The notes under the pieces are model-generated. The model was not told the origin of the DNA and ran no database searches. It was given only the letters and a program-made list of their open reading frames with translations. From an uncultured Verrucomicrobiales bacterium (GTDB taxonomy: Bacteria; Verrucomicrobiota; Verrucomicrobiia; Verrucomicrobiales; Akkermansiaceae), in assembly GCA_937944055.1 (NCBI GenBank), contig CALDZJ010000009.1, forward strand, positions 1 to 64,000: a DNA stretch of 64,000 nucleotides, read 5' to 3'. Position 1 is the stretch's first letter. The number at the start of each line of letters is the position of its first letter. A program made the translations under genes and the position numbers. Below, piece by piece: positions 1 to 64,000 of the stretch.

Positions 1-46
1 ATTCCGAGCTGTAATGAGTGCGGCCAAGTCGATCCGCTTTGATAAT

Positions 47-62
47 GGAGGTCGCGACCTCC
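47..62. repeat. Perfect 16-bp palindrome
   Basis: The sequence GGAGGTCGCGACCTCC is its own reverse complement over all 16 bases. It could be an operator or recombination-type site. Nothing nearby tells which, because no gene is visible within 370 bases. Confidence 0.6.
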
Positions 63-70
63 TCTTGTGT

Positions 71-101
71 AGATGCCATAGACCAACATGCTATGGCATC
101 T
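71..101. repeat. Inverted repeat, 11-bp arms, 9-base loop
   Basis: Arms AGATGCCATAG (71-81) and CTATGGCATCT (91-101) are exact complements around a 9-base loop. There is no T-tract on either side, so it does not look like an intrinsic terminator. It follows the 47-62 palindrome by only 8 bases. Confidence 0.6.
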
Positions 102-434
102 CTACTGGATTTGGATAGAGAGGTTCTGTTGACCGTTTACCTTATTCCACCAAGTCAGATATACCTCGTTTGCTAGAGGGTATAATCCTTCAGAATGACA
201 AGATCTCGGAATTACAGCTGTGTCTTAAAATAGGATCTCGTCTACTCACGTACCCCTGCTTCATCGGAGTATCTTTGGCGTTCTTACCGATTCAACGATC
301 CAAAACACCACAGCTCCCTCCAATGGCTAAAAACAGTTCCGGACGATTTAGGACGCCCTGAAATGGTGGCACATTGTTAGCACGAAACAGCACGCCAACC
401 CGAAATCGTTATACCTAAAGCACCAGAGAAGAAA

Positions 435-516
435 TACCGGCGATGGGAATCGAACCCATACTTCCGAAGAAACGCGATTTTGAATCGCGCGCGTCTACCA
501 ATTCCGCCACGCCGGC
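435..516 (-). tRNA. tRNA-Leu (anticodon CAA)
   Basis: On the minus strand an 82-base cloverleaf can be folded. The acceptor stem pairs GCCGGCG with CGCCGGT (a G-U pair at 1-72) with discriminator A. The D-arm holds the usual GGTAGACGC, and the anticodon stem CGCGA/TCGCG carries loop TTCAAAA with anticodon CAA. A long variable arm (TTTCTTCGGAAGT) marks a class II tRNA, and the T-arm holds GGTTCGATTCC. The long variable arm plus CAA anticodon fits leucine. CCA is not encoded. The 3' end faces the gene-free stretch to the left. Confidence 0.95.
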
Positions 517-587
517 TGCTTCTCTTGGAAAGCGGGCGGAGTCTTTCTTCTTGGGCGGCAGCTGTCAAGCTCACCTGTGCTCAGAAC

Positions 588-1439
588 TTAGGAAAATCCC
601 ACGATGGAAATTTTGGCCTCACGGCACTTCATTTCTATTTCATCGAGGCCGAGGAAAAGAGTCTTCCCCGCTTCTACTGCGATGATTCCCACTCCTGCTT
701 CACGGCAGCTCTCGATGGTGCGGGGCCCGATCACGGGGACATCAAAGCGCATGTCTTGATCGGGCTTAGAGACCTTTACGAGAGTCACATCTGTTCCCTT
801 CCCTAATTTCCCGCCTCGCTTGATACATTCATCAGTCCCCTCGAAGGCCTCAACCGCTAAGACCGTGCCCCGCCTCACGATGATGCTTTGACCAATATCG
901 AGCGCGCTCGTTTGTTTCACGATCTTCTGGCCGAAGCGGATATCTTCCCAGTCTCGCTCGCGGGGCTCAGGACCGTAAAGGTGCCCTGCCCCAGCGAGTT
1001 GATCCTCTAAGAAGGTGGTGGCAGGGAGGAGGGTGATTTGATCTTTCTCTAGCTCAGCCGCGATCGCCCCGAAGAGTGATTCGGCATTCCGCTCTTTCAC
1101 CGAGTGCAGCACCTTTAAGGTCCGTAAATCCGGCCAGAGATCAAAGAGATTCCGAGGAGCGATTTGGCCCACCATGATGGCCTCGCCCGCGCCTTGCTTT
1201 CGGAAAAATTTAATCACGCCGCCGAGCTGCCCCACACGGAACCACTGAATCACATCCGCGATTTCCGCCAGCTCATCAGCTGTCTCGCCCTTAAAGGCCG
1301 CCACTACGATGCGGACCCCCTTTTTACGAGCAGCCTGAATGAAGGTTCTGGGATAAATCCCATTCCCTGCGATCACTCCAATCGTCCTTTGCTCGTCGCT
1401 CACGGGCATGACTTTCATTTTTAAGGGCGCAAAGTTCAA
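588..1439 (-). CDS. lpxI: LpxI, UDP-2,3-diacylglucosamine pyrophosphatase
   Basis: LpxI hydrolyses UDP-2,3-diacylglucosamine to lipid X and UMP in lipid A synthesis, in place of LpxH. The 283-residue product has the N-terminal GVIAGNG loop (residues 21-27) and the C-terminal DUF1009 half. Asp233 in DVPVIGP matches the Asp known to be catalytic in Caulobacter LpxI, and IIAVEAGKTL follows. The length agrees with the family. The start at 1439 is the longest possible; internal methionines at 1418 and 1409 are alternatives and would drop only non-conserved residues. It is divergent from floA with about 40 bases between, so promoters must be compact. It shows that the cell makes an outer membrane with lipid A. 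Confidence 0.93.
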   Translation of the reverse strand: MNFAPLKMKVMPVSDEQRTIGVIAGNGIYPRTFIQAARKKGVRIVVAAFKGETADELAEIADVIQWFRVGQLGGVIKFFRKQGAGEAIMVGQIAPRNLFDLWPDLRTLKVLHSVKERNAESLFGAIAAELEKDQITLLPATTFLEDQLAGAGHLYGPEPRERDWEDIRFGQKIVKQTSALDIGQSIIVRRGTVLAVEAFEGTDECIKRGGKLGKGTDVTLVKVSKPDQDMRFDVPVIGPRTIESCREAGVGIIAVEAGKTLFLGLDEIEMKCREAKISIVGFS

Positions 1440-1481
1440 ACTTCAAATTGCATGATGCCGCGATCGGTCTAGGATCGCAAC

Positions 1482-2504
1482 ATGTTAGCTAAGATACCTT
1501 TTGAACTCGTGTTGGCCGCGGTCGGCATTCTCGTCCTACTGGTGGTGGGCGTTATTTTTATTAATTTCTTCGGCCTCTGGATCCAAGCCCGCGCCGCCGG
1601 AGCTCCCGTGAGCCTCACAAATCTCGTCTTAATGCGCTTCCGAAAAGTCCACCCCGGAACGATCGTGAATAGCCGCATCACAGCCGCTAAGGCGGGCCTC
1701 CATTATACCACGGATCAATTGGAGGCTCATTATCTCGCTGGAGGAGACATCATTAATGTGGTCCTTGCTCTGGTCGCCGCGGAAAAGGCCGGGATCGCGC
1801 TCTCGTTCGACCGAGCCTGCGCCATCGACCTCGCCACCAAGGACACCGGCAAAACGGTGCTCGAAGCGGTGCGGACCTCGATCAACCCTAAGGTCATTGA
1901 CTGCCCGAACCCCGGCGCAGGTGTCACTAAAATCACCGCCGTCGCGAAAGATGGCATCGGAGTCAATGTCCGCGCCCGCGTCACCGTGCGGACGAACTTA
2001 GATCGCTTTGTCGGCGGTGCGACCGAGGAGACCATTATCGCTCGAGTCGGCGAAGGAATCGTGACCTCCGTGGGCTCCGCCGCCTCTTATAAGACGGTCT
2101 TAGAAAATCCGGACTCCATCTCGCGCCTCGTCCTGGAAAAAGGGGTCGATGAAGCGACCGCCTTTTCCATCCTCTCCATCGATATTGCCGATGTCGATGT
2201 GGCCGATAACGTGGGAGCCCGTCTCCAAACCGAGCAGGCGGAAGCTGATAAGCAAGTCGCGCAAGCGAAGGCCGAGATGCGCCGCGCCGCTGCGGTGGCT
2301 TCTGAGCAAGAAATGGCGGCTCGCACCCAAGAGATGCGCGCTAAGGTGGTGGAAGCTGAGGCAACCGTCCCCATGGCGATTGCGGAGGCTTTCCGAAATG
2401 GAAACCTCGGAGTGATGGACTACGCGAAGTATCAGAATGTCATTGCTGACACCAAGATGCGTGACTCGATCGGCGAGGAAGCCCCTGAGAGTTCCTCATC
2501 CTAA
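1482..2504 (+). CDS. floA: FloA flotillin-like SPFH membrane protein
   Basis: FloA-type proteins form detergent-resistant membrane assemblies and influence membrane fluidity and protein complexes. The 340-residue product has one N-terminal hydrophobic segment (about residues 8-31) and then the SPFH/band-7 region. The C-terminal part is Ala/Glu/Gln-rich and predicted to be helical (roughly 250-310), as in UPF0365 proteins. The length is close to the family norm of about 330. An AGGA sits nine bases before the ATG, one of the few start sites here with a Shine-Dalgarno-like element. A proline-rich membrane-linked protein follows after 16 bases, so the two are probably co-transcribed. Confidence 0.9.
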
Positions 2505-2520
2505 ATTGCACTTTCCAGTC

Positions 2521-3084
2521 GTGTTCCCGCTCGCCGAACTTCCTGTTGATCCCAATGTCATCATCGTTTTTGCGATGGTGATCTTCGCGGGGATCAAGGC
2601 CTTGCTTGAGAAAATCCAGGGCACAAATTCCGTGCCACCAAGTCTCGAAGAGGAGGACGATTTCAGCGATCCTTACGCCGAATATGAAGCCGAGCTAGAG
2701 AGACAGCGCGCTGAGCTAGAGATCCCCCCGCCGATCACGGAGGCTCAGGCTCAAACGCCACCACCTTCTCTCCCGCTTGAGCCTCGCCCTACCGTCTCTC
2801 CTTCAGCACCCTCTCCTTCACTTTCCAGCCCCACTTTCGGCTCCCCTCTAAAAGGCGCAGGAGTCAGTCCAGCAAGCAGGCCAAGTGGCCCAAAGCTCAG
2901 CCCAGCGGAGAAGGCGGCGCTTGAAAACCTGAAACTCATCCCGCTCTCGAAACGTCGCTCAAGCACCTCCACCAAAGCGCGCGTCAAAAGGCACCTCGCT
3001 AGCCCCACCGCGGCCCGCGAGGCTCTTCTCTTAGCGGAGATCTTAGGCCCACCGAAGGCTCTAAAAGCTGACGACCAGCTCTAG
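2521..3084 (+). CDS. Proline-rich protein with N-terminal membrane segment
   Basis: I do not recognise the family. The frame is open from 2437, but that part lies inside floA, so the GTG at 2521, 16 bases after the floA stop, is the likely start (187 residues). A hydrophobic stretch VIIVFAMVIFAGIKALL (about residues 13-29) would anchor it. An acidic segment follows, then a long Pro/Ser/Thr-rich linker (about 75-135), and the end is basic and helical (LIPLSKRRS, REALLLAEILGPP). The architecture, anchor plus flexible linker plus short C-terminal helix, suggests an adaptor working with FloA, but that rests on position only. Confidence 0.6.
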   Translation: MFPLAELPVDPNVIIVFAMVIFAGIKALLEKIQGTNSVPPSLEEEDDFSDPYAEYEAELERQRAELEIPPPITEAQAQTPPPSLPLEPRPTVSPSAPSPSLSSPTFGSPLKGAGVSPASRPSGPKLSPAEKAALENLKLIPLSKRRSSTSTKARVKRHLASPTAAREALLLAEILGPPKALKADDQL

Positions 3085-3247
3085 AGTGAAGGCTGAAAGA
3101 GAGGTGATATGCGCCGGACTCCTTGATGAAGCTTTCAAGCTTGAGCTGCCCTGAAGCGCCCTGAGTTCTCAGCGGACTGAAAGGGGCAGAGCAGAATGAG
3201 CAGAGCAGAATTGACGAATCGGAATCCCAGCCCTCTCAGAATCTCAC

Positions 3248-4057
3248 ATGATTAATCCCCCCACTATTAATCCCCCCACTAATGCGCCATTGAATCAACT
3301 CCTTCCTTGGCATCACCTCATTCGCGGGCTCAGCCTTTTCATCACCGCCATGCTTCTCAGCTCCTGCGTCGAAGGGGAAGAGGAAATATGGATTAAGGCG
3401 GATGGTTCTGGGCGCGTCATCGCTCATTATGAAATCCCCCTCGTCGCACTGAGTCAGATGACTGATCCGGAGGATATGATCCGGGCTTTAAGACTGGTCG
3501 ATGAAAAAGAAGAGGGCCTTTGCATTCATGAACTGAGCTTTAAAAAAAACCGAGGCAAAGCGATTTTCCACTTCGAGGCGAGCTTTCATGATGCTCGGGA
3601 ACTCCTTGATATTTCTGCGCGGAATGAGGCCCTCTTCGCGGAAGAGACCTCGGCTGATCCTGAGCAAATGACAGCCGTTGCGGGGGAAATTGACTTCACC
3701 ATAAAAGGCCTCACTCCCACATTCTCCCGCTCCATTAGCCTCATCGGGATGTTCCCACCCATCGTGACGAAGCGCCCAACAATGCTGGGCCCGTCGCGCT
3801 TTAAATACACCATGCACCTGCCCGCAAAGGTGAAGGAGAGTAATGCCCACGCCATTAGCGCAGATGGCCGTAGCGTCAGCTGGACCTTTTTCTTAAAAGA
3901 TCATCTTGAGGAGGAGATGGAGATGTCTTTCACCACGGAGCTTCCCCTCCCGTGGTGGGCTTGGCTATGCCTCGCTCTTTTTGCCTTCCTGCTGGCTTGG
4001 TTTATTTGGAGAAAGGTCCTCTCTTCTAAATGCCCGTCACGGCAGCATGGCTCATAA
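3248..4057 (+). CDS. Membrane-anchored lipoprotein, unknown family
   Basis: The 269-residue product has a hydrophobic segment ending in a lipobox (LLSSC, Cys about 39), then a beta-rich extracytoplasmic domain starting WIKADGSGRVIAHYEI. A C-terminal transmembrane segment (WWAWLCLALFAFLLAWFIW) and a basic tail close it. A lipid anchor plus a C-terminal membrane span is an unusual combination; LppM-like and related envelope proteins are similar, but I cannot assign a family. The N-terminal codons are built from an exact 15-bp tandem duplication (3251-3280), giving the peptide INPPTINPPT. No Shine-Dalgarno is seen. Its last 32 bases overlap the convergent trhO gene. Confidence 0.7.
   Translation: MINPPTINPPTNAPLNQLLPWHHLIRGLSLFITAMLLSSCVEGEEEIWIKADGSGRVIAHYEIPLVALSQMTDPEDMIRALRLVDEKEEGLCIHELSFKKNRGKAIFHFEASFHDARELLDISARNEALFAEETSADPEQMTAVAGEIDFTIKGLTPTFSRSISLIGMFPPIVTKRPTMLGPSRFKYTMHLPAKVKESNAHAISADGRSVSWTFFLKDHLEEEMEMSFTTELPLPWWAWLCLALFAFLLAWFIWRKVLSSKCPSRQHGS
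3251..3280. repeat. Exact 15-bp tandem duplication
   Basis: ATTAATCCCCCCACT occurs twice in direct succession at the very start of the lipoprotein gene, keeping frame. A related imperfect 14-bp duplication (GAGCAGAGCAGAAT type) lies just upstream at 3184-3211. Confidence 0.9.
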
Positions 4058-4937
4058 GGTCTACCTCCTTGCAGACCTTCGCGCAATATCGACCCAGCGT
4101 ATTTTCACAGGCCTCACAGAGGAGAAATTGCGCATTGCAGGGCATCCATCCGCAATTGCGATAGCGGATGCTCGGCTCTCCGCAGTGGCGGCAGCTCGAG
4201 ATGATCTTAGCGCCCTCCGTGCGATTCACAGGCACGCTCAGTCGTTCATCAAAGACGTAACACTCGCCCTCATAACCCTCTCCCTTTACCGTATCATCCT
4301 TCCCGTAGGTCACGATCCCTCCGTCGAGTTGATACACTTCTGAGAAGCCCTCGTTTAATAAAAACCCGCTGAATTTTTCACAGCGAATCCCACCCGTGCA
4401 GTAAGTCAGGATTTTTTTTCCCTCTAGGTCCTTGCGATGGTCCCGCACCCACTTCGGGAGATCGCGGAAGCTGGGCACGTCAGGCAAGATGGCTCCCTCG
4501 AAGCGGCCAATCTCCCACTCGTAGTCATTCCGAGCATCCAAGATCACGACATTATCTTCCGCCATGGCCTCGCGCCACTCGGCGGGCTTTAAATGAGTGG
4601 CCGTCTTTTCACTCGGGTGGAAGTCCTCCTCTCCCAGGTCTAAACTCACCACTTCCTCGCGAACTTTGATGGAGAGCTTAGGAAAAACATGCCCTGCTTC
4701 CTCATCGATCTTCCAAGCGATCCCCTCAGTCAAGGGGTCTTGGGCGAGGGCTTCCCGGTATTCGCGACAATTTTCCGACCTTCCCGAAAGGGTGCCATTG
4801 ATGCCCTCATGCGCAATCAATATCCGCCCCTTCAAGCCGAGACGTGAGCAGAGCTCCTGATGCGCGCGGGCATAGGATACCGGGTCATCAAGCCGCACGT
4901 ATTTATAATAGAGTAAAACCTCGTAGGGAGCGCTCAT
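4026..4937 (-). CDS. trhO: TrhO, tRNA uridine-34 hydroxylase (rhodanese fold)
   Basis: TrhO (formerly YceA) hydroxylates uridine 34 of certain tRNAs with molecular oxygen, giving 5-hydroxyuridine. The 303-residue product has the family N-terminal domain (IAHEGINGTLSG near 41-52). A rhodanese domain follows with the catalytic loop CTGGIRC, Cys180 being the expected active cysteine. A Cys-rich C-terminal region (CRHC, CEAC, YCAKVC) looks zinc-binding. The frame runs back to 5036, but MSAPYEVLLYYKY at 4937 is the conserved family start. The 3' end overlaps the convergent lipoprotein gene by 32 bases. Confidence 0.93.
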   Translation of the reverse strand: MSAPYEVLLYYKYVRLDDPVSYARAHQELCSRLGLKGRILIAHEGINGTLSGRSENCREYREALAQDPLTEGIAWKIDEEAGHVFPKLSIKVREEVVSLDLGEEDFHPSEKTATHLKPAEWREAMAEDNVVILDARNDYEWEIGRFEGAILPDVPSFRDLPKWVRDHRKDLEGKKILTYCTGGIRCEKFSGFLLNEGFSEVYQLDGGIVTYGKDDTVKGEGYEGECYVFDERLSVPVNRTEGAKIISSCRHCGEPSIRYRNCGWMPCNAQFLLCEACENTLGRYCAKVCKEVDLMSHAAVTGI

Positions 4938-5049
4938 CGTTGCGGAGGGACTTTGCCAAATTTCGCGAGAAACTTCCAGCCTTGGCACGCTTCTTTTTAA
5001 ACAATGCCACCTTCGTAGGAAGGGACCCGCATTCAAGCAGGACGGGCGC

Positions 5050-5077
5050 TTGCCAAAGGTTTCTCTGAATGTAATCT
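5050..5077 (+). promoter_or_regulatory. Possible sigma-70-type promoter before the moxR cluster
   Basis: TTGCCA (5050-5055) and TAATCT (5072-5077) are separated by 16 bases, with TG directly before the -10 element. It would start transcription about 125 bases upstream of the MoxR start codon. The 272-base gap between the divergent trhO and moxR genes otherwise holds no gene that I can see. Confidence 0.3.
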
Positions 5078-5209
5078 ATCGAAGAACCCTGAGATGCAGG
5101 ATAGAGTTTAATCTCCAAGCAGGTATTATTCTACCTCACCAGACACTCGTTTCACTTCTCAACACTTCTCAAACACCTTTTATCGCAGTTTTCCCACCCA
5201 ACGCCGAAT

Positions 5210-6634
5210 ATGCCCGCAGATTATCAGTCCCAGCCCTTCGCCGAGTCCCCCTTCCCTTCCGCTCCTTCAACTCCCTCAGCGGAATACCCGATCCCAGAAA
5301 AATACACTCCCCCTCGTCCTAAATTGATCAATCCAAGGCTCGTGCACTACCTTGGAACCCTGCCCCCCTTCACTCCATCCACTCCATCTACTTCTCCCGC
5401 AACGGCGGAAACAAGAAGCGCCGCCGCTCCCGCCAATGACTCCACGCCCCTTCGCGAAGCTCCCTCCCCTTTAACACCCGCAACACCGGAATACCCCACT
5501 CCCTCAGAATATCCCACGGAACTACCTCCAGCACCCGAGGCAGAAGCAGAAGGCAAGGAAAGCCGAGCCAGCCAGTCAAACAGCGGAAGCTCAGACAGCT
5601 CAGAAAAATCAAGCCCTCCCCCTCAAGCACAGCCCAGCACCCTCCCAGCGGATGACGTGGCGGCGGTCGATCAACTCGGAAAAAAATTCCAAGCTCTCAA
5701 ATCCGAGCTCGCCAAGGTCATCATCGGCCAAGAACAAGTCATCGAGCAACTCGCCATCTGTCTCTTTGCTCGTGGCCACGGCCTCCTCATGGGAGTTCCC
5801 GGCCTTGCCAAAACCCTCCTAGTCTCCTCCATCGCCGAGACCATGGATCTAGGATTTAATCGGATCCAATTCACGCCGGATCTCATGCCCGCAGACATCT
5901 CCGGAACGGACATCATTCAAGAATCAGATACCGGCCGCCGCGAGTTCCAGTTCGTCAAAGGCCCCATCTTTTCAAACATCGTCCTTGCTGATGAAATTAA
6001 CCGCGCGCCTGCCAAGACTCAGTCCGCGATGCTTGAGGCGATGCAAGAGCGCTCCGTCACCGTGCTAGGGCGGACTTATCAGCTCGATGCCCCCTTCTTC
6101 GTCCTCGCCACCCAAAACCCAGTCGAGCAAGAGGGCACTTACCCACTACCAGAAGCTCAGCTAGATCGCTTCATGTTCCTCATCGAGGTGGACTACCCCA
6201 GCGCCGAAGAAGAGAAACGCATCGCTCGAGAGACCACAGGCGTGGACAAGGCCCGCCTCCAAGCACTCCTCAGCGGAGAGGAGGTGATCCAGTTCCAGAG
6301 CCTCGTCCGCCGCGTTCCCGTCCCCGATCATATTTACGACTACGCCGTAGAAATCGTCCGCCGCACACGTCCGGATACCGAAGACGCTCCGGAGTGGATC
6401 AAAGAATACGTCGGCTGGGGAGCCGGACCTCGCGCGGTACAATACCTCATCCTAGGGTGTAAGGCCCGTGCGGCCCTGCGCGGAACTTACATGGCATCGC
6501 TCGAGGACATCGAGGCCGTCGCCGGCCCCGTCCTAGGCCACCGCGTCCTCACCAACTTCGCCGCCGAGTCCCAAGGCATGACTTCTAAGAAGATCGTAGC
6601 CCGCCTCGTCGAGGAGATGAGAGACGATGCCTAA
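5210..6634 (+). CDS. MoxR-family AAA+ ATPase with long Pro-rich N-terminus
   Basis: MoxR ATPases act as chaperones that activate or assemble partner proteins, usually encoded beside DUF58 and VWA-domain genes, as here. The ATPase core has Walker A GVPGLAKTL (about 194-202), Walker B VLADEIN followed by RAPAKTQSAMLEAMQE, and sensor region ATQNPVEQEGTYPLPEAQLDRF. It ends with the usual helical lid. The 474 residues exceed the family norm (about 330) because of a 150-residue N-terminal extension rich in Pro, Ser, Thr and Glu with repeated EYP motifs (AEYPIP, PEYPTP, SEYPTE), likely disordered. Four downstream genes run in the same direction at short spacing. Confidence 0.93.
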   Translation: MPADYQSQPFAESPFPSAPSTPSAEYPIPEKYTPPRPKLINPRLVHYLGTLPPFTPSTPSTSPATAETRSAAAPANDSTPLREAPSPLTPATPEYPTPSEYPTELPPAPEAEAEGKESRASQSNSGSSDSSEKSSPPPQAQPSTLPADDVAAVDQLGKKFQALKSELAKVIIGQEQVIEQLAICLFARGHGLLMGVPGLAKTLLVSSIAETMDLGFNRIQFTPDLMPADISGTDIIQESDTGRREFQFVKGPIFSNIVLADEINRAPAKTQSAMLEAMQERSVTVLGRTYQLDAPFFVLATQNPVEQEGTYPLPEAQLDRFMFLIEVDYPSAEEEKRIARETTGVDKARLQALLSGEEVIQFQSLVRRVPVPDHIYDYAVEIVRRTRPDTEDAPEWIKEYVGWGAGPRAVQYLILGCKARAALRGTYMASLEDIEAVAGPVLGHRVLTNFAAESQGMTSKKIVARLVEEMRDDA

Positions 6635-6682
6635 TTTGCCCAGCCGCAGGCCTCGGTCCATTTGGCATTCTTTCTCGTCCGC

Positions 6683-7576
6683 ATGAAATACGACTTCCTA
6701 GACACTGAGGTGCTCGCCCGACTTGGAGCGATCCCCCTCGAATCCCGCACCCCCATGATCGGGAATGTGGCGGGACGTCACCGCTCCCCTCATCGCGGCT
6801 CATCCGTCGAGTTCGCCGAATATCGGAAGTATGTCCCGGGCGATGACACCCGCCGGCTTGATTGGAAGGCATACGCACGCTCAGATCGCTACTATATTAA
6901 GGAGTTCGAGGCTGATACCAATCTCCGTGCCTACTTCGTGCTTGATTCCTCGGCATCCATGAATTTTTCCTCCGCCGAGCACCCGACGAAGATCGATTTT
7001 GCGCGCCGCATTGCCGCGACTCTTTCTTACCTCATCGTCAATCAAGGGGACTCAGCGGGACTGAGCTGCTGTAATGAGAAAATCCACCTCGAGATTCCTC
7101 CCAGCCGCCGCGCCGCCCAACTCCAAGCAATTTTTGACTCCCTCCAAGACCTCGAACCGCAGGGAGAAACCGGGCTCATTCCAGCCCTCCATCAAATCGC
7201 AGAAAAGACCCAGCAGCGCGCTCTCATCATCATTCTCTCCGACCTCTTCGTCGATACGGAGGAACTAGGTGACGCCCTCCAACACCTCCGCTTTCGCAAG
7301 CACGACGTCGCGATGTTTCACCTCCTTGACCCGCAGGAAGTCGATTTCCATTTTCAACGTCCGCACCGTTTTGTCGATCTCGAGGACGGCACCACCATTG
7401 TCGCCGAGCCACAGCTCATTGCTGATGAATACCACGCCGCTCTTCGCGAATTTTTGGAAAACGTAGAGAAGAAGTGTCATGACATCCACGCCGACTACCA
7501 CCTCTTCCAAACCAGCGCTGATTATGAAGAAATCGTCTCGAACTTCATCACCTCACGCCTCACTAAAAAACGCTAA
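6683..7576 (+). CDS. DUF58 domain protein, MoxR partner
   Basis: DUF58 proteins accompany MoxR ATPases and contain a VWA-like fold. The 297-residue product has the signature YVPGDDTRRLDWKAYARSD (about 50-70), then KEFEADTN and a VWA-type metal-site sequence VLDSSASM. No transmembrane segment is visible, so it is probably cytosolic or peripheral. The frame opens at 6662, but MKYDFLD at 6683 is the usual family start. It sits 48 bases behind moxR and 9 bases ahead of the next gene, so it belongs to one operon. Confidence 0.9.
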   Translation: MKYDFLDTEVLARLGAIPLESRTPMIGNVAGRHRSPHRGSSVEFAEYRKYVPGDDTRRLDWKAYARSDRYYIKEFEADTNLRAYFVLDSSASMNFSSAEHPTKIDFARRIAATLSYLIVNQGDSAGLSCCNEKIHLEIPPSRRAAQLQAIFDSLQDLEPQGETGLIPALHQIAEKTQQRALIIILSDLFVDTEELGDALQHLRFRKHDVAMFHLLDPQEVDFHFQRPHRFVDLEDGTTIVAEPQLIADEYHAALREFLENVEKKCHDIHADYHLFQTSADYEEIVSNFITSRLTKKR

Positions 7577-7585
7577 GCTTCACCC

Positions 7586-9634
7586 TTGAGTTTCTTATCA
7601 CAGCCGATCCTCTGGGGTCTTCTTGCAGCCGCCATTCCGGTGATCATTCACCTGCTGAATCGGCGGCGCTTTCGGACGGTCAAATGGGCTGCTACCACCT
7701 TCCTCCTGAGGGCTTCTCGCGAATCTCGGGGTAAGAAAAAGCTCAAGCACCTCCTCATCCTCGCTTGTCGTGCGCTCGCCATCGCCGCTCTCATCTTTGC
7801 CGTCGCCCGCCCCCTCGTGGGAGGCTTTTTGGGCTCTGGCAGCGGCTCCGTGGGCACCGTTCTTCTGGTCCTTGATCGCTCCGCCAGCATGGAGACGAAG
7901 GCGGCCAGTGGCCAGCCTAGCCACCGCGAGTCAGTCCTGAATAAAATCTCCGCGAGCATCGAGAAAATAGGCTCTCCCCGCCTCGTTTTGCTCGATAGCG
8001 CCAGTGGCGAGATTCAAGACATCCCTGACCCTGAAGCCCTCACCGAGCTTTCTATCACCGAGGCCACCGATACCGAGGCAGACATTCCCACCCTTCTTAT
8101 AAAAGCGATCACTTATCTCGAAGACAGTAATCCCGGCCCGGCAGAGATCTGGCTAGCCTCCGATCTGCAACGCAACGATTGGCGGCCCAGTGATTCCCGC
8201 TGGGAGGCCGTCCGCAGCACCCTCTCTTCCCTCCCCTCGCAGACCAAGCTGCGCATCCTCACCGCGGGCAGTGAAGTGGTCGAGAACTTCGCGCTCGAGC
8301 TTCTCGCCTCTCGTCGCATTGAGGATGAGCTCTTCCTTGACCTAAAGCTCAGCCGCCGTGAAGGGAAAGGCAGCACGACCGTCCCCATCACATACTCGCT
8401 CAAGGGAGCCCGTTCCTCCGAACGGGTCACCATCACGGGGCAAGAACTCCGCTTCCAAAAACGCATTCCGCTCGCCCCCACTGATGCCGAGGGCCACGGC
8501 TGGATCGGCCTTCCCGCTGATAATAACCCACGCGATAACAGCGTCTATTTTGCCTTCGGGGGCAAAGAAGCGATGCAGACCTGGATCATCTCAGATGAAC
8601 CCGCCAGCGAGATTGCAGAGTATTTGCGCAAAGCCGCCGCACCCGCTGGATTTGAGCGCTATTCGGCCTCCGTCCTCTCCCCCACTCAGACCACTCAGAT
8701 CGATTGGTCCAGCGCCTCACTGATCATCTGGCAAGCCCCTCTCCCAAGCGGAGCGGTGGCTTCTCAACTGAGCGACTTCGCCAGCTCTGGCGGCTCCGTC
8801 CTCTTTTTCCCACCCACCCAAAAAACCGGAAACTCAACGGGCAATGTCATTTTCGGCACTGCTTGGGGTGATCTTCAATCCCCACCCGCAGGGCAATTCT
8901 TCATCAATGGGAGCTGGCTTAAGGATGATGGACCATGGAAAAATGGGCGCGATGGGAGCGCGATGCCCATTGAGCAAATCCGCGCCGTGCAGCGCCGTGC
9001 TATTTCAGGAGAAGGCTCCTCCCTTGCTGATTGGGATGATGGATCCCCTCTTCTCTACCGCCAACTGGAAGGCCAAGGGACCGCCATCTTCATCGGCACG
9101 CTGCCCGATGAGCGCTGGTCGAACATCGAGTTCATAGCCCTGCACCTCGTCACCATCCAGCGGCTCATCGAAAAAGGCTCAGATCGGCTCCACGCAGGAT
9201 ACCGGGCCACCGTAGGGCGTGACAAGGCGATGGCAAAAGGAGATGAAGTACGAGAAAGACTAGACAGCTTTGAAGACTTCGAGCCAGCCCTCGGCGGATA
9301 CCGTGCTGGCGTCTACCGGCTCGGTGAGCGCACAGTGGCAGTCAATCGCCCAGTGGGCGAAAACTTCCCAGAACGAGTCGAACAAAGCGCACTCGAACAA
9401 CTCCTCGCTGGCAGCGATTTTACCCTCTTCGAGAATGACGAGCGCCAGAGCGACCTCGTCGCAGAAGCTTGGCGCGCCTTCCTCATCGCAGTCCTCCTCT
9501 TCCTCATCGCCGAGGCCCTGCTCTGCCTCCAACCAAAGCGCAGCGGCCCGCCCATCCGAGCGGGATCCCCTTCAGCGCCCTCCTCCTCAGCGCCCTCCTC
9601 CTCAGCTAAACCCACTCCTCCCCCTGCCTCGTGA
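7586..9634 (+). CDS. BatA-type membrane protein with VWA-like domain
   Basis: The 682-residue product starts with the double membrane-spanning BatA N-terminal region (WGLLAAAIPVIIHLLNRRRF, then a second span LLILACRALAIAALIFAV). A VWA-like domain with MIDAS sequence DRSAS (LVLDRSASME) follows, then a long beta-rich extracytoplasmic part and a last membrane span (AFLIAVLLFLIAEALL). The start is a TTG at 7586, nine bases after the DUF58 stop; no ATG or GTG start is available without losing the conserved N-terminus. The tail contains an exact 15-bp duplication. It probably works with MoxR and DUF58 as a membrane complex; the target is unknown. Confidence 0.87.
   Translation: MSFLSQPILWGLLAAAIPVIIHLLNRRRFRTVKWAATTFLLRASRESRGKKKLKHLLILACRALAIAALIFAVARPLVGGFLGSGSGSVGTVLLVLDRSASMETKAASGQPSHRESVLNKISASIEKIGSPRLVLLDSASGEIQDIPDPEALTELSITEATDTEADIPTLLIKAITYLEDSNPGPAEIWLASDLQRNDWRPSDSRWEAVRSTLSSLPSQTKLRILTAGSEVVENFALELLASRRIEDELFLDLKLSRREGKGSTTVPITYSLKGARSSERVTITGQELRFQKRIPLAPTDAEGHGWIGLPADNNPRDNSVYFAFGGKEAMQTWIISDEPASEIAEYLRKAAAPAGFERYSASVLSPTQTTQIDWSSASLIIWQAPLPSGAVASQLSDFASSGGSVLFFPPTQKTGNSTGNVIFGTAWGDLQSPPAGQFFINGSWLKDDGPWKNGRDGSAMPIEQIRAVQRRAISGEGSSLADWDDGSPLLYRQLEGQGTAIFIGTLPDERWSNIEFIALHLVTIQRLIEKGSDRLHAGYRATVGRDKAMAKGDEVRERLDSFEDFEPALGGYRAGVYRLGERTVAVNRPVGENFPERVEQSALEQLLAGSDFTLFENDERQSDLVAEAWRAFLIAVLLFLIAEALLCLQPKRSGPPIRAGSPSAPSSSAPSSSAKPTPPPAS
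9576..9605. repeat. Exact 15-bp tandem duplication
   Basis: CGCCCTCCTCCTCAG occurs twice in succession in the Pro/Ser-rich tail of the BatA-type gene, encoding APSSS twice. The frame is kept. Confidence 0.9.
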
Positions 9635-11868
9635 AGCACTTCAACCTTGGACCTCTGCACTTTCAGGCCAGCACGCTCACGCTCGTCTTCATTCTGCTTG
9701 TTCTCGCCGTCACTCTCACGCTCGCCATCATCGCGATTCGCCGCTCCGCTCGCCCGAAGCGCAGCGGCAGCCTAGAGGCGCTGCGCGTCCTTTGCGTCGC
9801 CTTCGTCTGCGCGATGCTTCTCGGGCCCGAGTGGCGCACCATCCAAGAATCTGACCTGCAACCTGAAATTGCGATCATCTGGGATGAATCCCTCTCCATG
9901 GGCACCGAGGATGCTCGTAAGCCTGAATCCCTCCCCGGCTCAGAAAAAATCCTAAAGCGCCGTGACTTAGTCCAGCGCCTCCTCGAAACCGAATTTTGGA
10001 AAAGCTTCGAGGCGAATGAGCGCAACCGCGTCACCCGCTCCTCCTTCGGCGGCACCCCTGAAGATGCAGACCTTCTTGAAAAATCGATGAGCGGCACCGA
10101 CATCAATCAAGCCCTCACCAAAACACTCGAAGGCGGCCAAAACCTCCGCGCCGCCATCTTCATTGGTGATGGAGACTGGAATCTGGGGAGCTCGCCCCTC
10201 GCCGCCGCTCAGCAATTCCGGCTCAAAGGCATCCCCCTCTACACTCTCGCCACCGGATCAGATAAACGCCTTCCAGATCTCGAGCTCGTCTCGGTCAATG
10301 CCCCCACTTACGGCATCGAGGGTGAAAATGTGCAAATCCCCTTCACGATCGAGTCCTCACTCGCTCGCGATGTCCGCACCCAGATCCGCATTCGCAGCGA
10401 AAGCGGAGCGGAACGTTATAAAGACATCACCCTGCGAGCCAATAGCACCCACTATGACTCCATCCTCTGGCGCATCGAGAAAGAGGGAGCCTCGAAACTC
10501 ACGATCTCACTCCCAGTCGCAAACGGCGAACTCATCGAGACAAATAACAGCACCGAATTCGTGATGAGCGGCAAGCCAGAATCGATCCGTGTCCTCGTCA
10601 TCGAGACCCTCCCTCGCTGGGAATACCGCTTCATCCGTAATGCCCTCTCCCGCGACCCCGGAGTGCAAGTGGACTGCCTTCTCCTCCACCCTAATCTCGG
10701 CAAAGGGGACGGCCCTGACTACATTCAGAACTTTCCCGAGAAGCTTGAAGACCTTCAGAAATACGACGTCGTTTTCATTGGCGATGTCGGAATTGGCGAA
10801 AAACAACTCACCATTGAGCAAGCCAACCTCATCAAGGGCCTCGTTGAAAACCAAGCAAGTGGAGTGGTCTTCATCCCCGGCCCGCAGGGAAATCAATACA
10901 CTCTTGCACAATCAGAGCTCGGTGATCTCATCCCCGTCGAGCTGGATCCAGATCAGAGAGAAGGGCTCTCCGAATCGGTCGAGACCCCCATGCGCCTCAC
11001 TCCCGAAGGCGAGAAATCCCTCCTCACAATGCTCGGCGATAATGAAAGCCAGAATGAAATGATCTGGCGCAGCCTCCCCGGCTTCTATTGGCAAGCGGCC
11101 GTCACGAAGCCAAAGGCGGGCTCCACCATCCTCGCCGTGAATGAAGCGCGGAGGAATTCCTCCGGTCGCCTCCCCATCCTCGTCACCTCACGCGCAGGCT
11201 CCGGTAAGGTCCTTTACATGGCGATTGATTCAGCCTGGCGCTGGCGCCGCGGCGTGGAAGATCTCTATCACTACCGTTTTTGGGGCCAAGTCGCACGCTG
11301 GATGTCTTATCAAAGAAACATGGCCGCAGGCGAACGGATCCGCCTTTTCTATACGCCCGAGCGCCCCAAGCCCGGCAACTTTGTCTCCCTCGCCGCCAAT
11401 GCCTTCGACCCGAACGGGGCTCCACTCACGGAAGGCGTCTTACAAGTCGAGCTTACTGCCCCCAATGGCCAGCTCAGCCAAATCGAACTCCCAAAGAAAG
11501 ATGGAGCCTGGGGCCGCTTCACGGGACGATTCAAAGTCTCACAACCCGGCGAGTGGAAATTAAAAGCCTTCATCCCCGGTGAGCCAAGCGCCTTTGTCGA
11601 AACCAAAATCATCTCCCAAAGTGACGCCCTCGAGAAAACCGGGCGCCCCGCCCGCCTCGAGGTGCTGGAAGAAATGGCCAAGATCTCACGCGGCCGCCTC
11701 GTCACCCCCGCAAAGCTCGATGAATTAGTAAAGGAAATCAACGCCCTCCCAGAACCTCAAGCCCTGATCACCTCAATCAAGATCTGGGCCCACTGGATCA
11801 CGCCCGCCATCCTCATCACGCTGCTCGCCATCTTCTGGATCGGCCGCAAGCTCAATGGCACCTTCTAA
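9631..11868 (+). CDS. Membrane VWA / glutamine-amidotransferase-like protein
   Basis: The GTG start overlaps the preceding stop (GTGA), implying coupled translation. The 745-residue product begins with two membrane spans (LTLVFILLVLAVTLTLAIIAI and a second around LRVLCVAFVCAMLL). A VWA-like domain with WDESLS at the metal site is followed by a Rossmann-like region of the class I glutamine-amidotransferase type (VLVIETLPRWEYRFI, DVVFIGDVG, VVFIPGPQG). A last membrane span lies near the C-terminus (ITPAILITLLAIFWIG). Proteins of this architecture are common next to MoxR and BatA genes in Planctomycetes and Verrucomicrobia. Their function is not established. Confidence 0.83.
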   Translation: MKHFNLGPLHFQASTLTLVFILLVLAVTLTLAIIAIRRSARPKRSGSLEALRVLCVAFVCAMLLGPEWRTIQESDLQPEIAIIWDESLSMGTEDARKPESLPGSEKILKRRDLVQRLLETEFWKSFEANERNRVTRSSFGGTPEDADLLEKSMSGTDINQALTKTLEGGQNLRAAIFIGDGDWNLGSSPLAAAQQFRLKGIPLYTLATGSDKRLPDLELVSVNAPTYGIEGENVQIPFTIESSLARDVRTQIRIRSESGAERYKDITLRANSTHYDSILWRIEKEGASKLTISLPVANGELIETNNSTEFVMSGKPESIRVLVIETLPRWEYRFIRNALSRDPGVQVDCLLLHPNLGKGDGPDYIQNFPEKLEDLQKYDVVFIGDVGIGEKQLTIEQANLIKGLVENQASGVVFIPGPQGNQYTLAQSELGDLIPVELDPDQREGLSESVETPMRLTPEGEKSLLTMLGDNESQNEMIWRSLPGFYWQAAVTKPKAGSTILAVNEARRNSSGRLPILVTSRAGSGKVLYMAIDSAWRWRRGVEDLYHYRFWGQVARWMSYQRNMAAGERIRLFYTPERPKPGNFVSLAANAFDPNGAPLTEGVLQVELTAPNGQLSQIELPKKDGAWGRFTGRFKVSQPGEWKLKAFIPGEPSAFVETKIISQSDALEKTGRPARLEVLEEMAKISRGRLVTPAKLDELVKEINALPEPQALITSIKIWAHWITPAILITLLAIFWIGRKLNGTF

Positions 11869-11965
11869 GCCGCCTCCCTCCCAGCCGATTTCCCCTCTCA
11901 TTCCAAAGAAAGGGTAGCTTTGTAATTGTAAGCGACCGCCGATCGACTAACCTCGAGGTCCCCCT

Positions 11966-13186
11966 ATGACAAAACCACTCACGACAGAAGAAAAAATCGT
12001 CCTAGCTGCCATCCTAGGAGCATGCGTCGCAGCCCTGCTACTTTTCGGATTAAACAAAGCCGGATTCAACCCCTTCGGACTTTTTCAGGATCGAGGCTTT
12101 CAGGATCGAGGCACTAGCGGCCTCACTCACACACCTGGAAGCGCCAGCGACCAAAGCCCCAGTGCCCACGGCGACGATAAAGTAGCAAAGATCACGGAAC
12201 TCGAGAACCAAGTCCAATCCCTCAAAGCAGCATCTCCAAACGCGGAAAAAATTGCGGGGCTTGAAGCTCAGCTAGAGAGTGAAAGACGGCAAGCTCAGGC
12301 CCTCGCAGGCAATTCTGAAAAAACGATCAAGGAGCTAAAAGCACGCCTTGCCAAGATCTCAGGCTCATCAGCCTCCACCGAGCTCGGTGTCGCAGGTTCT
12401 GCTCAATTTTCCGAACTCACAGAGAAGCTCGGACTCGCTGAAGCCAAGAACGAGGAACTGGACGCACAACTCAACACCCTCTCTAGCTCCGCCAAAGGTG
12501 AAAACAGCGCACTCAGCGACAAATTGACTGAACTGCAAAGCGAAAACCAAAAACTGTCCGCACAATTGGCTGAAATGAAAGCCGCCCCTCCCGTGAAAAT
12601 CACCCCAAATGTCGATCAGGACACTGCAAGTAAAATGAGCGCCCTCATGGAGACCAAGAGCGCCCAAGAAACGCAAATCGCGAAGCAACGCAGCCAGATT
12701 TCCGAACTCAGCGCGCAGGTGAATCAACTCAAGGCCGCTAAGAATATCTTCGTCGAGTCCACCGATGATCTCCCCGAAAAGGCGAAAGGCTTATTCAATG
12801 ATCTACAAAGCCTCGAAGGCAAGCCTGAAGCAGAAGTCCAGGCCGCCTACCGCGATTATTTAAGCAAACACGGAGCGACAGCTAAGAAGCGGATCAAATT
12901 CGCCTCAGGAAGTTCAGCACTGACATCCCGCGATCGTGAGGCCATCGCCGCACTCACCCAAGCGGCTGATAAAAACACCTACTTTCTCATCGTAGGATAC
13001 GCCGATCAGGCTGGGAGCGCCGCCAGCAATCGCAAGCTTTCATCCGCTCGCTCCACCAGCGTCGCTAAGGAACTCGCCTCAAAGGCAAAGGGCTTTCAAT
13101 CCGCTCAAGCCGTTTACCTCGGACAGACTGAGCGCTTCGGAGCATCCTCTGAAAACCGCGTAGTCGAGATCTGGGAGATTCAATAA
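11966..13186 (+). CDS. OmpA-family protein with membrane anchor and coiled coil
   Basis: The 406-residue product has an N-terminal membrane span (IVLAAILGACVAALLLFGL, about residues 10-28) and a low-complexity linker containing an exact duplication (FQDRG twice). A long coiled coil follows (about 70-260, heptads such as KITELENQVQSLKA), then a C-terminal OmpA-like domain (about 300-406; KFASGSSAL, VGYADQAGS, NRVVEIWE). OmpA-like domains bind peptidoglycan, so this protein could tie the inner membrane to the cell wall. GAGG seven bases before the ATG is a reasonable ribosome site. It stands 97 bases behind the VWA cluster and may be part of it. Confidence 0.85.
   Translation: MTKPLTTEEKIVLAAILGACVAALLLFGLNKAGFNPFGLFQDRGFQDRGTSGLTHTPGSASDQSPSAHGDDKVAKITELENQVQSLKAASPNAEKIAGLEAQLESERRQAQALAGNSEKTIKELKARLAKISGSSASTELGVAGSAQFSELTEKLGLAEAKNEELDAQLNTLSSSAKGENSALSDKLTELQSENQKLSAQLAEMKAAPPVKITPNVDQDTASKMSALMETKSAQETQIAKQRSQISELSAQVNQLKAAKNIFVESTDDLPEKAKGLFNDLQSLEGKPEAEVQAAYRDYLSKHGATAKKRIKFASGSSALTSRDREAIAALTQAADKNTYFLIVGYADQAGSAASNRKLSSARSTSVAKELASKAKGFQSAQAVYLGQTERFGASSENRVVEIWEIQ
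12083..12112. repeat. Exact 15-bp tandem duplication
   Basis: TTTCAGGATCGAGGC occurs twice in succession, encoding FQDRG twice just after the membrane span of the OmpA-family protein. Confidence 0.9.
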
Positions 13187-13689
13187 TCGCCCCCTACATC
13201 TTCTTCCCCTCGAGCCTCCCCAAGTCCCCCCTCCCGGGCCTCCGTTGAAAGGAACTGCGAAAGCGCTTCTAATCGCTTCGCGGTTTCCGCACGGAGAGCT
13301 CTCAACATCAAAGGCTCCAACAAGCCGCGCAAAAAAAAGGGACGCGCAGTAAAGCGGAATTTATATGTCGCAATTGATCCAAGCTCGTTATCTTCATGAC
13401 GAATCGACGCTGCGAACTCGGCAAAGAATGGAGGCTTATTGATCATTTCGACCGCCGCAATCTCGCCCTCCCGGTAGGTCACATAACGGGTCTCCAGCCC
13501 AAATAGACCGAAAAAAGGACGCCCAACACAGAGCGAAGTCGCCCCTTTCCCTGCCTCACTATGTCCGCGGGTCAGCTCCGCTTTTTTAAGAAGAGTATCC
13601 CACTCAAGCCGCCTCTCGTAATTGTGAAGGAGGGCAAATACCTCCTGAGAACTAAGCGGCATTTGCTCGCTGACTGTCACCGCTCTCAT
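13180..13689 (-). CDS. SRPBCC-fold (START-like) protein
   Basis: The 169-residue product matches the SRPBCC/polyketide-cyclase fold. It has an N-terminal strand MRAVTVSEQMPLSSQEVFALL, then YERRLEWDTLLKKAEL, a beta-sheet middle, and a long C-terminal helix (RALRAETAKRLEALSQFL). Such proteins bind hydrophobic ligands in a deep cavity; the ligand is unknown here. A hydrophobic loop RPFFLRGLLEPLML lies before the last helix. The last seven bases overlap the convergent OmpA-family gene. No partner gene is evident. Confidence 0.75.
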   Translation of the reverse strand: MRAVTVSEQMPLSSQEVFALLHNYERRLEWDTLLKKAELTRGHSEAGKGATSLCVGRPFFGLFGLETRYVTYREGEIAAVEMINKPPFFAEFAASIRHEDNELGSIATYKFRFTARPFFLRGLLEPLMLRALRAETAKRLEALSQFLSTEAREGGLGEARGEEDVGGDY

Positions 13690-13845
13690 CTTTTTGGCTA
13701 TCGCTCAGGTCTCAAAGGCGAAGTCGCCGCTGACAGACCCTAGCTGACAGCCAAAAAACGCTCACCTAAAACTTAAGCTATGATGAGCCCTAGAAAAACT
13801 CAAGCCCAGTCGCTAGCCCGGTCGGCAGTCAATCCCGCAGCGATC

Positions 13846-15495
13846 TCACTCGGCATCTTTATAAGACTTCACGACCAGTTCACTCAGGAATTTATCGGGA
13901 TATTTCACAGCCGCTTCCGTAAGGAGAAAGTCTGATTGACCCGTATTTTTTTGAATCAGTTTAAGCCCGAATTGATAATCCCGGAAGTGCTGCCGCGCCA
14001 CTTGGAAAACGCTGCGGGCTTGCTCCCCAGCCATTTGCACCAGCGCGGACATCGCATCGTCCGCGAGCTTAATCTCCACCCCGTGTTTTTCCTTAAACTC
14101 TCGGATGAAGGCCTCTACTTCGTGTCTTGCCTTCTCCACCACTAACTCTTGGCCCAGTTCACGATAGCCTTCCAGATGCTTCTCCCGATGATCGATCAAA
14201 TCCGCATCCACCGCGAGTTCAGTAACTGAGGTCCCAGGGAGCTCATACTTAAAATCGCGTAAGATTTTTTCCCCCACCGTCATGAGACCTCGAGCCCCAG
14301 TTTTCTCTCCGGCGGCCATCTCTGCAATGCGCCGGATCCCGCTATCTTTAAACTTAATGTCGATCCCGTAAGCCTCGAACTCACGTTCATACTGACGGAG
14401 CAGACTCCCTTCTGAGTATTTTAAAATCGCCTCCAGATCTGCTGCTTCTAAGTGCTCACAGACCACACGCACCGGAATCCTCCCGATAAACTCCGCCTCG
14501 AAGCCGAAGTCGATATAGTCTTGAGAGCTCACCTGCTTAAAGAGTTCACCATCCATTGCGGGCTCGGCTTGATCGGCCGAGAATCCAATTTGAGCGGCCT
14601 GACTGCGTTTGCGCACGATTTTTTCAAGCCCTGAAAAAGCGCCACTCACGATAAAAAGAATATGCCTCGTATTGATCGTATCCTTCTCCTGCTTCCCATT
14701 TTGCAGATCCATCATCGCCATCATCTGACCGCGCATGTCCTGTGCATTACGAACTGGGACTTCCGTTTCCTCCATCAATTTTAGCAGAGTGGTCTGCACC
14801 CCACGCCCGCTCACATCACGCCCCATCATTCCGCCGCCTCCGGAAGCCAGCTTATCAATTTCATCGATGTAAATGATCCCATATTCCGCGAGCGAGACAT
14901 CACCATCCGCTTTTGTCACCAACTCCCGGACCAAGTCATCGACATCGCCTCCCACGTATCCTGTTTCCGAGAACTTCGTGGCATCAGCTTTCACAAAAGG
15001 CACGCCGATCAGCTCTGCGATGTGCTTGACGAGGTAGGTTTTCCCCACCCCAGTCGGCCCCACCACCATGACATTTTGCTTTTGTAGCTCAAGCCGCTCA
15101 CCGCTCGCATCCTCGGCCCTATTCGCCTCGTGATCCTTCGCCACTTTCACATGATTATAGTGATCACAGACCGCGATCGCGAGGGCCTTCTTCGCCTCGT
15201 CCTGCCGGATCACAAAGCGGTCTAAATGGGCTTTGATATCGCGAGGCAGAAGATCGAACTGGAAAATATCATCGTTCGGGGGCTTCACTTCAGTGACTTC
15301 CTCAGACCCCTCTGCCTCCGAAAATGGCCCACCGGTCATTCCTGGAAAGCTAAAGCCTCCTTTCCCCATCTTGCCAAACATCCCCTCCAAGGTCTTGCGG
15401 ATATCGTCCGGGTCAGGAAAACCCGGACCTTGCGGCTCCTGCGGCTCCTCAGGAGTCTTCGGCTTCTTAGGCTCGCCTTTATCGTCACTGCTCAT
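13846..15495 (-). CDS. ClpX-like AAA+ unfoldase lacking the zinc domain
   Basis: The AAA+ core closely follows ClpX: Walker A GPTGVGKTYL, pore-1 loop GYVGGD, Walker B IIYIDEIDK, arginine region GARGLMTV, and the IGF loop used by ClpX to dock on ClpP (AAQIGFSADQ). The N-terminal Cys4 zinc-binding domain is absent; in its place is a Pro/Glu and then Gly/Phe/Met-rich segment without cysteine. About 100 extra residues extend the C-terminus with an EKHGVEIKLADDAM helix-strand unit. The product is 549 residues from 15495 (ClpX is about 420); an upstream methionine at 15543 would add 16 residues. No clpP or tig gene is nearby. ATP-driven unfolding of unknown substrates is inferred. Confidence 0.85.
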   Translation of the reverse strand: MSSDDKGEPKKPKTPEEPQEPQGPGFPDPDDIRKTLEGMFGKMGKGGFSFPGMTGGPFSEAEGSEEVTEVKPPNDDIFQFDLLPRDIKAHLDRFVIRQDEAKKALAIAVCDHYNHVKVAKDHEANRAEDASGERLELQKQNVMVVGPTGVGKTYLVKHIAELIGVPFVKADATKFSETGYVGGDVDDLVRELVTKADGDVSLAEYGIIYIDEIDKLASGGGGMMGRDVSGRGVQTTLLKLMEETEVPVRNAQDMRGQMMAMMDLQNGKQEKDTINTRHILFIVSGAFSGLEKIVRKRSQAAQIGFSADQAEPAMDGELFKQVSSQDYIDFGFEAEFIGRIPVRVVCEHLEAADLEAILKYSEGSLLRQYEREFEAYGIDIKFKDSGIRRIAEMAAGEKTGARGLMTVGEKILRDFKYELPGTSVTELAVDADLIDHREKHLEGYRELGQELVVEKARHEVEAFIREFKEKHGVEIKLADDAMSALVQMAGEQARSVFQVARQHFRDYQFGLKLIQKNTGQSDFLLTEAAVKYPDKFLSELVVKSYKDAE

Positions 15496-15683
15496 GGCTG
15501 GACTATCATCCGCAAAAAAATCGGGGCAAGAGTGATTTTTCAAATCATTTGAAGGACCTCTGTTTTAGCCCCCTCCAGAGCTTTCCCCTGAAGTGGCGGG
15601 GGACCCAATCACCTCCTGAGAGATTCATCAGGAACGCGGGATTGTTCCTTCCAATCAGATGAAATCCCCATCATTCTTGAGCC

Positions 15684-16577
15684 ATGCGCAAAGCTTTCCT
15701 TCTCGGAGCCGGCCTCGGCACGCGGCTCCAGCCTCTGACTCATACGCTCCCCAAGCCCCTCATTCCTTTTGCGAATCGGCCGCTTATGACTCATGTTCTC
15801 GATCACTGCATCGCGGCTGGTATTAGCGATTTTGCGATCAATACCCACCACCTTCACGAGGCCTGGCATCAGGCTTTTCCTGAGGGATCTTATCGCGGAG
15901 CTAAGCTCACCTTTTTCCACGAACCGATCCTCCTAGAAACCGGCGGAGGGATTAAGAACATCGCCGAGTGGATCAATGGAGACCCCATCCTCGTTTACAA
16001 TGGCGACATCATCACGGATCTGCCCATTGATCGGCTCATGACTGGCCACATGGCTTCAAATAACGTCGCCACCCTCGCGACGCAAGATCATGGCCCCGCG
16101 CTCCACCTCGCGATCGAGGGGCACCGCATCACAGATATCCGAGGCCTCGTCAATGGCCAAGAGGGCCAGCACCAATTCACAGGAATCTACTGCATCGATG
16201 CAGAGATTCTCGATCTCATTCCGGCAGATGAAAAAATCTCAGTGATCCCCGCCTTTCTAGAGCTGATCAAACGCGGGCAACTCGGAGCCTACCATGTCAA
16301 AGGGACCCCTCAGTGGCTCGACCTTGGCACCCGCGAATCCTATCTCGAGGCGAGCTTCTCCATGACTCCCGAAGTCCACGCTGAGGCGGATATCGCCCCC
16401 TCAGCCCAGATCACGAATTCTTGGATCGGGCCCGGCTGCACGGTGGAAGACGGAGCGCACATTCAGGACTCTATTCTCTGGGCTGGCAGCTCTGTTTTGA
16501 GGGATGCGCAATTGACAAATTGTATCGTTCACAGCACTTCCCCCGTCACGGGCGTCCATCAAGACGCCGATCTCTAA
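15684..16577 (+). CDS. murU: Sugar-1-phosphate nucleotidyltransferase, MurU-like
   Basis: The N-terminal nucleotidyltransferase domain carries LLGAGLGTRLQPLT (about 6-19), KPLIPFANRPL, the ETGGGI loop and the metal-binding VYNGD. From about residue 235 the sequence has hexad-like left-handed beta-helix repeats (AEADIAPSAQI, IGPGCTVEDGAHI), so it is longer (297 residues) than the classical MurU of Pseudomonas (about 220). The next gene is an AmgK-like sugar kinase, 34 bases downstream. The pair therefore suggests MurNAc-1-phosphate to UDP-MurNAc conversion in cell-wall recycling. Mannose-1-phosphate guanylyltransferase or another NDP-sugar synthase remains possible, since this fold does not fix the sugar. 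Confidence 0.7.
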   Translation: MRKAFLLGAGLGTRLQPLTHTLPKPLIPFANRPLMTHVLDHCIAAGISDFAINTHHLHEAWHQAFPEGSYRGAKLTFFHEPILLETGGGIKNIAEWINGDPILVYNGDIITDLPIDRLMTGHMASNNVATLATQDHGPALHLAIEGHRITDIRGLVNGQEGQHQFTGIYCIDAEILDLIPADEKISVIPAFLELIKRGQLGAYHVKGTPQWLDLGTRESYLEASFSMTPEVHAEADIAPSAQITNSWIGPGCTVEDGAHIQDSILWAGSSVLRDAQLTNCIVHSTSPVTGVHQDADL

Positions 16578-16610
16578 AGACCCTACTTCTCTCTATCCCC
16601 GCTATCCCCG

Positions 16611-17552
16611 ATGCCTGCCGATACTCTACTCACTGCGATCCGCGCCCACCTAGATCTATCCCCAACCCATCGCGTCCTAATGGAGCCTATCCAAAAAGGA
16701 GCCTCTGGCCGCACCATCATCCGCATTCGTCCAGATGATCACCCCAGCTTTATCGGCATCCACTACACGCTCGAGCGCTCGGATAATGCGAACTTCCTCC
16801 CAGTTGCAGAATTCCTCACCAGCGCTGGTTTAAATATCCCGCGAGTCCTTTACGATAATACCCGCCGCCAAGTTGCCCTGATTGAGGACCTCGGCGATAA
16901 AGATCTCCTGAGTCTGAAAGAGGCCCCCTACGAGGAGCGCGAGCCCTATTACCGCTCCGCCTTTGAGCAGCTTGATAAACTCCTCTACACCCGCCCACCA
17001 AAAGACTTCGATCTCCAGCCCGTCTTCGACGAGCCTCTCTATCGCTGGGAACAAGAATACTTCTTCGAGCACTTCATCGAAACCCACCTCGGTAAAGACA
17101 GCTCAGCGCTCCGTGATGAACCAGCCTTCCTCAGTCTTGCCAAGCGCCTCGGCGCGACCGCGCCCCACATGGTTCATCGTGATTTTCAATCAGAGAACCT
17201 CATGCGCCACAAGGGCCAGTCTTATCTGATCGACTTCCAAGGCCTCCGCATGGGACGGCAAGAATACGACCTCGCCTCACTCATTTATGATCCCTACATG
17301 AATCACTCAGCTGAGGATCGTGCAAGGCTCCTCGAGCTCTGGGAAGAAGTGTGCGAAGAAGAACCGATCGCCCCCATCCTCAAGGACTGCGCAGCGCAAC
17401 GCCTCATGCAAGCCCTAGGCGCCTTCGCCAACCTCGGGCACAATCAAGACAATCAGTGGTATCTCGAGCAAATCCCGGCCGCCCTCAACTTCCTCAAGGA
17501 AGTCATCGCAGACACCCCGCTGGCAGATGCGCTGGGTCCCGTTCTCGACTAA
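16611..17552 (+). CDS. amgK: AmgK-like anomeric sugar kinase (APH fold)
   Basis: This aminoglycoside-phosphotransferase-fold protein of 313 residues has the catalytic loop MVHRDFQSENLM (about 183-194) and the metal-binding LIDFQGLRMG. EYDLASLIYDPYM follows, a sequence typical of AmgK, the kinase that phosphorylates MurNAc and GlcNAc at the anomeric carbon. It lies directly behind the MurU-like gene, the gene partnership known from Pseudomonas putida. Together they would bypass de novo UDP-MurNAc synthesis. The substrate is inferred from the neighbour and motif, not proven. The ATG has no Shine-Dalgarno; the leader is C/T-rich. Confidence 0.75.
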   Translation: MPADTLLTAIRAHLDLSPTHRVLMEPIQKGASGRTIIRIRPDDHPSFIGIHYTLERSDNANFLPVAEFLTSAGLNIPRVLYDNTRRQVALIEDLGDKDLLSLKEAPYEEREPYYRSAFEQLDKLLYTRPPKDFDLQPVFDEPLYRWEQEYFFEHFIETHLGKDSSALRDEPAFLSLAKRLGATAPHMVHRDFQSENLMRHKGQSYLIDFQGLRMGRQEYDLASLIYDPYMNHSAEDRARLLELWEEVCEEEPIAPILKDCAAQRLMQALGAFANLGHNQDNQWYLEQIPAALNFLKEVIADTPLADALGPVLD

Positions 17553-17586
17553 GCCACCACCGCTTGTTAGAAAACCGGCCGTCTCC

Positions 17587-18924
17587 ATGCTCTCCCTGCG
17601 GCCAAAAACTCAGTTCATCCTGCCCCTCATCATGGGCTTGGCACTCCTCTGGGCCCTACCTCGATGGAAGCCCCTCGCTCAGATCGAGCACCGCCTCTTC
17701 CTCTTTCCGGAGCGCTTCGAGCCGGAGACGATCTTTCCTGACCGTCACAATCTCCAAGACTTTAAAATCACCCCGCTCCACTTCGGCGGCCAAGCAACTC
17801 CGCTCCCGCTAAGCAGCTATCTCATCGATCAAGAAACACGCGACATCATCGATCTCAGCCCCGAAAAATGGGCCTATTTCCTCCAAGTGATTCGTGAAAA
17901 AAACGAGGGCCCTCTCATCATCACCGCCCCACTCTCATGGCAAGACGCCACTGAGCTCTCTCTGCAAACCCTCGATCACCAAATCGCCAAAACCCCGCAA
18001 CTCGTCATCGGCCTAGATGCCGAATTTAACAACACCTCCGCCCCGCTTCCCCACTTCCTTAAAAGCTCCCTTCTCTCGGAGCGCAGCCCCCCTTTTCTGA
18101 ATCTCCCCCAGATTGATTTCCTCACCCATCCCCCCTCGGTCAAAGCCTCCCTCTTCGGAGTCTCCACCATTCAAGGGCTCATCATTGAGAACGAGAGCAC
18201 CCAGCTAAAAGTCCCCATGCTCGTGTCTTGGGATGGCGCCGTGCTTCCTAGCACCCATCTTGCCGCCATTCTCGCCTCGCTCGATCTCACTGCCCAAGAG
18301 GTCATCATCGCCCCCGCTGGCTACCTCCGCCTCGGGTCCGAGGGGCCCATTATTAAGATCGACTCCCGAGGCCGCGCCTATTTTCCCGACTGGGGGAATG
18401 CCACCCGCTCCGCTTCTCAAATTCTCATCTCTCCAGAAAAAAACTCCTCTGGAAAAATCCTCATTCTCCCGGACTCTCCCAAGCACATCAGGCTCCTCGA
18501 AACACATCTCACTCAGGCCCTCGCTCAGATTCCGAAACCTCGTAAAACATACCGTCGCTGGCCCTTCCCGCTCGAGGCCGCCATTCTCATCGGCTTCACT
18601 TTCCTTCTCCAAGCCCGCCGCCTCTCAATCATCCTCCTCAGCATCGCCGCCATCCTCTTCATTTCCACTCTTCTCAAGCACTGGTTCCCCTGCACCCCAC
18701 TCGCTCTCATTCTCAGCGCCTTCGCCCTCATCCCGAAATCAACCGCAAAACAAGCCCCTCCCGAACAAGCAGAAAAAGCACCCGCCTCTCCTCCGGAAAA
18801 GAAAAGCGTAAAAGCCCCCGAGCCCCCCCAAACCACAAAAAAGAGCCCTAAAAAAAGCACTCAAAAAATCGCAAAAAAAGCCCCGCGTAAACACCCCACG
18901 CGTAAGAAAAAGAAAAGAAGATAG
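17587..18924 (+). CDS. CHASE2-like membrane protein with Lys-rich tail
   Basis: The 445-residue product has an N-terminal membrane span (FILPLIMGLALLWAL) and then an extracytoplasmic region whose end resembles CHASE2 sensor domains (VPMLVSWDGAVLPSTHLAA, then IIKIDSRGRAYFPDWG). About three membrane spans follow between residues 335 and 400. The last 60 residues are a Lys/Pro/Ala-rich tail ending KKKKRR. CHASE2 normally precedes a kinase or cyclase; no such output domain is present. The frame is open from 17527 inside amgK, but the ATG at 17587 precedes the hydrophobic segment directly. The basic tail might bind anionic lipid or nucleic acid. Confidence 0.65.
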   Translation: MLSLRPKTQFILPLIMGLALLWALPRWKPLAQIEHRLFLFPERFEPETIFPDRHNLQDFKITPLHFGGQATPLPLSSYLIDQETRDIIDLSPEKWAYFLQVIREKNEGPLIITAPLSWQDATELSLQTLDHQIAKTPQLVIGLDAEFNNTSAPLPHFLKSSLLSERSPPFLNLPQIDFLTHPPSVKASLFGVSTIQGLIIENESTQLKVPMLVSWDGAVLPSTHLAAILASLDLTAQEVIIAPAGYLRLGSEGPIIKIDSRGRAYFPDWGNATRSASQILISPEKNSSGKILILPDSPKHIRLLETHLTQALAQIPKPRKTYRRWPFPLEAAILIGFTFLLQARRLSIILLSIAAILFISTLLKHWFPCTPLALILSAFALIPKSTAKQAPPEQAEKAPASPPEKKSVKAPEPPQTTKKSPKKSTQKIAKKAPRKHPTRKKKKRR

Positions 18925-18975
18925 GCCCTTCTGTTTCCCCTTCCCCCCATCGCCTCTAATCGCTACCTCTTGGCC

Positions 18976-19680
18976 ATGCGCGACGATGTGAAAAAGCTCC
19001 TCAGTCTTCAGGAAACCGATCAATCGATCCAAAGCCTCCAAGCCGAACTCGAAAAAATCCCTCAACTCCAAGAAGCCGCCAAGGCACAACTCGCAAACGA
19101 CACCGCCGCCGTCGCGCAAGCCAAAGCCGACTTCCAAGCGAACGAAGTCGAGATCAAAAACCTCGAGCTCGATATCGGCACCCGTAAAAACTCCGTTGAC
19201 CGTCTCAAAAACCAACAATTCGAGACCAAGAAAAACGAAGAATACACCAAACTCGGAGAAGAAGTCATCCGCTATGAAGAGCAGATCGATGAACTCGAAA
19301 CCCGGGAACTCGAGCTCATGGAAATCGCCGATGAGCGCCGCCAACAAATGGCAGAAGCCGAGGCCGCTCTCGCAAAGACCCAGAGCTTCGTAGACCAAGA
19401 AATCGCGGACCTCGCCGCCCGCGCCACCCAGCGTGAAGCTGAACTGGCCGAAAGCCAGAAAACCCGCGAAGAGAAAGTCGGCGCCATCGATGATGAAGAA
19501 CTCATCGACACCTACACCCGCCTCTTTAACAAGCGGGAAGGAAACGCAATCGTCCAAGTCACCGAGCAAAAAAGCTGCAAATCTTGCCACGTCCAAGTCA
19601 CTCCCGCGACCTACGCACTCGCCCAATCCGGTGCCGCGATCTCTCACTGTGACAACTGCGGTGCCATCCTCTTTCCTTAA
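18976..19680 (+). CDS. DUF164-type coiled-coil zinc-ribbon protein
   Basis: The 234-residue product is a long coiled coil (about 1-180, rich in Glu, Gln and Lys) followed by a C4 zinc ribbon: CKSC then, 21 residues on, CDNC. This is the layout of the DUF164/C4-type zinc ribbon family, widespread in bacteria and thought to bind nucleic acid or act as an adaptor. The ATG at 18976 is preferred to the TTG two codons earlier. It follows the CHASE2-like gene by 51 bases and ends at an AT-rich intergenic stretch. Confidence 0.88.
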   Translation: MRDDVKKLLSLQETDQSIQSLQAELEKIPQLQEAAKAQLANDTAAVAQAKADFQANEVEIKNLELDIGTRKNSVDRLKNQQFETKKNEEYTKLGEEVIRYEEQIDELETRELELMEIADERRQQMAEAEAALAKTQSFVDQEIADLAARATQREAELAESQKTREEKVGAIDDEELIDTYTRLFNKREGNAIVQVTEQKSCKSCHVQVTPATYALAQSGAAISHCDNCGAILFP

Positions 19681-19798
19681 AAAGTGCTGAGCATCTCATC
19701 ACTCGCACTTTCTCACATTTAGAGGATTTTATTTTATAGAAATAATCTTACTTGTTAATAATTATTGAATATTTTAATTCCCTAAATAAGTTTCGCCC
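19681..19798 (+). promoter_or_regulatory. AT-rich leader with hairpin, probable promoter zone
   Basis: A dyad AAAGTGC (19681-19687) / GCACTTT (19705-19711) follows the stop codon. It has no T-tract, so it is at best a weak terminator. The next 85 bases are strongly AT-rich, unlike anything around, and include TTGTTA (19752-19757) and several TATTTT/TAAATA sequences. I cannot fix one -35/-10 pair with good spacing. The region most likely drives the GTG-started gene at 19799. Confidence 0.35.
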
Positions 19799-20308
19799 GT
19801 GCTTCACTTTAAAATAGCGAAACCCTTTGTCGAATTAGAACTCTACCCATCAGATAAAGGACTTAAAATCAGCTATCACCCCACCATTAGCGGCACCCCC
19901 GTCTCCTACGGAAATCACTTCTGTGAGCTCGAAATCTCCATCAGCCAAGTCGGGCAATTTTGGGCTGCCGTAAAGACCCTCATCCAGTCGAATGCCTTCG
20001 TAAATCTGCAACTCCTCGTCAAAACCAGCTTCAGCCCCCACGAACTCAAGCTGAAACTCTATCGCGAGCACGACGACTCCTCAACCCACACCTATCGCAC
20101 CTGGCTCCAAATTGTAGATAGCCCCCAAGCGCGGCGGATTCGTAAAATCCAACTCGACCTCGAGAACCTCCACAACCTTGAACTCGCCTGTCACACCGCA
20201 ATGACCATCGGAGTGGCACAGCTCCAGCACCTCCAGCAAGCCGCGCCGACCCCAGCAGCAAAAAGCAAGAGCGCTTTGACCCTCCTCCCAGCCTGCATCA
20301 CTCGCTAA
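19799..20308 (+). CDS. Hypothetical protein, unknown family
   Basis: I do not recognise this 169-residue protein. It begins with a GTG at 19799 and has no signal or membrane segment. The first 130 residues look alpha/beta (VELELYPSDKGLKISYHP, then QVGQFWAAVKTLI). The C-terminal part is helical and Gln/Ala-rich (LQHLQQAAPTPAAKSKSA). It is preceded by the most AT-rich intergenic stretch in the window and stands alone between the zinc-ribbon gene and proS, so it may have its own promoter. Codon use resembles its neighbours. Confidence 0.6.
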   Translation: MLHFKIAKPFVELELYPSDKGLKISYHPTISGTPVSYGNHFCELEISISQVGQFWAAVKTLIQSNAFVNLQLLVKTSFSPHELKLKLYREHDDSSTHTYRTWLQIVDSPQARRIRKIQLDLENLHNLELACHTAMTIGVAQLQHLQQAAPTPAAKSKSALTLLPACITR

Positions 20309-20380
20309 AGATCAAAGCCCACCCTGAAAGGCGCGTTTTTCCTTTCTCAATTCCCCATCTTACTCGATCCTTCGCTCACC

Positions 20381-21904
20381 ATGGCGAAGCCAAAATCTGC
20401 AATCACTCCCACCCGCTCCGAGAACTTCCCCGAGTGGTATCAACAAGTCGTCCGCGCAGCCGATCTTGCTGAAAATTCTGAAACCCGTGGATGCATGGTC
20501 ATCAAGCCGTGGGGCTTTGCAATCTGGGAAACGATCCAGCGAGACCTCGATGGCCGCTTTAAAGCAAGTGGTCACCAAAACGCCTATTTCCCCCTGCTCA
20601 TCCCCCTTTCCTATCTCGAAAAAGAAGCCGAGCACGCCGAGGGCTTCGCGACCGAATGTGCCGTCGTCACCCACCACCGCCTCGAAGCGGAAAAAGACCC
20701 CGAAACCGGAAAGACCAAATTGATCCCGCGTGGAAAACTCACCGAACCATACGTCATCCGCCCGACTTCTGAAACCATCATTGGTGCCGCTTTTTCACGC
20801 TGGACGGAATCCTACCGTGACCTCCCCCTCCTCATCAACCAATGGGCCAACGTCATGCGCTGGGAAATGCGCCCCCGCCTCTTCCTCCGCACCGCAGAGT
20901 TTCTCTGGCAAGAGGGCCACACCGCGCACGAAACCCAAGAGGAAGCACTTCAGGAGACCCACATGATCCACCAGCTTTACGCAGATGCACTACGCGATCT
21001 CCTCGCCATCCCCGTCATCATGGGCGAGAAAACGGAAGCCGAGCGCTTTCCCGGAGCCGAGTCCACTCTCACCGTAGAAGCGATGGTGCAAGATAAGAAA
21101 GCCATCCAAGCCGGTACCTCTCACTACCTCGGACAGAATTTCGCAAAGGCCCAAGACATCACCTTCGTTGATCGCGAAAATAAAGAACAACACGTCCACA
21201 CCACCTCATGGGGAGTTTCCACCCGCCTCATCGGCACCCTCATCATGGCGCACTCGGACGATGACGGCCTCGTCCTCCCGCCCCGCATCGCTCCCCAGCA
21301 AATCATCATCATCCCAGTAACTCCCAAGGAAGATTCACGCGACGCCATCATCGAGGCCTGCGAGGCCCTCGCCACTCGCCTCCGTGAGCAAACTTACGGA
21401 AAAGAAAACCTCCGCGTGCAAGTGGATAAGCGGGACCTCGGCGGCGGAGTCAAAAAATGGGAATGGATCAAAAAAGGCGTCCCCCTACGCATCGAAATCG
21501 GCCCGCGTGATGTCGAAGAACGCAAAATCTGCCTCCAGCGACGTGACCAAGCCGCCAATCAAAAATCCTTTATCGAGAAAGAAGACTTCCTCCGCGATGT
21601 CGTCGAGACTCTCGATGATGTCCACCAAAGCCTCCTCGAACGGGCCCGCACGTTCCGCGATGAAAACATCCGCGACTGTCAGGATCTCACCACCTTCGAA
21701 AAGCACTGGGATGAGTCGCATGAAAATCCAGGCTGGCTCATCACCCCTTGGGCAGGCAGCCGGGAAGAAGAGGAAGAACTCTCAAAACGCCTGAAGATTA
21801 CGATCCGCTGTCTCCCCATCGACAAGCAAGCCGAGCCCGAGGCAAAATGCTTCCTCACCGGTCAAAACACCAAGTCCCGCGCCATCTGGGGCCGCAGCTA
21901 CTAA
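20381..21904 (+). CDS. proS: Prolyl-tRNA synthetase, short archaeal/eukaryotic type
   Basis: ProS charges tRNA-Pro. The 507-residue product is of the short class without the editing insertion. It has class II motifs YVIRPTSETIIGAAF (motif 2 approach) and RWEMRPRLFLRTAEFLWQEGHTAH, and LVLPPRIAPQQIIIIPV begins the anticodon-binding domain. The characteristic C-terminal domain ends CLPIDKQAEPEAKCFLTGQNTKSRAIWGRSY-like, with a Tyr at the end as in archaeal-type enzymes. Bacterial-type ProS would be about 570 residues and differently ordered. The gene ends six bases from the convergent ftsA stop. No Shine-Dalgarno is visible. Confidence 0.95.
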   Translation: MAKPKSAITPTRSENFPEWYQQVVRAADLAENSETRGCMVIKPWGFAIWETIQRDLDGRFKASGHQNAYFPLLIPLSYLEKEAEHAEGFATECAVVTHHRLEAEKDPETGKTKLIPRGKLTEPYVIRPTSETIIGAAFSRWTESYRDLPLLINQWANVMRWEMRPRLFLRTAEFLWQEGHTAHETQEEALQETHMIHQLYADALRDLLAIPVIMGEKTEAERFPGAESTLTVEAMVQDKKAIQAGTSHYLGQNFAKAQDITFVDRENKEQHVHTTSWGVSTRLIGTLIMAHSDDDGLVLPPRIAPQQIIIIPVTPKEDSRDAIIEACEALATRLREQTYGKENLRVQVDKRDLGGGVKKWEWIKKGVPLRIEIGPRDVEERKICLQRRDQAANQKSFIEKEDFLRDVVETLDDVHQSLLERARTFRDENIRDCQDLTTFEKHWDESHENPGWLITPWAGSREEEEELSKRLKITIRCLPIDKQAEPEAKCFLTGQNTKSRAIWGRSY

Positions 21905-21909
21905 GCTCG

Positions 21910-23127
21910 CTAAGAACCAAAAGGCCAAAAATTCTTAATCAGGCTCTTCACCTTACCGATTCCTGCACCCCCCGGGCGCTCCTCATCGAGGATCTGAGCG
22001 TAGCGGATCAAGCCCAGTGCAGTGGCATATTGCGGGTCTTTAAAGTAAGCGTGCACCCCGCTGACATCAGGTTCCTCAGGCTTATAAACGGCGAGGTCGA
22101 ACACCTCGCACGCTAACTCACCAATTCCACGCATCTGGCTACTGCCTCCCGTTAAAAAGACCCCCGTGCCAATCTGCTTGAGCGCCCCTTCCGGCAGCCC
22201 GTCCACCACCAGCTCAAAGGCCTCCTCCAGACGCCCACGGATCACATCATTGAGAACCTGCCTACTAATCTCGATCGGCGGGAAGCCCTTCTCATCCTCC
22301 ACCTTCACAATCCCGACTGAGCTCGCCGGATCAGCCGAGGCATTGCCCTCCGCGATCTTAACCTTCTCAGCCTTTGCAAAAGGAATATGGGTGACGAGAT
22401 GAATGTCATTTGAAACATGATTCCCTCCCACCGGCACACAGCCAGAAGCCGCGATCGCCCCATCGAGATAAAGAACGTAATCCGTCGTCTCCCCACCAAT
22501 ATCAATCACCAAGGCTCCATCTTCTTTCCGCTCTCGGTTTAAACAAATCTGCGCGGAAGCAATCGGCGCGAAGACGATATCATCGACATCGAGCGGAATC
22601 TCTCGCACACATTTAATGCTATTCTGAATGCGAGTGCGGATCCCATGCACGATATGATAATCCGCCTCCAAGGTCCGCCCGAGCAGCCCATACGGCACCG
22701 TAGAATGAGCCTGCCCATCCAGCGTAAAATGACGCGCAAGATGATGGAGATAAACATGCTCACTGGGAATCGCGATGTCCTGAGCAATCTCCTTCACCTC
22801 CTCCAGATGATTACGATCAACCTCTTGATCACCCTCCGGCAATCGAAAAGTCCCCGTATTATTCACCCCCGTAATGTGAGCGCCCGTAACAGATAAAAAG
22901 ACACTCTTAATCACGACATCACTCACATCCTCCGCCTCTAAAAGCGCAGACTTCACGCAAGCGCGGACCTGCTTATAATCGGCAATCTCACCTTTCCGAA
23001 CTCCGGCCGAGCGAGTCTCCCCCATTCCGAGGATTTTTGCCGATTCATCAGGCTTAATTTCAGCCACCACCATGACCGTTTTGGTGGAGCCGATTTCCAG
23101 ACCGACATGAATATTTGAGCGAGCCAT
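21910..23127 (-). CDS. ftsA: Cell division protein FtsA
   Basis: FtsA is the actin-like protein that ties FtsZ to the inner membrane. The 405-residue product has the N-terminal phosphate-1 strand VGLEIGSTKTVMVVAEI, the 1C insertion domain, and the phosphate-2 region LVIDIGGETTDYVLYLDG. The adenosine motif GVFLTGGSSQMRGI is also present. The C-terminal end IKNFWPFGS contains the short amphipathic tail expected for membrane binding. It lies 24 bases behind ftsQ. No ftsZ follows: the gene ends against the convergent proS. Confidence 0.95.
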   Translation of the reverse strand: MARSNIHVGLEIGSTKTVMVVAEIKPDESAKILGMGETRSAGVRKGEIADYKQVRACVKSALLEAEDVSDVVIKSVFLSVTGAHITGVNNTGTFRLPEGDQEVDRNHLEEVKEIAQDIAIPSEHVYLHHLARHFTLDGQAHSTVPYGLLGRTLEADYHIVHGIRTRIQNSIKCVREIPLDVDDIVFAPIASAQICLNRERKEDGALVIDIGGETTDYVLYLDGAIAASGCVPVGGNHVSNDIHLVTHIPFAKAEKVKIAEGNASADPASSVGIVKVEDEKGFPPIEISRQVLNDVIRGRLEEAFELVVDGLPEGALKQIGTGVFLTGGSSQMRGIGELACEVFDLAVYKPEEPDVSGVHAYFKDPQYATALGLIRYAQILDEERPGGAGIGKVKSLIKNFWPFGS

Positions 23128-23151
23128 TTGAAAATAAAGTAGGGGGTGACT

Positions 23152-24045
23152 TTAACGATAGTGAACCGGCACGAAACGCCGCGGAATAAGATTAACTTGG
23201 GTCAGACTCTTCCCCTGCTCCTGAGCATGGGAGATGAGACGGGAGAGATTATCGAGCTGCCGATCCTGCTCGTAATATGACAAGGTTGCCGTCACCCCAC
23301 TCAGCGTCTTCGCCTCTAACATGATTTCATCCTTCACCACCACCCATGCCAGACTTTCAGAACCTTGTAACCTTTCGGCAGCCCGATTTACAAGCTGCAG
23401 GGCCTGTCTTAGCCCCTTGTTTTGGATCGTTTCCCCTTCGACAATCTCACCACGCTCCGCCGTCTTCACCATAATGACTGGAAGCTTTTCCGCATAAGAC
23501 CACAGCGCCTCAGAGGCACAGGGAAAGACAAAGCCATCGGCATCCACCAAGAAACCCAGATCACGGTCACGCTCCCGGATCCCCAAAGAGCGGCAGGCCA
23601 CCCACGCAACCGGCTCCCGCTCACTCACCTCCACTTTCAGAAGGCCCGGAAGGCGCCGCCTCACCTGCGCATCCGTGATTTCGGGCAAATCTAAGAGCGC
23701 CTCTCTGAGCTGCTCCGTATCGACCGAGAAAATCGTCGCGGCTGGATCTAGCCCCGTCTGCTCCACCAAGCGCTCATGATCCAAGAAGCTGGTGTCCTCC
23801 CCATACATCGTCTTGAGTGACACTTCCTGAACGAGGAATTCATCATTCTCTACGAAGAGCTTTTGCCAACCGTAGCTCAGACCAAAACCGATGCAAAGCA
23901 TCACCACCATCGCGATGCCAAGCTTCAAGAAACGACTCCCGAATTTTAAGCAATCGAACATCAAGATCCGTGGGGAACTCACCTTTAAAGCGAGCATCCT
24001 TTCACGCGATTTACGCGTGCGGCTTGAGGTTCTACGGGAAAACAT
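23152..24045 (-). CDS. ftsQ: Cell division protein FtsQ (DivIB type)
   Basis: FtsQ recruits and controls the septal wall machinery. The product has a basic cytoplasmic N-terminus (RRTSSRTRKSRER), one membrane span (LGIAMVVMLCIGFGLSYGW), then the POTRA domain (FLVQEVSLKTMYG ... LVEQTGL ... AQVRRRLPGLLKVEVSEREPVAWV) and the beta domain. Of two possible starts, 24045 (297 residues) leaves a 14-base gap to ddl, while 24102 would overlap ddl by 43 bases; I prefer 24045. Together with ddl and ftsA it forms the tail of a division/cell-wall cluster. Confidence 0.88.
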   Translation of the reverse strand: MFSRRTSSRTRKSRERMLALKVSSPRILMFDCLKFGSRFLKLGIAMVVMLCIGFGLSYGWQKLFVENDEFLVQEVSLKTMYGEDTSFLDHERLVEQTGLDPAATIFSVDTEQLREALLDLPEITDAQVRRRLPGLLKVEVSEREPVAWVACRSLGIRERDRDLGFLVDADGFVFPCASEALWSYAEKLPVIMVKTAERGEIVEGETIQNKGLRQALQLVNRAAERLQGSESLAWVVVKDEIMLEAKTLSGVTATLSYYEQDRQLDNLSRLISHAQEQGKSLTQVNLIPRRFVPVHYR

Positions 24046-24059
24046 AGGGACTGATTTTT

Positions 24060-24989
24060 TTACGGGCGAGCCGCCAATGAGAGTTCGGCGATCCTCACGC
24101 ATAAGTCACCAAATGAATAACCCGCCTCCGCCGCCCCCATCGGGAGGAGGCTGGTTTCGGTCATTCCAGGAATAGTATTGGCTTCTAAAACGTAAGGACT
24201 TCCTAACGAATTCAACAACACATCGACCCGAGAGTAAACCTCTATTCCTAGAGCCTCGTGTGCTTTTTTCGCGGCCGCCTTCACGACAGCTTCCTCCTCA
24301 GCCGATAATTCCGCCGGGCAGGTGTATTGGCTCCCCACTTCTTTCCCGCTCAACCATGGATATTTCGTCTCCATATCATACCAATCGCCCTCCGGCGGCG
24401 CGATCTCCACAATTGGAAAAACCTCACCATCAAGAACCCCCACCGTTAATTCTCTCCCCTCCACGAACTCCTCGATCAAGAGATCAGAGCCGAACTGCGC
24501 GGCATGCTTCATCGCCTCCTCAGCCTCCACTTGCTCCTTCACCACGCGGATTCCCACGCTGGACCCCTCACGCGGCGGCTTCACCACAAAGGGCGCGGGC
24601 ATCTTAGGGAGACTCACCTCCTCAGAACAATCCACAAGCTCAGAGGCCGGAGTCGGCACCCCCTGCTCCACAAAGCGCTCCTTACTCAAATTCTTATCAA
24701 AAGAGACCTCACTACTCGTCACCCCCGCCCCAGTATAGGGAATCCCGAGACCCTCAAGATAACGCTGTAAGCCACCATCCTCACCGAAAGTTCCGTGAAT
24801 CGTATTAAATGCGAGGCCCGTCCCCTCCGGAATTTCTGGCTCAGTATCAGACACCTCCACCGCCACCGCATGGTAACCCCGCTCGAGGAGTGCCTTTAAA
24901 ACCGCTTTCCCTGAAGCGAGTGAAACTTCCCGCTCTGCTCCCGGACCACCCATCAAAACCGCCACCAGCATTTCTTTGCTCAAATTCAT
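24060..24989 (-). CDS. ddl: D-alanine-D-alanine ligase
   Basis: Ddl joins two D-alanines for the peptidoglycan stem peptide. The 309-residue ATP-grasp protein has MGGPGAEREVSLASG (about 13-27), TIHGTFGEDGGLQ, the ATP-binding loop KPPREGSSVGI, and the metal-binding end VLEANTIPGMTETSLLP. The length is standard. The neighbouring methionine at residue 7 is an alternative start. murB and murC, often directly upstream, are absent: a small divergent membrane-protein gene lies there instead. Confidence 0.95.
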   Translation of the reverse strand: MNLSKEMLVAVLMGGPGAEREVSLASGKAVLKALLERGYHAVAVEVSDTEPEIPEGTGLAFNTIHGTFGEDGGLQRYLEGLGIPYTGAGVTSSEVSFDKNLSKERFVEQGVPTPASELVDCSEEVSLPKMPAPFVVKPPREGSSVGIRVVKEQVEAEEAMKHAAQFGSDLLIEEFVEGRELTVGVLDGEVFPIVEIAPPEGDWYDMETKYPWLSGKEVGSQYTCPAELSAEEEAVVKAAAKKAHEALGIEVYSRVDVLLNSLGSPYVLEANTIPGMTETSLLPMGAAEAGYSFGDLCVRIAELSLAARP

Positions 24990-25062
24990 CGTGCCGCCAA
25001 TATCTCTCGCAAACTCTCAACTTTCAATTTTGAAATCCCACATTTGAATAGGGCCGCACCGC

Positions 25063-25320
25063 ATGACTGATCCTGAGCGCCACAAATTTAAGAACAACTT
25101 CCTCTCATGGGCTTTGTTTTTCTACCTCATCGCCCTTCTATCAATCCAACCCGGCGTGGGTGATCCAGACCGCATTCGCATCCCAGCCTTCACCCTTCTC
25201 CTCCTCATTCTCGTCCAGATCATCTTTCCCAATTTTCGTCTTTCCAAGCTTTCCAACTTCATCGCGATCTCCATGATCATCCTCAGCTCGGTAGTGATCT
25301 ATTATCTACCGATCGCGTGA
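25063..25320 (+). CDS. Small three-span membrane protein
   Basis: This 85-residue protein is mostly hydrophobic, with three likely membrane spans: WALFFYLIALLSIQP, AFTLLLLILVQIIFP and FIAISMIILSSVVIYYLP. The N-terminus is charged (DPERHKFKNN) and would lie in the cytoplasm by the positive-inside rule. I recognise no family. It is divergent from ddl with 73 bases between, and AGGG precedes the start by about 10 bases. Its even hydrophobic pattern and start make it a credible gene. Confidence 0.6.
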   Translation: MTDPERHKFKNNFLSWALFFYLIALLSIQPGVGDPDRIRIPAFTLLLLILVQIIFPNFRLSKLSNFIAISMIILSSVVIYYLPIA

Positions 25321-25331
25321 TGAGCCCCGCA

Positions 25332-25361
25332 CCTTCAGATCTCCGCCCTTCAGATCTCCGC
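25332..25361. repeat. Exact 15-bp tandem duplication, intergenic
   Basis: CCTTCAGATCTCCGC occurs twice in succession between the small membrane protein and the TIM-barrel gene. It has no obvious hairpin or promoter character. Confidence 0.9.
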
Positions 25362-25422
25362 AATTCCTCATCATTCAATTTTGGAACAAAAAACCATCGC
25401 CCCTAAATCCCCCACTTAAGAA

Positions 25423-26358
25423 ATGCTCGCCTTCTCGACCTGCTGGAATAATTCACGCCACGATGATGGCGAAGACATCGTCGATGAAATCCTAGAACTC
25501 GGATTCGATACCCTAGAACTTTCCCACGGCATGACGATTGCCAAGCTCCCCGGCATCCAACGCGCCTTCGCCGCGAACAAATTCAAATGCGTCGGCGTGC
25601 ATAATTACTTCCCCTCACCCACCGAGGTCATGATCGATGCTCCAGATGCCTATGAGTTCTCCTCAGATAATCCCAACGAGCGCAATAAAGCCTTTAAGGA
25701 AACCCTCAAAACGCTCGACATGGCAGCCGAGTTCGGAGCCCGCTACGTGGTCCTTCACATGGGCTCCGTCACCGCGATGCCTCATAAAAAATGGACCGGC
25801 CTTCTCACCAAGAAACTCGCCGCTGGTGAGCAGCTCAGTGATGCCTATGCAGATGACAAACTCGCCTGCGTAAAGCGCCGCGAAAAAACCGGCCCTAAGC
25901 ACTATCAACGCGCCATCGAAACACTGGAGGCACTCATCGAGCCCGCGCAGAAAGCGGGCGTCGTCCTCGCAGTCGAATCTCGCTCAAAGTATGAAGACGT
26001 TCCAGATGAACGCGAGATGATGGCACTGCAAGAACACTTTGCCGACTGCCCACAGATCGGCTATTGGCATGACTTTGGCCACGTCGGCCTGAAGCACAAC
26101 CTTGGCCTTCTCGATCATGATGAATGGCTCGGAAAAATGGCTCCCTACCTCATCGGCGCTCACCTTCACGACGTCCAGTGGCCTAAGCGCGATCATCGCG
26201 TCCCCTTCACGGGCGAGCTCCCCTACGATGAGCTCCTAAAGCATTTCCGCCCAGAAATGCCCTTCACATGGGAGCTTTCACCCACTCGTAAAACCGAGCA
26301 AATCCTCCCCGCAGCTCAACTCTGGCGTCAAAAATACCCAGAAACCCTCAGAGTCTGA
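25423..26358 (+). CDS. TIM-barrel sugar isomerase/epimerase-like protein
   Basis: The 311-residue product belongs to the xylose isomerase-like TIM barrel (AP endonuclease family 2). It shows FSTCWNN at strand 1, LGFDTLELSHGM at strand 2, GVHNYFP at strand 3, YVVLHMGSV at strand 4, VVLAVESRS with the metal-binding Glu, IGYWHDFGHV with His/Asp ligands, and GAHLHDVQW with a further His. The metal site therefore looks complete. The substrate is unknown. The gene stands alone; the last codons run into a tandem repeat. Confidence 0.85.
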   Translation: MLAFSTCWNNSRHDDGEDIVDEILELGFDTLELSHGMTIAKLPGIQRAFAANKFKCVGVHNYFPSPTEVMIDAPDAYEFSSDNPNERNKAFKETLKTLDMAAEFGARYVVLHMGSVTAMPHKKWTGLLTKKLAAGEQLSDAYADDKLACVKRREKTGPKHYQRAIETLEALIEPAQKAGVVLAVESRSKYEDVPDEREMMALQEHFADCPQIGYWHDFGHVGLKHNLGLLDHDEWLGKMAPYLIGAHLHDVQWPKRDHRVPFTGELPYDELLKHFRPEMPFTWELSPTRKTEQILPAAQLWRQKYPETLRV

Positions 26359-26383
26359 ATCTGAGTCTGAATCTGAGTCTGAG
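26351..26383. repeat. 12-bp tandem repeat, 2.7 copies
   Basis: GAGTCTGAATCT repeats two and two-thirds times, starting at the stop codon of the TIM-barrel gene and running into the gap before the convergent LOG-family gene. Confidence 0.85.
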
Positions 26384-26403
26384 CACCCTCTACCCCCCTC
26401 AGC

Positions 26404-27555
26404 CTAACTCTCCCTCCCCGCTTCTTTTAAGCCATCACTCGCCACAGGTGGGTGCTCTTTGATAAAGTTCACAATCTCCGCCACCTCATCACTCAGGCAA
26501 AGGTAATCTCGATAATGCCTCCCTTCAGCGAGCGTCTTCACAGTCTCCCAAAGCGGAGTCTCTTTGGTGTATCTCTCAGAATCTAAGAAGACCATCGGAC
26601 TCACTTCCCCAAGGCTCGCATAGTGATTTTGACAGGCATCTTGAAAAATTTCTTGGGTCGTCCCCGCTCGCCCCGGGGCAAAAATCACCCCGTAGCGCGC
26701 GATCGCAAGCAAGCCATCTTCACGGATACTATTAGAAAAATACTTCGCAACGTGAGCTGAAAACATATTCGTGGGCTCGTGACCATAGAACCAAGTCGGG
26801 ATGGCCAGGCTCGAGTGCCCCGTCGGGTATTTTTCAATCACCCTAGAAGCCGCCTCGATGTATCCTTCATCCGTATATTTCGGAGCCTTAGCCAGATCAT
26901 CTAAAACTTCATCCAGCTCCTCCACGCTCAAATCCGCAAGATAAGCGCCCAGGTTCGTAGCCTCCATGATGCCCGGCCCACCCCCGCTTGCGAGATAGAA
27001 GCCCTCCGCCGTCAAGGCGCGTGAAAGATGGGCCACCTTACGGAAGGATTGCTCATCACGCCCCGTGCCATGGCCGCCCATGATCGCAACCACCTTTTTC
27101 TTTCCATCCTTTTCAGTCCGTCCTTCTAAGAGATCAGTCAGGCCATCATCGATCGCATGGTCGTGCAAGCGCTCCGCGAGAGCCTCTACGATGTCAGGAT
27201 CCTTTTTCCCATTCTCCACAAAGTGATCGTAGATTTTTTTATCTAAACTCAGATCCTCTTCCGGCGTCCACCCCTGCATCAATTCCTCACGCGTATAAAG
27301 TTCCGGCCGATAAGGGTTATACGGGAGATCGCTAAATTTCGGGAAAACAAGCGCCCCTTTTTCGATCAAATCACACACCGAAAGGCGGGACGGAAATTGA
27401 CACCCCAGAAAGACCGCCTCCTGACACTCGATTTCATCCCAGGCGAAATCGACCTCCCGTAAATCCAGCCCCTGAATAACGGTGCAGTTCAGATTCGTTC
27501 CTTGGCGGATGAGGCGATCGAGCGAATCTAGTTCGCGAATAACAGAGCATTTCAT
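26404..27555 (-). CDS. LOG-family Rossmann protein with N-terminal extension
   Basis: The central part carries the LOG/lysine-decarboxylase-like motifs ASGGGPGIMEATNLGA (about 191-206) and PGRAGTTQEIFQDA, the latter matching PGGxGTxxE with one Gly to Arg change. LOG proteins release cytokinin-type bases from nucleoside monophosphates, or bind nucleotides; IMGGHGTGRDEQSF resembles their first loop. About 160 residues precede the Rossmann core, with VIQGLDLREVDFAWDEI resembling a pentapeptide-like start. The total of 383 residues is about twice a typical LOG. Its ATG overlaps the hpt stop (ATGA), so the two are translated together, which points to nucleotide salvage. Confidence 0.8.
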   Translation of the reverse strand: MKCSVIRELDSLDRLIRQGTNLNCTVIQGLDLREVDFAWDEIECQEAVFLGCQFPSRLSVCDLIEKGALVFPKFSDLPYNPYRPELYTREELMQGWTPEEDLSLDKKIYDHFVENGKKDPDIVEALAERLHDHAIDDGLTDLLEGRTEKDGKKKVVAIMGGHGTGRDEQSFRKVAHLSRALTAEGFYLASGGGPGIMEATNLGAYLADLSVEELDEVLDDLAKAPKYTDEGYIEAASRVIEKYPTGHSSLAIPTWFYGHEPTNMFSAHVAKYFSNSIREDGLLAIARYGVIFAPGRAGTTQEIFQDACQNHYASLGEVSPMVFLDSERYTKETPLWETVKTLAEGRHYRDYLCLSDEVAEIVNFIKEHPPVASDGLKEAGRES

Positions 27556-28094
27556 AATGTAATCACAGAAGGGTTTAAGACACCGACATACGGCAGATTG
27601 CGGTATTTACCATCATAGTCTAATCCATAGCCAACCACAAATTCATCTGCAATCTCGAAGGCTGAATAATCAGCCTCCACCTCCGCCGCACGCTCCTTAT
27701 CCTTCGTTAAGAGAACGCAGGTCTTCACCTCCCGGGCACCCATCTGCAGGAGTTTCGCTGACACCGCCTCAAGAGTCCGCCCCGTATCTAAAATATCGTC
27801 GATCACCAAAACGCAGCGCCCCTTCACCTCCGGCAGCTTTTGATCTAAAAAATCCACCTGCCCGGAGCTCTCGGTCCCGCCGTGATAGCTCGAAACATTC
27901 AGACACTCCATCTCCAAGCGCAGAGGAACACGCCTTAACAAATCCGCCATAAAAACAAGCGCCCCTTTTAAAATCGCCACCACCTGCAAGGCCTCTTCCG
28001 AGGCAAAATCAGCATGAATCCTCTCCGCAATCACATCCAAGCGCTTCTCGATCACCTCCTCGGCAATGAGAACCTTCTCAATATCTTCGTGCAT
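27552..28094 (-). CDS. hpt: Hypoxanthine phosphoribosyltransferase
   Basis: Hpt converts hypoxanthine or guanine with PRPP to IMP or GMP. The 180-residue product begins MHEDIEKVLIAEEVI, as in Hpt proteins. It has VAILKGALVFMADL near 44-57, the PRPP-binding loop VLVIDDILDTGRTL, and the C-terminal FVVGYGLDYDGKYRNLPYVG. The longer start at 28130 adds 12 non-conserved residues. It overlaps the following LOG-family gene by 4 bases. Confidence 0.95.
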   Translation of the reverse strand: MHEDIEKVLIAEEVIEKRLDVIAERIHADFASEEALQVVAILKGALVFMADLLRRVPLRLEMECLNVSSYHGGTESSGQVDFLDQKLPEVKGRCVLVIDDILDTGRTLEAVSAKLLQMGAREVKTCVLLTKDKERAAEVEADYSAFEIADEFVVGYGLDYDGKYRNLPYVGVLNPSVITL

Positions 28095-28214
28095 CAAAAG
28101 AGCTAAAGAAAGCACCCGCCAGAAGTCCATGAAAATGCCCCGCGCCTTCTCACCCGCCCAGCCTCCACTCCCACCTAAGCTTGCTCCTCTTATCGAATCC
28201 CCTAGTCTCCTCCC

Positions 28215-28922
28215 ATGCCCTCCATCCTGATTGTGGAAGATGAAAGACCCATCGCAGACACCCTGATCTACGCGCTGGAAACGGAAAATTTCTCAGTCAC
28301 CCATCTCAGCACCGCACAAGAAGGCCTGACCCACTTCGATTCTCATACTCCAGACCTCGCCGTGCTAGACATCGGCTTGCCCGACTTCAACGGCTTCGAT
28401 CTCTGCCGAAAAATCCGCACCTTTTCTGAAGTCCCCATCCTCTTCCTCACCGCGCGCGATTCTGAAATCGATCAAGTCTTAGGACTCGAACTCGGCGCAG
28501 ATGACTACGTCACGAAGCCCTTTTCTCCCCGCACCGTAGTTGCACGCATTCGGGCCATCCTTCGCCGAGGCAGCGCCGCCCACCAAAGCAGCGCCGCCCA
28601 CCCAGGCAGCGCCGCCCACCCAGAACCCTCCTCCGAGCTACTCCATCACCAAGCAGACCGCATGAGCATCTCCTGCTCTGGTCAGCCGCTAGATCTCACC
28701 GCCCACGAGTATAAACTCCTCGCCATCCTTCTCGCGCAACCTGGCCGGGTCTTCACCCGTGAGCAACTCCTCGAGCAAGCTTGGGAAGATCCCGGTTCCG
28801 CGATGGACCGCACCATTGATGCCCACATCAAAACCCTCCGCGCAAAACTCCGCAAAGTCTCAGAAGAAGCCGCAGAAACGATCCAAACCCGGCGCGGCCT
28901 AGGCTACACCCTCCTATTCTAA
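28215..28922 (+). CDS. creB: CreB-like response regulator
   Basis: This OmpR-family regulator of 235 residues has a receiver domain (LIVEDERPIADTL; phosphorylated Asp in LAVLDIGLPDFNGFDL; ILFLTARDSE; ADDYVTKPFSPR) and a C-terminal winged helix (LTAHEYKLLAILLAQPGRVFT, VDAHIKTLRAKL-type recognition). The receiver follows CreB of Enterobacteria very closely, including GIADTL-like and KPFSPR-like stretches, and the next gene is a CreC-like kinase. The linker between the domains holds three 18-bp repeats encoding SAAHP-like units. A leader without Shine-Dalgarno precedes it. Confidence 0.85.
   Translation: MPSILIVEDERPIADTLIYALETENFSVTHLSTAQEGLTHFDSHTPDLAVLDIGLPDFNGFDLCRKIRTFSEVPILFLTARDSEIDQVLGLELGADDYVTKPFSPRTVVARIRAILRRGSAAHQSSAAHPGSAAHPEPSSELLHHQADRMSISCSGQPLDLTAHEYKLLAILLAQPGRVFTREQLLEQAWEDPGSAMDRTIDAHIKTLRAKLRKVSEEAAETIQTRRGLGYTLLF
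28570..28623. repeat. 18-bp tandem repeat, three copies
   Basis: Three successive copies of GCAGCGCCGCCCACCCAG (the first ends CAAA) lie in the interdomain linker of the CreB-like regulator and encode GSAAHQ/SSAAHP/GSAAHP. Copy number could vary among strains without breaking frame. Confidence 0.9.
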
Positions 28923-28958
28923 GCTCCCCCACTCCGCCCCACTCCCTCCCCCCTTCCC

Positions 28959-30389
28959 ATGCGTCTCACCCGCGTCACCCTCACGCTCATCACCTTAATC
29001 ATGGGCTTCGGCTTCTACCGCCTCAGCGATTTCCTACTCGAAGATCTAGAAACCCAAACCCTGCAAGCAACCGAGGAATCCATGATCGATTCCGCCCAAC
29101 TCCTCGCCAACCTTGTCGAAAATGAGCAAGACCTCACCAAGGTCTTCGCAGGGCTCGACACGCGGGAATTTGAAGCACGAATCTTCGCGATTCGTAAAAA
29201 CAAAGTAGGCCTCCATGCCTACCTCACTGATGAAAAAGGAATCGTCCTTTTTGATAGCCGCAAGCCCGAGAACATTGGGAAAGATTTCTCGCAATGGGCT
29301 GACGTCCATAAAACCTTAAAAGGAGAATACGGAGCCCGCTCCACCCGGCTCGATGAAACAGACGCGAACTCCTCGGTCATGTTTGTCGGCGCGCCCGTTC
29401 ATCGAGATGGAAAAATCATAGGCTGCCTCAGCCTCGCTAAATCTCAAAGTGACGTCCTCCCATTCGTGCACGACCGCCGCCGAACCATCATCTGGTCCGT
29501 CGCCCTGATCGGTCTCGGCATTCTTTCGCTCATCGGGGCGGTCTTCATCTGGCTCTTCCGCCCCGTCGGCCAGCTCACGGATTACGCCCGCGCCATCACG
29601 CGAGGCGAGCGCCGCTCGAAGCCCAAGGTCGGACGAGGCCGTGAGGTCAATACCCTCGCAAATGCCCTGCATGACATGCGCGAATCGCTCGAAGGCAGGC
29701 AATACGCCGAGCGCTACATTCAGACCCTCACCCATGAACTCAAATCTCCCCTTGCCGCGATCCAAGGGGCCGCCGAGTTACTCAACGAAGACATGCCCCA
29801 GGCGGAGCGTGCCCGCTTCGTAGGGAACATCCGCTCACAGACAAATCGCTGTGAGGATCTCATCCACCGACTGCTTGAACTCTCTGCGCTAGAGGCGCAA
29901 ACCCACCTTGAAGACTCACACCCCTTCGACCTCAGCGCCTGCTGCCAACAAAGCCTCCACGAGATGAAGCCCCTCGCCGAGGCCTCCGGACTCACCCTCA
30001 CTCAAGACCTCCCGCCCGCCCTCCCCTTTTATGGAAATGAACCTCTCATCAAGTCCGCCCTGAATCACCTTCTACAAAACGCGATCCAATTCTCCCCAAA
30101 AGGGACTCAGGTGAGAGTCCGCGCCCGCCAAGAAAAGGAGCAGATCATCCTAGACGTCTGTGATGAGGGCCCGGGCATCGAGCCCTTCGCTGCGGAGCGA
30201 GCCTTTGAACGTTTCTACTCTTTCCGTAAAGCAGACGCCGCAAAGGGCAACGGCCTAGGGCTCGCCTTCGTCAAAGAAGTTGCCGACCTTCATCAAGGAC
30301 AGGTCTCCATTGCCCCTCACAAAGAATCCGGCAGCCTCCGTGGCACCAGCGCCAAGATCATCTTACCAATCTCACCGCCCACCGCCTGA
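28959..30389 (+). CDS. creC: CreC-like sensor histidine kinase
   Basis: The 476-residue kinase has an N-terminal membrane span and an extracytoplasmic Cache-type domain. Its stretches VGLHAYLTDEKGIVLFDSR, GEYGARSTRL and SSVMFVGAPV match CreC nearly piece by piece. A second span (IIWSVALIGLGILSLIGAVFIWL), a HAMP region, the phosphoacceptor box LTHELKSPLAAIQGAAELL and ATP-binding motifs (DEGPGI, GNGLGLAFV) follow. In E. coli CreBC responds to growth in minimal medium and fermentation products. The inner-membrane protein gene creD does not follow here. It is 36 bases behind creB. Confidence 0.88.
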   Translation: MRLTRVTLTLITLIMGFGFYRLSDFLLEDLETQTLQATEESMIDSAQLLANLVENEQDLTKVFAGLDTREFEARIFAIRKNKVGLHAYLTDEKGIVLFDSRKPENIGKDFSQWADVHKTLKGEYGARSTRLDETDANSSVMFVGAPVHRDGKIIGCLSLAKSQSDVLPFVHDRRRTIIWSVALIGLGILSLIGAVFIWLFRPVGQLTDYARAITRGERRSKPKVGRGREVNTLANALHDMRESLEGRQYAERYIQTLTHELKSPLAAIQGAAELLNEDMPQAERARFVGNIRSQTNRCEDLIHRLLELSALEAQTHLEDSHPFDLSACCQQSLHEMKPLAEASGLTLTQDLPPALPFYGNEPLIKSALNHLLQNAIQFSPKGTQVRVRARQEKEQIILDVCDEGPGIEPFAAERAFERFYSFRKADAAKGNGLGLAFVKEVADLHQGQVSIAPHKESGSLRGTSAKIILPISPPTA

Positions 30390-30406
30390 ACGGGCCGCCT
30401 GAGTCG

Positions 30407-30976
30407 CTACTTTTTCCAAGTCGCAGCCACCTCCTGCTCGTTCCCATTCCGGTCAGTGTATTTCACCTTTCCATGCTCCAGACCATACTCATAAACCATC
30501 TTCGTAACCTTCACATCGAAGCAACAATACTCGGCGATATTTAAAAGATGAACCTCGTCTCCCGTTTTTTTGTAGAGCTGCCACCACTTTAGCGCATCCA
30601 GTCCATCTGCTGATTTTCCGGCCTTCAGTGAGGCTTGAGCCACCGCATCCAGCTTGAGGCGGTGCCCTAAAATCGCCTCAATATCTAACATCATATCACA
30701 GTTCACTGTTTGGCTCTCGAGGTCATACACGGTGTAGGCTTGTAAGACTGGGTAATCAAACTGCACATGATTATAACCCACGACGAGGTCCGCCTTGATC
30801 AACTGCTCCACCATCTCAGCGACGTTTGATTCATCAAAGATATGATACTGCCCCGTTTCAGTCGAATACGTCACTCCCACTGACATCCCCATCTTATCCT
30901 TGTGAGTTGAGCCCCCCACATCACTGAAGCTACGCTGCGTTTCGAGATCAAAGTAAACTATTCCGGCCACACCCAA
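30407..30976 (-). CDS. DEDD-type 3'-5' exonuclease-like protein (RNase H fold)
   Basis: The 189-residue product has the DEDD pattern: FDLET (Asp and Glu of motif I), VVGYNHVQFDYPVL (motif II) and YCCFDVKVTKMVY with Y-x3-D (motif III, DEDDy form). This resembles the RNase_H_2/YprB group of DNA or RNA exonucleases. It appears as a stand-alone nuclease domain with no helicase or polymerase. The start is TTG at 30976 or GTG at 30970; no ATG is in place. It converges on creC with 17 bases between. Confidence 0.8.
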   Translation of the reverse strand: MGVAGIVYFDLETQRSFSDVGGSTHKDKMGMSVGVTYSTETGQYHIFDESNVAEMVEQLIKADLVVGYNHVQFDYPVLQAYTVYDLESQTVNCDMMLDIEAILGHRLKLDAVAQASLKAGKSADGLDALKWWQLYKKTGDEVHLLNIAEYCCFDVKVTKMVYEYGLEHGKVKYTDRNGNEQEVAATWKK

Positions 30977-31008
30977 GTCTTATGAAATGGCGGGACTGGG
31001 GGCAAGAA

Positions 31009-31812
31009 TCACTTCCGCTGACGCGCCATCTCCTCCTCCACCATCGGGCCAAGCTCTGGCCACATCACCTGCATAATCGCAGCCACCACCACCACTAAAA
31101 GCACGTAGTAAAGCAGCACACGGCTCGCCGCTAACTCACTTCCCGGCACCCGAAAGCCACTATGCAAATCCCAAAGCGGGGCTCCCCGCTTCAGGCCAAA
31201 CCAGAGCGTCACCGAGTGTCCTAAAAGCATCAAAATCGGATGCATCATCCCCATCCCTAAGACCCAGACTCGCATTGAGCGAATCAAGGCAAATTGAGTC
31301 GATAACTTCCCCCCAAGGTGGTTCTCCACCCGCAGCGACATCAGCCACTTCCCGGGCGTAAACCCCAAGGAGCTGAGCAAGGCCGCCTCCATGAGGATCA
31401 CCGGGATTAAGACCCCGATAATCAGCCAGCCAGAACCCTGCGAGGCCGGATCTGGAATCATCGCAAATCCCCCGAGGCGGAGAAAACTCACAAGAATAAG
31501 TTGATAGAGAAAATAATCAAAAACCCGCGCTCCCAGTCTCCGCCACGCCAGAAATGGAGGCTGAGCGAGCGCGAGAGGCGGCGGAGTGAGAGACTCCTCC
31601 AGCTCGGAGACCGCCTCCGCATCTCGCCGCGCATCTGCCTTCGTAAATTCTCCTTTTAAAATTTGCACCTCACTTGCCGGAAGCCATCCCTCGGCTCCCT
31701 CATGCCAGATCCCTGTCTCCGCAATGATCTGCCCCTCGCGGATCATCTCACGGATCCGATAATCCTCAAAAGGCCCTGCCTTCTCGCCGTCTTTAATAAT
31801 CCACAGAAGCAT
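31009..31812 (-). CDS. GYF_2-RDD family membrane protein
   Basis: The N-terminal 55 residues form a GYF_2 domain (WIIKDGEKAGPFEDYRI, GIWHEGAEGWLPASEV), a fold that binds proline-rich peptides. After an acidic linker comes an RDD domain with the usual Arg/Asp pattern (LAWRRLGARVFDYFLYQLIL) and GFTPGKWLMSLRV. A last span (VLLYYVLLVVVVAAIMQVMW) is near the end. The total is 267 residues. It lies six bases behind the LolC/E-type gene and is probably in its operon. Confidence 0.88.
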   Translation of the reverse strand: MLLWIIKDGEKAGPFEDYRIREMIREGQIIAETGIWHEGAEGWLPASEVQILKGEFTKADARRDAEAVSELEESLTPPPLALAQPPFLAWRRLGARVFDYFLYQLILVSFLRLGGFAMIPDPASQGSGWLIIGVLIPVILMEAALLSSLGFTPGKWLMSLRVENHLGGKLSTQFALIRSMRVWVLGMGMMHPILMLLGHSVTLWFGLKRGAPLWDLHSGFRVPGSELAASRVLLYYVLLVVVVAAIMQVMWPELGPMVEEEMARQRK

Positions 31813-31818
31813 TTCTTT

Positions 31819-33549
31819 CTAAAGGTTACGGAGAGATTTTGCAGGATCACGAAAGGCGGCCATCAAGGCGGGCACCAAGGCGGCAAGCAGGCAGAGAATC
31901 ACCGCCACCACTGAAATCACAATGAGCTGAGGCGGCTCAACCAAGGCTGGCAACTCACTCATCCCGTGGAATTCTGGCGGGAAGGGATCGATCCCCAAGC
32001 CTCGGAGAATCGTGACAATCCCCTCACGGTAATGGATTGCTAAAAGCCCCATCGCGAGCCCCAGCAGCGCTCCGCCCACTCCCACAATGAGCCCTTGATA
32101 AACGAAAACTCGGACAATCTGGGAGGGCCGGGCCCCCAGCGCCTTCATCACTCCTATTTCCTGCCGCTTCTGCACCGTCACGGTGTACATCACCGCCATG
32201 ATGCTGAAAGCCGAAAGCAGCGTAATAAAGGAAAGAGCAAAACTCATCATCACCTTCTCGGTTTTCACGAGTTGGAACTGCTGCGAATGGGTCACCATCC
32301 AGCTTTGAAAAAGCCACCGTTCATCTTGGTTCTCACGCAGCTTCTTAGCCGTTTCCTCAGCGCGATACGGGTCCTCCACTCGTAAGCCGATTGACTCCAC
32401 TCCTCCAGCGAGCCCTTTGAGCTCCATCCCGATCGAAAGCGGAAGAAAAAGATCCGGCCCCTGCGAGCGCTGATTATCAGCATAGACCCCTTGCACCACC
32501 AATGTCTTAGGGACTACAAATTCCTCGATCTCACGAAAGCCCTCATTATCCGCCTTCTCTAAATCTAACTCCCGCAGCTCCCGCAAGCGCTCCAAGAGCT
32601 CCGCCTGAGTCCCGCTCTCATAAAAACTCAGCCCCCCTTCCTCTCGCTCGCTTTCATAGAGAAGATCCAGAATCTCACCTAATCTACGCCGCTCAACTGC
32701 CCGCATGGGCTTCCCCTCAGTCATCTCCGGGCCATTCGGAGTCTCCACCTCGACTGGGACGAGGCTCTGGATCAGGCGATAAGCCTCTAACAACTCGCTC
32801 GAGCCTGCTCTTTCCTCCTCTCCCTCCAGAGTGAAAAGCGTCTTCACGGCCTCCTCGAAGGGCTGAAAAACATCAGGATAAAGATCCCACGCCCGCTCTT
32901 CCGGGACCCGGTAAACATCCATCACCGCCTCCAGATTACTCGCCGCAATCAGGCGAATTTCATCACCCGGCTTCAAGCGCAAACCCTCAGCCAAAACCTT
33001 AGAAATCACGACATTCTTATCCCCGTAAATCGGGCGCGTGTTCACCGCAGGAACGCCCGAAAGGTCCCCATCTTGAGTCGCTGTCACCGCTTCCGCAGCG
33101 CCCCCCACTGCCAGATCAAAGTCCACCTGACTCGCTGGGTAATTTTGCAAATCTAACATCTCACGCAGCGCTCCCACTTGCTCCTCATTGTCAGTATTAA
33201 TCGCGCGGAACCTCACCGGCCGCTGCCACAACTTAGAATCTAAAAGGACAAAGCCCTCCACCAGCGCATAAGCGCTTTCCACTCCTGCGGCCTTCGCAAA
33301 AGACTCCTCAGCCTCAGCCCAATCATAGATCAAGCCATCTCCCTCATTCGCATAGACCGACACATGAGGAGAGAAGCCCAAGAGGGTCTCTTTGAGATTC
33401 CGCTCGAAGCCATTATGCACCGAGAGAACCACGATCAAAACCATCGCCCCGAAGGCCACTCCTAAAAGAGAAATCAGGGTGATGATCGACACGAAAGTGC
33501 GCAGAGGGTTCAAATACCTCAGGGCCAGGGTCCAGCTGAATGACTTCAA
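31819..33549 (-). CDS. LolC/LolE-type ABC permease, enlarged
   Basis: LolC/E permeases, with LolD, extract lipoproteins from the inner membrane. This protein has the family N-terminus (SFSWTLALRYLNPLRTFVSIITLISLLGVAFGAM) and C-terminal FtsX-like membrane domain (IMAVMYTVTVQKRQEIGVMKALGA and two further spans). The extracytoplasmic part between spans 1 and 2 is about 360 residues, roughly 150 more than in LolC; the extra part includes a charged helical stretch near the middle. TTG at 33549, with AGGA nine bases ahead, is the best start; the open frame reaches back to 33594. No LolD ATPase gene lies nearby. Confidence 0.8.
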   Translation of the reverse strand: MKSFSWTLALRYLNPLRTFVSIITLISLLGVAFGAMVLIVVLSVHNGFERNLKETLLGFSPHVSVYANEGDGLIYDWAEAEESFAKAAGVESAYALVEGFVLLDSKLWQRPVRFRAINTDNEEQVGALREMLDLQNYPASQVDFDLAVGGAAEAVTATQDGDLSGVPAVNTRPIYGDKNVVISKVLAEGLRLKPGDEIRLIAASNLEAVMDVYRVPEERAWDLYPDVFQPFEEAVKTLFTLEGEEERAGSSELLEAYRLIQSLVPVEVETPNGPEMTEGKPMRAVERRRLGEILDLLYESEREEGGLSFYESGTQAELLERLRELRELDLEKADNEGFREIEEFVVPKTLVVQGVYADNQRSQGPDLFLPLSIGMELKGLAGGVESIGLRVEDPYRAEETAKKLRENQDERWLFQSWMVTHSQQFQLVKTEKVMMSFALSFITLLSAFSIMAVMYTVTVQKRQEIGVMKALGARPSQIVRVFVYQGLIVGVGGALLGLAMGLLAIHYREGIVTILRGLGIDPFPPEFHGMSELPALVEPPQLIVISVVAVILCLLAALVPALMAAFRDPAKSLRNL

Positions 33550-33630
33550 GATGCAGATTCCTACCCCTTCCCAAGCCCTCCCGCAACTCCACACTTCACA
33601 GCATCGTCACTTGCCGTCAAAGTCCCCTCC

Positions 33631-34008
33631 ATGATCAAGTTTCTCCACACCCGCATTCGGGTCTCAGATCCCGCCGCCTCCATCGCCTTTTATCAAAAAG
33701 TCGGCTTCCAACTCGGCCAGCAAAAAAAATCTCCCCAAGGCAATGAGCTGGCCTTCATGCACCTCCCCGGCAGCGAGCACTTCCTAGAACTCACCTACTC
33801 TCCAGACTTTAAGGTCGAATTCCCAGAAGACCTCATGCACACCTGCGTGGGAGTCTCAGACATCATTGATTATTGTGACCGCCTAGAGAAAGACGGCTTA
33901 GAAATTTGGCCCAGCAGCTGGCGTGAGAAATTTTCCTCCGGTGAGCGAAAAATGGCCTTCATCACTGACCCAGATGGCTATGAAGTGGAGATCTTAGAAG
34001 TCGATTAG
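33631..34008 (+). CDS. VOC-family (glyoxalase-like) protein
   Basis: The 125-residue product has the two-module beta-alpha-beta-beta-beta pattern of the vicinal oxygen chelate family. It shows LHTRIRVSDPAASIAFYQKVGF with the metal-binding His, FLELTYSP with Glu, HTCVGVSDI with the second His, and FITDPDGYEVEILE with the second Glu. The full ligand set of glyoxalase I (His, Glu, His, Glu) is therefore present, so lactoylglutathione lyase activity is possible. The start is preceded by a C/T-rich leader. coaX follows after 3 bases. Confidence 0.85.
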   Translation: MIKFLHTRIRVSDPAASIAFYQKVGFQLGQQKKSPQGNELAFMHLPGSEHFLELTYSPDFKVEFPEDLMHTCVGVSDIIDYCDRLEKDGLEIWPSSWREKFSSGERKMAFITDPDGYEVEILEVD

Positions 34009-34011
34009 TCC

Positions 34012-34737
34012 GTGCACCTTCTTATCGACAACTCCAACACCCGCACCAAGTTCGCCCTCGATAAAAACGGCGAACTCTCTGCGTGGCGCGCCATCATCCC
34101 CACCTCTGAGCTCTCCCCCCAGCGTCTCACCAGCACCCTCGCAGACCTTGCCTTCACGCAGGTCACGCTCTGCTCCGTGGTCCCACGATGCGCTGAAATG
34201 ATGGAAGCATTTTTCAAAGTCCCCACTCATCGCGTCTCCCATCAATCGAGGCTCCCCATCAGCATCGACTATCCCCAGCCTGAACAAATCGGAGCAGACC
34301 GCCTCGCAAATTCCTCCGCAGCTTTTCTCACCTACCAAGGCCCGGTCATCGGCATCGACTTCGGCACCGCGGTGACCTTCGACGTCGTCTCAGGAAATGG
34401 AGCCTACCTCGGCGGCGTCATCGCCCCCGGCACCGCCTCCCTGCGTGACTACCTTCACCAAAAAACCGCCCTCCTCCCTGCCATCACCCTAGAAGAGCCT
34501 CGGTCCGCCATTGGCCGCAGCACGGAGGACGCGATGCAAGTCGGCGCGGTCATCGGCTACCGTGGCCTGATTCGCGAAATCCTCAGCGCCCTCACCACTG
34601 AGCTAAATGGCGAGCTCACGGTGGTCGCCACGGGCGGAGACGCAGCCCTCATCAGCGCTGGGCTTCCTGCGATCCATCACCTCGATCCTGACTTGACGCT
34701 GCGCGGCATTCAGGCCATTGGCCAGCAAAACCTCTAA
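34012..34737 (+). CDS. coaX: Type III pantothenate kinase
   Basis: CoaX phosphorylates pantothenate, the first step to coenzyme A. The 241-residue product begins with GTG at 34012. It shows the phosphate-1 loop as LIDNSNTRTKFAL (family DxGNT, here Asp-Asn-Ser-Asn-Thr), GADRLANS, the second loop IDFGTAVTFDVV, and IAPGTASLRDYLHQKTALLP. The domain order and length are normal. It is almost contiguous with the VOC gene (3-base gap), so co-transcription is likely. The Gly to Ser change in the first loop is worth checking. Confidence 0.92.
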   Translation: MHLLIDNSNTRTKFALDKNGELSAWRAIIPTSELSPQRLTSTLADLAFTQVTLCSVVPRCAEMMEAFFKVPTHRVSHQSRLPISIDYPQPEQIGADRLANSSAAFLTYQGPVIGIDFGTAVTFDVVSGNGAYLGGVIAPGTASLRDYLHQKTALLPAITLEEPRSAIGRSTEDAMQVGAVIGYRGLIREILSALTTELNGELTVVATGGDAALISAGLPAIHHLDPDLTLRGIQAIGQQNL

Positions 34738-34816
34738 AGCCCCCCTTCCCAAAAAAAAGATCAGCGAAACATGAGCATTCCCACCCGCTCTTTAAAAGAC
34801 TAAAAAATCCACCTCT

Positions 34817-35770
34817 ATGAGTGATCTCCCACTAGCCCTTGGCATTGATTTTGGCGGAACTTCCGTGAAAACCGGAGTTCTCTATCGCGGCAACCTCATC
34901 GAGGAAGCAGCCCGCATTGACACCCAAGAATTTGAAGCCGCCCCCCCGCTCATCGCGCGAATTCATGAGACGATTGTCGAACTGCGGGATAAGCACCCCG
35001 GGATCGAGGCGATCGGCCTTGGCGTGCCCGGCTTCGTCGACTTCCCCAGCGGAATGGTTCACAATCTCACCAACGTAAAGGGCTGGCAAAAAATCCACCT
35101 CAAACACGAGCTGAACGAGCTTAGCAAACTTCCCGTCACGGTCGAAAATGACGCCAACTGCATGGCCTACGCCGAGTGGAAACGCGGCGCGGGGCGCGGC
35201 ATGCAGAACCTCGTCGCCATGACCCTCGGAACAGGAGTCGGAGGAGGCATCGTGGTCGATGGTCGGATGGTTCGCGGCGCGAACTACGTAGCCGGAGAAC
35301 TCGGACAGAGCTCGATCGACTACCAAGGCGAAGCTGGGGCATACGGAAATCGTGGCTCCCTAGAAGACTACGTCGGTAACCAACAAATCACAGACCTCGC
35401 GCACGCCGCTTACACCAAGGCGGGAGAACACAAAGACCGCAGTGACTGTGCACCCGCCAAGCTCACCACCCTCGCCCTACAAGGCGATCCCATCGCCCTC
35501 GAGATCTGGGATCAGATCGCTCAAAAGCTCTCGACCGCTCTCATGAACTGCTGCTGGCTCCTCAACCCAGAGGCCATCATCATCGGCGGCGGCGTTGCTA
35601 AAGCTGGGCCCCTTCTCTTCGAGCCGCTCGAAAGGCAGCTCCGCGCCCAACTCAGCCCACCATTCAAAGATCACCTCCGTATCCTCCCAGCCCGCTTCGG
35701 GAATGAGGCCGGCATCGTCGGAGCAGCCAGCCTCGCCCTAGAGGAAGCGGGCTTTGATATCGATGACTAA
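34817..35770 (+). CDS. ROK-family sugar kinase (glucokinase-like), no zinc motif
   Basis: The 317-residue product has the ROK ATP loop LGIDFGGTSVKTGVL, the catalytic Asp region VENDANCMAYAEW, and GTGVGGGIVVDGRMV. IIGGGVAKAGPLLFEPL begins the C-terminal lobe. Typical ROK kinases carry a zinc site built from GHxxx and CxCGxxGC; here GELGQ and AYGNRGSLE stand in those places, so all four ligands are gone. The fold and catalytic Asp stay intact, so glucose phosphorylation is likely. Polyphosphate-type glucokinases also lack the zinc site. The gene converges on the phosphodiesterase-like gene with 43 bases between. Confidence 0.85.
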   Translation: MSDLPLALGIDFGGTSVKTGVLYRGNLIEEAARIDTQEFEAAPPLIARIHETIVELRDKHPGIEAIGLGVPGFVDFPSGMVHNLTNVKGWQKIHLKHELNELSKLPVTVENDANCMAYAEWKRGAGRGMQNLVAMTLGTGVGGGIVVDGRMVRGANYVAGELGQSSIDYQGEAGAYGNRGSLEDYVGNQQITDLAHAAYTKAGEHKDRSDCAPAKLTTLALQGDPIALEIWDQIAQKLSTALMNCCWLLNPEAIIIGGGVAKAGPLLFEPLERQLRAQLSPPFKDHLRILPARFGNEAGIVGAASLALEEAGFDIDD

Positions 35771-35813
35771 GGCGGGCCGGAATTTAAGAACGCAGACGCT
35801 AGATAAAGCACAG

Positions 35814-37166
35814 CTAGAGCGGATTCGCCAAAGAATCCCTAATCCAGCGAAAGACCGCCTCCGCCGAGTTCACTCGCCCAGCACCCTCCCCAATCGCCAC
35901 CGGTTGCTCCGACTCAGGCACCCGATCCCGGCCATGCGAGCCCTTCACCAAGTTCGCATCGAGCGGAATCACATCCATGAGCCCGCGCATTCCAAGTTTC
36001 TTTTTCGCGAGAAAAGCCGCGATCTTCACGAGAGGAAATTTGAGATCTGGATCGATGAATAACTCCACCGGATCATAGCCCGGCTTACGATGAATATCAA
36101 TACAGCGTGCATAGTCCGGAGCCTTCGCATCATCTTGCCAAAAATAGTAAGTGAACCAAGCATCAGCCTCAGAAACGGCCACAAAATCCCCTCCGCGCTC
36201 GCGGCCCATCCCCTCTCCCCACAGCGCGGACCCTTCACGAATCTCCTCCACCCCCTCCGTCTCTAAAACGACCCCACGCACCTCCTCGGCAATCGCGGGA
36301 TCATTCACATAAACATGCGCCACCTGATGATCAGCCACCGCAAAAGCCTGACAGCCCCCACAATCCAGCGTCTCTAGACCCAGCTCATCTTTCACTTGGA
36401 TCCAGCCCTTTTCTCGAAAAATACGATTCAAGTGAACGGGCCGTGACACTTGAGAAATACCATACTCCGAGAGCACTAACACCTCGACTCCTCTTCCCTC
36501 ATAAAAAGCAATCAAATCGCACACGACTTGATCGATCGCCTCATACTCCGCAGCCAGCTCCGGCGCGCCGGGACCTATCTTTTGTAAACTATAATCGAGA
36601 TGAGGCAGGTAAACTAAGCTCAACTGAGCTTGCTCTTTTTCCTCAATCCAGCGGGCACTCGCCGCGATCCATTCCGATGATGCAAGGCCCGCTTTCGGAC
36701 CCCAAAAAGCTGGAAAAGGAAAGTCCCCCAAGTCAGCCTTCATCTCCTCCCGCATCCCCATCGGTTGCGTATGAATATCAAAAAATTTCCGCCCATCTGC
36801 GGGATAAAGAGGCCGTGGCGTGGCCGCAAACTCTGCCGATGAATACATATTATACCACCAGAACATCTTGGCGCAGCTCGCCCCCGCAGCCTCCCAAACT
36901 TTTTCCCCCTTCACCAGATGGTTCGATTGTTTCCAAAATTTCACCTCAGCCGCCTCACGATCATACCAGCCATTCCCCACAATTCCGTGCTCCCCTACCG
37001 CCCTCCCCGTAAGATAGGAACTCTGCGCAGTACAAGTCACAGCCGGAAAGGCAGGCGGGAAACTCTGCACCTCACGCGCCGCTGCCCATTTCTTAAGACA
37101 AGGCATCTCCGCCAGGACGCTTTTTGTAAGTCCCACCACATTTAATACTGCAACCCTTCGCTCCAT
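35814..37166 (-). CDS. Phosphodiesterase/alkaline-phosphatase-fold protein
   Basis: The 450-residue product resembles type I phosphodiesterase/nucleotide pyrophosphatases: FPAVTCTAQSSYLTGRAVGEHGIVGNGWY carries the Thr nucleophile region in pieces. Several metal ligands are replaced: the first Asp (VxxDG) reads NVVG, the SDHG motif reads SEYGIS, and the late GH reads QK in YLPHLDYSLQK. A His in DIHRKPGYDP remains. Activity is therefore uncertain; related proteins occur in some Ebo-type clusters. An ATG at 37166 with AAGG just ahead is preferred to the longer frame from 37253. A terminator-like hairpin lies upstream at 37266-37297. Confidence 0.75.
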   Translation of the reverse strand: MERRVAVLNVVGLTKSVLAEMPCLKKWAAAREVQSFPPAFPAVTCTAQSSYLTGRAVGEHGIVGNGWYDREAAEVKFWKQSNHLVKGEKVWEAAGASCAKMFWWYNMYSSAEFAATPRPLYPADGRKFFDIHTQPMGMREEMKADLGDFPFPAFWGPKAGLASSEWIAASARWIEEKEQAQLSLVYLPHLDYSLQKIGPGAPELAAEYEAIDQVVCDLIAFYEGRGVEVLVLSEYGISQVSRPVHLNRIFREKGWIQVKDELGLETLDCGGCQAFAVADHQVAHVYVNDPAIAEEVRGVVLETEGVEEIREGSALWGEGMGRERGGDFVAVSEADAWFTYYFWQDDAKAPDYARCIDIHRKPGYDPVELFIDPDLKFPLVKIAAFLAKKKLGMRGLMDVIPLDANLVKGSHGRDRVPESEQPVAIGEGAGRVNSAEAVFRWIRDSLANPL

Positions 37167-37265
37167 CGCCTTTTCCCATAAACAAAAGCCACCCGAGGCG
37201 AAAGTCTGAAAGCCTAAAAGGCGCATCTCTCCCCCCCCTCCTCGCTCACTCATCCCATTTTTCCT

Positions 37266-37297
37266 AAAAAAAAATTAGAGCGCACTGCTAGCGCTCT
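37266..37297 (-). terminator. Terminator-like hairpin reading leftwards
   Basis: On the minus strand the stem AGAGCGC/GCGCTCT (7 bp, 7-base loop, plus-strand arms 37277-37283 and 37291-37297) is followed by AA and nine T residues. It faces the minus-strand phosphodiesterase-like gene and lies between two divergent genes, so it is not behind any gene. It could stop antisense transcription from the protease gene or act as an attenuator in a leader. Confidence 0.55.
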
Positions 37298-37326
37298 TGC
37301 CTTTCTGCATCTACCCTCTTGGAATC

Positions 37327-38937
37327 ATGAATCCTCGCTTCTTCCTCGCGTCCTTAGCTCTCGCAATTGGACTCCTCCTCGGCTGGCTCCTCACCCAGTC
37401 TCCAAGCGAGGAAACAAAGCTCGCTCAACAGAAAAAGCGCCCTCGCCCTGACCTCATTCCCATCGCTCCAAATCCCAAAAGCGAGCGAAAGCTCGGACAG
37501 GCTTCTCAGCGCGATTCCAACTTCGACCCGAATGCTCTCCCCTCCGAGCGACTCGTCGCTTTTACAAACGAGAACGACTTCCAAAATTTCCTCAAAAGAC
37601 TCGCCAACTCTAAGGTCCGTAATCTTGGCCAGATTAATGGCCTGCGCGCCGTGCGACTCGGCTTTGACCAGCTCAGCGACCTCGATGCGCTAGAACTCGA
37701 TCCCGATGACTTAGAATTTAACTACCCCGTCCTCATCCCCGAGTTGCGGGAACTTGAGCCGCAGGAAGGCCTAGTGGGATTTGGAGGCTCGGCGCTCACT
37801 TTCCTAGGCATCACCACTGACAACTCAGACTGGGGACGCGGCGTGAAAATCGCAGTCATCGATAGTGGCATCGAGCCTCACCTCGCCCTCAGTGATCGCA
37901 TTGAGCACATCAATCTCGTCGAGATTGGCGAGGGTGAGTCTCCCAATAGCCACGGCACCTCCGTGGCCTCGCTCATTGCCGGAACTCACCCCAATCTGCG
38001 CGGAGTGGCTCCCGCATCTGATCTCATTTCAGTCCGTGTGGTCGACGAAAGCGGATTTTCCAGCTCCTTTCTCCTCGCTCAGGGCATCATCGCCGCCTCC
38101 GATGCCGGAGCGAATTTAATCAATATCTCCCTCGGTTCTGAGGGCGATAGCCCCATCGTCAGACAGGCCGTGCAATACGCCACCGAGCGCGGAAGCGTGA
38201 TCTTCGCCTCCTCCGGAAATGAAGGGGCAGAGAACTCCGCCTTCCCCGCAGCCTACCCAGAAGTCCACTCGGTGGGCGCGATCGATGCGCTCGGCCAGTA
38301 TGTCAATTTCTCAAATAGGGATGGAGAACTCTCGCTCGCAGGGCCGGGCTATGAAGTGCGCGCCGCCGTCCCCGGTGATAATGTGACCGCCTTCACCGGG
38401 ACCTCCGCCGCCGTCGCCTACCCCGTCGGCGCAGTTGCCGCGATCATGACCCAGAGCGAGCCTCCCCTGACCGCCCAAGCAGCCACCCAGATCTTGATCG
38501 ATCACGCGAACGAGGCCGGCCGCCCCGGGGCCGACTCAGAATTCGGAAATGGCATCATTAATCTTGGCCGCGCACTGCAGCGAGACACAGCCGGCATTGT
38601 CGATCTTGCCGTGGCCTCCCAAACCTACCTCAACCCAGATCCCGCCGCTCAGAACTCGGGAGGCCTCCAAGTGAGCATCGAGAACCGGGGCACTGAACCC
38701 GTCTTCCAATCGACAGTTGACATCAGCATTGCTGGGGATTTTTTCCCCTTCAATATCCAGTCACTCCAGCCTAACGAGCGCCGCGTGGTCACGATCCCGG
38801 CAGGCTTCGGACTCTTACAGAGGGAAGGCCAGCTGAGAGTGCAATCTCAGATCAATCTTAACGATGATCGCCGCGATTTCCTTCCTAGCAATGACCGCCG
38901 TGATGAGCTAATTTTCCTTTCTCGTGATGAGAATTAA
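37327..38937 (+). CDS. Secreted subtilisin-type (S8) serine protease
   Basis: The 536-residue product has an N-terminal signal or anchor (FFLASLALAIGLLLGWLL), a propeptide-like region (about 50-140), and an S8 catalytic domain with all four key residues: Asp in KIAVIDSGIEPH, His in SPNSHGTSVASLIAG, oxyanion Asn in IFASSGNEGAEN and Ser in FTGTSAAVAYPVGA. A C-terminal beta domain (about 420-536) follows. The usual GTSMA-P-H is varied to GTSAAVAYP. The ATG at 37327 is preferred to the frame start at 37297, which adds only residues ahead of the signal. The next gene overlaps the stop. Confidence 0.92.
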   Translation: MNPRFFLASLALAIGLLLGWLLTQSPSEETKLAQQKKRPRPDLIPIAPNPKSERKLGQASQRDSNFDPNALPSERLVAFTNENDFQNFLKRLANSKVRNLGQINGLRAVRLGFDQLSDLDALELDPDDLEFNYPVLIPELRELEPQEGLVGFGGSALTFLGITTDNSDWGRGVKIAVIDSGIEPHLALSDRIEHINLVEIGEGESPNSHGTSVASLIAGTHPNLRGVAPASDLISVRVVDESGFSSSFLLAQGIIAASDAGANLINISLGSEGDSPIVRQAVQYATERGSVIFASSGNEGAENSAFPAAYPEVHSVGAIDALGQYVNFSNRDGELSLAGPGYEVRAAVPGDNVTAFTGTSAAVAYPVGAVAAIMTQSEPPLTAQAATQILIDHANEAGRPGADSEFGNGIINLGRALQRDTAGIVDLAVASQTYLNPDPAAQNSGGLQVSIENRGTEPVFQSTVDISIAGDFFPFNIQSLQPNERRVVTIPAGFGLLQREGQLRVQSQINLNDDRRDFLPSNDRRDELIFLSRDEN

Positions 38938-39778
38938 AGCCCCCCTCTTTCTCTGTATTCTCCTCATCTTCCAAGCCACGCCTGCCACGCTCGCTCAAGA
39001 TCATCTCTCCGATCACCCCCAGACTCCGGCCAGCCTCCATTGGCTTAGCGCCCCGAACCCTAGCTCACCCGCCGTCAATCAACTCCGCACTGATGGGAAC
39101 GCCTGCGGTCCCGCTTGCTTACTGGACTCCTTCCGTGCGGGGAGCCAAAAATGGCGTCAATCAATCGCCAAAATCAAGGGCCCTAACGACCACGCAACCC
39201 TCAAGAAAATCATCCGAAATCACGGGAAACTCGGCTCCCGACTCGATCCCAAAAAAGCACGCTGGAACGGGCGCTATGGCATCAACGGCATGGACCTCGC
39301 CGACATCGCGAACGAGCTGCGCAGCGAACGCTGGATGGGAAGAGTCACTCAGAAGATTTTCTTCCAAAACCCACGCGAAAGCGATCGAGCCCTCCTCAAA
39401 CGCGTCCATAAGCGCCTTTCACACTCACTCAAGAAAGGCCTCCCTCCCACGCTCCGCGTCCGCCGTGTCGCCCTGCGCTCAGTCAGGAAGACTCCACAAG
39501 GCCCTGACCACAAGACTTGGCTTGCCGTAAAATCCCACTTCCTCGTTCTGACCGGCCTCCCGGCCAAGCTCCCTAAGAACGCCCTCTCCTTCCCCGTCAC
39601 TTATCATGATCCTTGGGGTGGTAAAAAACTCAAAGGCCATGTCCGGATTGCGCAGCCCACGCACCCCGGCTTGGCCACCCTCCTTGCCGACTTCCCCGGA
39701 ACCACCGTGGGGAAATCACTCCTCCGCTCTGGCGAGGGAAACGGCCTCTCACTCTCCTCCGCCATCGGTCTCTTCTGA
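38927..39778 (+). CDS. Secreted C39-like cysteine peptidase
   Basis: The 283-residue product has a signal sequence (APLFLCILLIFQATPATLAQ). A papain-like domain of the C39 type follows, with oxyanion Gln and catalytic Cys in NQLRTDGNACGPACLLDSF, His in KSHFLVLTGLP and Asp in TYHDPWGG. The middle is very basic. C39 peptidases usually cleave double-glycine leaders; here the domain stands alone without an ABC transporter. The ATG at 38927 lies inside the end of the subtilisin gene (11-base overlap), implying coupled translation. The C39 assignment rests on the triad pattern. Confidence 0.7.
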   Translation: MRIKAPLFLCILLIFQATPATLAQDHLSDHPQTPASLHWLSAPNPSSPAVNQLRTDGNACGPACLLDSFRAGSQKWRQSIAKIKGPNDHATLKKIIRNHGKLGSRLDPKKARWNGRYGINGMDLADIANELRSERWMGRVTQKIFFQNPRESDRALLKRVHKRLSHSLKKGLPPTLRVRRVALRSVRKTPQGPDHKTWLAVKSHFLVLTGLPAKLPKNALSFPVTYHDPWGGKKLKGHVRIAQPTHPGLATLLADFPGTTVGKSLLRSGEGNGLSLSSAIGLF

Positions 39779-39882
39779 CCCCCGAAACTCTGAGCCCCTA
39801 AACCTTTCATAATCAGCTCGCCTCGCCCAGCCTCCTAAGATTAGAACTTGCCCCTTCCCACTTCCGAGTCGAATGTTCTGAG

Positions 39883-42435
39883 GTGAGAAAATTTCTCATT
39901 CCCCTAATCACGGGCATTTCTTTTCTGCAAGGGACTGCTTTCCTGCAAGGAACCGAAATCCGAGTGGCCACCTTCAACGTGCTCACTGGGATCGAGGCTC
40001 CCGGCACTCTCGGCCATGATTCGGTCCGAGCCATTCTGGGCCGGATTAATGCGGACGTCGTAGGCCTGCAAGAAGTGACCGGGGCAGACCTAAGTGGCTC
40101 GCCGAGTCATCTCGAGACTCTCGCCTCCAGCCTAGGATACCCACACATCTTCATCCCCTCCGGGATCGCGCTGGACACGAATTCCCGCGTCGCTCTGCTC
40201 TCCAAATTCCCCTTCCGTGAGACGCACAGCATCGCCTCGCCGATGGGCGCGCGTGATGTCGTCCGGGCCCACGCCGCCGCCTTGGTCGATGTCCCAGGAA
40301 CCAGCGCGGATCCCATGATCATCACCCTGCACTTGAAGTGCTGTTTTGAGACGGACGATTTCTTTCGCCGAGCCGTGGAACTTCAGCGACTCAACTTCTT
40401 CCTCGAAGGGCAAGGCCTCACCGGAGAGGACAAGCTCATCGTAATGGGTGACTTTAATCTTCTGGGCTCAGATTCCTCATTCAATGCCCTCCCGCCAGGT
40501 CTCCCTGCGACTTTTTCCCTCGGCTCAGACATTCCCTTTCCCGTCGCTTACTTCCGAGACCCTGCCGACTACTTCACGGCCTACCCCTTGCTAAATCCCG
40601 AACCACGTCAGCAAAACGGCATCGCCACCGCCACGCACTCCGGCGGATCCACCCTTGATTACATGATGATTTCTCAGGCCCTTCTCGATGGCGGACCCGT
40701 TTTGGAAATCTACAATAGCGCTCGAGAATCCAGCAATCCCGGCCTCCCAAAGAGCGGCTCCGCGCTGCCCTTCCGCAGCTCGGCTAACGCCTCAGATCAC
40801 CTTCCCATTTTTGGGGACTTTGATCTAGAAGCCGGAACGGTGGCTCTGAACCTCGATCTTTCAGCAGCCCAAATCACCGAAGGGGAAACTCCCGCCACTC
40901 TCACCGTGACTTTGCCAAATCCCCCAGCGGCCGGTGAAAGTGTCACCGTTCTTCTCAGCTCGTCGGATTGCCTAGAAGCGATGCCAAATGAGATCACCCT
41001 GACCTTTGCTCCGGGAGAACTGAGTCAATCAACCTCCCTGCTCCCGCTCCGCGACTCCATCATAGATGGCCCACAAAGCGTCATCCTCACCGCCTCTGCC
41101 AGCGGCTTCCTAAGCGCCGAGAGGTCCGTCACGGTCCTCGATCGCGACCGTAGCAGCTACGTCCTCACTGAAAATGCCGCTCCCTTTCTGGAGGCCTTCG
41201 ATCGCTTTCAGGGGAATCAAGTGCCCGCGAGCTGGGCCAGTTCCACCTCCGATTTTCAAGGACTTGATGATGGCAGCTCCTCGCGGCGCGGCCTACGTTC
41301 TTATGGTCAAGGAAGCGATGGCTCGCTGGGAATTTTAAGCCGTGAAGAAGTGAGCTTGGCCAGCGAGTTCGAGAACCAAACTGGCGAGACCATCCGCTCA
41401 CTCCACATCGCATACACCGCCGAGCAATGGCACTCATTTCAAGACGGTGGGCAGAATCGATTAGAGTTTTCATTACTCACCGAGCTCGGGCGGATCGCCC
41501 TTCCTGAACTTGGTTTCACCGCAGATCGCAGCCTCCCCAGCGGAGCCATCAGCGGCGGCCAGAGCACTCGTCTCGAGGCGAATATCGGCGGGCTCAGCAT
41601 CCCGGCCGGCCAGTCATTCACTCTTGAGCTAAAGATCATCCCAGATGCCACAGATGGAAGCGGGAGTGATGCCGCCTTCATCAATGAGTTCCATTATGAT
41701 AATTCAGGAAGCGATCAGGATGAATTTGTTGAACTCGTCCTTGGGCCCGAGTTTGCCGGAACGATCGATGAATTAAGCCTCCTTTTCTATAATGGAAATG
41801 GCGGGAGCGAGTACATGCGCCGCACCTTTTCTGAGGAAGATCTCGACCAAACACTCGCCACGGGCCACCGCATCTATTCGGCCTTCATTCCGGGGATTCA
41901 GAATGGCGCACCCGATGGCATCGCGCTCGTTCAAAACACCGAGCTCCTACAATTTTTAAGCTATGAAGGGACCTTCACCGCCAATGATGGCCCCGCAGCG
42001 GGCCTAAGTTCATTAAATATCGGAGTGAGCCAAGGCCCCGCTCCTGCGCCGGGAACAGGCAGCCTCGGCCTCAGCGGATCTGGCTCAGGCCCCGATGAGT
42101 TCGACTGGGTCCGCACGAGCGGCGCCTTCACAAAAGGCGAGGCCAATGAGAATCAAGATTTTGCGGTCACGGCGCGCGGCCAAGGGATCGCCCTCGATGA
42201 GTTAAGCCTCACTCCCTTCGCCTCTCCTCTCTCAAGCGTGGAGGATTTTTCCATTACGATCAGCCCCGATTTCATGCTCAGCTTTCCCACGGAAAACGGC
42301 ATCAGCTACCAAGTCGAAAGCTCTCTTGACCTCCTGAATTGGTCTGACTTCCAGACCATTCTAGGCGATGGCAATGAGGCTTTCCTAGAAGTCCCCTCAG
42401 ACGAACGGCGCCTCTTTTTCCGAGTCCGTTTTTAA
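39883..42435 (+). CDS. Large secreted EEP-superfamily phosphohydrolase
   Basis: The 850-residue product starts at GTG 39883 with a signal (KFLIPLITGISFLQG). The endonuclease/exonuclease/phosphatase domain shows VATFNVLT, LQEVTGAD with the metal-binding Glu, LHLKCC, VMGDFNLLGSDSS, STLDYMMIS and NASDHLPIFGDF. A Calx-beta-like domain (about 320-420) follows, then a lamin-tail-like region (about 580-760, INEFHYDN, DEFVELVLGPEF). The C-terminal module YQVESSLDLLNWSDF is common at the end of secreted Verrucomicrobial and Planctomycetal proteins. It may act as an extracellular nuclease or lipid phosphatase. Its stop overlaps the convergent helicase gene by 4 bases. Confidence 0.88.
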   Translation: MRKFLIPLITGISFLQGTAFLQGTEIRVATFNVLTGIEAPGTLGHDSVRAILGRINADVVGLQEVTGADLSGSPSHLETLASSLGYPHIFIPSGIALDTNSRVALLSKFPFRETHSIASPMGARDVVRAHAAALVDVPGTSADPMIITLHLKCCFETDDFFRRAVELQRLNFFLEGQGLTGEDKLIVMGDFNLLGSDSSFNALPPGLPATFSLGSDIPFPVAYFRDPADYFTAYPLLNPEPRQQNGIATATHSGGSTLDYMMISQALLDGGPVLEIYNSARESSNPGLPKSGSALPFRSSANASDHLPIFGDFDLEAGTVALNLDLSAAQITEGETPATLTVTLPNPPAAGESVTVLLSSSDCLEAMPNEITLTFAPGELSQSTSLLPLRDSIIDGPQSVILTASASGFLSAERSVTVLDRDRSSYVLTENAAPFLEAFDRFQGNQVPASWASSTSDFQGLDDGSSSRRGLRSYGQGSDGSLGILSREEVSLASEFENQTGETIRSLHIAYTAEQWHSFQDGGQNRLEFSLLTELGRIALPELGFTADRSLPSGAISGGQSTRLEANIGGLSIPAGQSFTLELKIIPDATDGSGSDAAFINEFHYDNSGSDQDEFVELVLGPEFAGTIDELSLLFYNGNGGSEYMRRTFSEEDLDQTLATGHRIYSAFIPGIQNGAPDGIALVQNTELLQFLSYEGTFTANDGPAAGLSSLNIGVSQGPAPAPGTGSLGLSGSGSGPDEFDWVRTSGAFTKGEANENQDFAVTARGQGIALDELSLTPFASPLSSVEDFSITISPDFMLSFPTENGISYQVESSLDLLNWSDFQTILGDGNEAFLEVPSDERRLFFRVRF
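39922..39957. repeat. Imperfect 18-bp duplication in a signal peptide
   Basis: Two 18-bp units encode FLQGTA and FLQGTE in the signal sequence region of the EEP protein. The copies differ at several positions, unlike the exact duplications elsewhere. Confidence 0.7.
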
Positions 42436-45365
42436 GAAAAAAGCCCCATCAACTCATCCTCTTCTAGCCCCGGGACCAGCGCCGCGCCGCCATCCAGCAC
42501 GCTCTCCATCATCTTCTTTTTCTCCTCCTGAAGTGCTAGGATTTTTTCTTCGACCGTTCCCCGCGTGATCAGCTTATAGCTCGTCACCACATTCTTCTGG
42601 CCGATGCGATGGGCGCGATCAGTGGCCTGCGCCTCGACCGCCGGGTTCCACCACGGATCAAGATGAATCACCGTATCAGCCGCAGTGAGATTCAGCCCCA
42701 CCCCGCCCGCCTTCAGCGAAATGAGAAAAACCGGCGCCCTTCCCTCTTGGAAACGCTCCACCACTTCCCCGCGCTTTTTGGTGGAGCCATCAAGATAACA
42801 ATAGTCCCAATTTTTCGACATCAAGAGAGGCACTACCCCCTGTAAAAGTTGGACAAATTGGCTGAAAATCAGGACTCGGTGACCACCCGCCACCGCCTCA
42901 CTCACCAGCGATTCCAGCTCATCAAGTTTCACCCCCGCATCCTGATCGGCCACCTTTAAGCCCGGTAAAAGACGCAGATCACAGCAGGCTTGGCGGAGAC
43001 GCAACAGCGCCGTGAGCGCGACCATCCGCTTACGCCCATCCTCCGCAGAATCAACTTGCGCTCTACTCTCCTGAAGGAGTTGGCGGTAGATTCTCTCCTG
43101 CTTCGGGCTCAGATCACAGTAGCGTATTTGCTCAATACGATCCGGAAGATCCGTCGCCACCTCAGACTTTAAGCGGCGGAGGACCACTGGCTTAAGGCGA
43201 CGAGCGAGCCTCCGAGCCAGGGCTGGGTCACTCCCCTTGCGAAGGGGTTTTTCAAAGCGCTCGATGAAGGCCTTCCGCGGGCCAAGATAAGACGGCAGGG
43301 CGAAGTGCATGATGGACCAAAGATCCAGCAAAGAGTTCTCAACCGGCGTTCCCGAAAGAGCGAAGCGCTGGGCCGCTTTTAAACGATGCGCCGCAAGCGA
43401 GACCTGAGCCTCGGGATTTTTAATCTGCTGCGCCTCATCGAGGACCGCGATGTCGAATTCCCGCGCGTGAAACTGCTCCGCATCCACCCGTAAGATGGCA
43501 TAGCTCGTGATGAGGAGATCCGCCTCTGGGATGCTCCCCCGCTTCGCCCCCACGTGTTGAGCACAGCGCAAGTCTGGCACCCATTTCTGCGCCTCCGCAG
43601 CCCAATTAGAGACGAGTGAGGAAGGACACACCACCAAAGCGCACCCGCCATTTCTGCGCAATCGTTCTTGGATAAAAGTGAGGGTTTGCAGCGTCTTGCC
43701 GAGGCCCATGTCATCCGCCAAGATGCCTCCCATTCCCAGTTCACTCAGGCGATACATCCAGCGCACTCCCGTGGCCTGATAAGGCCGCAGAATCTCAGGA
43801 AGCTCCAGTTCTGTCTCGGCTTCCTCCTCGACTGCCATGCCAAAGTCACGAGCACTCGTCCTTAGAAAAGCTGCTTGCTGGGCACTCACCTCAAAGACTC
43901 CCGGAGCACTCTGAGAGGCCTCCGAGTCCGCCAGAGTTTCACTCACCTCCTCGATGAACTCGGAATCAATGACCGCGATCTTGCCCCGCCCAAAGGCCTG
44001 CTCCGCCGTGCCCATGCGGAGCATCCGCTGGACCTGTTCCGCCGCTAATTCTGCTCCCCCTGCTTGGTAGCGCGTCTCAATCGCGAACCAATCTTGCCCC
44101 GTATCACTCCACTCCCAATCAGGGCGCACCGCCACCACTTGCTCGGCAGCCGCCCGGAAGCGCTCTCCTTTTTCAATTCTCCAGCAAGCGGGGAACTCCG
44201 CAAAGGCGTGGAATTTGAGAATCTCCTCGCGCTCCCGCAGAGCCATGCGCCCGCCTTTCGTCGGGCCTTCAAAGCCCCAGTCGCGGAAGAAATCGATCAC
44301 AGCATTTTCCTTCGCGGGACTACTGAGAACCTCTCCCACCAATTGGGCTTCTCCCCCTTCTGATGAGGATTTTTTCCCCTCATAGCGGAATTCGAGCCGC
44401 GCCTCAAGGTGGCGGAGAGACCCTTCAAGAATGATGGCAATCTCCGGCACCCCTTCTGCTGGAAGTGATTCCCATAGAAGCTCTGGCACCTCGAACCACT
44501 GGGCCAGCTTCGCCAGCGTGAGGCGAGCCTCCGCCACACTCAGCGGCATCCCAGAAGCAAGAATCGCAGCGTACTTCGAGGGGAGACCCAGCGCGAAGGG
44601 GCTAAAAACCCCCTGCGTAAGCTGCCACGCTCCGAGCCTCCCGGACTCTGCCGTGATCGCTGCCACGATCTTTTCACCACGTAAGCGCAAGGCGGGCCGC
44701 AGCGATTTTGCAGACACTTCAGCCCTACTTTTCTTACCAAAGAAAACTCGTGGGTGATTGACCAAGCCCTCAAGAAGTTGCGCGAATCGCTCGCGGTCTA
44801 GCGTGATAATCCCCGGCGGCTCACTCGGGGAAATTTCCCGCAACACTCGCCATAGTTCCTCATCCTGAGAATCGACTTGATAAGAGCCCTCCGCCAAGGC
44901 GCTGAGGAGGACCTCCTCACCCTCGATGAGCGCGCCAAAACCGACCATCAGCTGACCGCGCTCCCAGGAGCTTTCCACCTTCAGCGGGAGCATCACTTGC
45001 AGCTCCAGAGCCCGGCCATCCGCGCTGAGACCCGGCCAGCGATCCTCGTAAATCTCCGGCGCGGGACTCGCAATTTCCTGAGTGGGCGCGATGACTTCTA
45101 GACCGATCGCCATGATATGAGCGCAGACTCGCCCATCCTGCCGGACCATCAGGCAGGTGCAGCGATTCTCCATGTGCGTGCGCGAAATCAACTCCATGCT
45201 GATGCGCTTCACCTTCCCGCTCACGCGAGTCTCTCCGGAAAGAATGCCCTCTTTGTATTCCGCCGATTTCACTCCGCCATCGCGATGGATGGCGCGCGCT
45301 TTTTTCATCTCAACATGCCCCCCGACATCCATGAGGAGATCGCGGGTCAGTTCGAGATGGTCCAT
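42432..45365 (-). CDS. SWIM-SNF2 family helicase
   Basis: The 977-residue product has a SWIM zinc finger near the N-terminus (CTCLMVRQDGRVCAH, pattern CxC...CxH). A long central region follows (about 100-510), then the two SNF2/Swi2 helicase lobes: ADDMGLGKTLQTLTF (Walker A), VLDEAQQIKNP (DEAQ-type motif II), ALSGTPVEN (III), and in the second lobe SQFVQLLQG, DGSTKKRG and DPWWNPAVEAQATDRAHRIGQ (V-VI). Bacterial SNF2 proteins of this type move RNA polymerase or other proteins on DNA. No restriction or defence genes are close by, so a housekeeping role is more likely. Confidence 0.93.
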   Translation of the reverse strand: MDHLELTRDLLMDVGGHVEMKKARAIHRDGGVKSAEYKEGILSGETRVSGKVKRISMELISRTHMENRCTCLMVRQDGRVCAHIMAIGLEVIAPTQEIASPAPEIYEDRWPGLSADGRALELQVMLPLKVESSWERGQLMVGFGALIEGEEVLLSALAEGSYQVDSQDEELWRVLREISPSEPPGIITLDRERFAQLLEGLVNHPRVFFGKKSRAEVSAKSLRPALRLRGEKIVAAITAESGRLGAWQLTQGVFSPFALGLPSKYAAILASGMPLSVAEARLTLAKLAQWFEVPELLWESLPAEGVPEIAIILEGSLRHLEARLEFRYEGKKSSSEGGEAQLVGEVLSSPAKENAVIDFFRDWGFEGPTKGGRMALREREEILKFHAFAEFPACWRIEKGERFRAAAEQVVAVRPDWEWSDTGQDWFAIETRYQAGGAELAAEQVQRMLRMGTAEQAFGRGKIAVIDSEFIEEVSETLADSEASQSAPGVFEVSAQQAAFLRTSARDFGMAVEEEAETELELPEILRPYQATGVRWMYRLSELGMGGILADDMGLGKTLQTLTFIQERLRRNGGCALVVCPSSLVSNWAAEAQKWVPDLRCAQHVGAKRGSIPEADLLITSYAILRVDAEQFHAREFDIAVLDEAQQIKNPEAQVSLAAHRLKAAQRFALSGTPVENSLLDLWSIMHFALPSYLGPRKAFIERFEKPLRKGSDPALARRLARRLKPVVLRRLKSEVATDLPDRIEQIRYCDLSPKQERIYRQLLQESRAQVDSAEDGRKRMVALTALLRLRQACCDLRLLPGLKVADQDAGVKLDELESLVSEAVAGGHRVLIFSQFVQLLQGVVPLLMSKNWDYCYLDGSTKKRGEVVERFQEGRAPVFLISLKAGGVGLNLTAADTVIHLDPWWNPAVEAQATDRAHRIGQKNVVTSYKLITRGTVEEKILALQEEKKKMMESVLDGGAALVPGLEEDELMGLFS

Positions 45366-45376
45366 CGCAGCACAGT

Positions 45377-45985
45377 CTAATCGAGGTGGAGTAAGGTTGG
45401 AACGACAATCACTTCCATCCCCGCTTCTCGCGCAGCCAAAATCCCAGGGCGAGCATCTTCATAAACGACACAGTCCTTAGGATCCACCTCAAGACGAGCG
45501 GCCGCCTCAAGAAAAATATCAGGTGCAGGCTTCCCTCGTTTGACATCCGTCGAGGTCACCACCTCATCAAACCAATCTGAAATTCCGAGCTTTTGGAGCG
45601 TCTTTTCCACCACTTCCCGTGAGCCTCCGCTTGCAATCGCGAGAGGAACTTTCCCGCGATGATTTTTGGCCACCTCTGCCACCTCGGGAATGAGTTCAAC
45701 GAGATCGAGATGCTTCAAGAAGGCGGTCTTCTTGGCGTAGGCCACCGCATCCGCATCGAGATCCAGATCCTGCTCACCATTGAGAGTTTCCACAATATCG
45801 CGAGTGGGCCGCCCACCCATCGCATAAAAGACATCCTCCGGAAAGACTCCGCGATGCCCTTGATTCTTCAGCGCCTCGCACCATGACTTGAAGTGGGCCG
45901 GCATCGAGTCCACCAAGGTCCCATCCAGATCGAAAATTAGCGCCTTAAATCCGGGGCTGGGAATTTGTAAATCGAGCTTACTCAT
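45377..45985 (-). CDS. HAD-family phosphatase/phosphomutase
   Basis: The 202-residue product has the HAD motifs IFDLDGTLVDSMPAHF (nucleophile Asp and acid Asp), AIASGGSREVV (motif II, Ser), RGKPAPDIFLEAA (motif III, Lys) and CVVYEDARPGILAA (motif IV). The cap domain is small, as in beta-phosphoglucomutase. YAMGGRPTRDIV in the cap resembles that group. Adjacent to it is the UDP-glucose pyrophosphorylase gene, which fits a role in sugar-phosphate metabolism. The start MSKLDL at 45985 is preferred to the frame start at 46024, and it leaves 70 bases to the UGP gene. Confidence 0.85.
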   Translation of the reverse strand: MSKLDLQIPSPGFKALIFDLDGTLVDSMPAHFKSWCEALKNQGHRGVFPEDVFYAMGGRPTRDIVETLNGEQDLDLDADAVAYAKKTAFLKHLDLVELIPEVAEVAKNHRGKVPLAIASGGSREVVEKTLQKLGISDWFDEVVTSTDVKRGKPAPDIFLEAAARLEVDPKDCVVYEDARPGILAAREAGMEVIVVPTLLHLD

Positions 45986-46055
45986 GAACGGGGGCGAAAT
46001 GGCGCAAAGGAGGCCGCCTGACAAGTCGCAAACCGCTTCATCACTTCCCGATCAT

Positions 46056-47447
46056 TCAGAGGATCACCTTTTCATCTTGATAGTGACCGGCCGGGACGGT
46101 TTTGCGCTCCTTATCAGGATTTTCAATCTCCACCTCCCCTGAAATCTTCACCCCTTCAGCAAAGCTCACCGGCCCAGAAATGGTCAAACTCTTAGCGGCG
46201 AGCAAGGACGCTTGACCGAGGGCCTCTAATGAATCGACAAATTGATACTCCGATGAAAGCCGAATCACAGGAGGCTTTCCTTCCCGTGCCTCATGCAGTT
46301 GGACCCGCCCATCATCGCCGATTTTATAGGCGTCCGAGCGCAGGGCAAAAAGATCACTGGTCCCTTTCACGGGAGCAAAACGAGAGCGGGGAACATTGAC
46401 TGCCAACGCTCCTTCAAAGCACTCGATGGCCGAGCCCATGGCCTGTTCAAGCTGAAAAACGGCCGTGCTCGAGGCGTCGCGAGGATCGACCGTTTTCGCA
46501 TTCTGAATCACCGGCAAGGGCAAAAGTCCGGCGTTCTCTTCCATCACTTTTTTAAGCTCCAGCAAATTCACCCAAATGTTATTCGTATTAAAAAACTGAT
46601 GACGAGTGATGTCTTGGAAGTTTTCCAAATCAGCCTCGGGGCATTGCGCCACTTCACGAAGCAAGAGACGCCCATCCGCGATCCGCTGGGCGAGATGCCC
46701 ACCTTTCCGATCAGCCTCACTACGGCGAGTCACTTCCATTAAGAAAGGGGCATCTTGATGGGCAAAAAAAGAAAGTAGGCGCGGATCTAAAACCGCTCCG
46801 AGGTTATCACTATTAGAAATGAAGGCATACTTTACTCCGGCCTCTAGTAAGCGGTCTAACTCACCACTCCCCTGCAAGGTGGGATACACGTCGGCATGGC
46901 CCGGAGGGCACCACTCCAGCTCCGGATGCGCGGGATGGCTGACTGGCTCTAATGACTGCCGAGATAACTTAGGAACCCAGTTCTGAAGCAACTCTAATTG
47001 GCGAGGATCCCCCAGCTCTGGGACCGCTTGAGCAAGATAATCCTGCGTGTCCTGACTGCTCGCCTTGCTATTCATCAGGAGGAAGCGCACCTCAGCCCCG
47101 CTGGCAGCACGAAGCGAGAGAATCTGACGCGCCATGAGATCCAGAAAGGCGAGCCCAGGACGCAGCTCCAGCAAGCTCTTTACCTTTTCCAAGCCCATGC
47201 TCGTTCCCAAGCCACCATTTAATTTAATGACGACGCTTTGCGCGAGAAGCGAGGGATCAAACTCCTCAACCGCTTCCAGCGATTGATAGTCGATCACCGA
47301 ATCGGAGGGGCTAATCTCGGACTCCGGAATCTCTCCGCTACTTCCCTGCGCTAGGAGTTCTTGGGCTCTGATGAATGCTAAAATGGCCGAGTTCATCACT
47401 CCTTTTTCTTCCATCTTTTGGCGAATTTTTTTTGCGACTTCAGTCAT
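46056..47447 (-). CDS. UTP-glucose-1-phosphate uridylyltransferase (UDPGP type)
   Basis: This is the eukaryotic-type enzyme that makes UDP-glucose from glucose-1-phosphate and UTP, not the short bacterial GalU. The 463-residue product has the nucleotide-binding loop VIKLNGGLGTSMGLEKVKS-like stretch (about 72-90), YAFISNSDNLGAVLD, PLPVIQNAKTVDP, and a C-terminal region with short beta-helix strands (ISGPVSFAEGVKISGEVEI). It is divergent from rpoN. A C-terminal repeat resembling a left-handed helix is normal for the family. Confidence 0.92.
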   Translation of the reverse strand: MTEVAKKIRQKMEEKGVMNSAILAFIRAQELLAQGSSGEIPESEISPSDSVIDYQSLEAVEEFDPSLLAQSVVIKLNGGLGTSMGLEKVKSLLELRPGLAFLDLMARQILSLRAASGAEVRFLLMNSKASSQDTQDYLAQAVPELGDPRQLELLQNWVPKLSRQSLEPVSHPAHPELEWCPPGHADVYPTLQGSGELDRLLEAGVKYAFISNSDNLGAVLDPRLLSFFAHQDAPFLMEVTRRSEADRKGGHLAQRIADGRLLLREVAQCPEADLENFQDITRHQFFNTNNIWVNLLELKKVMEENAGLLPLPVIQNAKTVDPRDASSTAVFQLEQAMGSAIECFEGALAVNVPRSRFAPVKGTSDLFALRSDAYKIGDDGRVQLHEAREGKPPVIRLSSEYQFVDSLEALGQASLLAAKSLTISGPVSFAEGVKISGEVEIENPDKERKTVPAGHYQDEKVIL

Positions 47448-47517
47448 GAATTCTAGGGACTTTATTGGCGGTCACGGCGTGGAGGTATCACAAGTCCTCC
47501 GAAGGTAAAAATTAAAT

Positions 47518-47535
47518 TTGGCATGTTTTCTGCTA
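47518..47535 (+). promoter_or_regulatory. Candidate sigma-54 (-24/-12) promoter for rpoN
   Basis: TTGGCATGTTTTCTGCTA matches the sigma-54 consensus TGGCACG-N4-TTGCW at the essential GG (47520-47521) and GC (47532-47533) with exactly ten bases between them, plus most flanking positions. The predicted start of transcription is near 47545, about 53 bases ahead of the rpoN ATG. A GGAGG-N10-CCTCC dyad lies 20 bases further upstream (47481-47500). This would let sigma-54 drive its own gene. Confidence 0.55.
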
Positions 47536-47597
47536 CATTTCCACCTCCCCACCTTTACATTCGCGCTCTTTGGGCTAAGGGTCTCTTTGAAATCATC

Positions 47598-49004
47598 ATG
47601 GGCCAAGCCTCCTTGAATCAATCGCTCTCGCAGCAGCAGACCCTCTCGCCACAGATGCGACAGAGTCTTGAGATTCTTCAGGCTAATACCCTAGAACTCA
47701 GCCAACTGCTGAACCAAGCGATGGAGATAAACCCGGTGCTAGAGGACATCAGCGAGCATGATTCCTTAGATGAGATCAGCGATTCCGAATTCGAGGAAAG
47801 CGACAACTTCGATGATTGGCAGGAAAGCTATGACGACGATGCGCGAGAACTCGCCATCATGGAGCGGCGCAATAAGGGCGTGAGCCAAGAAACGGCTGAA
47901 GCGCGAGAACATTTCTATCAGTCCATCGTCGCGCCCCTCACCTTACAAGAGCACCTGATCGCGCAGATTCAAGAAAGCGGCCTAGGCCAAGAAACGCAGG
48001 CAGACGCCATCCTCATTGTCGGAAATCTCACCGAGCATGGCTACCTCGACGCCCCGCTCGATGACTTAGCGGCTCGCCTCCAGATCCCCCTGGATCGGCT
48101 TGAAGATGCCCTCGCATTGATCCAGAACTTTGACCCATCTGGAGTCGGAGCGAGTGACCTCCGCGAGTGCCTTCTCCTCCAGCTTGATCACCTCGGCTTA
48201 GGCAATGGTCTAGAGGCTGAAATCGTCGATGAGCATCTCGATGATGTCGCTAAGAACCACTTTCCACAGCTGGCCAAAAAACTGCAACTCCCACTTGAGA
48301 GGATCATTGAAAGCATCGCCCACATTCGCTCGCTGGATCCCTCTCCGGGATCGCGTTTTCAGGCCGGCGGCAATCCCTACGTGCAGCCAGATGTCAAAAT
48401 CAGCAGGGATGACGGGGGGCATTGGGCCGCTGAGTTGACCGGAAGCTACCTTCCACGCATTCGCATCAATGACGAATATAAGGACATGCTTTCGGGATCC
48501 TCTGATGATCGCCAGACGCGTAATTACCTCCGCAATCAGATCCGCGATGGCCGCGCGATCATCCGCGCGATTGACCAACGGCAGGAGACGATTTTGGCGA
48601 TTGCCCGTGAGATTGTTGATCGTCAAAAACCATTTCTCGAAAAAGGAACGCGTTTTTTAAAACCGATGACCATGAGCGAGCTCGCTGAAGTCATAGGGGT
48701 GCACCCCACCACCGTCTCACGAGCCGTCGCCGGGAAATACCTAGATACCCCGCACGGCCTCATGGAGATGCGCAAATTCTTCGCCACCGGCTATCAAACT
48801 TCCGATGGGAAGGACGTCTCCAACGAGGGCGTGCGAGAAGCTCTCCAAGCGCTCATCCAGCATGAAGATGGAGCAAATCCGCTCGCAGATTCTAAGCTCC
48901 AGCGACTCCTAAGCGAACAGGGAATCAAAGTCGCCCGCCGGACCGTGGCGAAGTATCGTGAGCAACTCGGAATCCTCCCCTCCAACTTGCGTAAGAAATA
49001 CTAG
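47598..49004 (+). CDS. rpoN: RNA polymerase sigma-54 factor RpoN
   Basis: RpoN directs RNA polymerase to -24/-12 promoters and needs activator ATPases. The 468-residue product has the Gln/Leu-rich region I (SLSQQQTLSPQMRQSLEIL), an acidic region II, the core-binding domain (about 110-300), and the DNA-binding part with the C-terminal RpoN box ARRTVAKYREQLGI. The start MGQASLNQ at 47598 is conserved; the upstream open frame to 47523 would cross the predicted sigma-54 promoter. The length is normal. mrp follows 31 bases on. Confidence 0.95.
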   Translation: MGQASLNQSLSQQQTLSPQMRQSLEILQANTLELSQLLNQAMEINPVLEDISEHDSLDEISDSEFEESDNFDDWQESYDDDARELAIMERRNKGVSQETAEAREHFYQSIVAPLTLQEHLIAQIQESGLGQETQADAILIVGNLTEHGYLDAPLDDLAARLQIPLDRLEDALALIQNFDPSGVGASDLRECLLLQLDHLGLGNGLEAEIVDEHLDDVAKNHFPQLAKKLQLPLERIIESIAHIRSLDPSPGSRFQAGGNPYVQPDVKISRDDGGHWAAELTGSYLPRIRINDEYKDMLSGSSDDRQTRNYLRNQIRDGRAIIRAIDQRQETILAIAREIVDRQKPFLEKGTRFLKPMTMSELAEVIGVHPTTVSRAVAGKYLDTPHGLMEMRKFFATGYQTSDGKDVSNEGVREALQALIQHEDGANPLADSKLQRLLSEQGIKVARRTVAKYREQLGILPSNLRKKY

Positions 49005-49035
49005 CAGTGCGACACAAGCAAGCTACCTTCGCCGC

Positions 49036-50079
49036 ATGACGAGCGACGACCTCCGCACTGCCCTTACTCAAGTCAAATACCCCGGCTTCTCTCGAGACAT
49101 CATCTCCTTCGGGCTCGTGAAGTCCTATGAACTCAAAGACGGAGCAGCTCACGTCCAACTTCAAATTCAGACAAAAGACCCCAAAATCCCACAGCAAATC
49201 TTCCAAGACTGCCACGCCGTGCTTGATCCCTTACTCGGTGATAGCAGCAAGGTCCACATCCAAGTGGATGTGCAGGACCCTCCGGCTGCCGGAACCAGCG
49301 CGGGCGAGGCAGAGTCACTCCCAGGCGTGAAACGCATCATCGCAGTGGGCTCCGGAAAAGGTGGCGTTGGGAAATCGACCGTCTCGAGCAACCTCGCCAT
49401 CGCTCTCTCGCAGCAGGGTTACAAGGTTGGCCTTCTCGACTGTGATCTCTATGGCCCCTCCGTCCCCCTCATGTTCGGAGTGCCGCATCAGCAACCGCAT
49501 GCCGATGAGCAAGACCGCATTATCCCGATCGAGGCTCACGGCCTGAAGCTCATGTCGATGGGCTTTCTCCTCAGTGATAACTCCCCAGTCATCGTCCGGG
49601 GGCCGCTTGCCAACCGCTACACCCAGCAATTTCTCCAGCAAGTGGCTTGGGGAGAGCTTGATGTCTTGATCTTAGACCTCCCACCTGGCACCGGAGATAT
49701 TCAGCTAACTCTCGTCCAGACCGTCTCGCTCGATGGCGCCATCATCGTCACCACTCCGCAAGAAGTCGCTATGATCGATGCGCGGAAGGCCGTCTCGATG
49801 TTTGCTAAGGTCAACGTCCCCATCCTCGGGCTCATCGAGAATATGTCATACTTCGAGTGTGATCATGGCGAGCGCTACCACCTCTTTGGTCAAGGCGGCG
49901 CGCAGCGTGAATGCGAGCGTATTAAAGTCCCTCTCCTTGGGCAAATCCCGCTCGAGCCGATCATCGGCCAGCGTTGTGATGGCGGCGAGCCCACCGCCCT
50001 ACTCAGCCCTTCAGAATCAAAAGCATCCGCCGCTTTTCACCAAGCAGCCCAAAGCCTCCTAGATCATGTCTCTTCTTGA
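49036..50079 (+). CDS. mrp: Mrp/NBP35-family Fe-S carrier ATPase
   Basis: Mrp (ApbC) carries Fe-S clusters to apoproteins. The 347-residue product has an N-terminal FSCA/MIP18-type domain (about 1-85) and a P-loop ATPase domain with GSGKGGVGKSTV, LLDCDLYGPSVPLMFG, VRGPLANRYTQQF and LILDLPPGTGD. The bridging cluster motif CPxCG near the C-terminus is altered: SYFECDHGERYHLFG keeps only one cysteine, so the usual dimer cluster site is incomplete. The start MTSDDLR at 49036 is chosen because upstream codons lie inside the rpoN end. A strong terminator overlaps the stop codon. Confidence 0.92.
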   Translation: MTSDDLRTALTQVKYPGFSRDIISFGLVKSYELKDGAAHVQLQIQTKDPKIPQQIFQDCHAVLDPLLGDSSKVHIQVDVQDPPAAGTSAGEAESLPGVKRIIAVGSGKGGVGKSTVSSNLAIALSQQGYKVGLLDCDLYGPSVPLMFGVPHQQPHADEQDRIIPIEAHGLKLMSMGFLLSDNSPVIVRGPLANRYTQQFLQQVAWGELDVLILDLPPGTGDIQLTLVQTVSLDGAIIVTTPQEVAMIDARKAVSMFAKVNVPILGLIENMSYFECDHGERYHLFGQGGAQRECERIKVPLLGQIPLEPIIGQRCDGGEPTALLSPSESKASAAFHQAAQSLLDHVSS

Positions 50080-50089
50080 GACATTTTTT
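50066..50089 (+). terminator. Intrinsic terminator overlapping the mrp stop codon
   Basis: ATGTCTC (50066-50072), a 5-base loop TTCTT, GAGACAT (50078-50084) and a T-tract to 50089. The mrp stop TGA (50077-50079) is inside the hairpin, so ribosomes finishing mrp would interfere with folding. Confidence 0.8.
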
Positions 50090-50134
50090 CTAAGCTTGGC
50101 ATGAAAGAGCCAAACGGCCTAAAATCTCAACTTT

Positions 50135-51046
50135 ATGGATAGAAGAAATTTCAATAAAATCACCGGAGCCTCCTTATTCTCAATGTTAGGCTCCTCCGCC
50201 TTAGCGCAAGAAACGACAATGGCAGCCCCCTTCAAGGCAAAGTTCGCCCCCTCTCCAGGTCAACTCTTTGCCGGTGAAGGTAAGAAGCTTAGCTACGTCG
50301 ATCAGATGAAACTCGCCTACGACCTCGGCTTCCGCGCTTGGGAAGACAACTGGCTAAACCGTAAGGATAACGCCACCCTCGAAAAAATCGCAGAATTCGC
50401 CAAGGAAAAGAAGATCGAGCTTGGCGTAAGCGTCATCACCCTTGGGGCAAATGCCATGTTCAACAAACCTACCGATGAGCAAAAGGCCGCCCTGAAAAAG
50501 GACCTCGAGCGAGGAGTCGAAGTCGCAAAAATCACCGGCCAAAGCAACATGACCTTCATCGCGGGAGCGCGTGACGAGTCCATGACCCGAGAAGAACAGA
50601 TTAAGGCCTCCGTCGACACCATGAATTGGTGCTGTGACATGGTAGAAGAGCACGGCGTAATCCTCGCCCAAGAGCCCGTGTCTCACCCCATGGGCGGCAA
50701 GGCATTACTCCTCGAATCATTCGAGCACGGTCACCTTCTCTGCCAAGCCGTAAACCGGAAATCCTGCAAGCTTCTCGCTGATTTTTATCACGAGGGACAG
50801 ATCGGTAACGGTGCAAAGTTGATCGAGAATGCTAAGAAAGTTTGGGATCAAGTCAGCTACGTCCAATACGGCGCCTCCCCCGGGCGCAAGGAGCCAGGAA
50901 CTGGAAATCTAGACTACCTCGCCGTGACAAAGTTTCTCCGCGAGCAGGGCTATGAAGGCATCATCGGCATGGAACATGGTCAGAGCAAAGAGGGCCAAGA
51001 AGGCCGGGATGCTCTCCTTGCCGCTTACCGGAAAATCGACGCCTAG
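50135..51046 (+). CDS. Tat-exported hydroxypyruvate-isomerase-like TIM barrel
   Basis: The 303-residue product begins MDRRNFNKITGASLFSMLG-like, a twin-arginine signal (RRNFN with the hydrophobic stretch and AQ cleavage site near 25). A TIM-barrel domain of the hydroxypyruvate isomerase family follows: YDLGFRAWEDNW, ELGVSVITLG, FIAGARDES, ILAQEPVSHP with the metal-binding Glu, LLADFYHEGQI with Asp/His and GIIGMEHGQS with Glu/His. The ligands are complete. A Tat-exported isomerase in the periplasm is typical of Verrucomicrobia and Planctomycetes. A perfect hairpin terminator follows. Confidence 0.87.
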   Translation: MDRRNFNKITGASLFSMLGSSALAQETTMAAPFKAKFAPSPGQLFAGEGKKLSYVDQMKLAYDLGFRAWEDNWLNRKDNATLEKIAEFAKEKKIELGVSVITLGANAMFNKPTDEQKAALKKDLERGVEVAKITGQSNMTFIAGARDESMTREEQIKASVDTMNWCCDMVEEHGVILAQEPVSHPMGGKALLLESFEHGHLLCQAVNRKSCKLLADFYHEGQIGNGAKLIENAKKVWDQVSYVQYGASPGRKEPGTGNLDYLAVTKFLREQGYEGIIGMEHGQSKEGQEGRDALLAAYRKIDA

Positions 51047-51105
51047 ATCATCGCCCACCCCGAGGCCCATCAAGGGCATCAAGGGCATCAAGCCAAGTCC
51101 CTCTC

Positions 51106-51143
51106 AAACCGTCTCCAGCTCCCTCGCTGAGGCGGTTTTTTTT
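51106..51143 (+). terminator. Intrinsic terminator after the TIM-barrel gene
   Basis: The stem AAACCGTCTC (51106-51115) pairs with GAGGCGGTTT (51129-51138) over ten base pairs with one G-U, around a 13-base loop, and is followed by five further T residues. It works only in the plus direction. Just upstream lies a small 9-bp duplication AAGGGCATC (51072-51089). Confidence 0.85.
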
Positions 51144-51165
51144 CGCCTCCTTCGCGCCTCCTCCT

Positions 51166-51492
51166 CTACTGGCCTAGATGCTTCGCCTTCAACTCCGCGA
51201 GCTCCTTCACCGCAGCCTCCTCGGCCGCTCTCAACTTCGTCAGTTCCTCAGTCACGCTCTTTAGCTCAGCCTCGGACTTCTCAAATTTCGCCCTGAGATC
51301 CTTCACCGGAGTCTTAGGGCCCTTTGTCTTAGCAGCGGCACTTTGAGCTCTTAACTCACTTAATTCAGCCTGTAAAAGATCGAGCTCCGCGCGCTGCTCC
51401 TCAAATTTCACGACATCCGGATCCCTCTCCCCCTTCTGCTTGCAGGAAGTCAGAAAAAGCGAAAGCGAAATTAGCAGCGCAATTTTCAACAT
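51166..51492 (-). CDS. Small coiled-coil lipoprotein
   Basis: The 108-residue product has a lipoprotein signal (LKIALLISLSLFLTSC, lipobox LTSC, Cys17). The mature part is almost entirely Glu/Leu/Ala/Lys heptads (LDLLQAELSELRAQ, LKSVTEELTKLRAAEEA), a long coiled coil. It has no other domain. It may be an envelope spacer of the Lpp/Braun type, though no C-terminal lysine anchor is visible. It is divergent from the DUF5069-like gene; an inverted repeat spans the gap. Confidence 0.75.
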   Translation of the reverse strand: MLKIALLISLSLFLTSCKQKGERDPDVVKFEEQRAELDLLQAELSELRAQSAAAKTKGPKTPVKDLRAKFEKSEAELKSVTEELTKLRAAEEAAVKELAELKAKHLGQ

Positions 51493-51496
51493 TGCT

Positions 51497-51562
51497 AATT
51501 GTCACAAAGCTCCGCGATTAGTCAACAATACCAATCATTAATCAGCTCCTAGATTGACAATT
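51497..51562. promoter_or_regulatory. Inverted repeat spanning a divergent gap
   Basis: AATTGTCA (51497-51504) and TGACAATT (51555-51562) are exact 8-bp complements, 50 bases apart, between the divergent coiled-coil lipoprotein and DUF5069-like genes. Each copy lies close to one start codon. They could be a paired operator site or two copies of a -35-type TTGACA element. Confidence 0.4.
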
Positions 51563-51587
51563 TCTCATCGGCTGGAAAGCTCCCCCC

Positions 51588-52103
51588 ATGACTTGGAACG
51601 AACAATTCTCAGAACTTTACCGCCGTTGCCTCACTGCTTACCAAGGAGGGAATCATGACTTCATGAGCTACTACAGCGACGCCGATTTATCATTTCTCGC
51701 CTCCATCGGCTATAAGCCCCGAGAGCTTTTCGACTTTGTCGAAGACTTCGCAGATGAAGGCGCCCCCAGCGAATCAACCGCCCTCCTCATCGCCGCCGTG
51801 CGTCGTGACTATTTTCTCGTCGTCCAAGACGGCAAAGCCAGCGAGCTGGAAATCACCAGCAATGACCTCCCCAGCTTCGGCGACCAAGTAGAAGACATGA
51901 ACTACCTCCCCCGCATCATCACGAAGGCCCAAGCAAAGCTCAAAGGTGAGCTCGATCCTGACGTCATGTTCAGCTGCGGAGGAGACCGTAAGTTCCTCAG
52001 TGACCATGGCGATATCCCGCCTGCTGATTTCCTGCGCCACGTTTGGGCTGCGGACGGAGACCCCGCAAAAATCGCACAATTCGTCCGGAAGTCCGCCTCT
52101 TAA
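51588..52103 (+). CDS. DUF5069-like protein
   Basis: The 171-residue product ends with sequence typical of DUF5069 (YLPRIITKAQAKLKGEL, then CGGDRKFLSDHGDIPPADFLRHV and a final helix IAQFVRKS). The first half (FMSYYSDADLSFLASIGYKPRELFDFVEDF) is an additional helical part. No signal or membrane segment is seen. Function is unknown; DUF5069 proteins are frequent in Verrucomicrobia. GGAAAG precedes the ATG by about ten bases, a weak ribosome site. Confidence 0.65.
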   Translation: MTWNEQFSELYRRCLTAYQGGNHDFMSYYSDADLSFLASIGYKPRELFDFVEDFADEGAPSESTALLIAAVRRDYFLVVQDGKASELEITSNDLPSFGDQVEDMNYLPRIITKAQAKLKGELDPDVMFSCGGDRKFLSDHGDIPPADFLRHVWAADGDPAKIAQFVRKSAS

Positions 52104-52145
52104 ACAAGCCACCGCTAAGCCTCACAACTCACAGCGAGAGGATTC

Positions 52146-53075
52146 CTAGCGGATCCCGATGCGCTTCAAGTCCTGAAGCTCTCCTTTAAGGCGCCCAACC
52201 ACGATCCACGAATCGGAATTTTCATCAGAGAGGGCCAGCGCCTTATCGCGAGCGAGATCCGCCAGACGCTCGAGCTTACGAGCGCGGTCATCGTTCCGTT
52301 CTCTAGACGCCTCCAGCTCCATATTAGAGGCCTTTGATTTCCAAGCCTTCATCTCTTGCAGGCGAATATTAATGGCATCCTCCCTCTCGTAAATCTCCTC
52401 TTGAAGGTCCTTCATCCGTTGAATCAAGGCCTCCTTCGCCGCCTCCTCATCACGCTCAGACTGACCTTCTTTCCACTTCTTAAACTCCTCAGCACGGGCC
52501 ACTTCACTCTCATTTTTCCTCCTTAAATAATCTGCCGCTTCATCTTCACTCATTTGGAGCATCTCCCGGACCGCCTCGGGAAGCTCCCGCAATGGCACCG
52601 TCTCCGGGCCAGACGGCATATAAATCTTCAAAGCGAGAGGACTCACCTTCATGATCTTTACATCCTCATATCCTTCCCCCTTCGTCGATGAGAGATCAAT
52701 CTCTTTACCAATCGCAGCCTTGCGAACTTTCTTGCGGAGGACTCTGCGCGTTTGCTGCAACTCCAACTTCGTGAGGCCGATCACATCCGTCAACTCTTCA
52801 ATCTCGACCTTCCCCTCAGCGAGAGACTGCTCTGCTGCTTCGAGCGCGCTCGTCAACTGAGCATGCTCCTCCAGCTCCTCAGCCATTTTTTGATAGTTTT
52901 CAATTTTCAGCTTCTCGGCAGCGATAAATTCATTAATCCGCCCTTTATCAAATCGCTGATCGTCCAACTTCTCAAAAAGATTATCAATTTTAGCCGCCTC
53001 ATCTTCTTCCAAGCAACTCACCAGAGAACTCGCGATTATAAATGCGGATAATAAGAACAAAGTTGCTCGCTTCAT
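52146..53075 (-). CDS. Coiled-coil lipoprotein, larger
   Basis: The 309-residue product carries a lipoprotein signal (FLLSAFIIASSLVSC, lipobox LVSC, Cys21). The mature part is dominated by two coiled coils (about 55-110 and 190-290) flanking a small beta segment (KGEGYEDVKIMKVSPLALKIYMP) and PLRELPEAVREML. I do not recognise a family. It may be an envelope scaffold protein. The promoter zone (53071-53129) has several close dyads. It has no close homologue in the window apart from the same lipobox-plus-coil plan of the gene at 51166. Confidence 0.75.
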   Translation of the reverse strand: MKRATLFLLSAFIIASSLVSCLEEDEAAKIDNLFEKLDDQRFDKGRINEFIAAEKLKIENYQKMAEELEEHAQLTSALEAAEQSLAEGKVEIEELTDVIGLTKLELQQTRRVLRKKVRKAAIGKEIDLSSTKGEGYEDVKIMKVSPLALKIYMPSGPETVPLRELPEAVREMLQMSEDEAADYLRRKNESEVARAEEFKKWKEGQSERDEEAAKEALIQRMKDLQEEIYEREDAINIRLQEMKAWKSKASNMELEASRERNDDRARKLERLADLARDKALALSDENSDSWIVVGRLKGELQDLKRIGIR

Positions 53076-53129
53076 TTAACCAAAATGAAACTATCATTTG
53101 AAATGAGCAAGAAATTCTCGAAAGAATTT
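53071..53129. promoter_or_regulatory. Packed dyads between divergent genes
   Basis: TCATTT half-sites at 53072 and 53094 and AAATGA half-sites at 53083 and 53101 form two adjacent inverted repeats (arms 7 bp at 53071-53089; a 13-base palindrome at 53094-53106). The first three half-sites are spaced 11 bases apart. A third dyad, AAATTCT-CGAA-AGAATTT, lies at 53112-53129. The first repeat overlaps the start codon of the lipoprotein gene. This looks like a cluster of regulator binding sites. Confidence 0.5.
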
Positions 53130-53176
53130 TAGCCAAAGAATCGACACCCCGCAGCCACCCTGCCAAACTTCCGCCC

Positions 53177-53785
53177 ATGCGTGACTACCAGGGCGAAGAA
53201 ATCTTAGTGATTCCGCGCGAGCTTTTTGACGAACTCGGCTCTTTTCAAGGCATCGAGACCGATACTGTGCGTTATCTTGAAGCCATTCTAGACCCGGGGA
53301 ACAATTTTTTCATGGACCGCGGACAGGCCGAGGAGGACCCCTCTTTCAAACAACTCATTCCCTATGCCATCTTTCACCATCAGGGACAATACCTGCACTA
53401 CACACGCGGGAAAAGCGGTGGCGAAAGCCGCCTCCACGCGCAAGGCTCAATCGGGATTGGCGGACACATCAACCCCGTTGATGAAAGGGCTGACCCCTTA
53501 GGTAGAGAAACCTACCTCGCCGGCGTGGAGCGTGAAATCGACGAAGAACTGATCATTCGCGGCAGCCATACAAACCAGATCGTAGCACTCTTGAATGACG
53601 ACAGCAATGAAGTCGGAAAAGTCCACCTCGGCGTGGTCCACCTCTTCGAGCTAGAAAATACCGATGTGAAATCTGGCGAAGATGCCCTTGCGAACCTCGC
53701 CCTTCAACCAGTTGAGAAGCTAAAGGGAGAGCTGCACGGAAGCCTCGAAACCTGGTCGCGATTCTGCGTCGACGAGCTCCTCTAA
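53177..53785 (+). CDS. Nudix-like hydrolase family protein
   Basis: The 202-residue product has a Nudix-like region: GIGGHINPVDE, then ETYLAGVEREIDEELII, which matches the core REUxEE helix of the Nudix box (Arg-Glu-Ile-Asp-Glu-Glu) with a changed glycine spacing. N-terminal EEILVIPRELFDELG is typical for a family of predicted phosphoesterases with the same layout in Bacteria. No signal is present. The substrate is unknown. No Shine-Dalgarno is seen ahead of the ATG. Confidence 0.8.
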   Translation: MRDYQGEEILVIPRELFDELGSFQGIETDTVRYLEAILDPGNNFFMDRGQAEEDPSFKQLIPYAIFHHQGQYLHYTRGKSGGESRLHAQGSIGIGGHINPVDERADPLGRETYLAGVEREIDEELIIRGSHTNQIVALLNDDSNEVGKVHLGVVHLFELENTDVKSGEDALANLALQPVEKLKGELHGSLETWSRFCVDELL

Positions 53786-53809
53786 GCCATCCACCACACC
53801 GCTACTCCG

Positions 53810-54796
53810 CTACTCGCAACAGCAAGGACACTTCTGCACCCAGTGGCCAGGAGAGACCTCCTCAAAAGGGAGATCCATTCCGATGCTTTCCTCATAGCGT
53901 GGATGATTCACCCGATCACCGAAGGCGCAGCCTGCAGGTGGATTAATGGGACTTGGCACGTCTCCCTCTAGCACAACGCGCTCCTTTTTCGCAGTGGGAT
54001 CAGGGATCGGGATCGCTGACAAAAGAGCCTTCGTATAGGCATGGCGGGGATTTTTATAAATCTCATCCGCTGGGGCGAGCTCGACGATTTTACCAAGATA
54101 CATCACTGCGATCCGATCACTCATGTGCTTTACCACCGCGAGATCATGCGCAATAAAGAGGTAAGACATGTCAAAATCTCGCTGCAATTCGAGGAGTAGA
54201 TTCATGACCTGAGATTGCACTGAAACATCGAGCGCCGAGACGGGTTCATCCAAAACGAGGAGCTCTGGATTCAGCGCTAAAGCGCGGGCAATCCCGATGC
54301 GCTGCCGCTGACCACCTGAAAACTCAAAAGGAAATTTCCCAGCGGCATTCCCGGGCAGGCCAACTCGATCGAGCAATTCCGCGACCCGCTTCTGCCGTGA
54401 GGGACGGTCTCCTATTCTCTGAATGATGAGTGGCTCAGCCACTAATTCACCCACCGCCATGCGGGCATCCAGCGATTCCGCAGGATCTTGAAAAACCATT
54501 TGGAAATCTTGGCGGAAGGGGCGGATCTTCCCCTGCCCCATTTTGGTAATATCATGCCCCTTAAAAAGGATCTTCCCGCTGGTCGGATCTAAGAGGCGCA
54601 CCGCCGCCTTACCCAGCGTTGATTTACCGCATCCGGACTCACCCACCAGCCCAAGCGTCTCGCCCTTCTCGATATGGAAGCTCACCCCATCGACCGCTTT
54701 CACAGCAGCAATCTGGCGCATCAAGACGCCACCACGGATCGGAAAATGCTGACGCAAGTTCTCAATTTTTAGCAGAGTGGGAGTATCAGTATTCAT
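53810..54796 (-). CDS. oppF: Peptide ABC transporter ATPase, OppF type
   Basis: The 328-residue product is a canonical ABC ATPase: Walker A GESGCGKSTLG, Q-loop FQDPAESLD, signature FSGGQRQRIGIARAL, Walker B LLVLDEPVSALD and the H-switch FIAHDLAVV. The C-terminal oligopeptide-transport extension has a Cys-poor HPRYEESIG and ends with QKCPCCCE, four cysteines in a short span that may bind a cluster or metal. It is the last gene of a five-gene leftward operon and overlaps oppD by 4 bases (ATGA). Confidence 0.93.
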   Translation of the reverse strand: MNTDTPTLLKIENLRQHFPIRGGVLMRQIAAVKAVDGVSFHIEKGETLGLVGESGCGKSTLGKAAVRLLDPTSGKILFKGHDITKMGQGKIRPFRQDFQMVFQDPAESLDARMAVGELVAEPLIIQRIGDRPSRQKRVAELLDRVGLPGNAAGKFPFEFSGGQRQRIGIARALALNPELLVLDEPVSALDVSVQSQVMNLLLELQRDFDMSYLFIAHDLAVVKHMSDRIAVMYLGKIVELAPADEIYKNPRHAYTKALLSAIPIPDPTAKKERVVLEGDVPSPINPPAGCAFGDRVNHPRYEESIGMDLPFEEVSPGHWVQKCPCCCE

Positions 54797-55770
54797 GCCA
54801 GAAAACATTCAGGACAGGTTTCGACCCAGTGGTTTGGAGAAATTTCTCGATAGTCGGGGCGAGTTTCTAAAAGGCTCTTATCTTGCCGATCAACTCGCTG
54901 GCAAAAACGACAACCCGGGACGAAGTCTTGGATCGAGGCGACTTGTCCGGGAATCGTATTCAGCTCGCTCTTACGCTCACTATCGATGCGTGGGATCGAG
55001 TTCAGTAATCCTTGAGTATAGGCGTGGCGGGGATTTGCAAAAATCTCCTTCACCGGGGCCCTCTCCACAATCCGGCCCGCATACATCACCACCACCTCAT
55101 CGCAGTTCTGCGCGATCACGCCAAGATCATGAGTGATCATCAACACCGCCATCCCCAGCTTCTCCTGCATCGATTCGATGAGCTCTAAAATCTGGGCTTG
55201 CACCGTCACGTCCAGCGCGGTGGTCGGCTCATCAGCAATGAGTAAATCTGGCTCGCAAGCGAGGGCGATCGCAATCATGACCCGCTGGCGCATCCCTCCT
55301 GAAAGTTGGTGAGGGTAATTGGAGATCCGCTTCTCCGGAGCAGGAATACCCACCGCATCGAGAAGCTCGACCGCCTTCTTCAAGGCATCTTTTGAGGACA
55401 TCCCCTCATGAAGTTTCAGAATCTCCACGAGTTGTTTTCCGATCCTTTGAACCGGGTTCAAGGCCGCCATCGGCTCTTGGAAAATGACCCCAATCTCTCC
55501 GCCACGGATCCGGCGCATCTCGCTGTTCTCGATCATGCGGAGGTCTTTCCCCTTAAAGTTAATCTCTCCGCCGAGGATGTGGCCAGAGGGCTTTGGGAGG
55601 AGGTCGATGATGGACATGGCCGTCACGGTCTTACCGCAACCAGACTCCCCCACGAGCCCCACCGTCTTCCCCTTCTCCACTGAGAATGAGATCCCATCGA
55701 CTGCGCGGACGGAGCCGGAATCGGTCTCGAAGCTGGTGACCAGCCCATTGATGTCTAGCAAGCTGCTCAT
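54793..55770 (-). CDS. oppD: Peptide ABC transporter ATPase, OppD type
   Basis: The 325-residue ABC ATPase has [12 protein letters not shown] (Walker A), [15 protein letters not shown] (Q-loop), the signature [27 protein letters not shown] (Walker B) and [13 protein letters not shown] (H-switch). The OppD/OppF C-terminal extension with a Cys ([10 protein letters not shown]) is present. In Yej-type systems the two ATPases are fused as YejF; here they are separate. It overlaps both neighbours by 4 bases, so it is translated in a chain with the binding protein gene and oppF. Confidence 0.93.
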
Positions 55771-57803
55771 TTCTTTCGATAATCTTCAACGATGTTTTGC
55801 ACCTCTGGGAAAGTCTTGCCAGAACGCATCGCATCGAGGGTTTGCTCCTGCATCTCTTCATCGATCCAGAAACTATAGTGCTGATAAGGAACTGATACGA
55901 TGGGCGGGCAAAATTTCACCGTCTCCGTATTCGGCCAACGCAACCAGCGCCAACATGCCACCCGCTCAAAGTCCCGCTTCCAGCCGGGAATGAAAACACA
56001 ACGCTCATAAACTTGCTGTTGGATTTTATGAGCCAGCTCTTTCTTGCGCTCGTAATCAGGAGTGAGGCGGTATTCCTCAAGCCACTTGTCCATTTCAGGA
56101 TCAGTGTAGGCGAATACATTATTTGTTTTCTTTACGTTTCCTTGCTCATCGTAAGCGCTCCGCGAATGGAAAAATTCATAGAAGGCGAAGCTAGGTGGCT
56201 GCACGGCCCAAGCCACAGAAGTTAGCTCGAATTTTTTATCCATCGCATTAGTAAAGATAATGCTCGCATCACTCGCGTCGAGGATGAGGTCGACCCCTGC
56301 GCTTTTGGCCTCTGTCTTCAGAATGGCCATAATGTCTGCATAGGTTTTGATGGAATAATGGCTGAGTTTGAACTCAAGGCGGGTGCCATCAGGCTTCCGT
56401 AAAATGCCATCACTCCCTTCCTCGGTGAATCCCGCTTTGGCAAAGTAATCGCGCGCTTTCGAGGGTGAAAATGGCCAAGGCTTCACATTCGGATTTACGA
56501 AATCACCGTAGCCATCCACGAATCCGGGAAGGCGATTGTAGTCCCCCCAGAACTGCACTTTGATGACTTTCTCATAGTTCATCGAGTGAGCTAATCCCAG
56601 GCGAACATTGCGATCTTTGAGCTTTGCTCGATCGAGATTCATTTGAATCCCAAACTGCGGACGCGGGAAGTCATTATACCACCAATGCCGTTCAATGTAA
56701 CCATCGTAAACTTTCGGAATTTCCGTTTTTTCATACCACGACTTGGGCCCAGAAACACCGGCGAGGTCTAGCTGGCCCGCGCGGAAGAGCTCGAAGCCCT
56801 TATTAACATCCCGAATCACTCGCCAGACGATTTTATCTGGGTTGTAACGATAGCGGTAAAACTTCTTATCATTCCCCCACCAATTTTTATTACGAGTGAG
56901 GGTCAGAGAAACGCCCTTCTGGACATCCTCATCCTTCACGTAATAGGGGCCGGTCGTTGGCTGGTGCCTCCAATTGTAGCGATCCTCAAAATCCGGCCCG
57001 AAGCTTTCATAAAAATGCGGAGGCGCTGGACTAAAGGTTCCCATTTTAGAATACAGTCCCTGTTCCGTCACTTGTTCCGGAAAAGTGAGCGCTAGGGCAT
57101 GATCACCAAAGATTGTAATCTGGGCCAGTTCCTCGCGGAGATATTGCTTAAAAAAGGTGGATTTCCCGTAGTCTGAAATGCGGAGATAAGCCGCGATTGC
57201 GAAGTCTCTCGCCTTCACTGCCACCTCATCAGAATACGTGGCATCTTCATGGAGCCGGAAATACCAAGTCCGCTTGTCAGGGCTTTGGGCCCACTCCTTA
57301 GCGACGGCAGGAATCACGGAACCATTCAGACGATTCAGAGAGACGAGCCCGAGCGAAACATTGTCATACAGTTCACTGCGCATCCCACTATTTGAAGCCG
57401 GCCCGAAGGCCCGCAAAGTCGGCGGGAAAACGGTAATAAAGTGGCGAAAGACTCCGCCCTTTTTTGCGGCAGGATCAGAGTCCTCAGGCTCATCCAGCCC
57501 ATCTTTCCAAGTGAGGTCAGCGGGCAAGTCTTCTGCGGTTTTAAAGTTAAAATAATCACCCAGGGCGATCCGGCGCTCGAAGCGAGTGATGACTTTTTCA
57601 GCATCTTGAGCGGCGAACGAGCCCGCCTCCGCACTCGCCAACTCCTCACGAGCAGCCTCTAACTCGCCCTCACACCAAGTGCGGTTATATTGATTATAAG
57701 TCGGGTAAAATTCCTCAAAGCCGAGACCTCCCACGTAAGGATCCTCATCCTTCTGACAGGAGAGAAGCAGCAGGGGCAAAATGAGAAGCAAGGAACGCAT
57801 CAT
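55767..57803 (-). CDS. Peptide-binding lipoprotein, YejA-like
   Basis: The 678-residue product begins with a lipoprotein signal (RSLLLILPLLLLSC). The solute-binding fold (family 5) follows: KKGGVFRHFITVFPPTLRAFGP, LAGVSGPKSWYEKTEIPKV, GIQMNLDRAKLKDRNVRLGL, and the C-terminal VPYQHYSFWID. The gene order with two permeases and two ATPases and the sequence pattern resemble YejA, the binding protein of the microcin C/peptide importer YejABEF. Unlike many systems, the binding protein gene lies between the permeases and the ATPases. Another methionine one codon later is an alternative start. Confidence 0.85.
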   Translation of the reverse strand: MMRSLLLILPLLLLSCQKDEDPYVGGLGFEEFYPTYNQYNRTWCEGELEAAREELASAEAGSFAAQDAEKVITRFERRIALGDYFNFKTAEDLPADLTWKDGLDEPEDSDPAAKKGGVFRHFITVFPPTLRAFGPASNSGMRSELYDNVSLGLVSLNRLNGSVIPAVAKEWAQSPDKRTWYFRLHEDATYSDEVAVKARDFAIAAYLRISDYGKSTFFKQYLREELAQITIFGDHALALTFPEQVTEQGLYSKMGTFSPAPPHFYESFGPDFEDRYNWRHQPTTGPYYVKDEDVQKGVSLTLTRNKNWWGNDKKFYRYRYNPDKIVWRVIRDVNKGFELFRAGQLDLAGVSGPKSWYEKTEIPKVYDGYIERHWWYNDFPRPQFGIQMNLDRAKLKDRNVRLGLAHSMNYEKVIKVQFWGDYNRLPGFVDGYGDFVNPNVKPWPFSPSKARDYFAKAGFTEEGSDGILRKPDGTRLEFKLSHYSIKTYADIMAILKTEAKSAGVDLILDASDASIIFTNAMDKKFELTSVAWAVQPPSFAFYEFFHSRSAYDEQGNVKKTNNVFAYTDPEMDKWLEEYRLTPDYERKKELAHKIQQQVYERCVFIPGWKRDFERVACWRWLRWPNTETVKFCPPIVSVPYQHYSFWIDEEMQEQTLDAMRSGKTFPEVQNIVEDYRKK

Positions 57804-57806
57804 CTT

Positions 57807-59375
57807 CTAACGATAGTAGGTGTATTTTTTAGGATCAAAAGCTTCGCGAATCGCCTCGCCTACAAAAGTGACGAGGACGAGCATCGTGACCAAACAAAAG
57901 AAAGCAGAACTGACCAGAAGTGGCGATGAAAGCGAGCTCAGACCATCCTTGAGTAACTTCCCCCAGCTAGCGTATTGCACTGGGAGACCGAAGCCGAGAT
58001 AGTCCAGCGCGGTAAGCGAGAGAACGAGACCAGAGATGGAAAAAGGGATCAAGGTGACTAAAATTGCGACCGAATTCGGGAGGAGGTGGCGGAACAAGAT
58101 CCGAGGCACGCCCGCGCCGATCACTCGGCTCGCTGCGATGTAGTCACGGGCCTTTTCCTTCAAGGCGGAGGTCCGCATGAGATAAGTCATACCCATCCAA
58201 CCGAAGAGGGCGAGAATCATCAAAATCAGATAGAACCCGAGGCGGTCCTTATACTGAGCGGGAACCCCGAGTGTGATGATGATCACTAGGAAGAGGAAGG
58301 GAATATTGGAAAGCACCTCGATCAAGCGCTGCACGACCAAATCGAACCAACCACCAAAATACCCCATGAGAAGCCCCACCGTGATTCCGATGAGATAGAC
58401 AAGCGGAATGTAGATAATGGCAGCTTGAAAATTCACCTGCAAGCCGCCGTAAAGATAGGCGATGACATCATCTCCTTGAGAATTAGTCCCCAAGGGATGC
58501 GCCCTCTGCGGCTCTGAAGGCGGATAGCTGACATCATATTCCTGCTCGCTGCTTTGAATTAAGAAATCAGCAAGGCTGCCCTCCCCTTCCCATTCTTCAG
58601 ATCCTTCGACGAGTTTTCCATCGAGGTATTTTGCTTTGTAAACTCGATCTCCCTCCGCGTTCCACCCTTGCGCGTCACCGCTTCTGACTCCTTGGCGGTA
58701 AGTGTAGCGGAGGTGTTGGTTTGCGGGGCGCTCAGGATCACGAAGCCGGGAGCCCAAGCCACTGTATTCCATTTCCTTCGGTTCGATTTCTTTGGCCAGC
58801 GCATTAATGGTGTCTTGCGTGGGCGCATAGGGCCATAGCGGGAGAATGACGGAGCCCTCACCAGAGGCTGAGAATTTCTTTTTCAGCTCCCGATAGTCCG
58901 GCTCCAGATCAGCAACTTGCTCGTCAGAAATACCGAAATCTTTATTCTTCTCTAGCGCCTTCGTGAAGGCTGGGAAGTGCCAATTCCCCTCATACTTCAC
59001 GGCGAGTGCATCCTTGCCCACCACCACTTGATCCAGCGCCGCCAAGCCAGCGAGACCAAGAAGAATGAGGAAAGAATAATACCCACGCTTAATCGCCTTA
59101 AAACGCTGAATTTTCCGCAAGGTGACAGGGTTCGCCGGACCACTCGTGAGTTTACTAAAAATAAACCATAAGCCGATGAGAGCCATGATGAGGGCCGTGA
59201 TCTCCCCAGCTCGCTTCACCAAAAAACTCAGCGGAGCAAAGGGGAGATTTAACTCCCCCGCAGAGGCGGAGAAATTATAGCCCCAACTGATGGAGGGGAG
59301 CTTTAAGCCATAGGAATTCGCCACCACACTGAGCAGGGCGGAGATGATTAGGAAACATCCGACGAAGAGCTTCAT
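57807..59375 (-). CDS. ABC peptide permease, YejE/OppC-like, enlarged
   Basis: The C-terminal half is an OppC-type permease: HPLGTNSQGDDVIAYLYGGLQ before the membrane domain, and the cytoplasmic coupling loop DYIAASRVIGAGVPRILFRHLLPN. Of 522 residues, about 190 form an extracytoplasmic part between an N-terminal span and the main membrane domain (KYEGNWHFPAF, then KYLDGKLVEGSEEWEGEG). YejE has a smaller segment of this kind (total about 340). It follows the first permease by 3 bases and the binding protein by 3 bases. It forms a channel with the gene at 59379. Confidence 0.85.
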   Translation of the reverse strand: MKLFVGCFLIISALLSVVANSYGLKLPSISWGYNFSASAGELNLPFAPLSFLVKRAGEITALIMALIGLWFIFSKLTSGPANPVTLRKIQRFKAIKRGYYSFLILLGLAGLAALDQVVVGKDALAVKYEGNWHFPAFTKALEKNKDFGISDEQVADLEPDYRELKKKFSASGEGSVILPLWPYAPTQDTINALAKEIEPKEMEYSGLGSRLRDPERPANQHLRYTYRQGVRSGDAQGWNAEGDRVYKAKYLDGKLVEGSEEWEGEGSLADFLIQSSEQEYDVSYPPSEPQRAHPLGTNSQGDDVIAYLYGGLQVNFQAAIIYIPLVYLIGITVGLLMGYFGGWFDLVVQRLIEVLSNIPFLFLVIIITLGVPAQYKDRLGFYLILMILALFGWMGMTYLMRTSALKEKARDYIAASRVIGAGVPRILFRHLLPNSVAILVTLIPFSISGLVLSLTALDYLGFGLPVQYASWGKLLKDGLSSLSSPLLVSSAFFCLVTMLVLVTFVGEAIREAFDPKKYTYYR

Positions 59376-59378
59376 GAC

Positions 59379-60770
59379 TTATTGGAACTTCACCCGAGGA
59401 TCAATCAGGGCGACGATGATATCTGATAAAATATTCCCCATGATCATGAGAAAAGAGGCAACAGTAAGAGTGCCCATGATGAGCATTTGATCCGGCCCCG
59501 TGATGGCACGGAACTGCAAAAGGCCAAAGCCTTGAATGTCAAAAACGGTTTCAATCAAGAGACTCCCAGAAACGATGATGGTGATGAGGGAACCGAGACT
59601 GGTGGCAATCGGGATGAAGGAATTTCGGAAAGCATGGCGGAACACCGCACGGTTAAAGCTGACTCCCTTTGCTACGGCAGTCCTCACGTAGTCGGCGGCG
59701 AGATTATCCATGAGGTTATTTTTCATCATCATCGTCATGAAGGCGAAGGAGCCCACCACATAAGAAAGGAGCGGAAGCACCGTATGCCAAGCAAGGTCTT
59801 TCACCTTCCCGAGAAAGCTCATTGATTCAAAGTCTTGTGAAGTCAGCCCGACCATTGGGAAAATAGGTACGGTCGCCCCGAGGTAAACGAGGAGCACCGC
59901 ACCAAGCGCAAATCCCGGAACCGCGTAACCGACGAAGATGAAAACCGAGCTCAGATTATCAATCACGGTTCGGTGCTTAATGGCTTTGACAATTCCCAGC
60001 GGGAGGCAAATGCCGTAGGTCAAAATTGTGGTAAGAATCCCAAAGTAAAGGGCAACAGGCATGCGAGACTTAATCAAGTCCCACACCGGTTCCCCAAAGA
60101 CGGAAGAGGTCCCCATATCACCTTGCAGAAGTCCGGAGGTGCGCGATTTAAAAAGAACGGCCCGTGGGAGGTAATTATCAACGCTGCGGTTCGTCTGCCC
60201 CTTTTCACGCTTCAGATGAGCCTGAAAGCGATCCTCGGCGGTCTCGTAACGGTATTCCCACCCATCCTTCGTGACATCCTCCCACTCAGAGATTTCCTTG
60301 GAGCGGTCCGCATAGCGCGCCCACTCGATTTCCCCATCTTTCTTTTGAACGACAACTGGTCTCCCAGTGCCAGCCAGACTAATGAGAACCTGTCTCTCTG
60401 GATCTTTAATCAAACTACTCCCGATCGTCTCCTCACTGAGCTGTTTCCCTTGAGTCGCGGGCTTAAACTCCTCCTCGCTATACAGCCTCTCCCGAGGGTA
60501 AACGCCTAGCCAAGTCATGTAGGCCAGCAGCACGGGCTTATCATAAAGATACTCACGCTCGAAGGCCTCGATCTGCTCCTCTGATAAGGCGTTATTTTGA
60601 CTGCCCCCTCCGCCTCCCCCGCCGCCCTCAGAAGTGCCTGCCGCCGCGGCTTGTAACTCCCGCTCGAGAGGACTCCCAGGCATCACTCGCGTGATCGCGA
60701 AAACCAAAAAAGTCACCCCTAGAACCGTTAAAGGAACAAGGAGGAGACGCCGGAGGAAATACACTTTCAT
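59379..60770 (-). CDS. ABC peptide permease, YejB/OppB-like, enlarged
   Basis: The 463-residue permease has the OppB N-terminal span (YFLRRLLLVPLTVLGVTFLVF, VMPGSPLE). An insertion with eight consecutive glycines (SEGGGGGGGGSQNN) follows, then a charged segment (VVVQKKDGEIEWARYADRSK, and so on) before the main membrane domain. The coupling loop DYVRTAVAKGVSFNRAVFRHAFRNS is conserved. YejB is about 360 residues, so roughly 100 are extra. The frame reaches back to 60791; MKVYFLRR at 60770 is the normal start. It is the first gene of the leftward operon. Confidence 0.88.
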   Translation of the reverse strand: MKVYFLRRLLLVPLTVLGVTFLVFAITRVMPGSPLERELQAAAAGTSEGGGGGGGGSQNNALSEEQIEAFEREYLYDKPVLLAYMTWLGVYPRERLYSEEEFKPATQGKQLSEETIGSSLIKDPERQVLISLAGTGRPVVVQKKDGEIEWARYADRSKEISEWEDVTKDGWEYRYETAEDRFQAHLKREKGQTNRSVDNYLPRAVLFKSRTSGLLQGDMGTSSVFGEPVWDLIKSRMPVALYFGILTTILTYGICLPLGIVKAIKHRTVIDNLSSVFIFVGYAVPGFALGAVLLVYLGATVPIFPMVGLTSQDFESMSFLGKVKDLAWHTVLPLLSYVVGSFAFMTMMMKNNLMDNLAADYVRTAVAKGVSFNRAVFRHAFRNSFIPIATSLGSLITIIVSGSLLIETVFDIQGFGLLQFRAITGPDQMLIMGTLTVASFLMIMGNILSDIIVALIDPRVKFQ

Positions 60771-60780
60771 GCTAAAAAAA

Positions 60781-60843
60781 ATACGACCCAAAGTGAGAGC
60801 AAGAGCAAGGGAAATAAACGCCCATTTTTCAGACCTGTCGTAT
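60781..60843. promoter_or_regulatory. Inverted repeat between divergent transporter operons
   Basis: ATACGAC (60781-60787) and GTCGTAT (60837-60843) are exact complements 49 bases apart in the 133-base gap between the two peptide transporter operons. A shared regulator could bind both. The gap also contains an AT-rich stretch (TTTTTCAG) near the centre. Confidence 0.35.
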
Positions 60844-60903
60844 CAATAACAAAGGAAGGAAAAATTGATTTCCTTTTTAGAAAATTTGCCCAAAGGTGAC
60901 GCC

Positions 60904-62928
60904 GTGCTTCGGAACACAATCTCACTCACCCTCGCGAGCCTTGCTCTGATTTCTTGCGAGACCCGATCAGATGTCGAAATTGCCAATGAGGAAAACATTC
61001 TCATCATCGGTAACAGTAATGAACCCAAGGGTCTAGATCCCCACCTTGTTTCCGGCGTTTTAGAATCGAAGATCATCCGAGCCCTCTTCGAGGGACTTTG
61101 CGTCGATGATCCAATGAAGAATAGCTCCTCGCTTCCAGGTGCGGCCACTCACTGGGAATCATCAGACGATTTCACCGAGTGGACTTTTCATCTCAATCCA
61201 GAAGCAAAATGGTCTGATGGCGTTCCTGTCACAGCTCACGACTTCGCCTTCTCATATCGGCGCCTCCTCTCTCCGGACCCGAACTGGCCTGCGAAATACG
61301 CCGAGATGCTCTACTTCCTCGATAACGGCGAGGCTTACCACCGGAACCAATTCGGAAAAATCCTTTGTAAAAATGATCCAACCTTCCCGCTCGAATGGGA
61401 TATTCTAAAAGAGGCCAATTTCACGGGCGATCAGAAGCTCAACCTCGGAAACTTGGCGAAGAAGACATTCGCTGAACTCGAAGAAAGTGACCTTAAAAAA
61501 CTGCAGCCCTATCTCAAGGAAGGTGAAACGCTCAATCTCGCAAAGTTAAGCGCGGAGAACGTCGACTTTAAGTCCCTGAGTGATCCTGAAAAGCGGATCT
61601 ACTTTAACTCCATCGGCATTGATAAACTCAGCAAAGATCAACTGACTTACCTTAAGAGCCAGCCAGATTTGATCGCTTGGACTGAAGGGGTGCCCGCTGA
61701 AATTCGTCAACTCGTCCTCGACCGCATCATCGCCCATCATGAAGCTGGCAAGCCGAACCTATGGGAACAAGCGCAGGTCGGCGTGAACGCCGCAGATGAC
61801 TTCACCTTGAAACTAAAACTCCGCGGACCCATCCCCTTCCTAACCGAAATCACCAAACACTACACTTGGTACCCCGTTCCAAAGCACATCGTTCTGAAGC
61901 ACGGGGAAATCAACACCGCCTTTTCCTCCCCGTGGACCCGCCCCGGCAACCTCGTCTCAAACGGCCCCTTCAAGCTAAAAACTTGGCGAACGAACCACCT
62001 AATCGAAGTTGAAAAAAACCCCCACTACTGGGACCACGATACCGTATCACTCAGCGGCATTCGCTACCTCCCCATTCAAAACTACTACACCGAAACGCGG
62101 ATGTTCGGAGATGATCAGCTCCATGTCACCTACTCGGTCCCTTCCGAGCTCATCCCAATGGCCCAAGAGAAGTATCCGGAGCAATTCCGCCAAGAAGACT
62201 ACGTCGGCGTCCGCTTCCTCCGGGTCAATATCAAGAACACCCCTTTCGATAATCCTAAGGTGCGCCGTGCCTTCGCCTTAGCGATCGATCAAGAAGCCAT
62301 CTGCAACAAAATCCTCCAAGGAGGACAAAAGCCCGCCTCCGGAATCGTCCCTCCCTTCGGAGACTACGTGCCACCCGGCCTCATCTACTTTGATCCCGAG
62401 AAGGCCAAGGCTCTCCTTGCTGAGTCTGGTTACGAATCGACTTCTTCTTTCCCAGAAATTGACCTCCTCACCTCGAACACTGACTCTGGGCTCCGCGAAG
62501 CAGAATCCCTGCAAGCAATGTGGCAAAAACACCTCGGCATCAAGGTCCGCATCGTCCAGCGAGAGTGGACGACTTACCTGCAAAAACAATATGACAAAGA
62601 CTACGACATCTGCGTAGGCGGCTGGATCGGTGATTACCTTGATCCCACCACGTTCCTCGAAATGTGGGTGACCGACGGGGGCAATAATAACACCAACTGG
62701 GGCTCTGACGAATTTGAAACCCTCCTCAAAAAGGCGGAAAACACCGCCGATGTGCCGACCCGCATGGGCATCCTCTCGCAGGCTGAGCGCATCATCTTGG
62801 AGGACACCCCCGTCCTGCCCATTTACTGGTATACCACGAATTACCTCATCCGCTCGGAGGTCAAAAACTGGAATCCTCTCCTCCTCAATAATCAGCCTTA
62901 TAAGTTCGTGAAAATCGAAAAACCCTGA
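60904..62928 (+). CDS. Peptide-binding lipoprotein, OppA-like
   Basis: The product is a family 5 solute-binding protein with lipobox LISC: LRNTISLTLASLALISC. Then come IIGNSNEPKGLDPHLV, ALFEGLCVDD, WSDGVPVTAHDFAFSYRRLL, and a C-terminal LPIYWYTTNYLIRSEVKNW. An insertion of about 100 residues (about 150-250) contains ETLNLAKLSAEN and similar helices, not found in typical OppA. Two starts compete: GTG at 60904 with AAAGGTG just ahead, giving a short basic signal; and TTG at 60865 with AAGGAAGG ahead, 13 residues longer. I prefer 60904. It heads a second transporter, divergent from the Yej-like one. Confidence 0.88.
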   Translation: MLRNTISLTLASLALISCETRSDVEIANEENILIIGNSNEPKGLDPHLVSGVLESKIIRALFEGLCVDDPMKNSSSLPGAATHWESSDDFTEWTFHLNPEAKWSDGVPVTAHDFAFSYRRLLSPDPNWPAKYAEMLYFLDNGEAYHRNQFGKILCKNDPTFPLEWDILKEANFTGDQKLNLGNLAKKTFAELEESDLKKLQPYLKEGETLNLAKLSAENVDFKSLSDPEKRIYFNSIGIDKLSKDQLTYLKSQPDLIAWTEGVPAEIRQLVLDRIIAHHEAGKPNLWEQAQVGVNAADDFTLKLKLRGPIPFLTEITKHYTWYPVPKHIVLKHGEINTAFSSPWTRPGNLVSNGPFKLKTWRTNHLIEVEKNPHYWDHDTVSLSGIRYLPIQNYYTETRMFGDDQLHVTYSVPSELIPMAQEKYPEQFRQEDYVGVRFLRVNIKNTPFDNPKVRRAFALAIDQEAICNKILQGGQKPASGIVPPFGDYVPPGLIYFDPEKAKALLAESGYESTSSFPEIDLLTSNTDSGLREAESLQAMWQKHLGIKVRIVQREWTTYLQKQYDKDYDICVGGWIGDYLDPTTFLEMWVTDGGNNNTNWGSDEFETLLKKAENTADVPTRMGILSQAERIILEDTPVLPIYWYTTNYLIRSEVKNWNPLLLNNQPYKFVKIEKP

Positions 62929-62939
62929 TCCTACGAACC

Positions 62940-63854
62940 ATGTTAAAAGTTATCCTTAGCCGACTTCTACAGACCATCGTGGTGGTCTTCCTCTTGCTAA
63001 CCTTCACCTTCTTTGCGGTCCGGCAGATCCCCGGGAACCCCTTCGCGACCGAAAAAGCAACCTCTCCTGAAGAGCAAGCTGCACTGGAAGCCTATTACGG
63101 GCTCGATAAGCCCCTCTTCATCCAATACGTCAACTACTTGGGCAACATCGCCCAAGGTGACTTTGGTGACTCCCTCGCGATGAAGGGACGAAAGGTCTCC
63201 ACTCTGATCTCAGAAGCCTTTCCGGTTTCCCTGAAACTTGGACTCATCTCCCTTTGCCTCGGGATGGGCATCGGCATACCTCTCGGGATCATCGCAGCTC
63301 TTTACCATAATCGCTGGCAAGATTACTCCGCGATGATCATTGCGATGGCTGGTATCTGCATCGTAGCCTTTGTCCTAGGGCCACTCTTCCAGCTCCTCAT
63401 TGCCCGGCCTCTTTCCCTTCTGAACGTCGCCGGCTGGAATCGAGGTTCAGACCTCCTCCTCCCTTCCATCACTCTCTGCTTCGGAGTTGCCGCCTACCTC
63501 GCACGCCTCACTCGTGGTGGCATGCTGGATGTTCTCTCACAGGATTACATCCGCACGGCGCGCGCCAAAGGAGTGCCCACCCTACAAATCATCACGAGGC
63601 ACGCCTTACGCCCTGCCCTGATGCCCGCCGTGACCTTCCTAGGACCAGCCTTCGCCTCGATCATTACCGGCTCATTTGTGGTTGAGAACATCTTCTTAGT
63701 CCCCGGAATGGGACAGCACTTCGTTCTCGGCATCACCTCGAAAGACTACAATCTTGTCCTCGGGCTCGTGCTCTTTTACGGCATCCTCATGGGCATTGCC
63801 AACCTTCTCTCAGACATCGCTCTGATCTTCATGGACCCCAAACTTCGCTCATAA
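62940..63854 (+). CDS. oppB: ABC peptide permease, OppB type
   Basis: The 304-residue protein is a standard OppB: LSRLLQTIVVVFLLLTFTFFAVRQIPGNPF at the N-terminus, GLDKPLFIQYVNYLGNIAQGDFGDSL, five further spans, and the coupling loop DYIRTARAKGVPTLQIITRHALRPA. The length is normal, in contrast to the enlarged permease at 59379. It is 11 bases behind the binding protein gene and 20 bases ahead of the truncated oppC. Confidence 0.95.
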   Translation: MLKVILSRLLQTIVVVFLLLTFTFFAVRQIPGNPFATEKATSPEEQAALEAYYGLDKPLFIQYVNYLGNIAQGDFGDSLAMKGRKVSTLISEAFPVSLKLGLISLCLGMGIGIPLGIIAALYHNRWQDYSAMIIAMAGICIVAFVLGPLFQLLIARPLSLLNVAGWNRGSDLLLPSITLCFGVAAYLARLTRGGMLDVLSQDYIRTARAKGVPTLQIITRHALRPALMPAVTFLGPAFASIITGSFVVENIFLVPGMGQHFVLGITSKDYNLVLGLVLFYGILMGIANLLSDIALIFMDPKLRS

Positions 63855-63874
63855 TTCGCAATTCTTAAGCCATC

Positions 63875-64000
63875 ATGACCTCTACTGCGAAAAATTCTTC
63901 AGCCCCTTCACCTGACCCGCTCTTAATCGAGAAGGGCTCCAGTCTCTGGGCTGATGCCTTCCTCCGTCTTAAGAAAAACAAGCTCGCAATCCTTGGTGGG
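63875..64000 (+). CDS. oppC: ABC peptide permease, OppC type (cut by window end)
   Basis: Only the first 42 codons are inside the window. They read MTSTAKNSSAPSPDPLLIEK, then SLWADAFLRLKKNKLAILGG, which is the cytoplasmic N-terminus of an OppC permease just before the first membrane span. The position behind oppB supports this. The rest lies beyond 64000, and ATPase genes presumably follow. Confidence 0.85.
   Translation, partial: MTSTAKNSSAPSPDPLLIEKGSSLWADAFLRLKKNKLAILGG

Follow-up and report, generated by a model that had tools for sequence, protein, structure and literature searches.

Does a gene whose product keeps the AAA+ core of ClpX while lacking its Cys4 zinc domain encode a second ClpP-docking unfoldase with substrates of its own? 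The locus raising this question lies within a window of 64,000 nucleotides (the whole stretch of DNA analysed) from an uncultured Verrucomicrobiales bacterium of the Akkermansiaceae, whose genome assembly comprises 2.59 Mb in 108 contigs and is 92% complete. It is common to regard ClpX as a single family that chooses its substrates in a single way, through zinc-domain adaptors and the RKH loop. In the ClpX ring each large domain rests against the small domain of the neighbouring subunit, the IGF loops dock in clefts of ClpP, and the pore loops line the channel together with the RKH loop, which is said to be unique to ClpX (PMC12383707). The first-pass annotation of the locus, made from the sequence alone, had described a ClpX-like protein with GYVG and IGF loops, an acidic Gly/Phe-rich segment in place of the zinc domain and additional C-terminal residues, and had taken this to suggest a second ClpX-type machine with different substrates. 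It had proposed to look for a canonical clpX and for multiple clpP genes elsewhere in the genome and to build a tree of ClpX-like AAA+ proteins.

Architecture and conservation of the encoded protein

The gene encodes an AAA+ unfoldase of a third clade besides ClpX and HslU, for which we use “ClpX2” as a convenience label; it is distinct from the ClpX2 of Myxococcus xanthus. The reading frame starts with ATG, and this start is supported by the homologues since they share a beginning of the MSDDDK type. The features are as follows, with conservation counts referring to 38 aligned ClpX2 members from several phyla.

13846-15495, minus strand: whole gene, 549 residues, ClpX/HslU-type AAA+ unfoldase of the third clade (ClpX2)
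15250-15495, minus strand: N-terminal segment without cysteine at the place of the zinc domain, residues 1-82 (low pLDDT in the model)
15373-15417, minus strand: N-terminal helix motif PDPDDIRKTLEGMFG, residues 27-41, consensus P-x-P-E-E-[IL]-x-K-x-[LI] (column counts; helix 29-41 in the model)
15037-15060, minus strand: Walker A GPTGVGKT, residues 146-153 (columns invariant or nearly so)
14950-14961, minus strand: pore-1 loop GYVG, residues 179-182 (G, Y and G in 38/38, V in 37/38)
14857-14874, minus strand: Walker B IYIDEI, residues 208-213 (D211 and E212 invariant)
14677-14754, minus strand: insert VRNAQDMRGQMMAMMDLQNGKQEKDT at the place of the RKH loop of ClpX, residues 248-273 (alignment; Q and hydrophobic residues abundant in the clade)
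14581-14589, minus strand: IGF tripeptide of the putative ClpP-docking loop, residues 303-305 (I in 37 of 38 members, V in one; G in all 38; F in 36, I in two; flanks variable)
14479-14481, minus strand: arginine finger R339 (invariant)
14176-14448, minus strand: first AAA+ small domain with sensor-2 GAR, residues 350-440 (G400, A401 and R402 invariant)
14290-14298, minus strand: sensor-2 GAR motif, residues 400-402 (invariant)
13849-14187, minus strand: C-terminal extension consisting of a long helix and a second small domain, residues 437-549 (structure models)
13891-14124, minus strand: second, degenerate AAA+ small domain, residues 458-535, sensor-2 GAR lost (hhalign; fold search)

The intact ClpX-type core recognised by the first-pass annotation is clearly present, with GYVG at residues 179-182 and IGF at residues 303-305, and its homology to ClpX is not a matter of chance since the match to the NCBIfam ClpX family reaches E = 1e-101 and relatives occur in many phyla. 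Cysteine is found at positions 110 and 346 only and thus nowhere among residues 1-109, so that the Cys4 zinc domain is, as claimed, absent; likewise, no zinc-domain pattern is present in the N-regions of the other aligned ClpX2 rows. The acidic, Gly/Phe-containing composition of the segment standing in its place was described correctly, and a short conserved helix motif has to be added to the description. Solved ClpX aligns with residues 83-443, leaving about 106-110 extra residues at the C-terminus, which agrees with the addition noted earlier. Two features had been overlooked: all 38 members have, in place of the RKH loop, a conserved stretch of about 25 inserted residues, and the residues added at the C-terminus amount to a second small domain.

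Little or no variation is seen in the residues of Walker A and B, arginine finger and sensor-2. The IGF tripeptide is nearly fixed, the two members with IGI in its place belonging to the Bdellovibrionia; R297, six residues before it, is invariant, and the 18 positions following it are mostly strongly variable. One close pair of members yields a dN of 0.07 and a dS of 3.4, synonymous sites being saturated in the other pairs. ClpX2 is under strong purifying selection. A decayed ClpX was rejected as an explanation because all catalytic residues are kept under this selection.

In the full-length AlphaFold model (mean pLDDT 76) the pore-1, pore-2 and IGF regions are flexible and the loop 306-313 following IGF is disordered. 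The same three loops are described as disordered in crystals of ClpX (PMC12383707). A fold search of the PDB with ClpX2 returned ClpX chains, many of them out of ClpXP complexes, for all of the best 50 matches.

A second small domain in the C-terminal extension

Behind the first small domain the model shows a long helix succeeded by the order strand-helix-helix-helix-strand-helix, which is that of an AAA+ small domain. Comparison of the extension with the small domain of ClpX2 itself by hhalign gave a probability of 98.2% and a score of 76.3 over 73 columns, compared to at most 16.6 for 60 column-permuted controls and at most 15.3 for segments elsewhere in the core. Folded alone, the extension reaches a pLDDT of 79, and its 50 best PDB matches are all ClpX or HslU chains (probability 0.80-1.00, TM to query 0.42-0.54), with E-values of only 0.07-0.5. 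A Pfam scan of the extension, one per member, revealed no convincing family, and the best ClpX match in a PDB sequence search with it has E = 0.16. ClpX2 carries the AAA+ small domain twice, the copy in the C-terminal extension being degenerate. The profile of the extension scores 77 against the small domain of the ClpX2 clade, 41 against that of ClpX and 32 against that of HslU. That it is closest to the small domain of its own clade suggests that the domain was duplicated internally at an early stage of the clade.

A 430-residue ClpX2 without the second small domain is encoded in Puniceicoccales MAGs (0.7-0.9 Mb assemblies; L088:7953-9242, L089:907-2193 and L090:8049-9338).

ClpX2 forms a clade separate from ClpX and HslU

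The protein stays below the cut-offs of both NCBIfam ClpX models (340.8 bits vs 359 and 306.6 bits vs 370.75) and reaches 194 bits against HslU, whose cut-off is 362. A careful maximum-likelihood tree was calculated from the shared core of 48 proteins (22 ClpX, 21 ClpX2 and 5 HslU). In this unrooted tree ClpX, ClpX2 and HslU each form one group with a support of 100/99, and the ClpX proteins of ClpX2-bearing genomes, including that of the host, fall inside the ClpX group. Hence the term “ClpX-like”, correct for the core, understates the separation, as ClpX2 is about as far from ClpX as HslU is. A recent duplicate of the local ClpX was rejected since ClpX2 is a separate deep clade.

ClpX2 shares with ClpX (TIGR00382 / NF003745) the order of the AAA+ core, GYVG, the IGF loop, sensor-2 GAR and the arginine finger, at 41-43% identity over about 335-350 residues (43% to the core of E. 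coli ClpX). It differs in that it has neither Cys4 zinc domain nor RKH loop and in possessing the clade-specific insert and the second small domain. With HslU (ClpY; TIGR00390) it has in common the missing zinc domain, the GYVG pore and an ATKF-E-GYVG stretch; the IGF loop, an identity of 34% and the ClpX-like colinear core set it apart. ClpC, also present in the host genome, is a ClpP-feeding Hsp100 with an LGF loop; unlike ClpX2 it has two AAA+ modules and an N-domain and thus another architecture.

Myxococcus xanthus ClpX3 (MXAN_2743) has a ClpX-type core without N-domain and RKH motif (PMC11423568). Short Myxococcota ClpX-like proteins without N-domain are likely kin of it. In contrast to ClpX2, they comprise 354-392 residues, have GYYG pores, lack a C-terminal extension and branch next to ClpX. 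Membership of ClpX2 in a ClpX3-like group was rejected on account of this branching, the tree containing these similar proteins and not MXAN_2743 itself. A set of short Myxococcota ClpX-like proteins (L211-L216, 354-392 residues) combines GYYG pores with a QHWSKHDF stretch at the RKH position of ClpX and branches next to ClpX. A further Myxococcota protein of 400 residues (L210:1-1901) with N-terminal cysteines (CSFCG, CTTC) and no obvious RKH forms a long branch beside ClpX.

In the open-licence papers searched we found no account of the ClpX2 clade; an earlier description elsewhere is possible. ClpX2 is apparently an old, separate branch of the ClpX/HslU group which is spread across several phyla and uncharacterised.

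Distribution and Clp inventory

The relatives are 44-93% identical and occur in Verrucomicrobiota, Kiritimatiellota (Kiritimatiellae), Omnitrophota, Auribacterota (Tritonobacter), Planctomycetota, Bdellovibrionota (Bdellovibrionia), Poribacteria and Myxococcota, where they are rare (one of 78 genomes). Scores among 115 Verrucomicrobiota genomes are bimodal: 25 contain a ClpX2 member (604-815 bits), 88 ClpX only (289-345 bits), and two were without a match at the threshold. The clade is missing from fourteen genomes belonging to another genus of the host's family. The matches listed for phages, plasmids and viral contigs include no ClpX2 member; they are other ClpX-type or remoter AAA+ proteins whose identity does not exceed about 42% and which lack the C-terminal part. 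A phage or plasmid origin was rejected as no member was among these matches.

The host genome encodes, on a separate contig, the canonical zinc-domain ClpX that was to be looked for (632 bits, LGF loop). It also encodes ClpC and a single true ClpP adjoining tig; multiple clpP genes were not seen. Related genomes usually possess one ClpP of about 250-275 bits plus weaker ClpP-fold matches, and three drafts of 81-92% completeness (G007, G015 and G017) have a weak ClpP match only. Five ClpX2-bearing Verrucomicrobiota genomes (G076, G085, G127, G116 and G144) show a second ClpP of about 221-227 bits beside the main one. Outside the set of relatives, 47 ClpX2 genomes were examined and 45 of them have a true ClpP, a co-occurrence of little weight since ClpP is nearly universal in these genomes. 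In the two exceptions (G091 and G173), both drafts, ClpX2 is found and neither true ClpP nor canonical ClpX was detected; these drafts probably miss a clpP-clpX stretch.

In two reduced genomes ClpX2 is retained without ClpX. These assemblies (G073 and G094), each of 0.9 Mb in one contig and 99% complete, contain a ClpX2 match, no canonical ClpX, one ClpP at a distance of about 10 kb from ClpX2, and two Hsp100 proteins, ClpB and ClpC by sequence. ClpC alone could explain why ClpP is kept.

Gene neighbourhood

In nine loci recR lies downstream of ClpX2 on the same strand (L056, L059, L061, L065, L110, L112, L057, L058 and L091), directly adjoining it in the reduced-genome loci L110 and L112 and separated by one gene in the others. 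Locus L061 belongs to Persicirhabdus sediminis, a cultured relative. This association was not seen outside the Verrucomicrobiota, and no conserved neighbour indicating a substrate, nor clpP, was found across phyla. In the window, ClpX2 is followed on the same strand by a gene for an SRPBCC/polyketide-cyclase-like protein (13180-13689), a pairing not widely conserved as far as seen. Divergent from ClpX2, positions 15684-17552 encode a nucleotidyltransferase with hexapeptide tail and an APH-family phosphotransferase, in an order resembling the MurU/AmgK pair of cell-wall recycling.

Proposed function and alternative explanations

We consider it likely that ClpX2 is an active hexameric unfoldase of the ClpX/HslU group which docks on ClpP and has substrates of its own. 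A hexamer would grip substrates with its GYVG pore loops, ATP would be hydrolysed by the complete active site, and the IGF loops would dock the ring on the single ClpP of the genome, whereby one peptidase would be common to ClpX, ClpC and ClpX2. As zinc domain and RKH loop are both missing, ssrA-type tags and zinc-domain adaptors would not be recognised in the manner of ClpX. Selection of other substrates probably falls to the N-terminal helix motif and to the insert that the clade has at the pore entrance, and from this we infer that the substrates of ClpX2 differ from those of ClpX. The second small domain probably packs outside the ring, stabilising it or carrying a partner, which is the least certain step. 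The second machine with different substrates suggested by the first-pass annotation is, as an inference, well supported by the canonical ClpX and true ClpP of the same genome, by an IGF tripeptide kept while its flanks vary, and by the absence of zinc domain and RKH loop.

A different reading takes ClpX2 for a remodelling chaperone independent of ClpP which unfolds or rearranges specific complexes, IGF being kept for internal structure or for another docking partner. Given its second small domain and conserved N-terminal motif, ClpX2 may have partners that differ from those of ClpX, the position of recR could point to a DNA-related role, and mitochondrial ClpX sets a precedent, being reported to act by partial unfolding without degradation (PMC7077987). 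Nevertheless, IGF and the arginine upstream of it are fixed positions in a variable loop, and the frequent presence of a true ClpP adds a minor argument. HslU is not known to use ClpP or to have an IGF-type loop in its sequence. We therefore regard a role apart from ClpP as unlikely, though worth keeping in mind.

Still less probable in our view is that ClpX2 is in function a divergent ClpX whose substrates overlap with those of ClpX, serving as a spare unfoldase under stress without any special role. The core identity to E. coli ClpX fits such a protein, as does the finding in M. xanthus that a ClpX devoid of N-domain and RKH motif is of importance for growth at 36 degrees, a truncated ClpX partly taking its place (PMC11423568). 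However, a separate deep clade is not a recent paralogue, insert, N-terminal helix and second small domain are kept over several phyla, and the two reduced genomes have lost ClpX, not ClpX2. That ClpX2 might be an HslU-type ATPase working with HslV appears hardly credible: although the pore surroundings ATKFSETGYVG are by eye nearer to HslU, the zinc domain is absent from HslU too, and a midpoint-rooted quick tree sets ClpX2 beside HslU, a join flagged as a possible long-branch artefact, none of 96 Verrucomicrobiota genomes, the host included, contains an HslU above the cut-off. ClpX is moreover the best family match (341 bits vs 194 for HslU), and an IGF loop is present. Identity with HslU was rejected on family score, genome survey and separate clade.

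Returning to ClpX2 as a ClpP-docking unfoldase, a bolder version holds that the tandem small domain forms an extra layer of the ring altering ClpP docking or substrate intake, as part of a parallel ClpP pathway which reads a degron code of its own and can outlast ClpX in genome-reduced symbionts. This we put forward tentatively, with more doubt than conviction.

The survival of ClpX2 in reduced genomes without ClpX hints at an important client. The clade amounts to a natural experiment on which parts of ClpX serve ClpP docking and which serve substrate choice. If the proposed function is true, Verrucomicrobiota and their allied phyla would possess a whole class of regulated proteolysis that is still unexplored.
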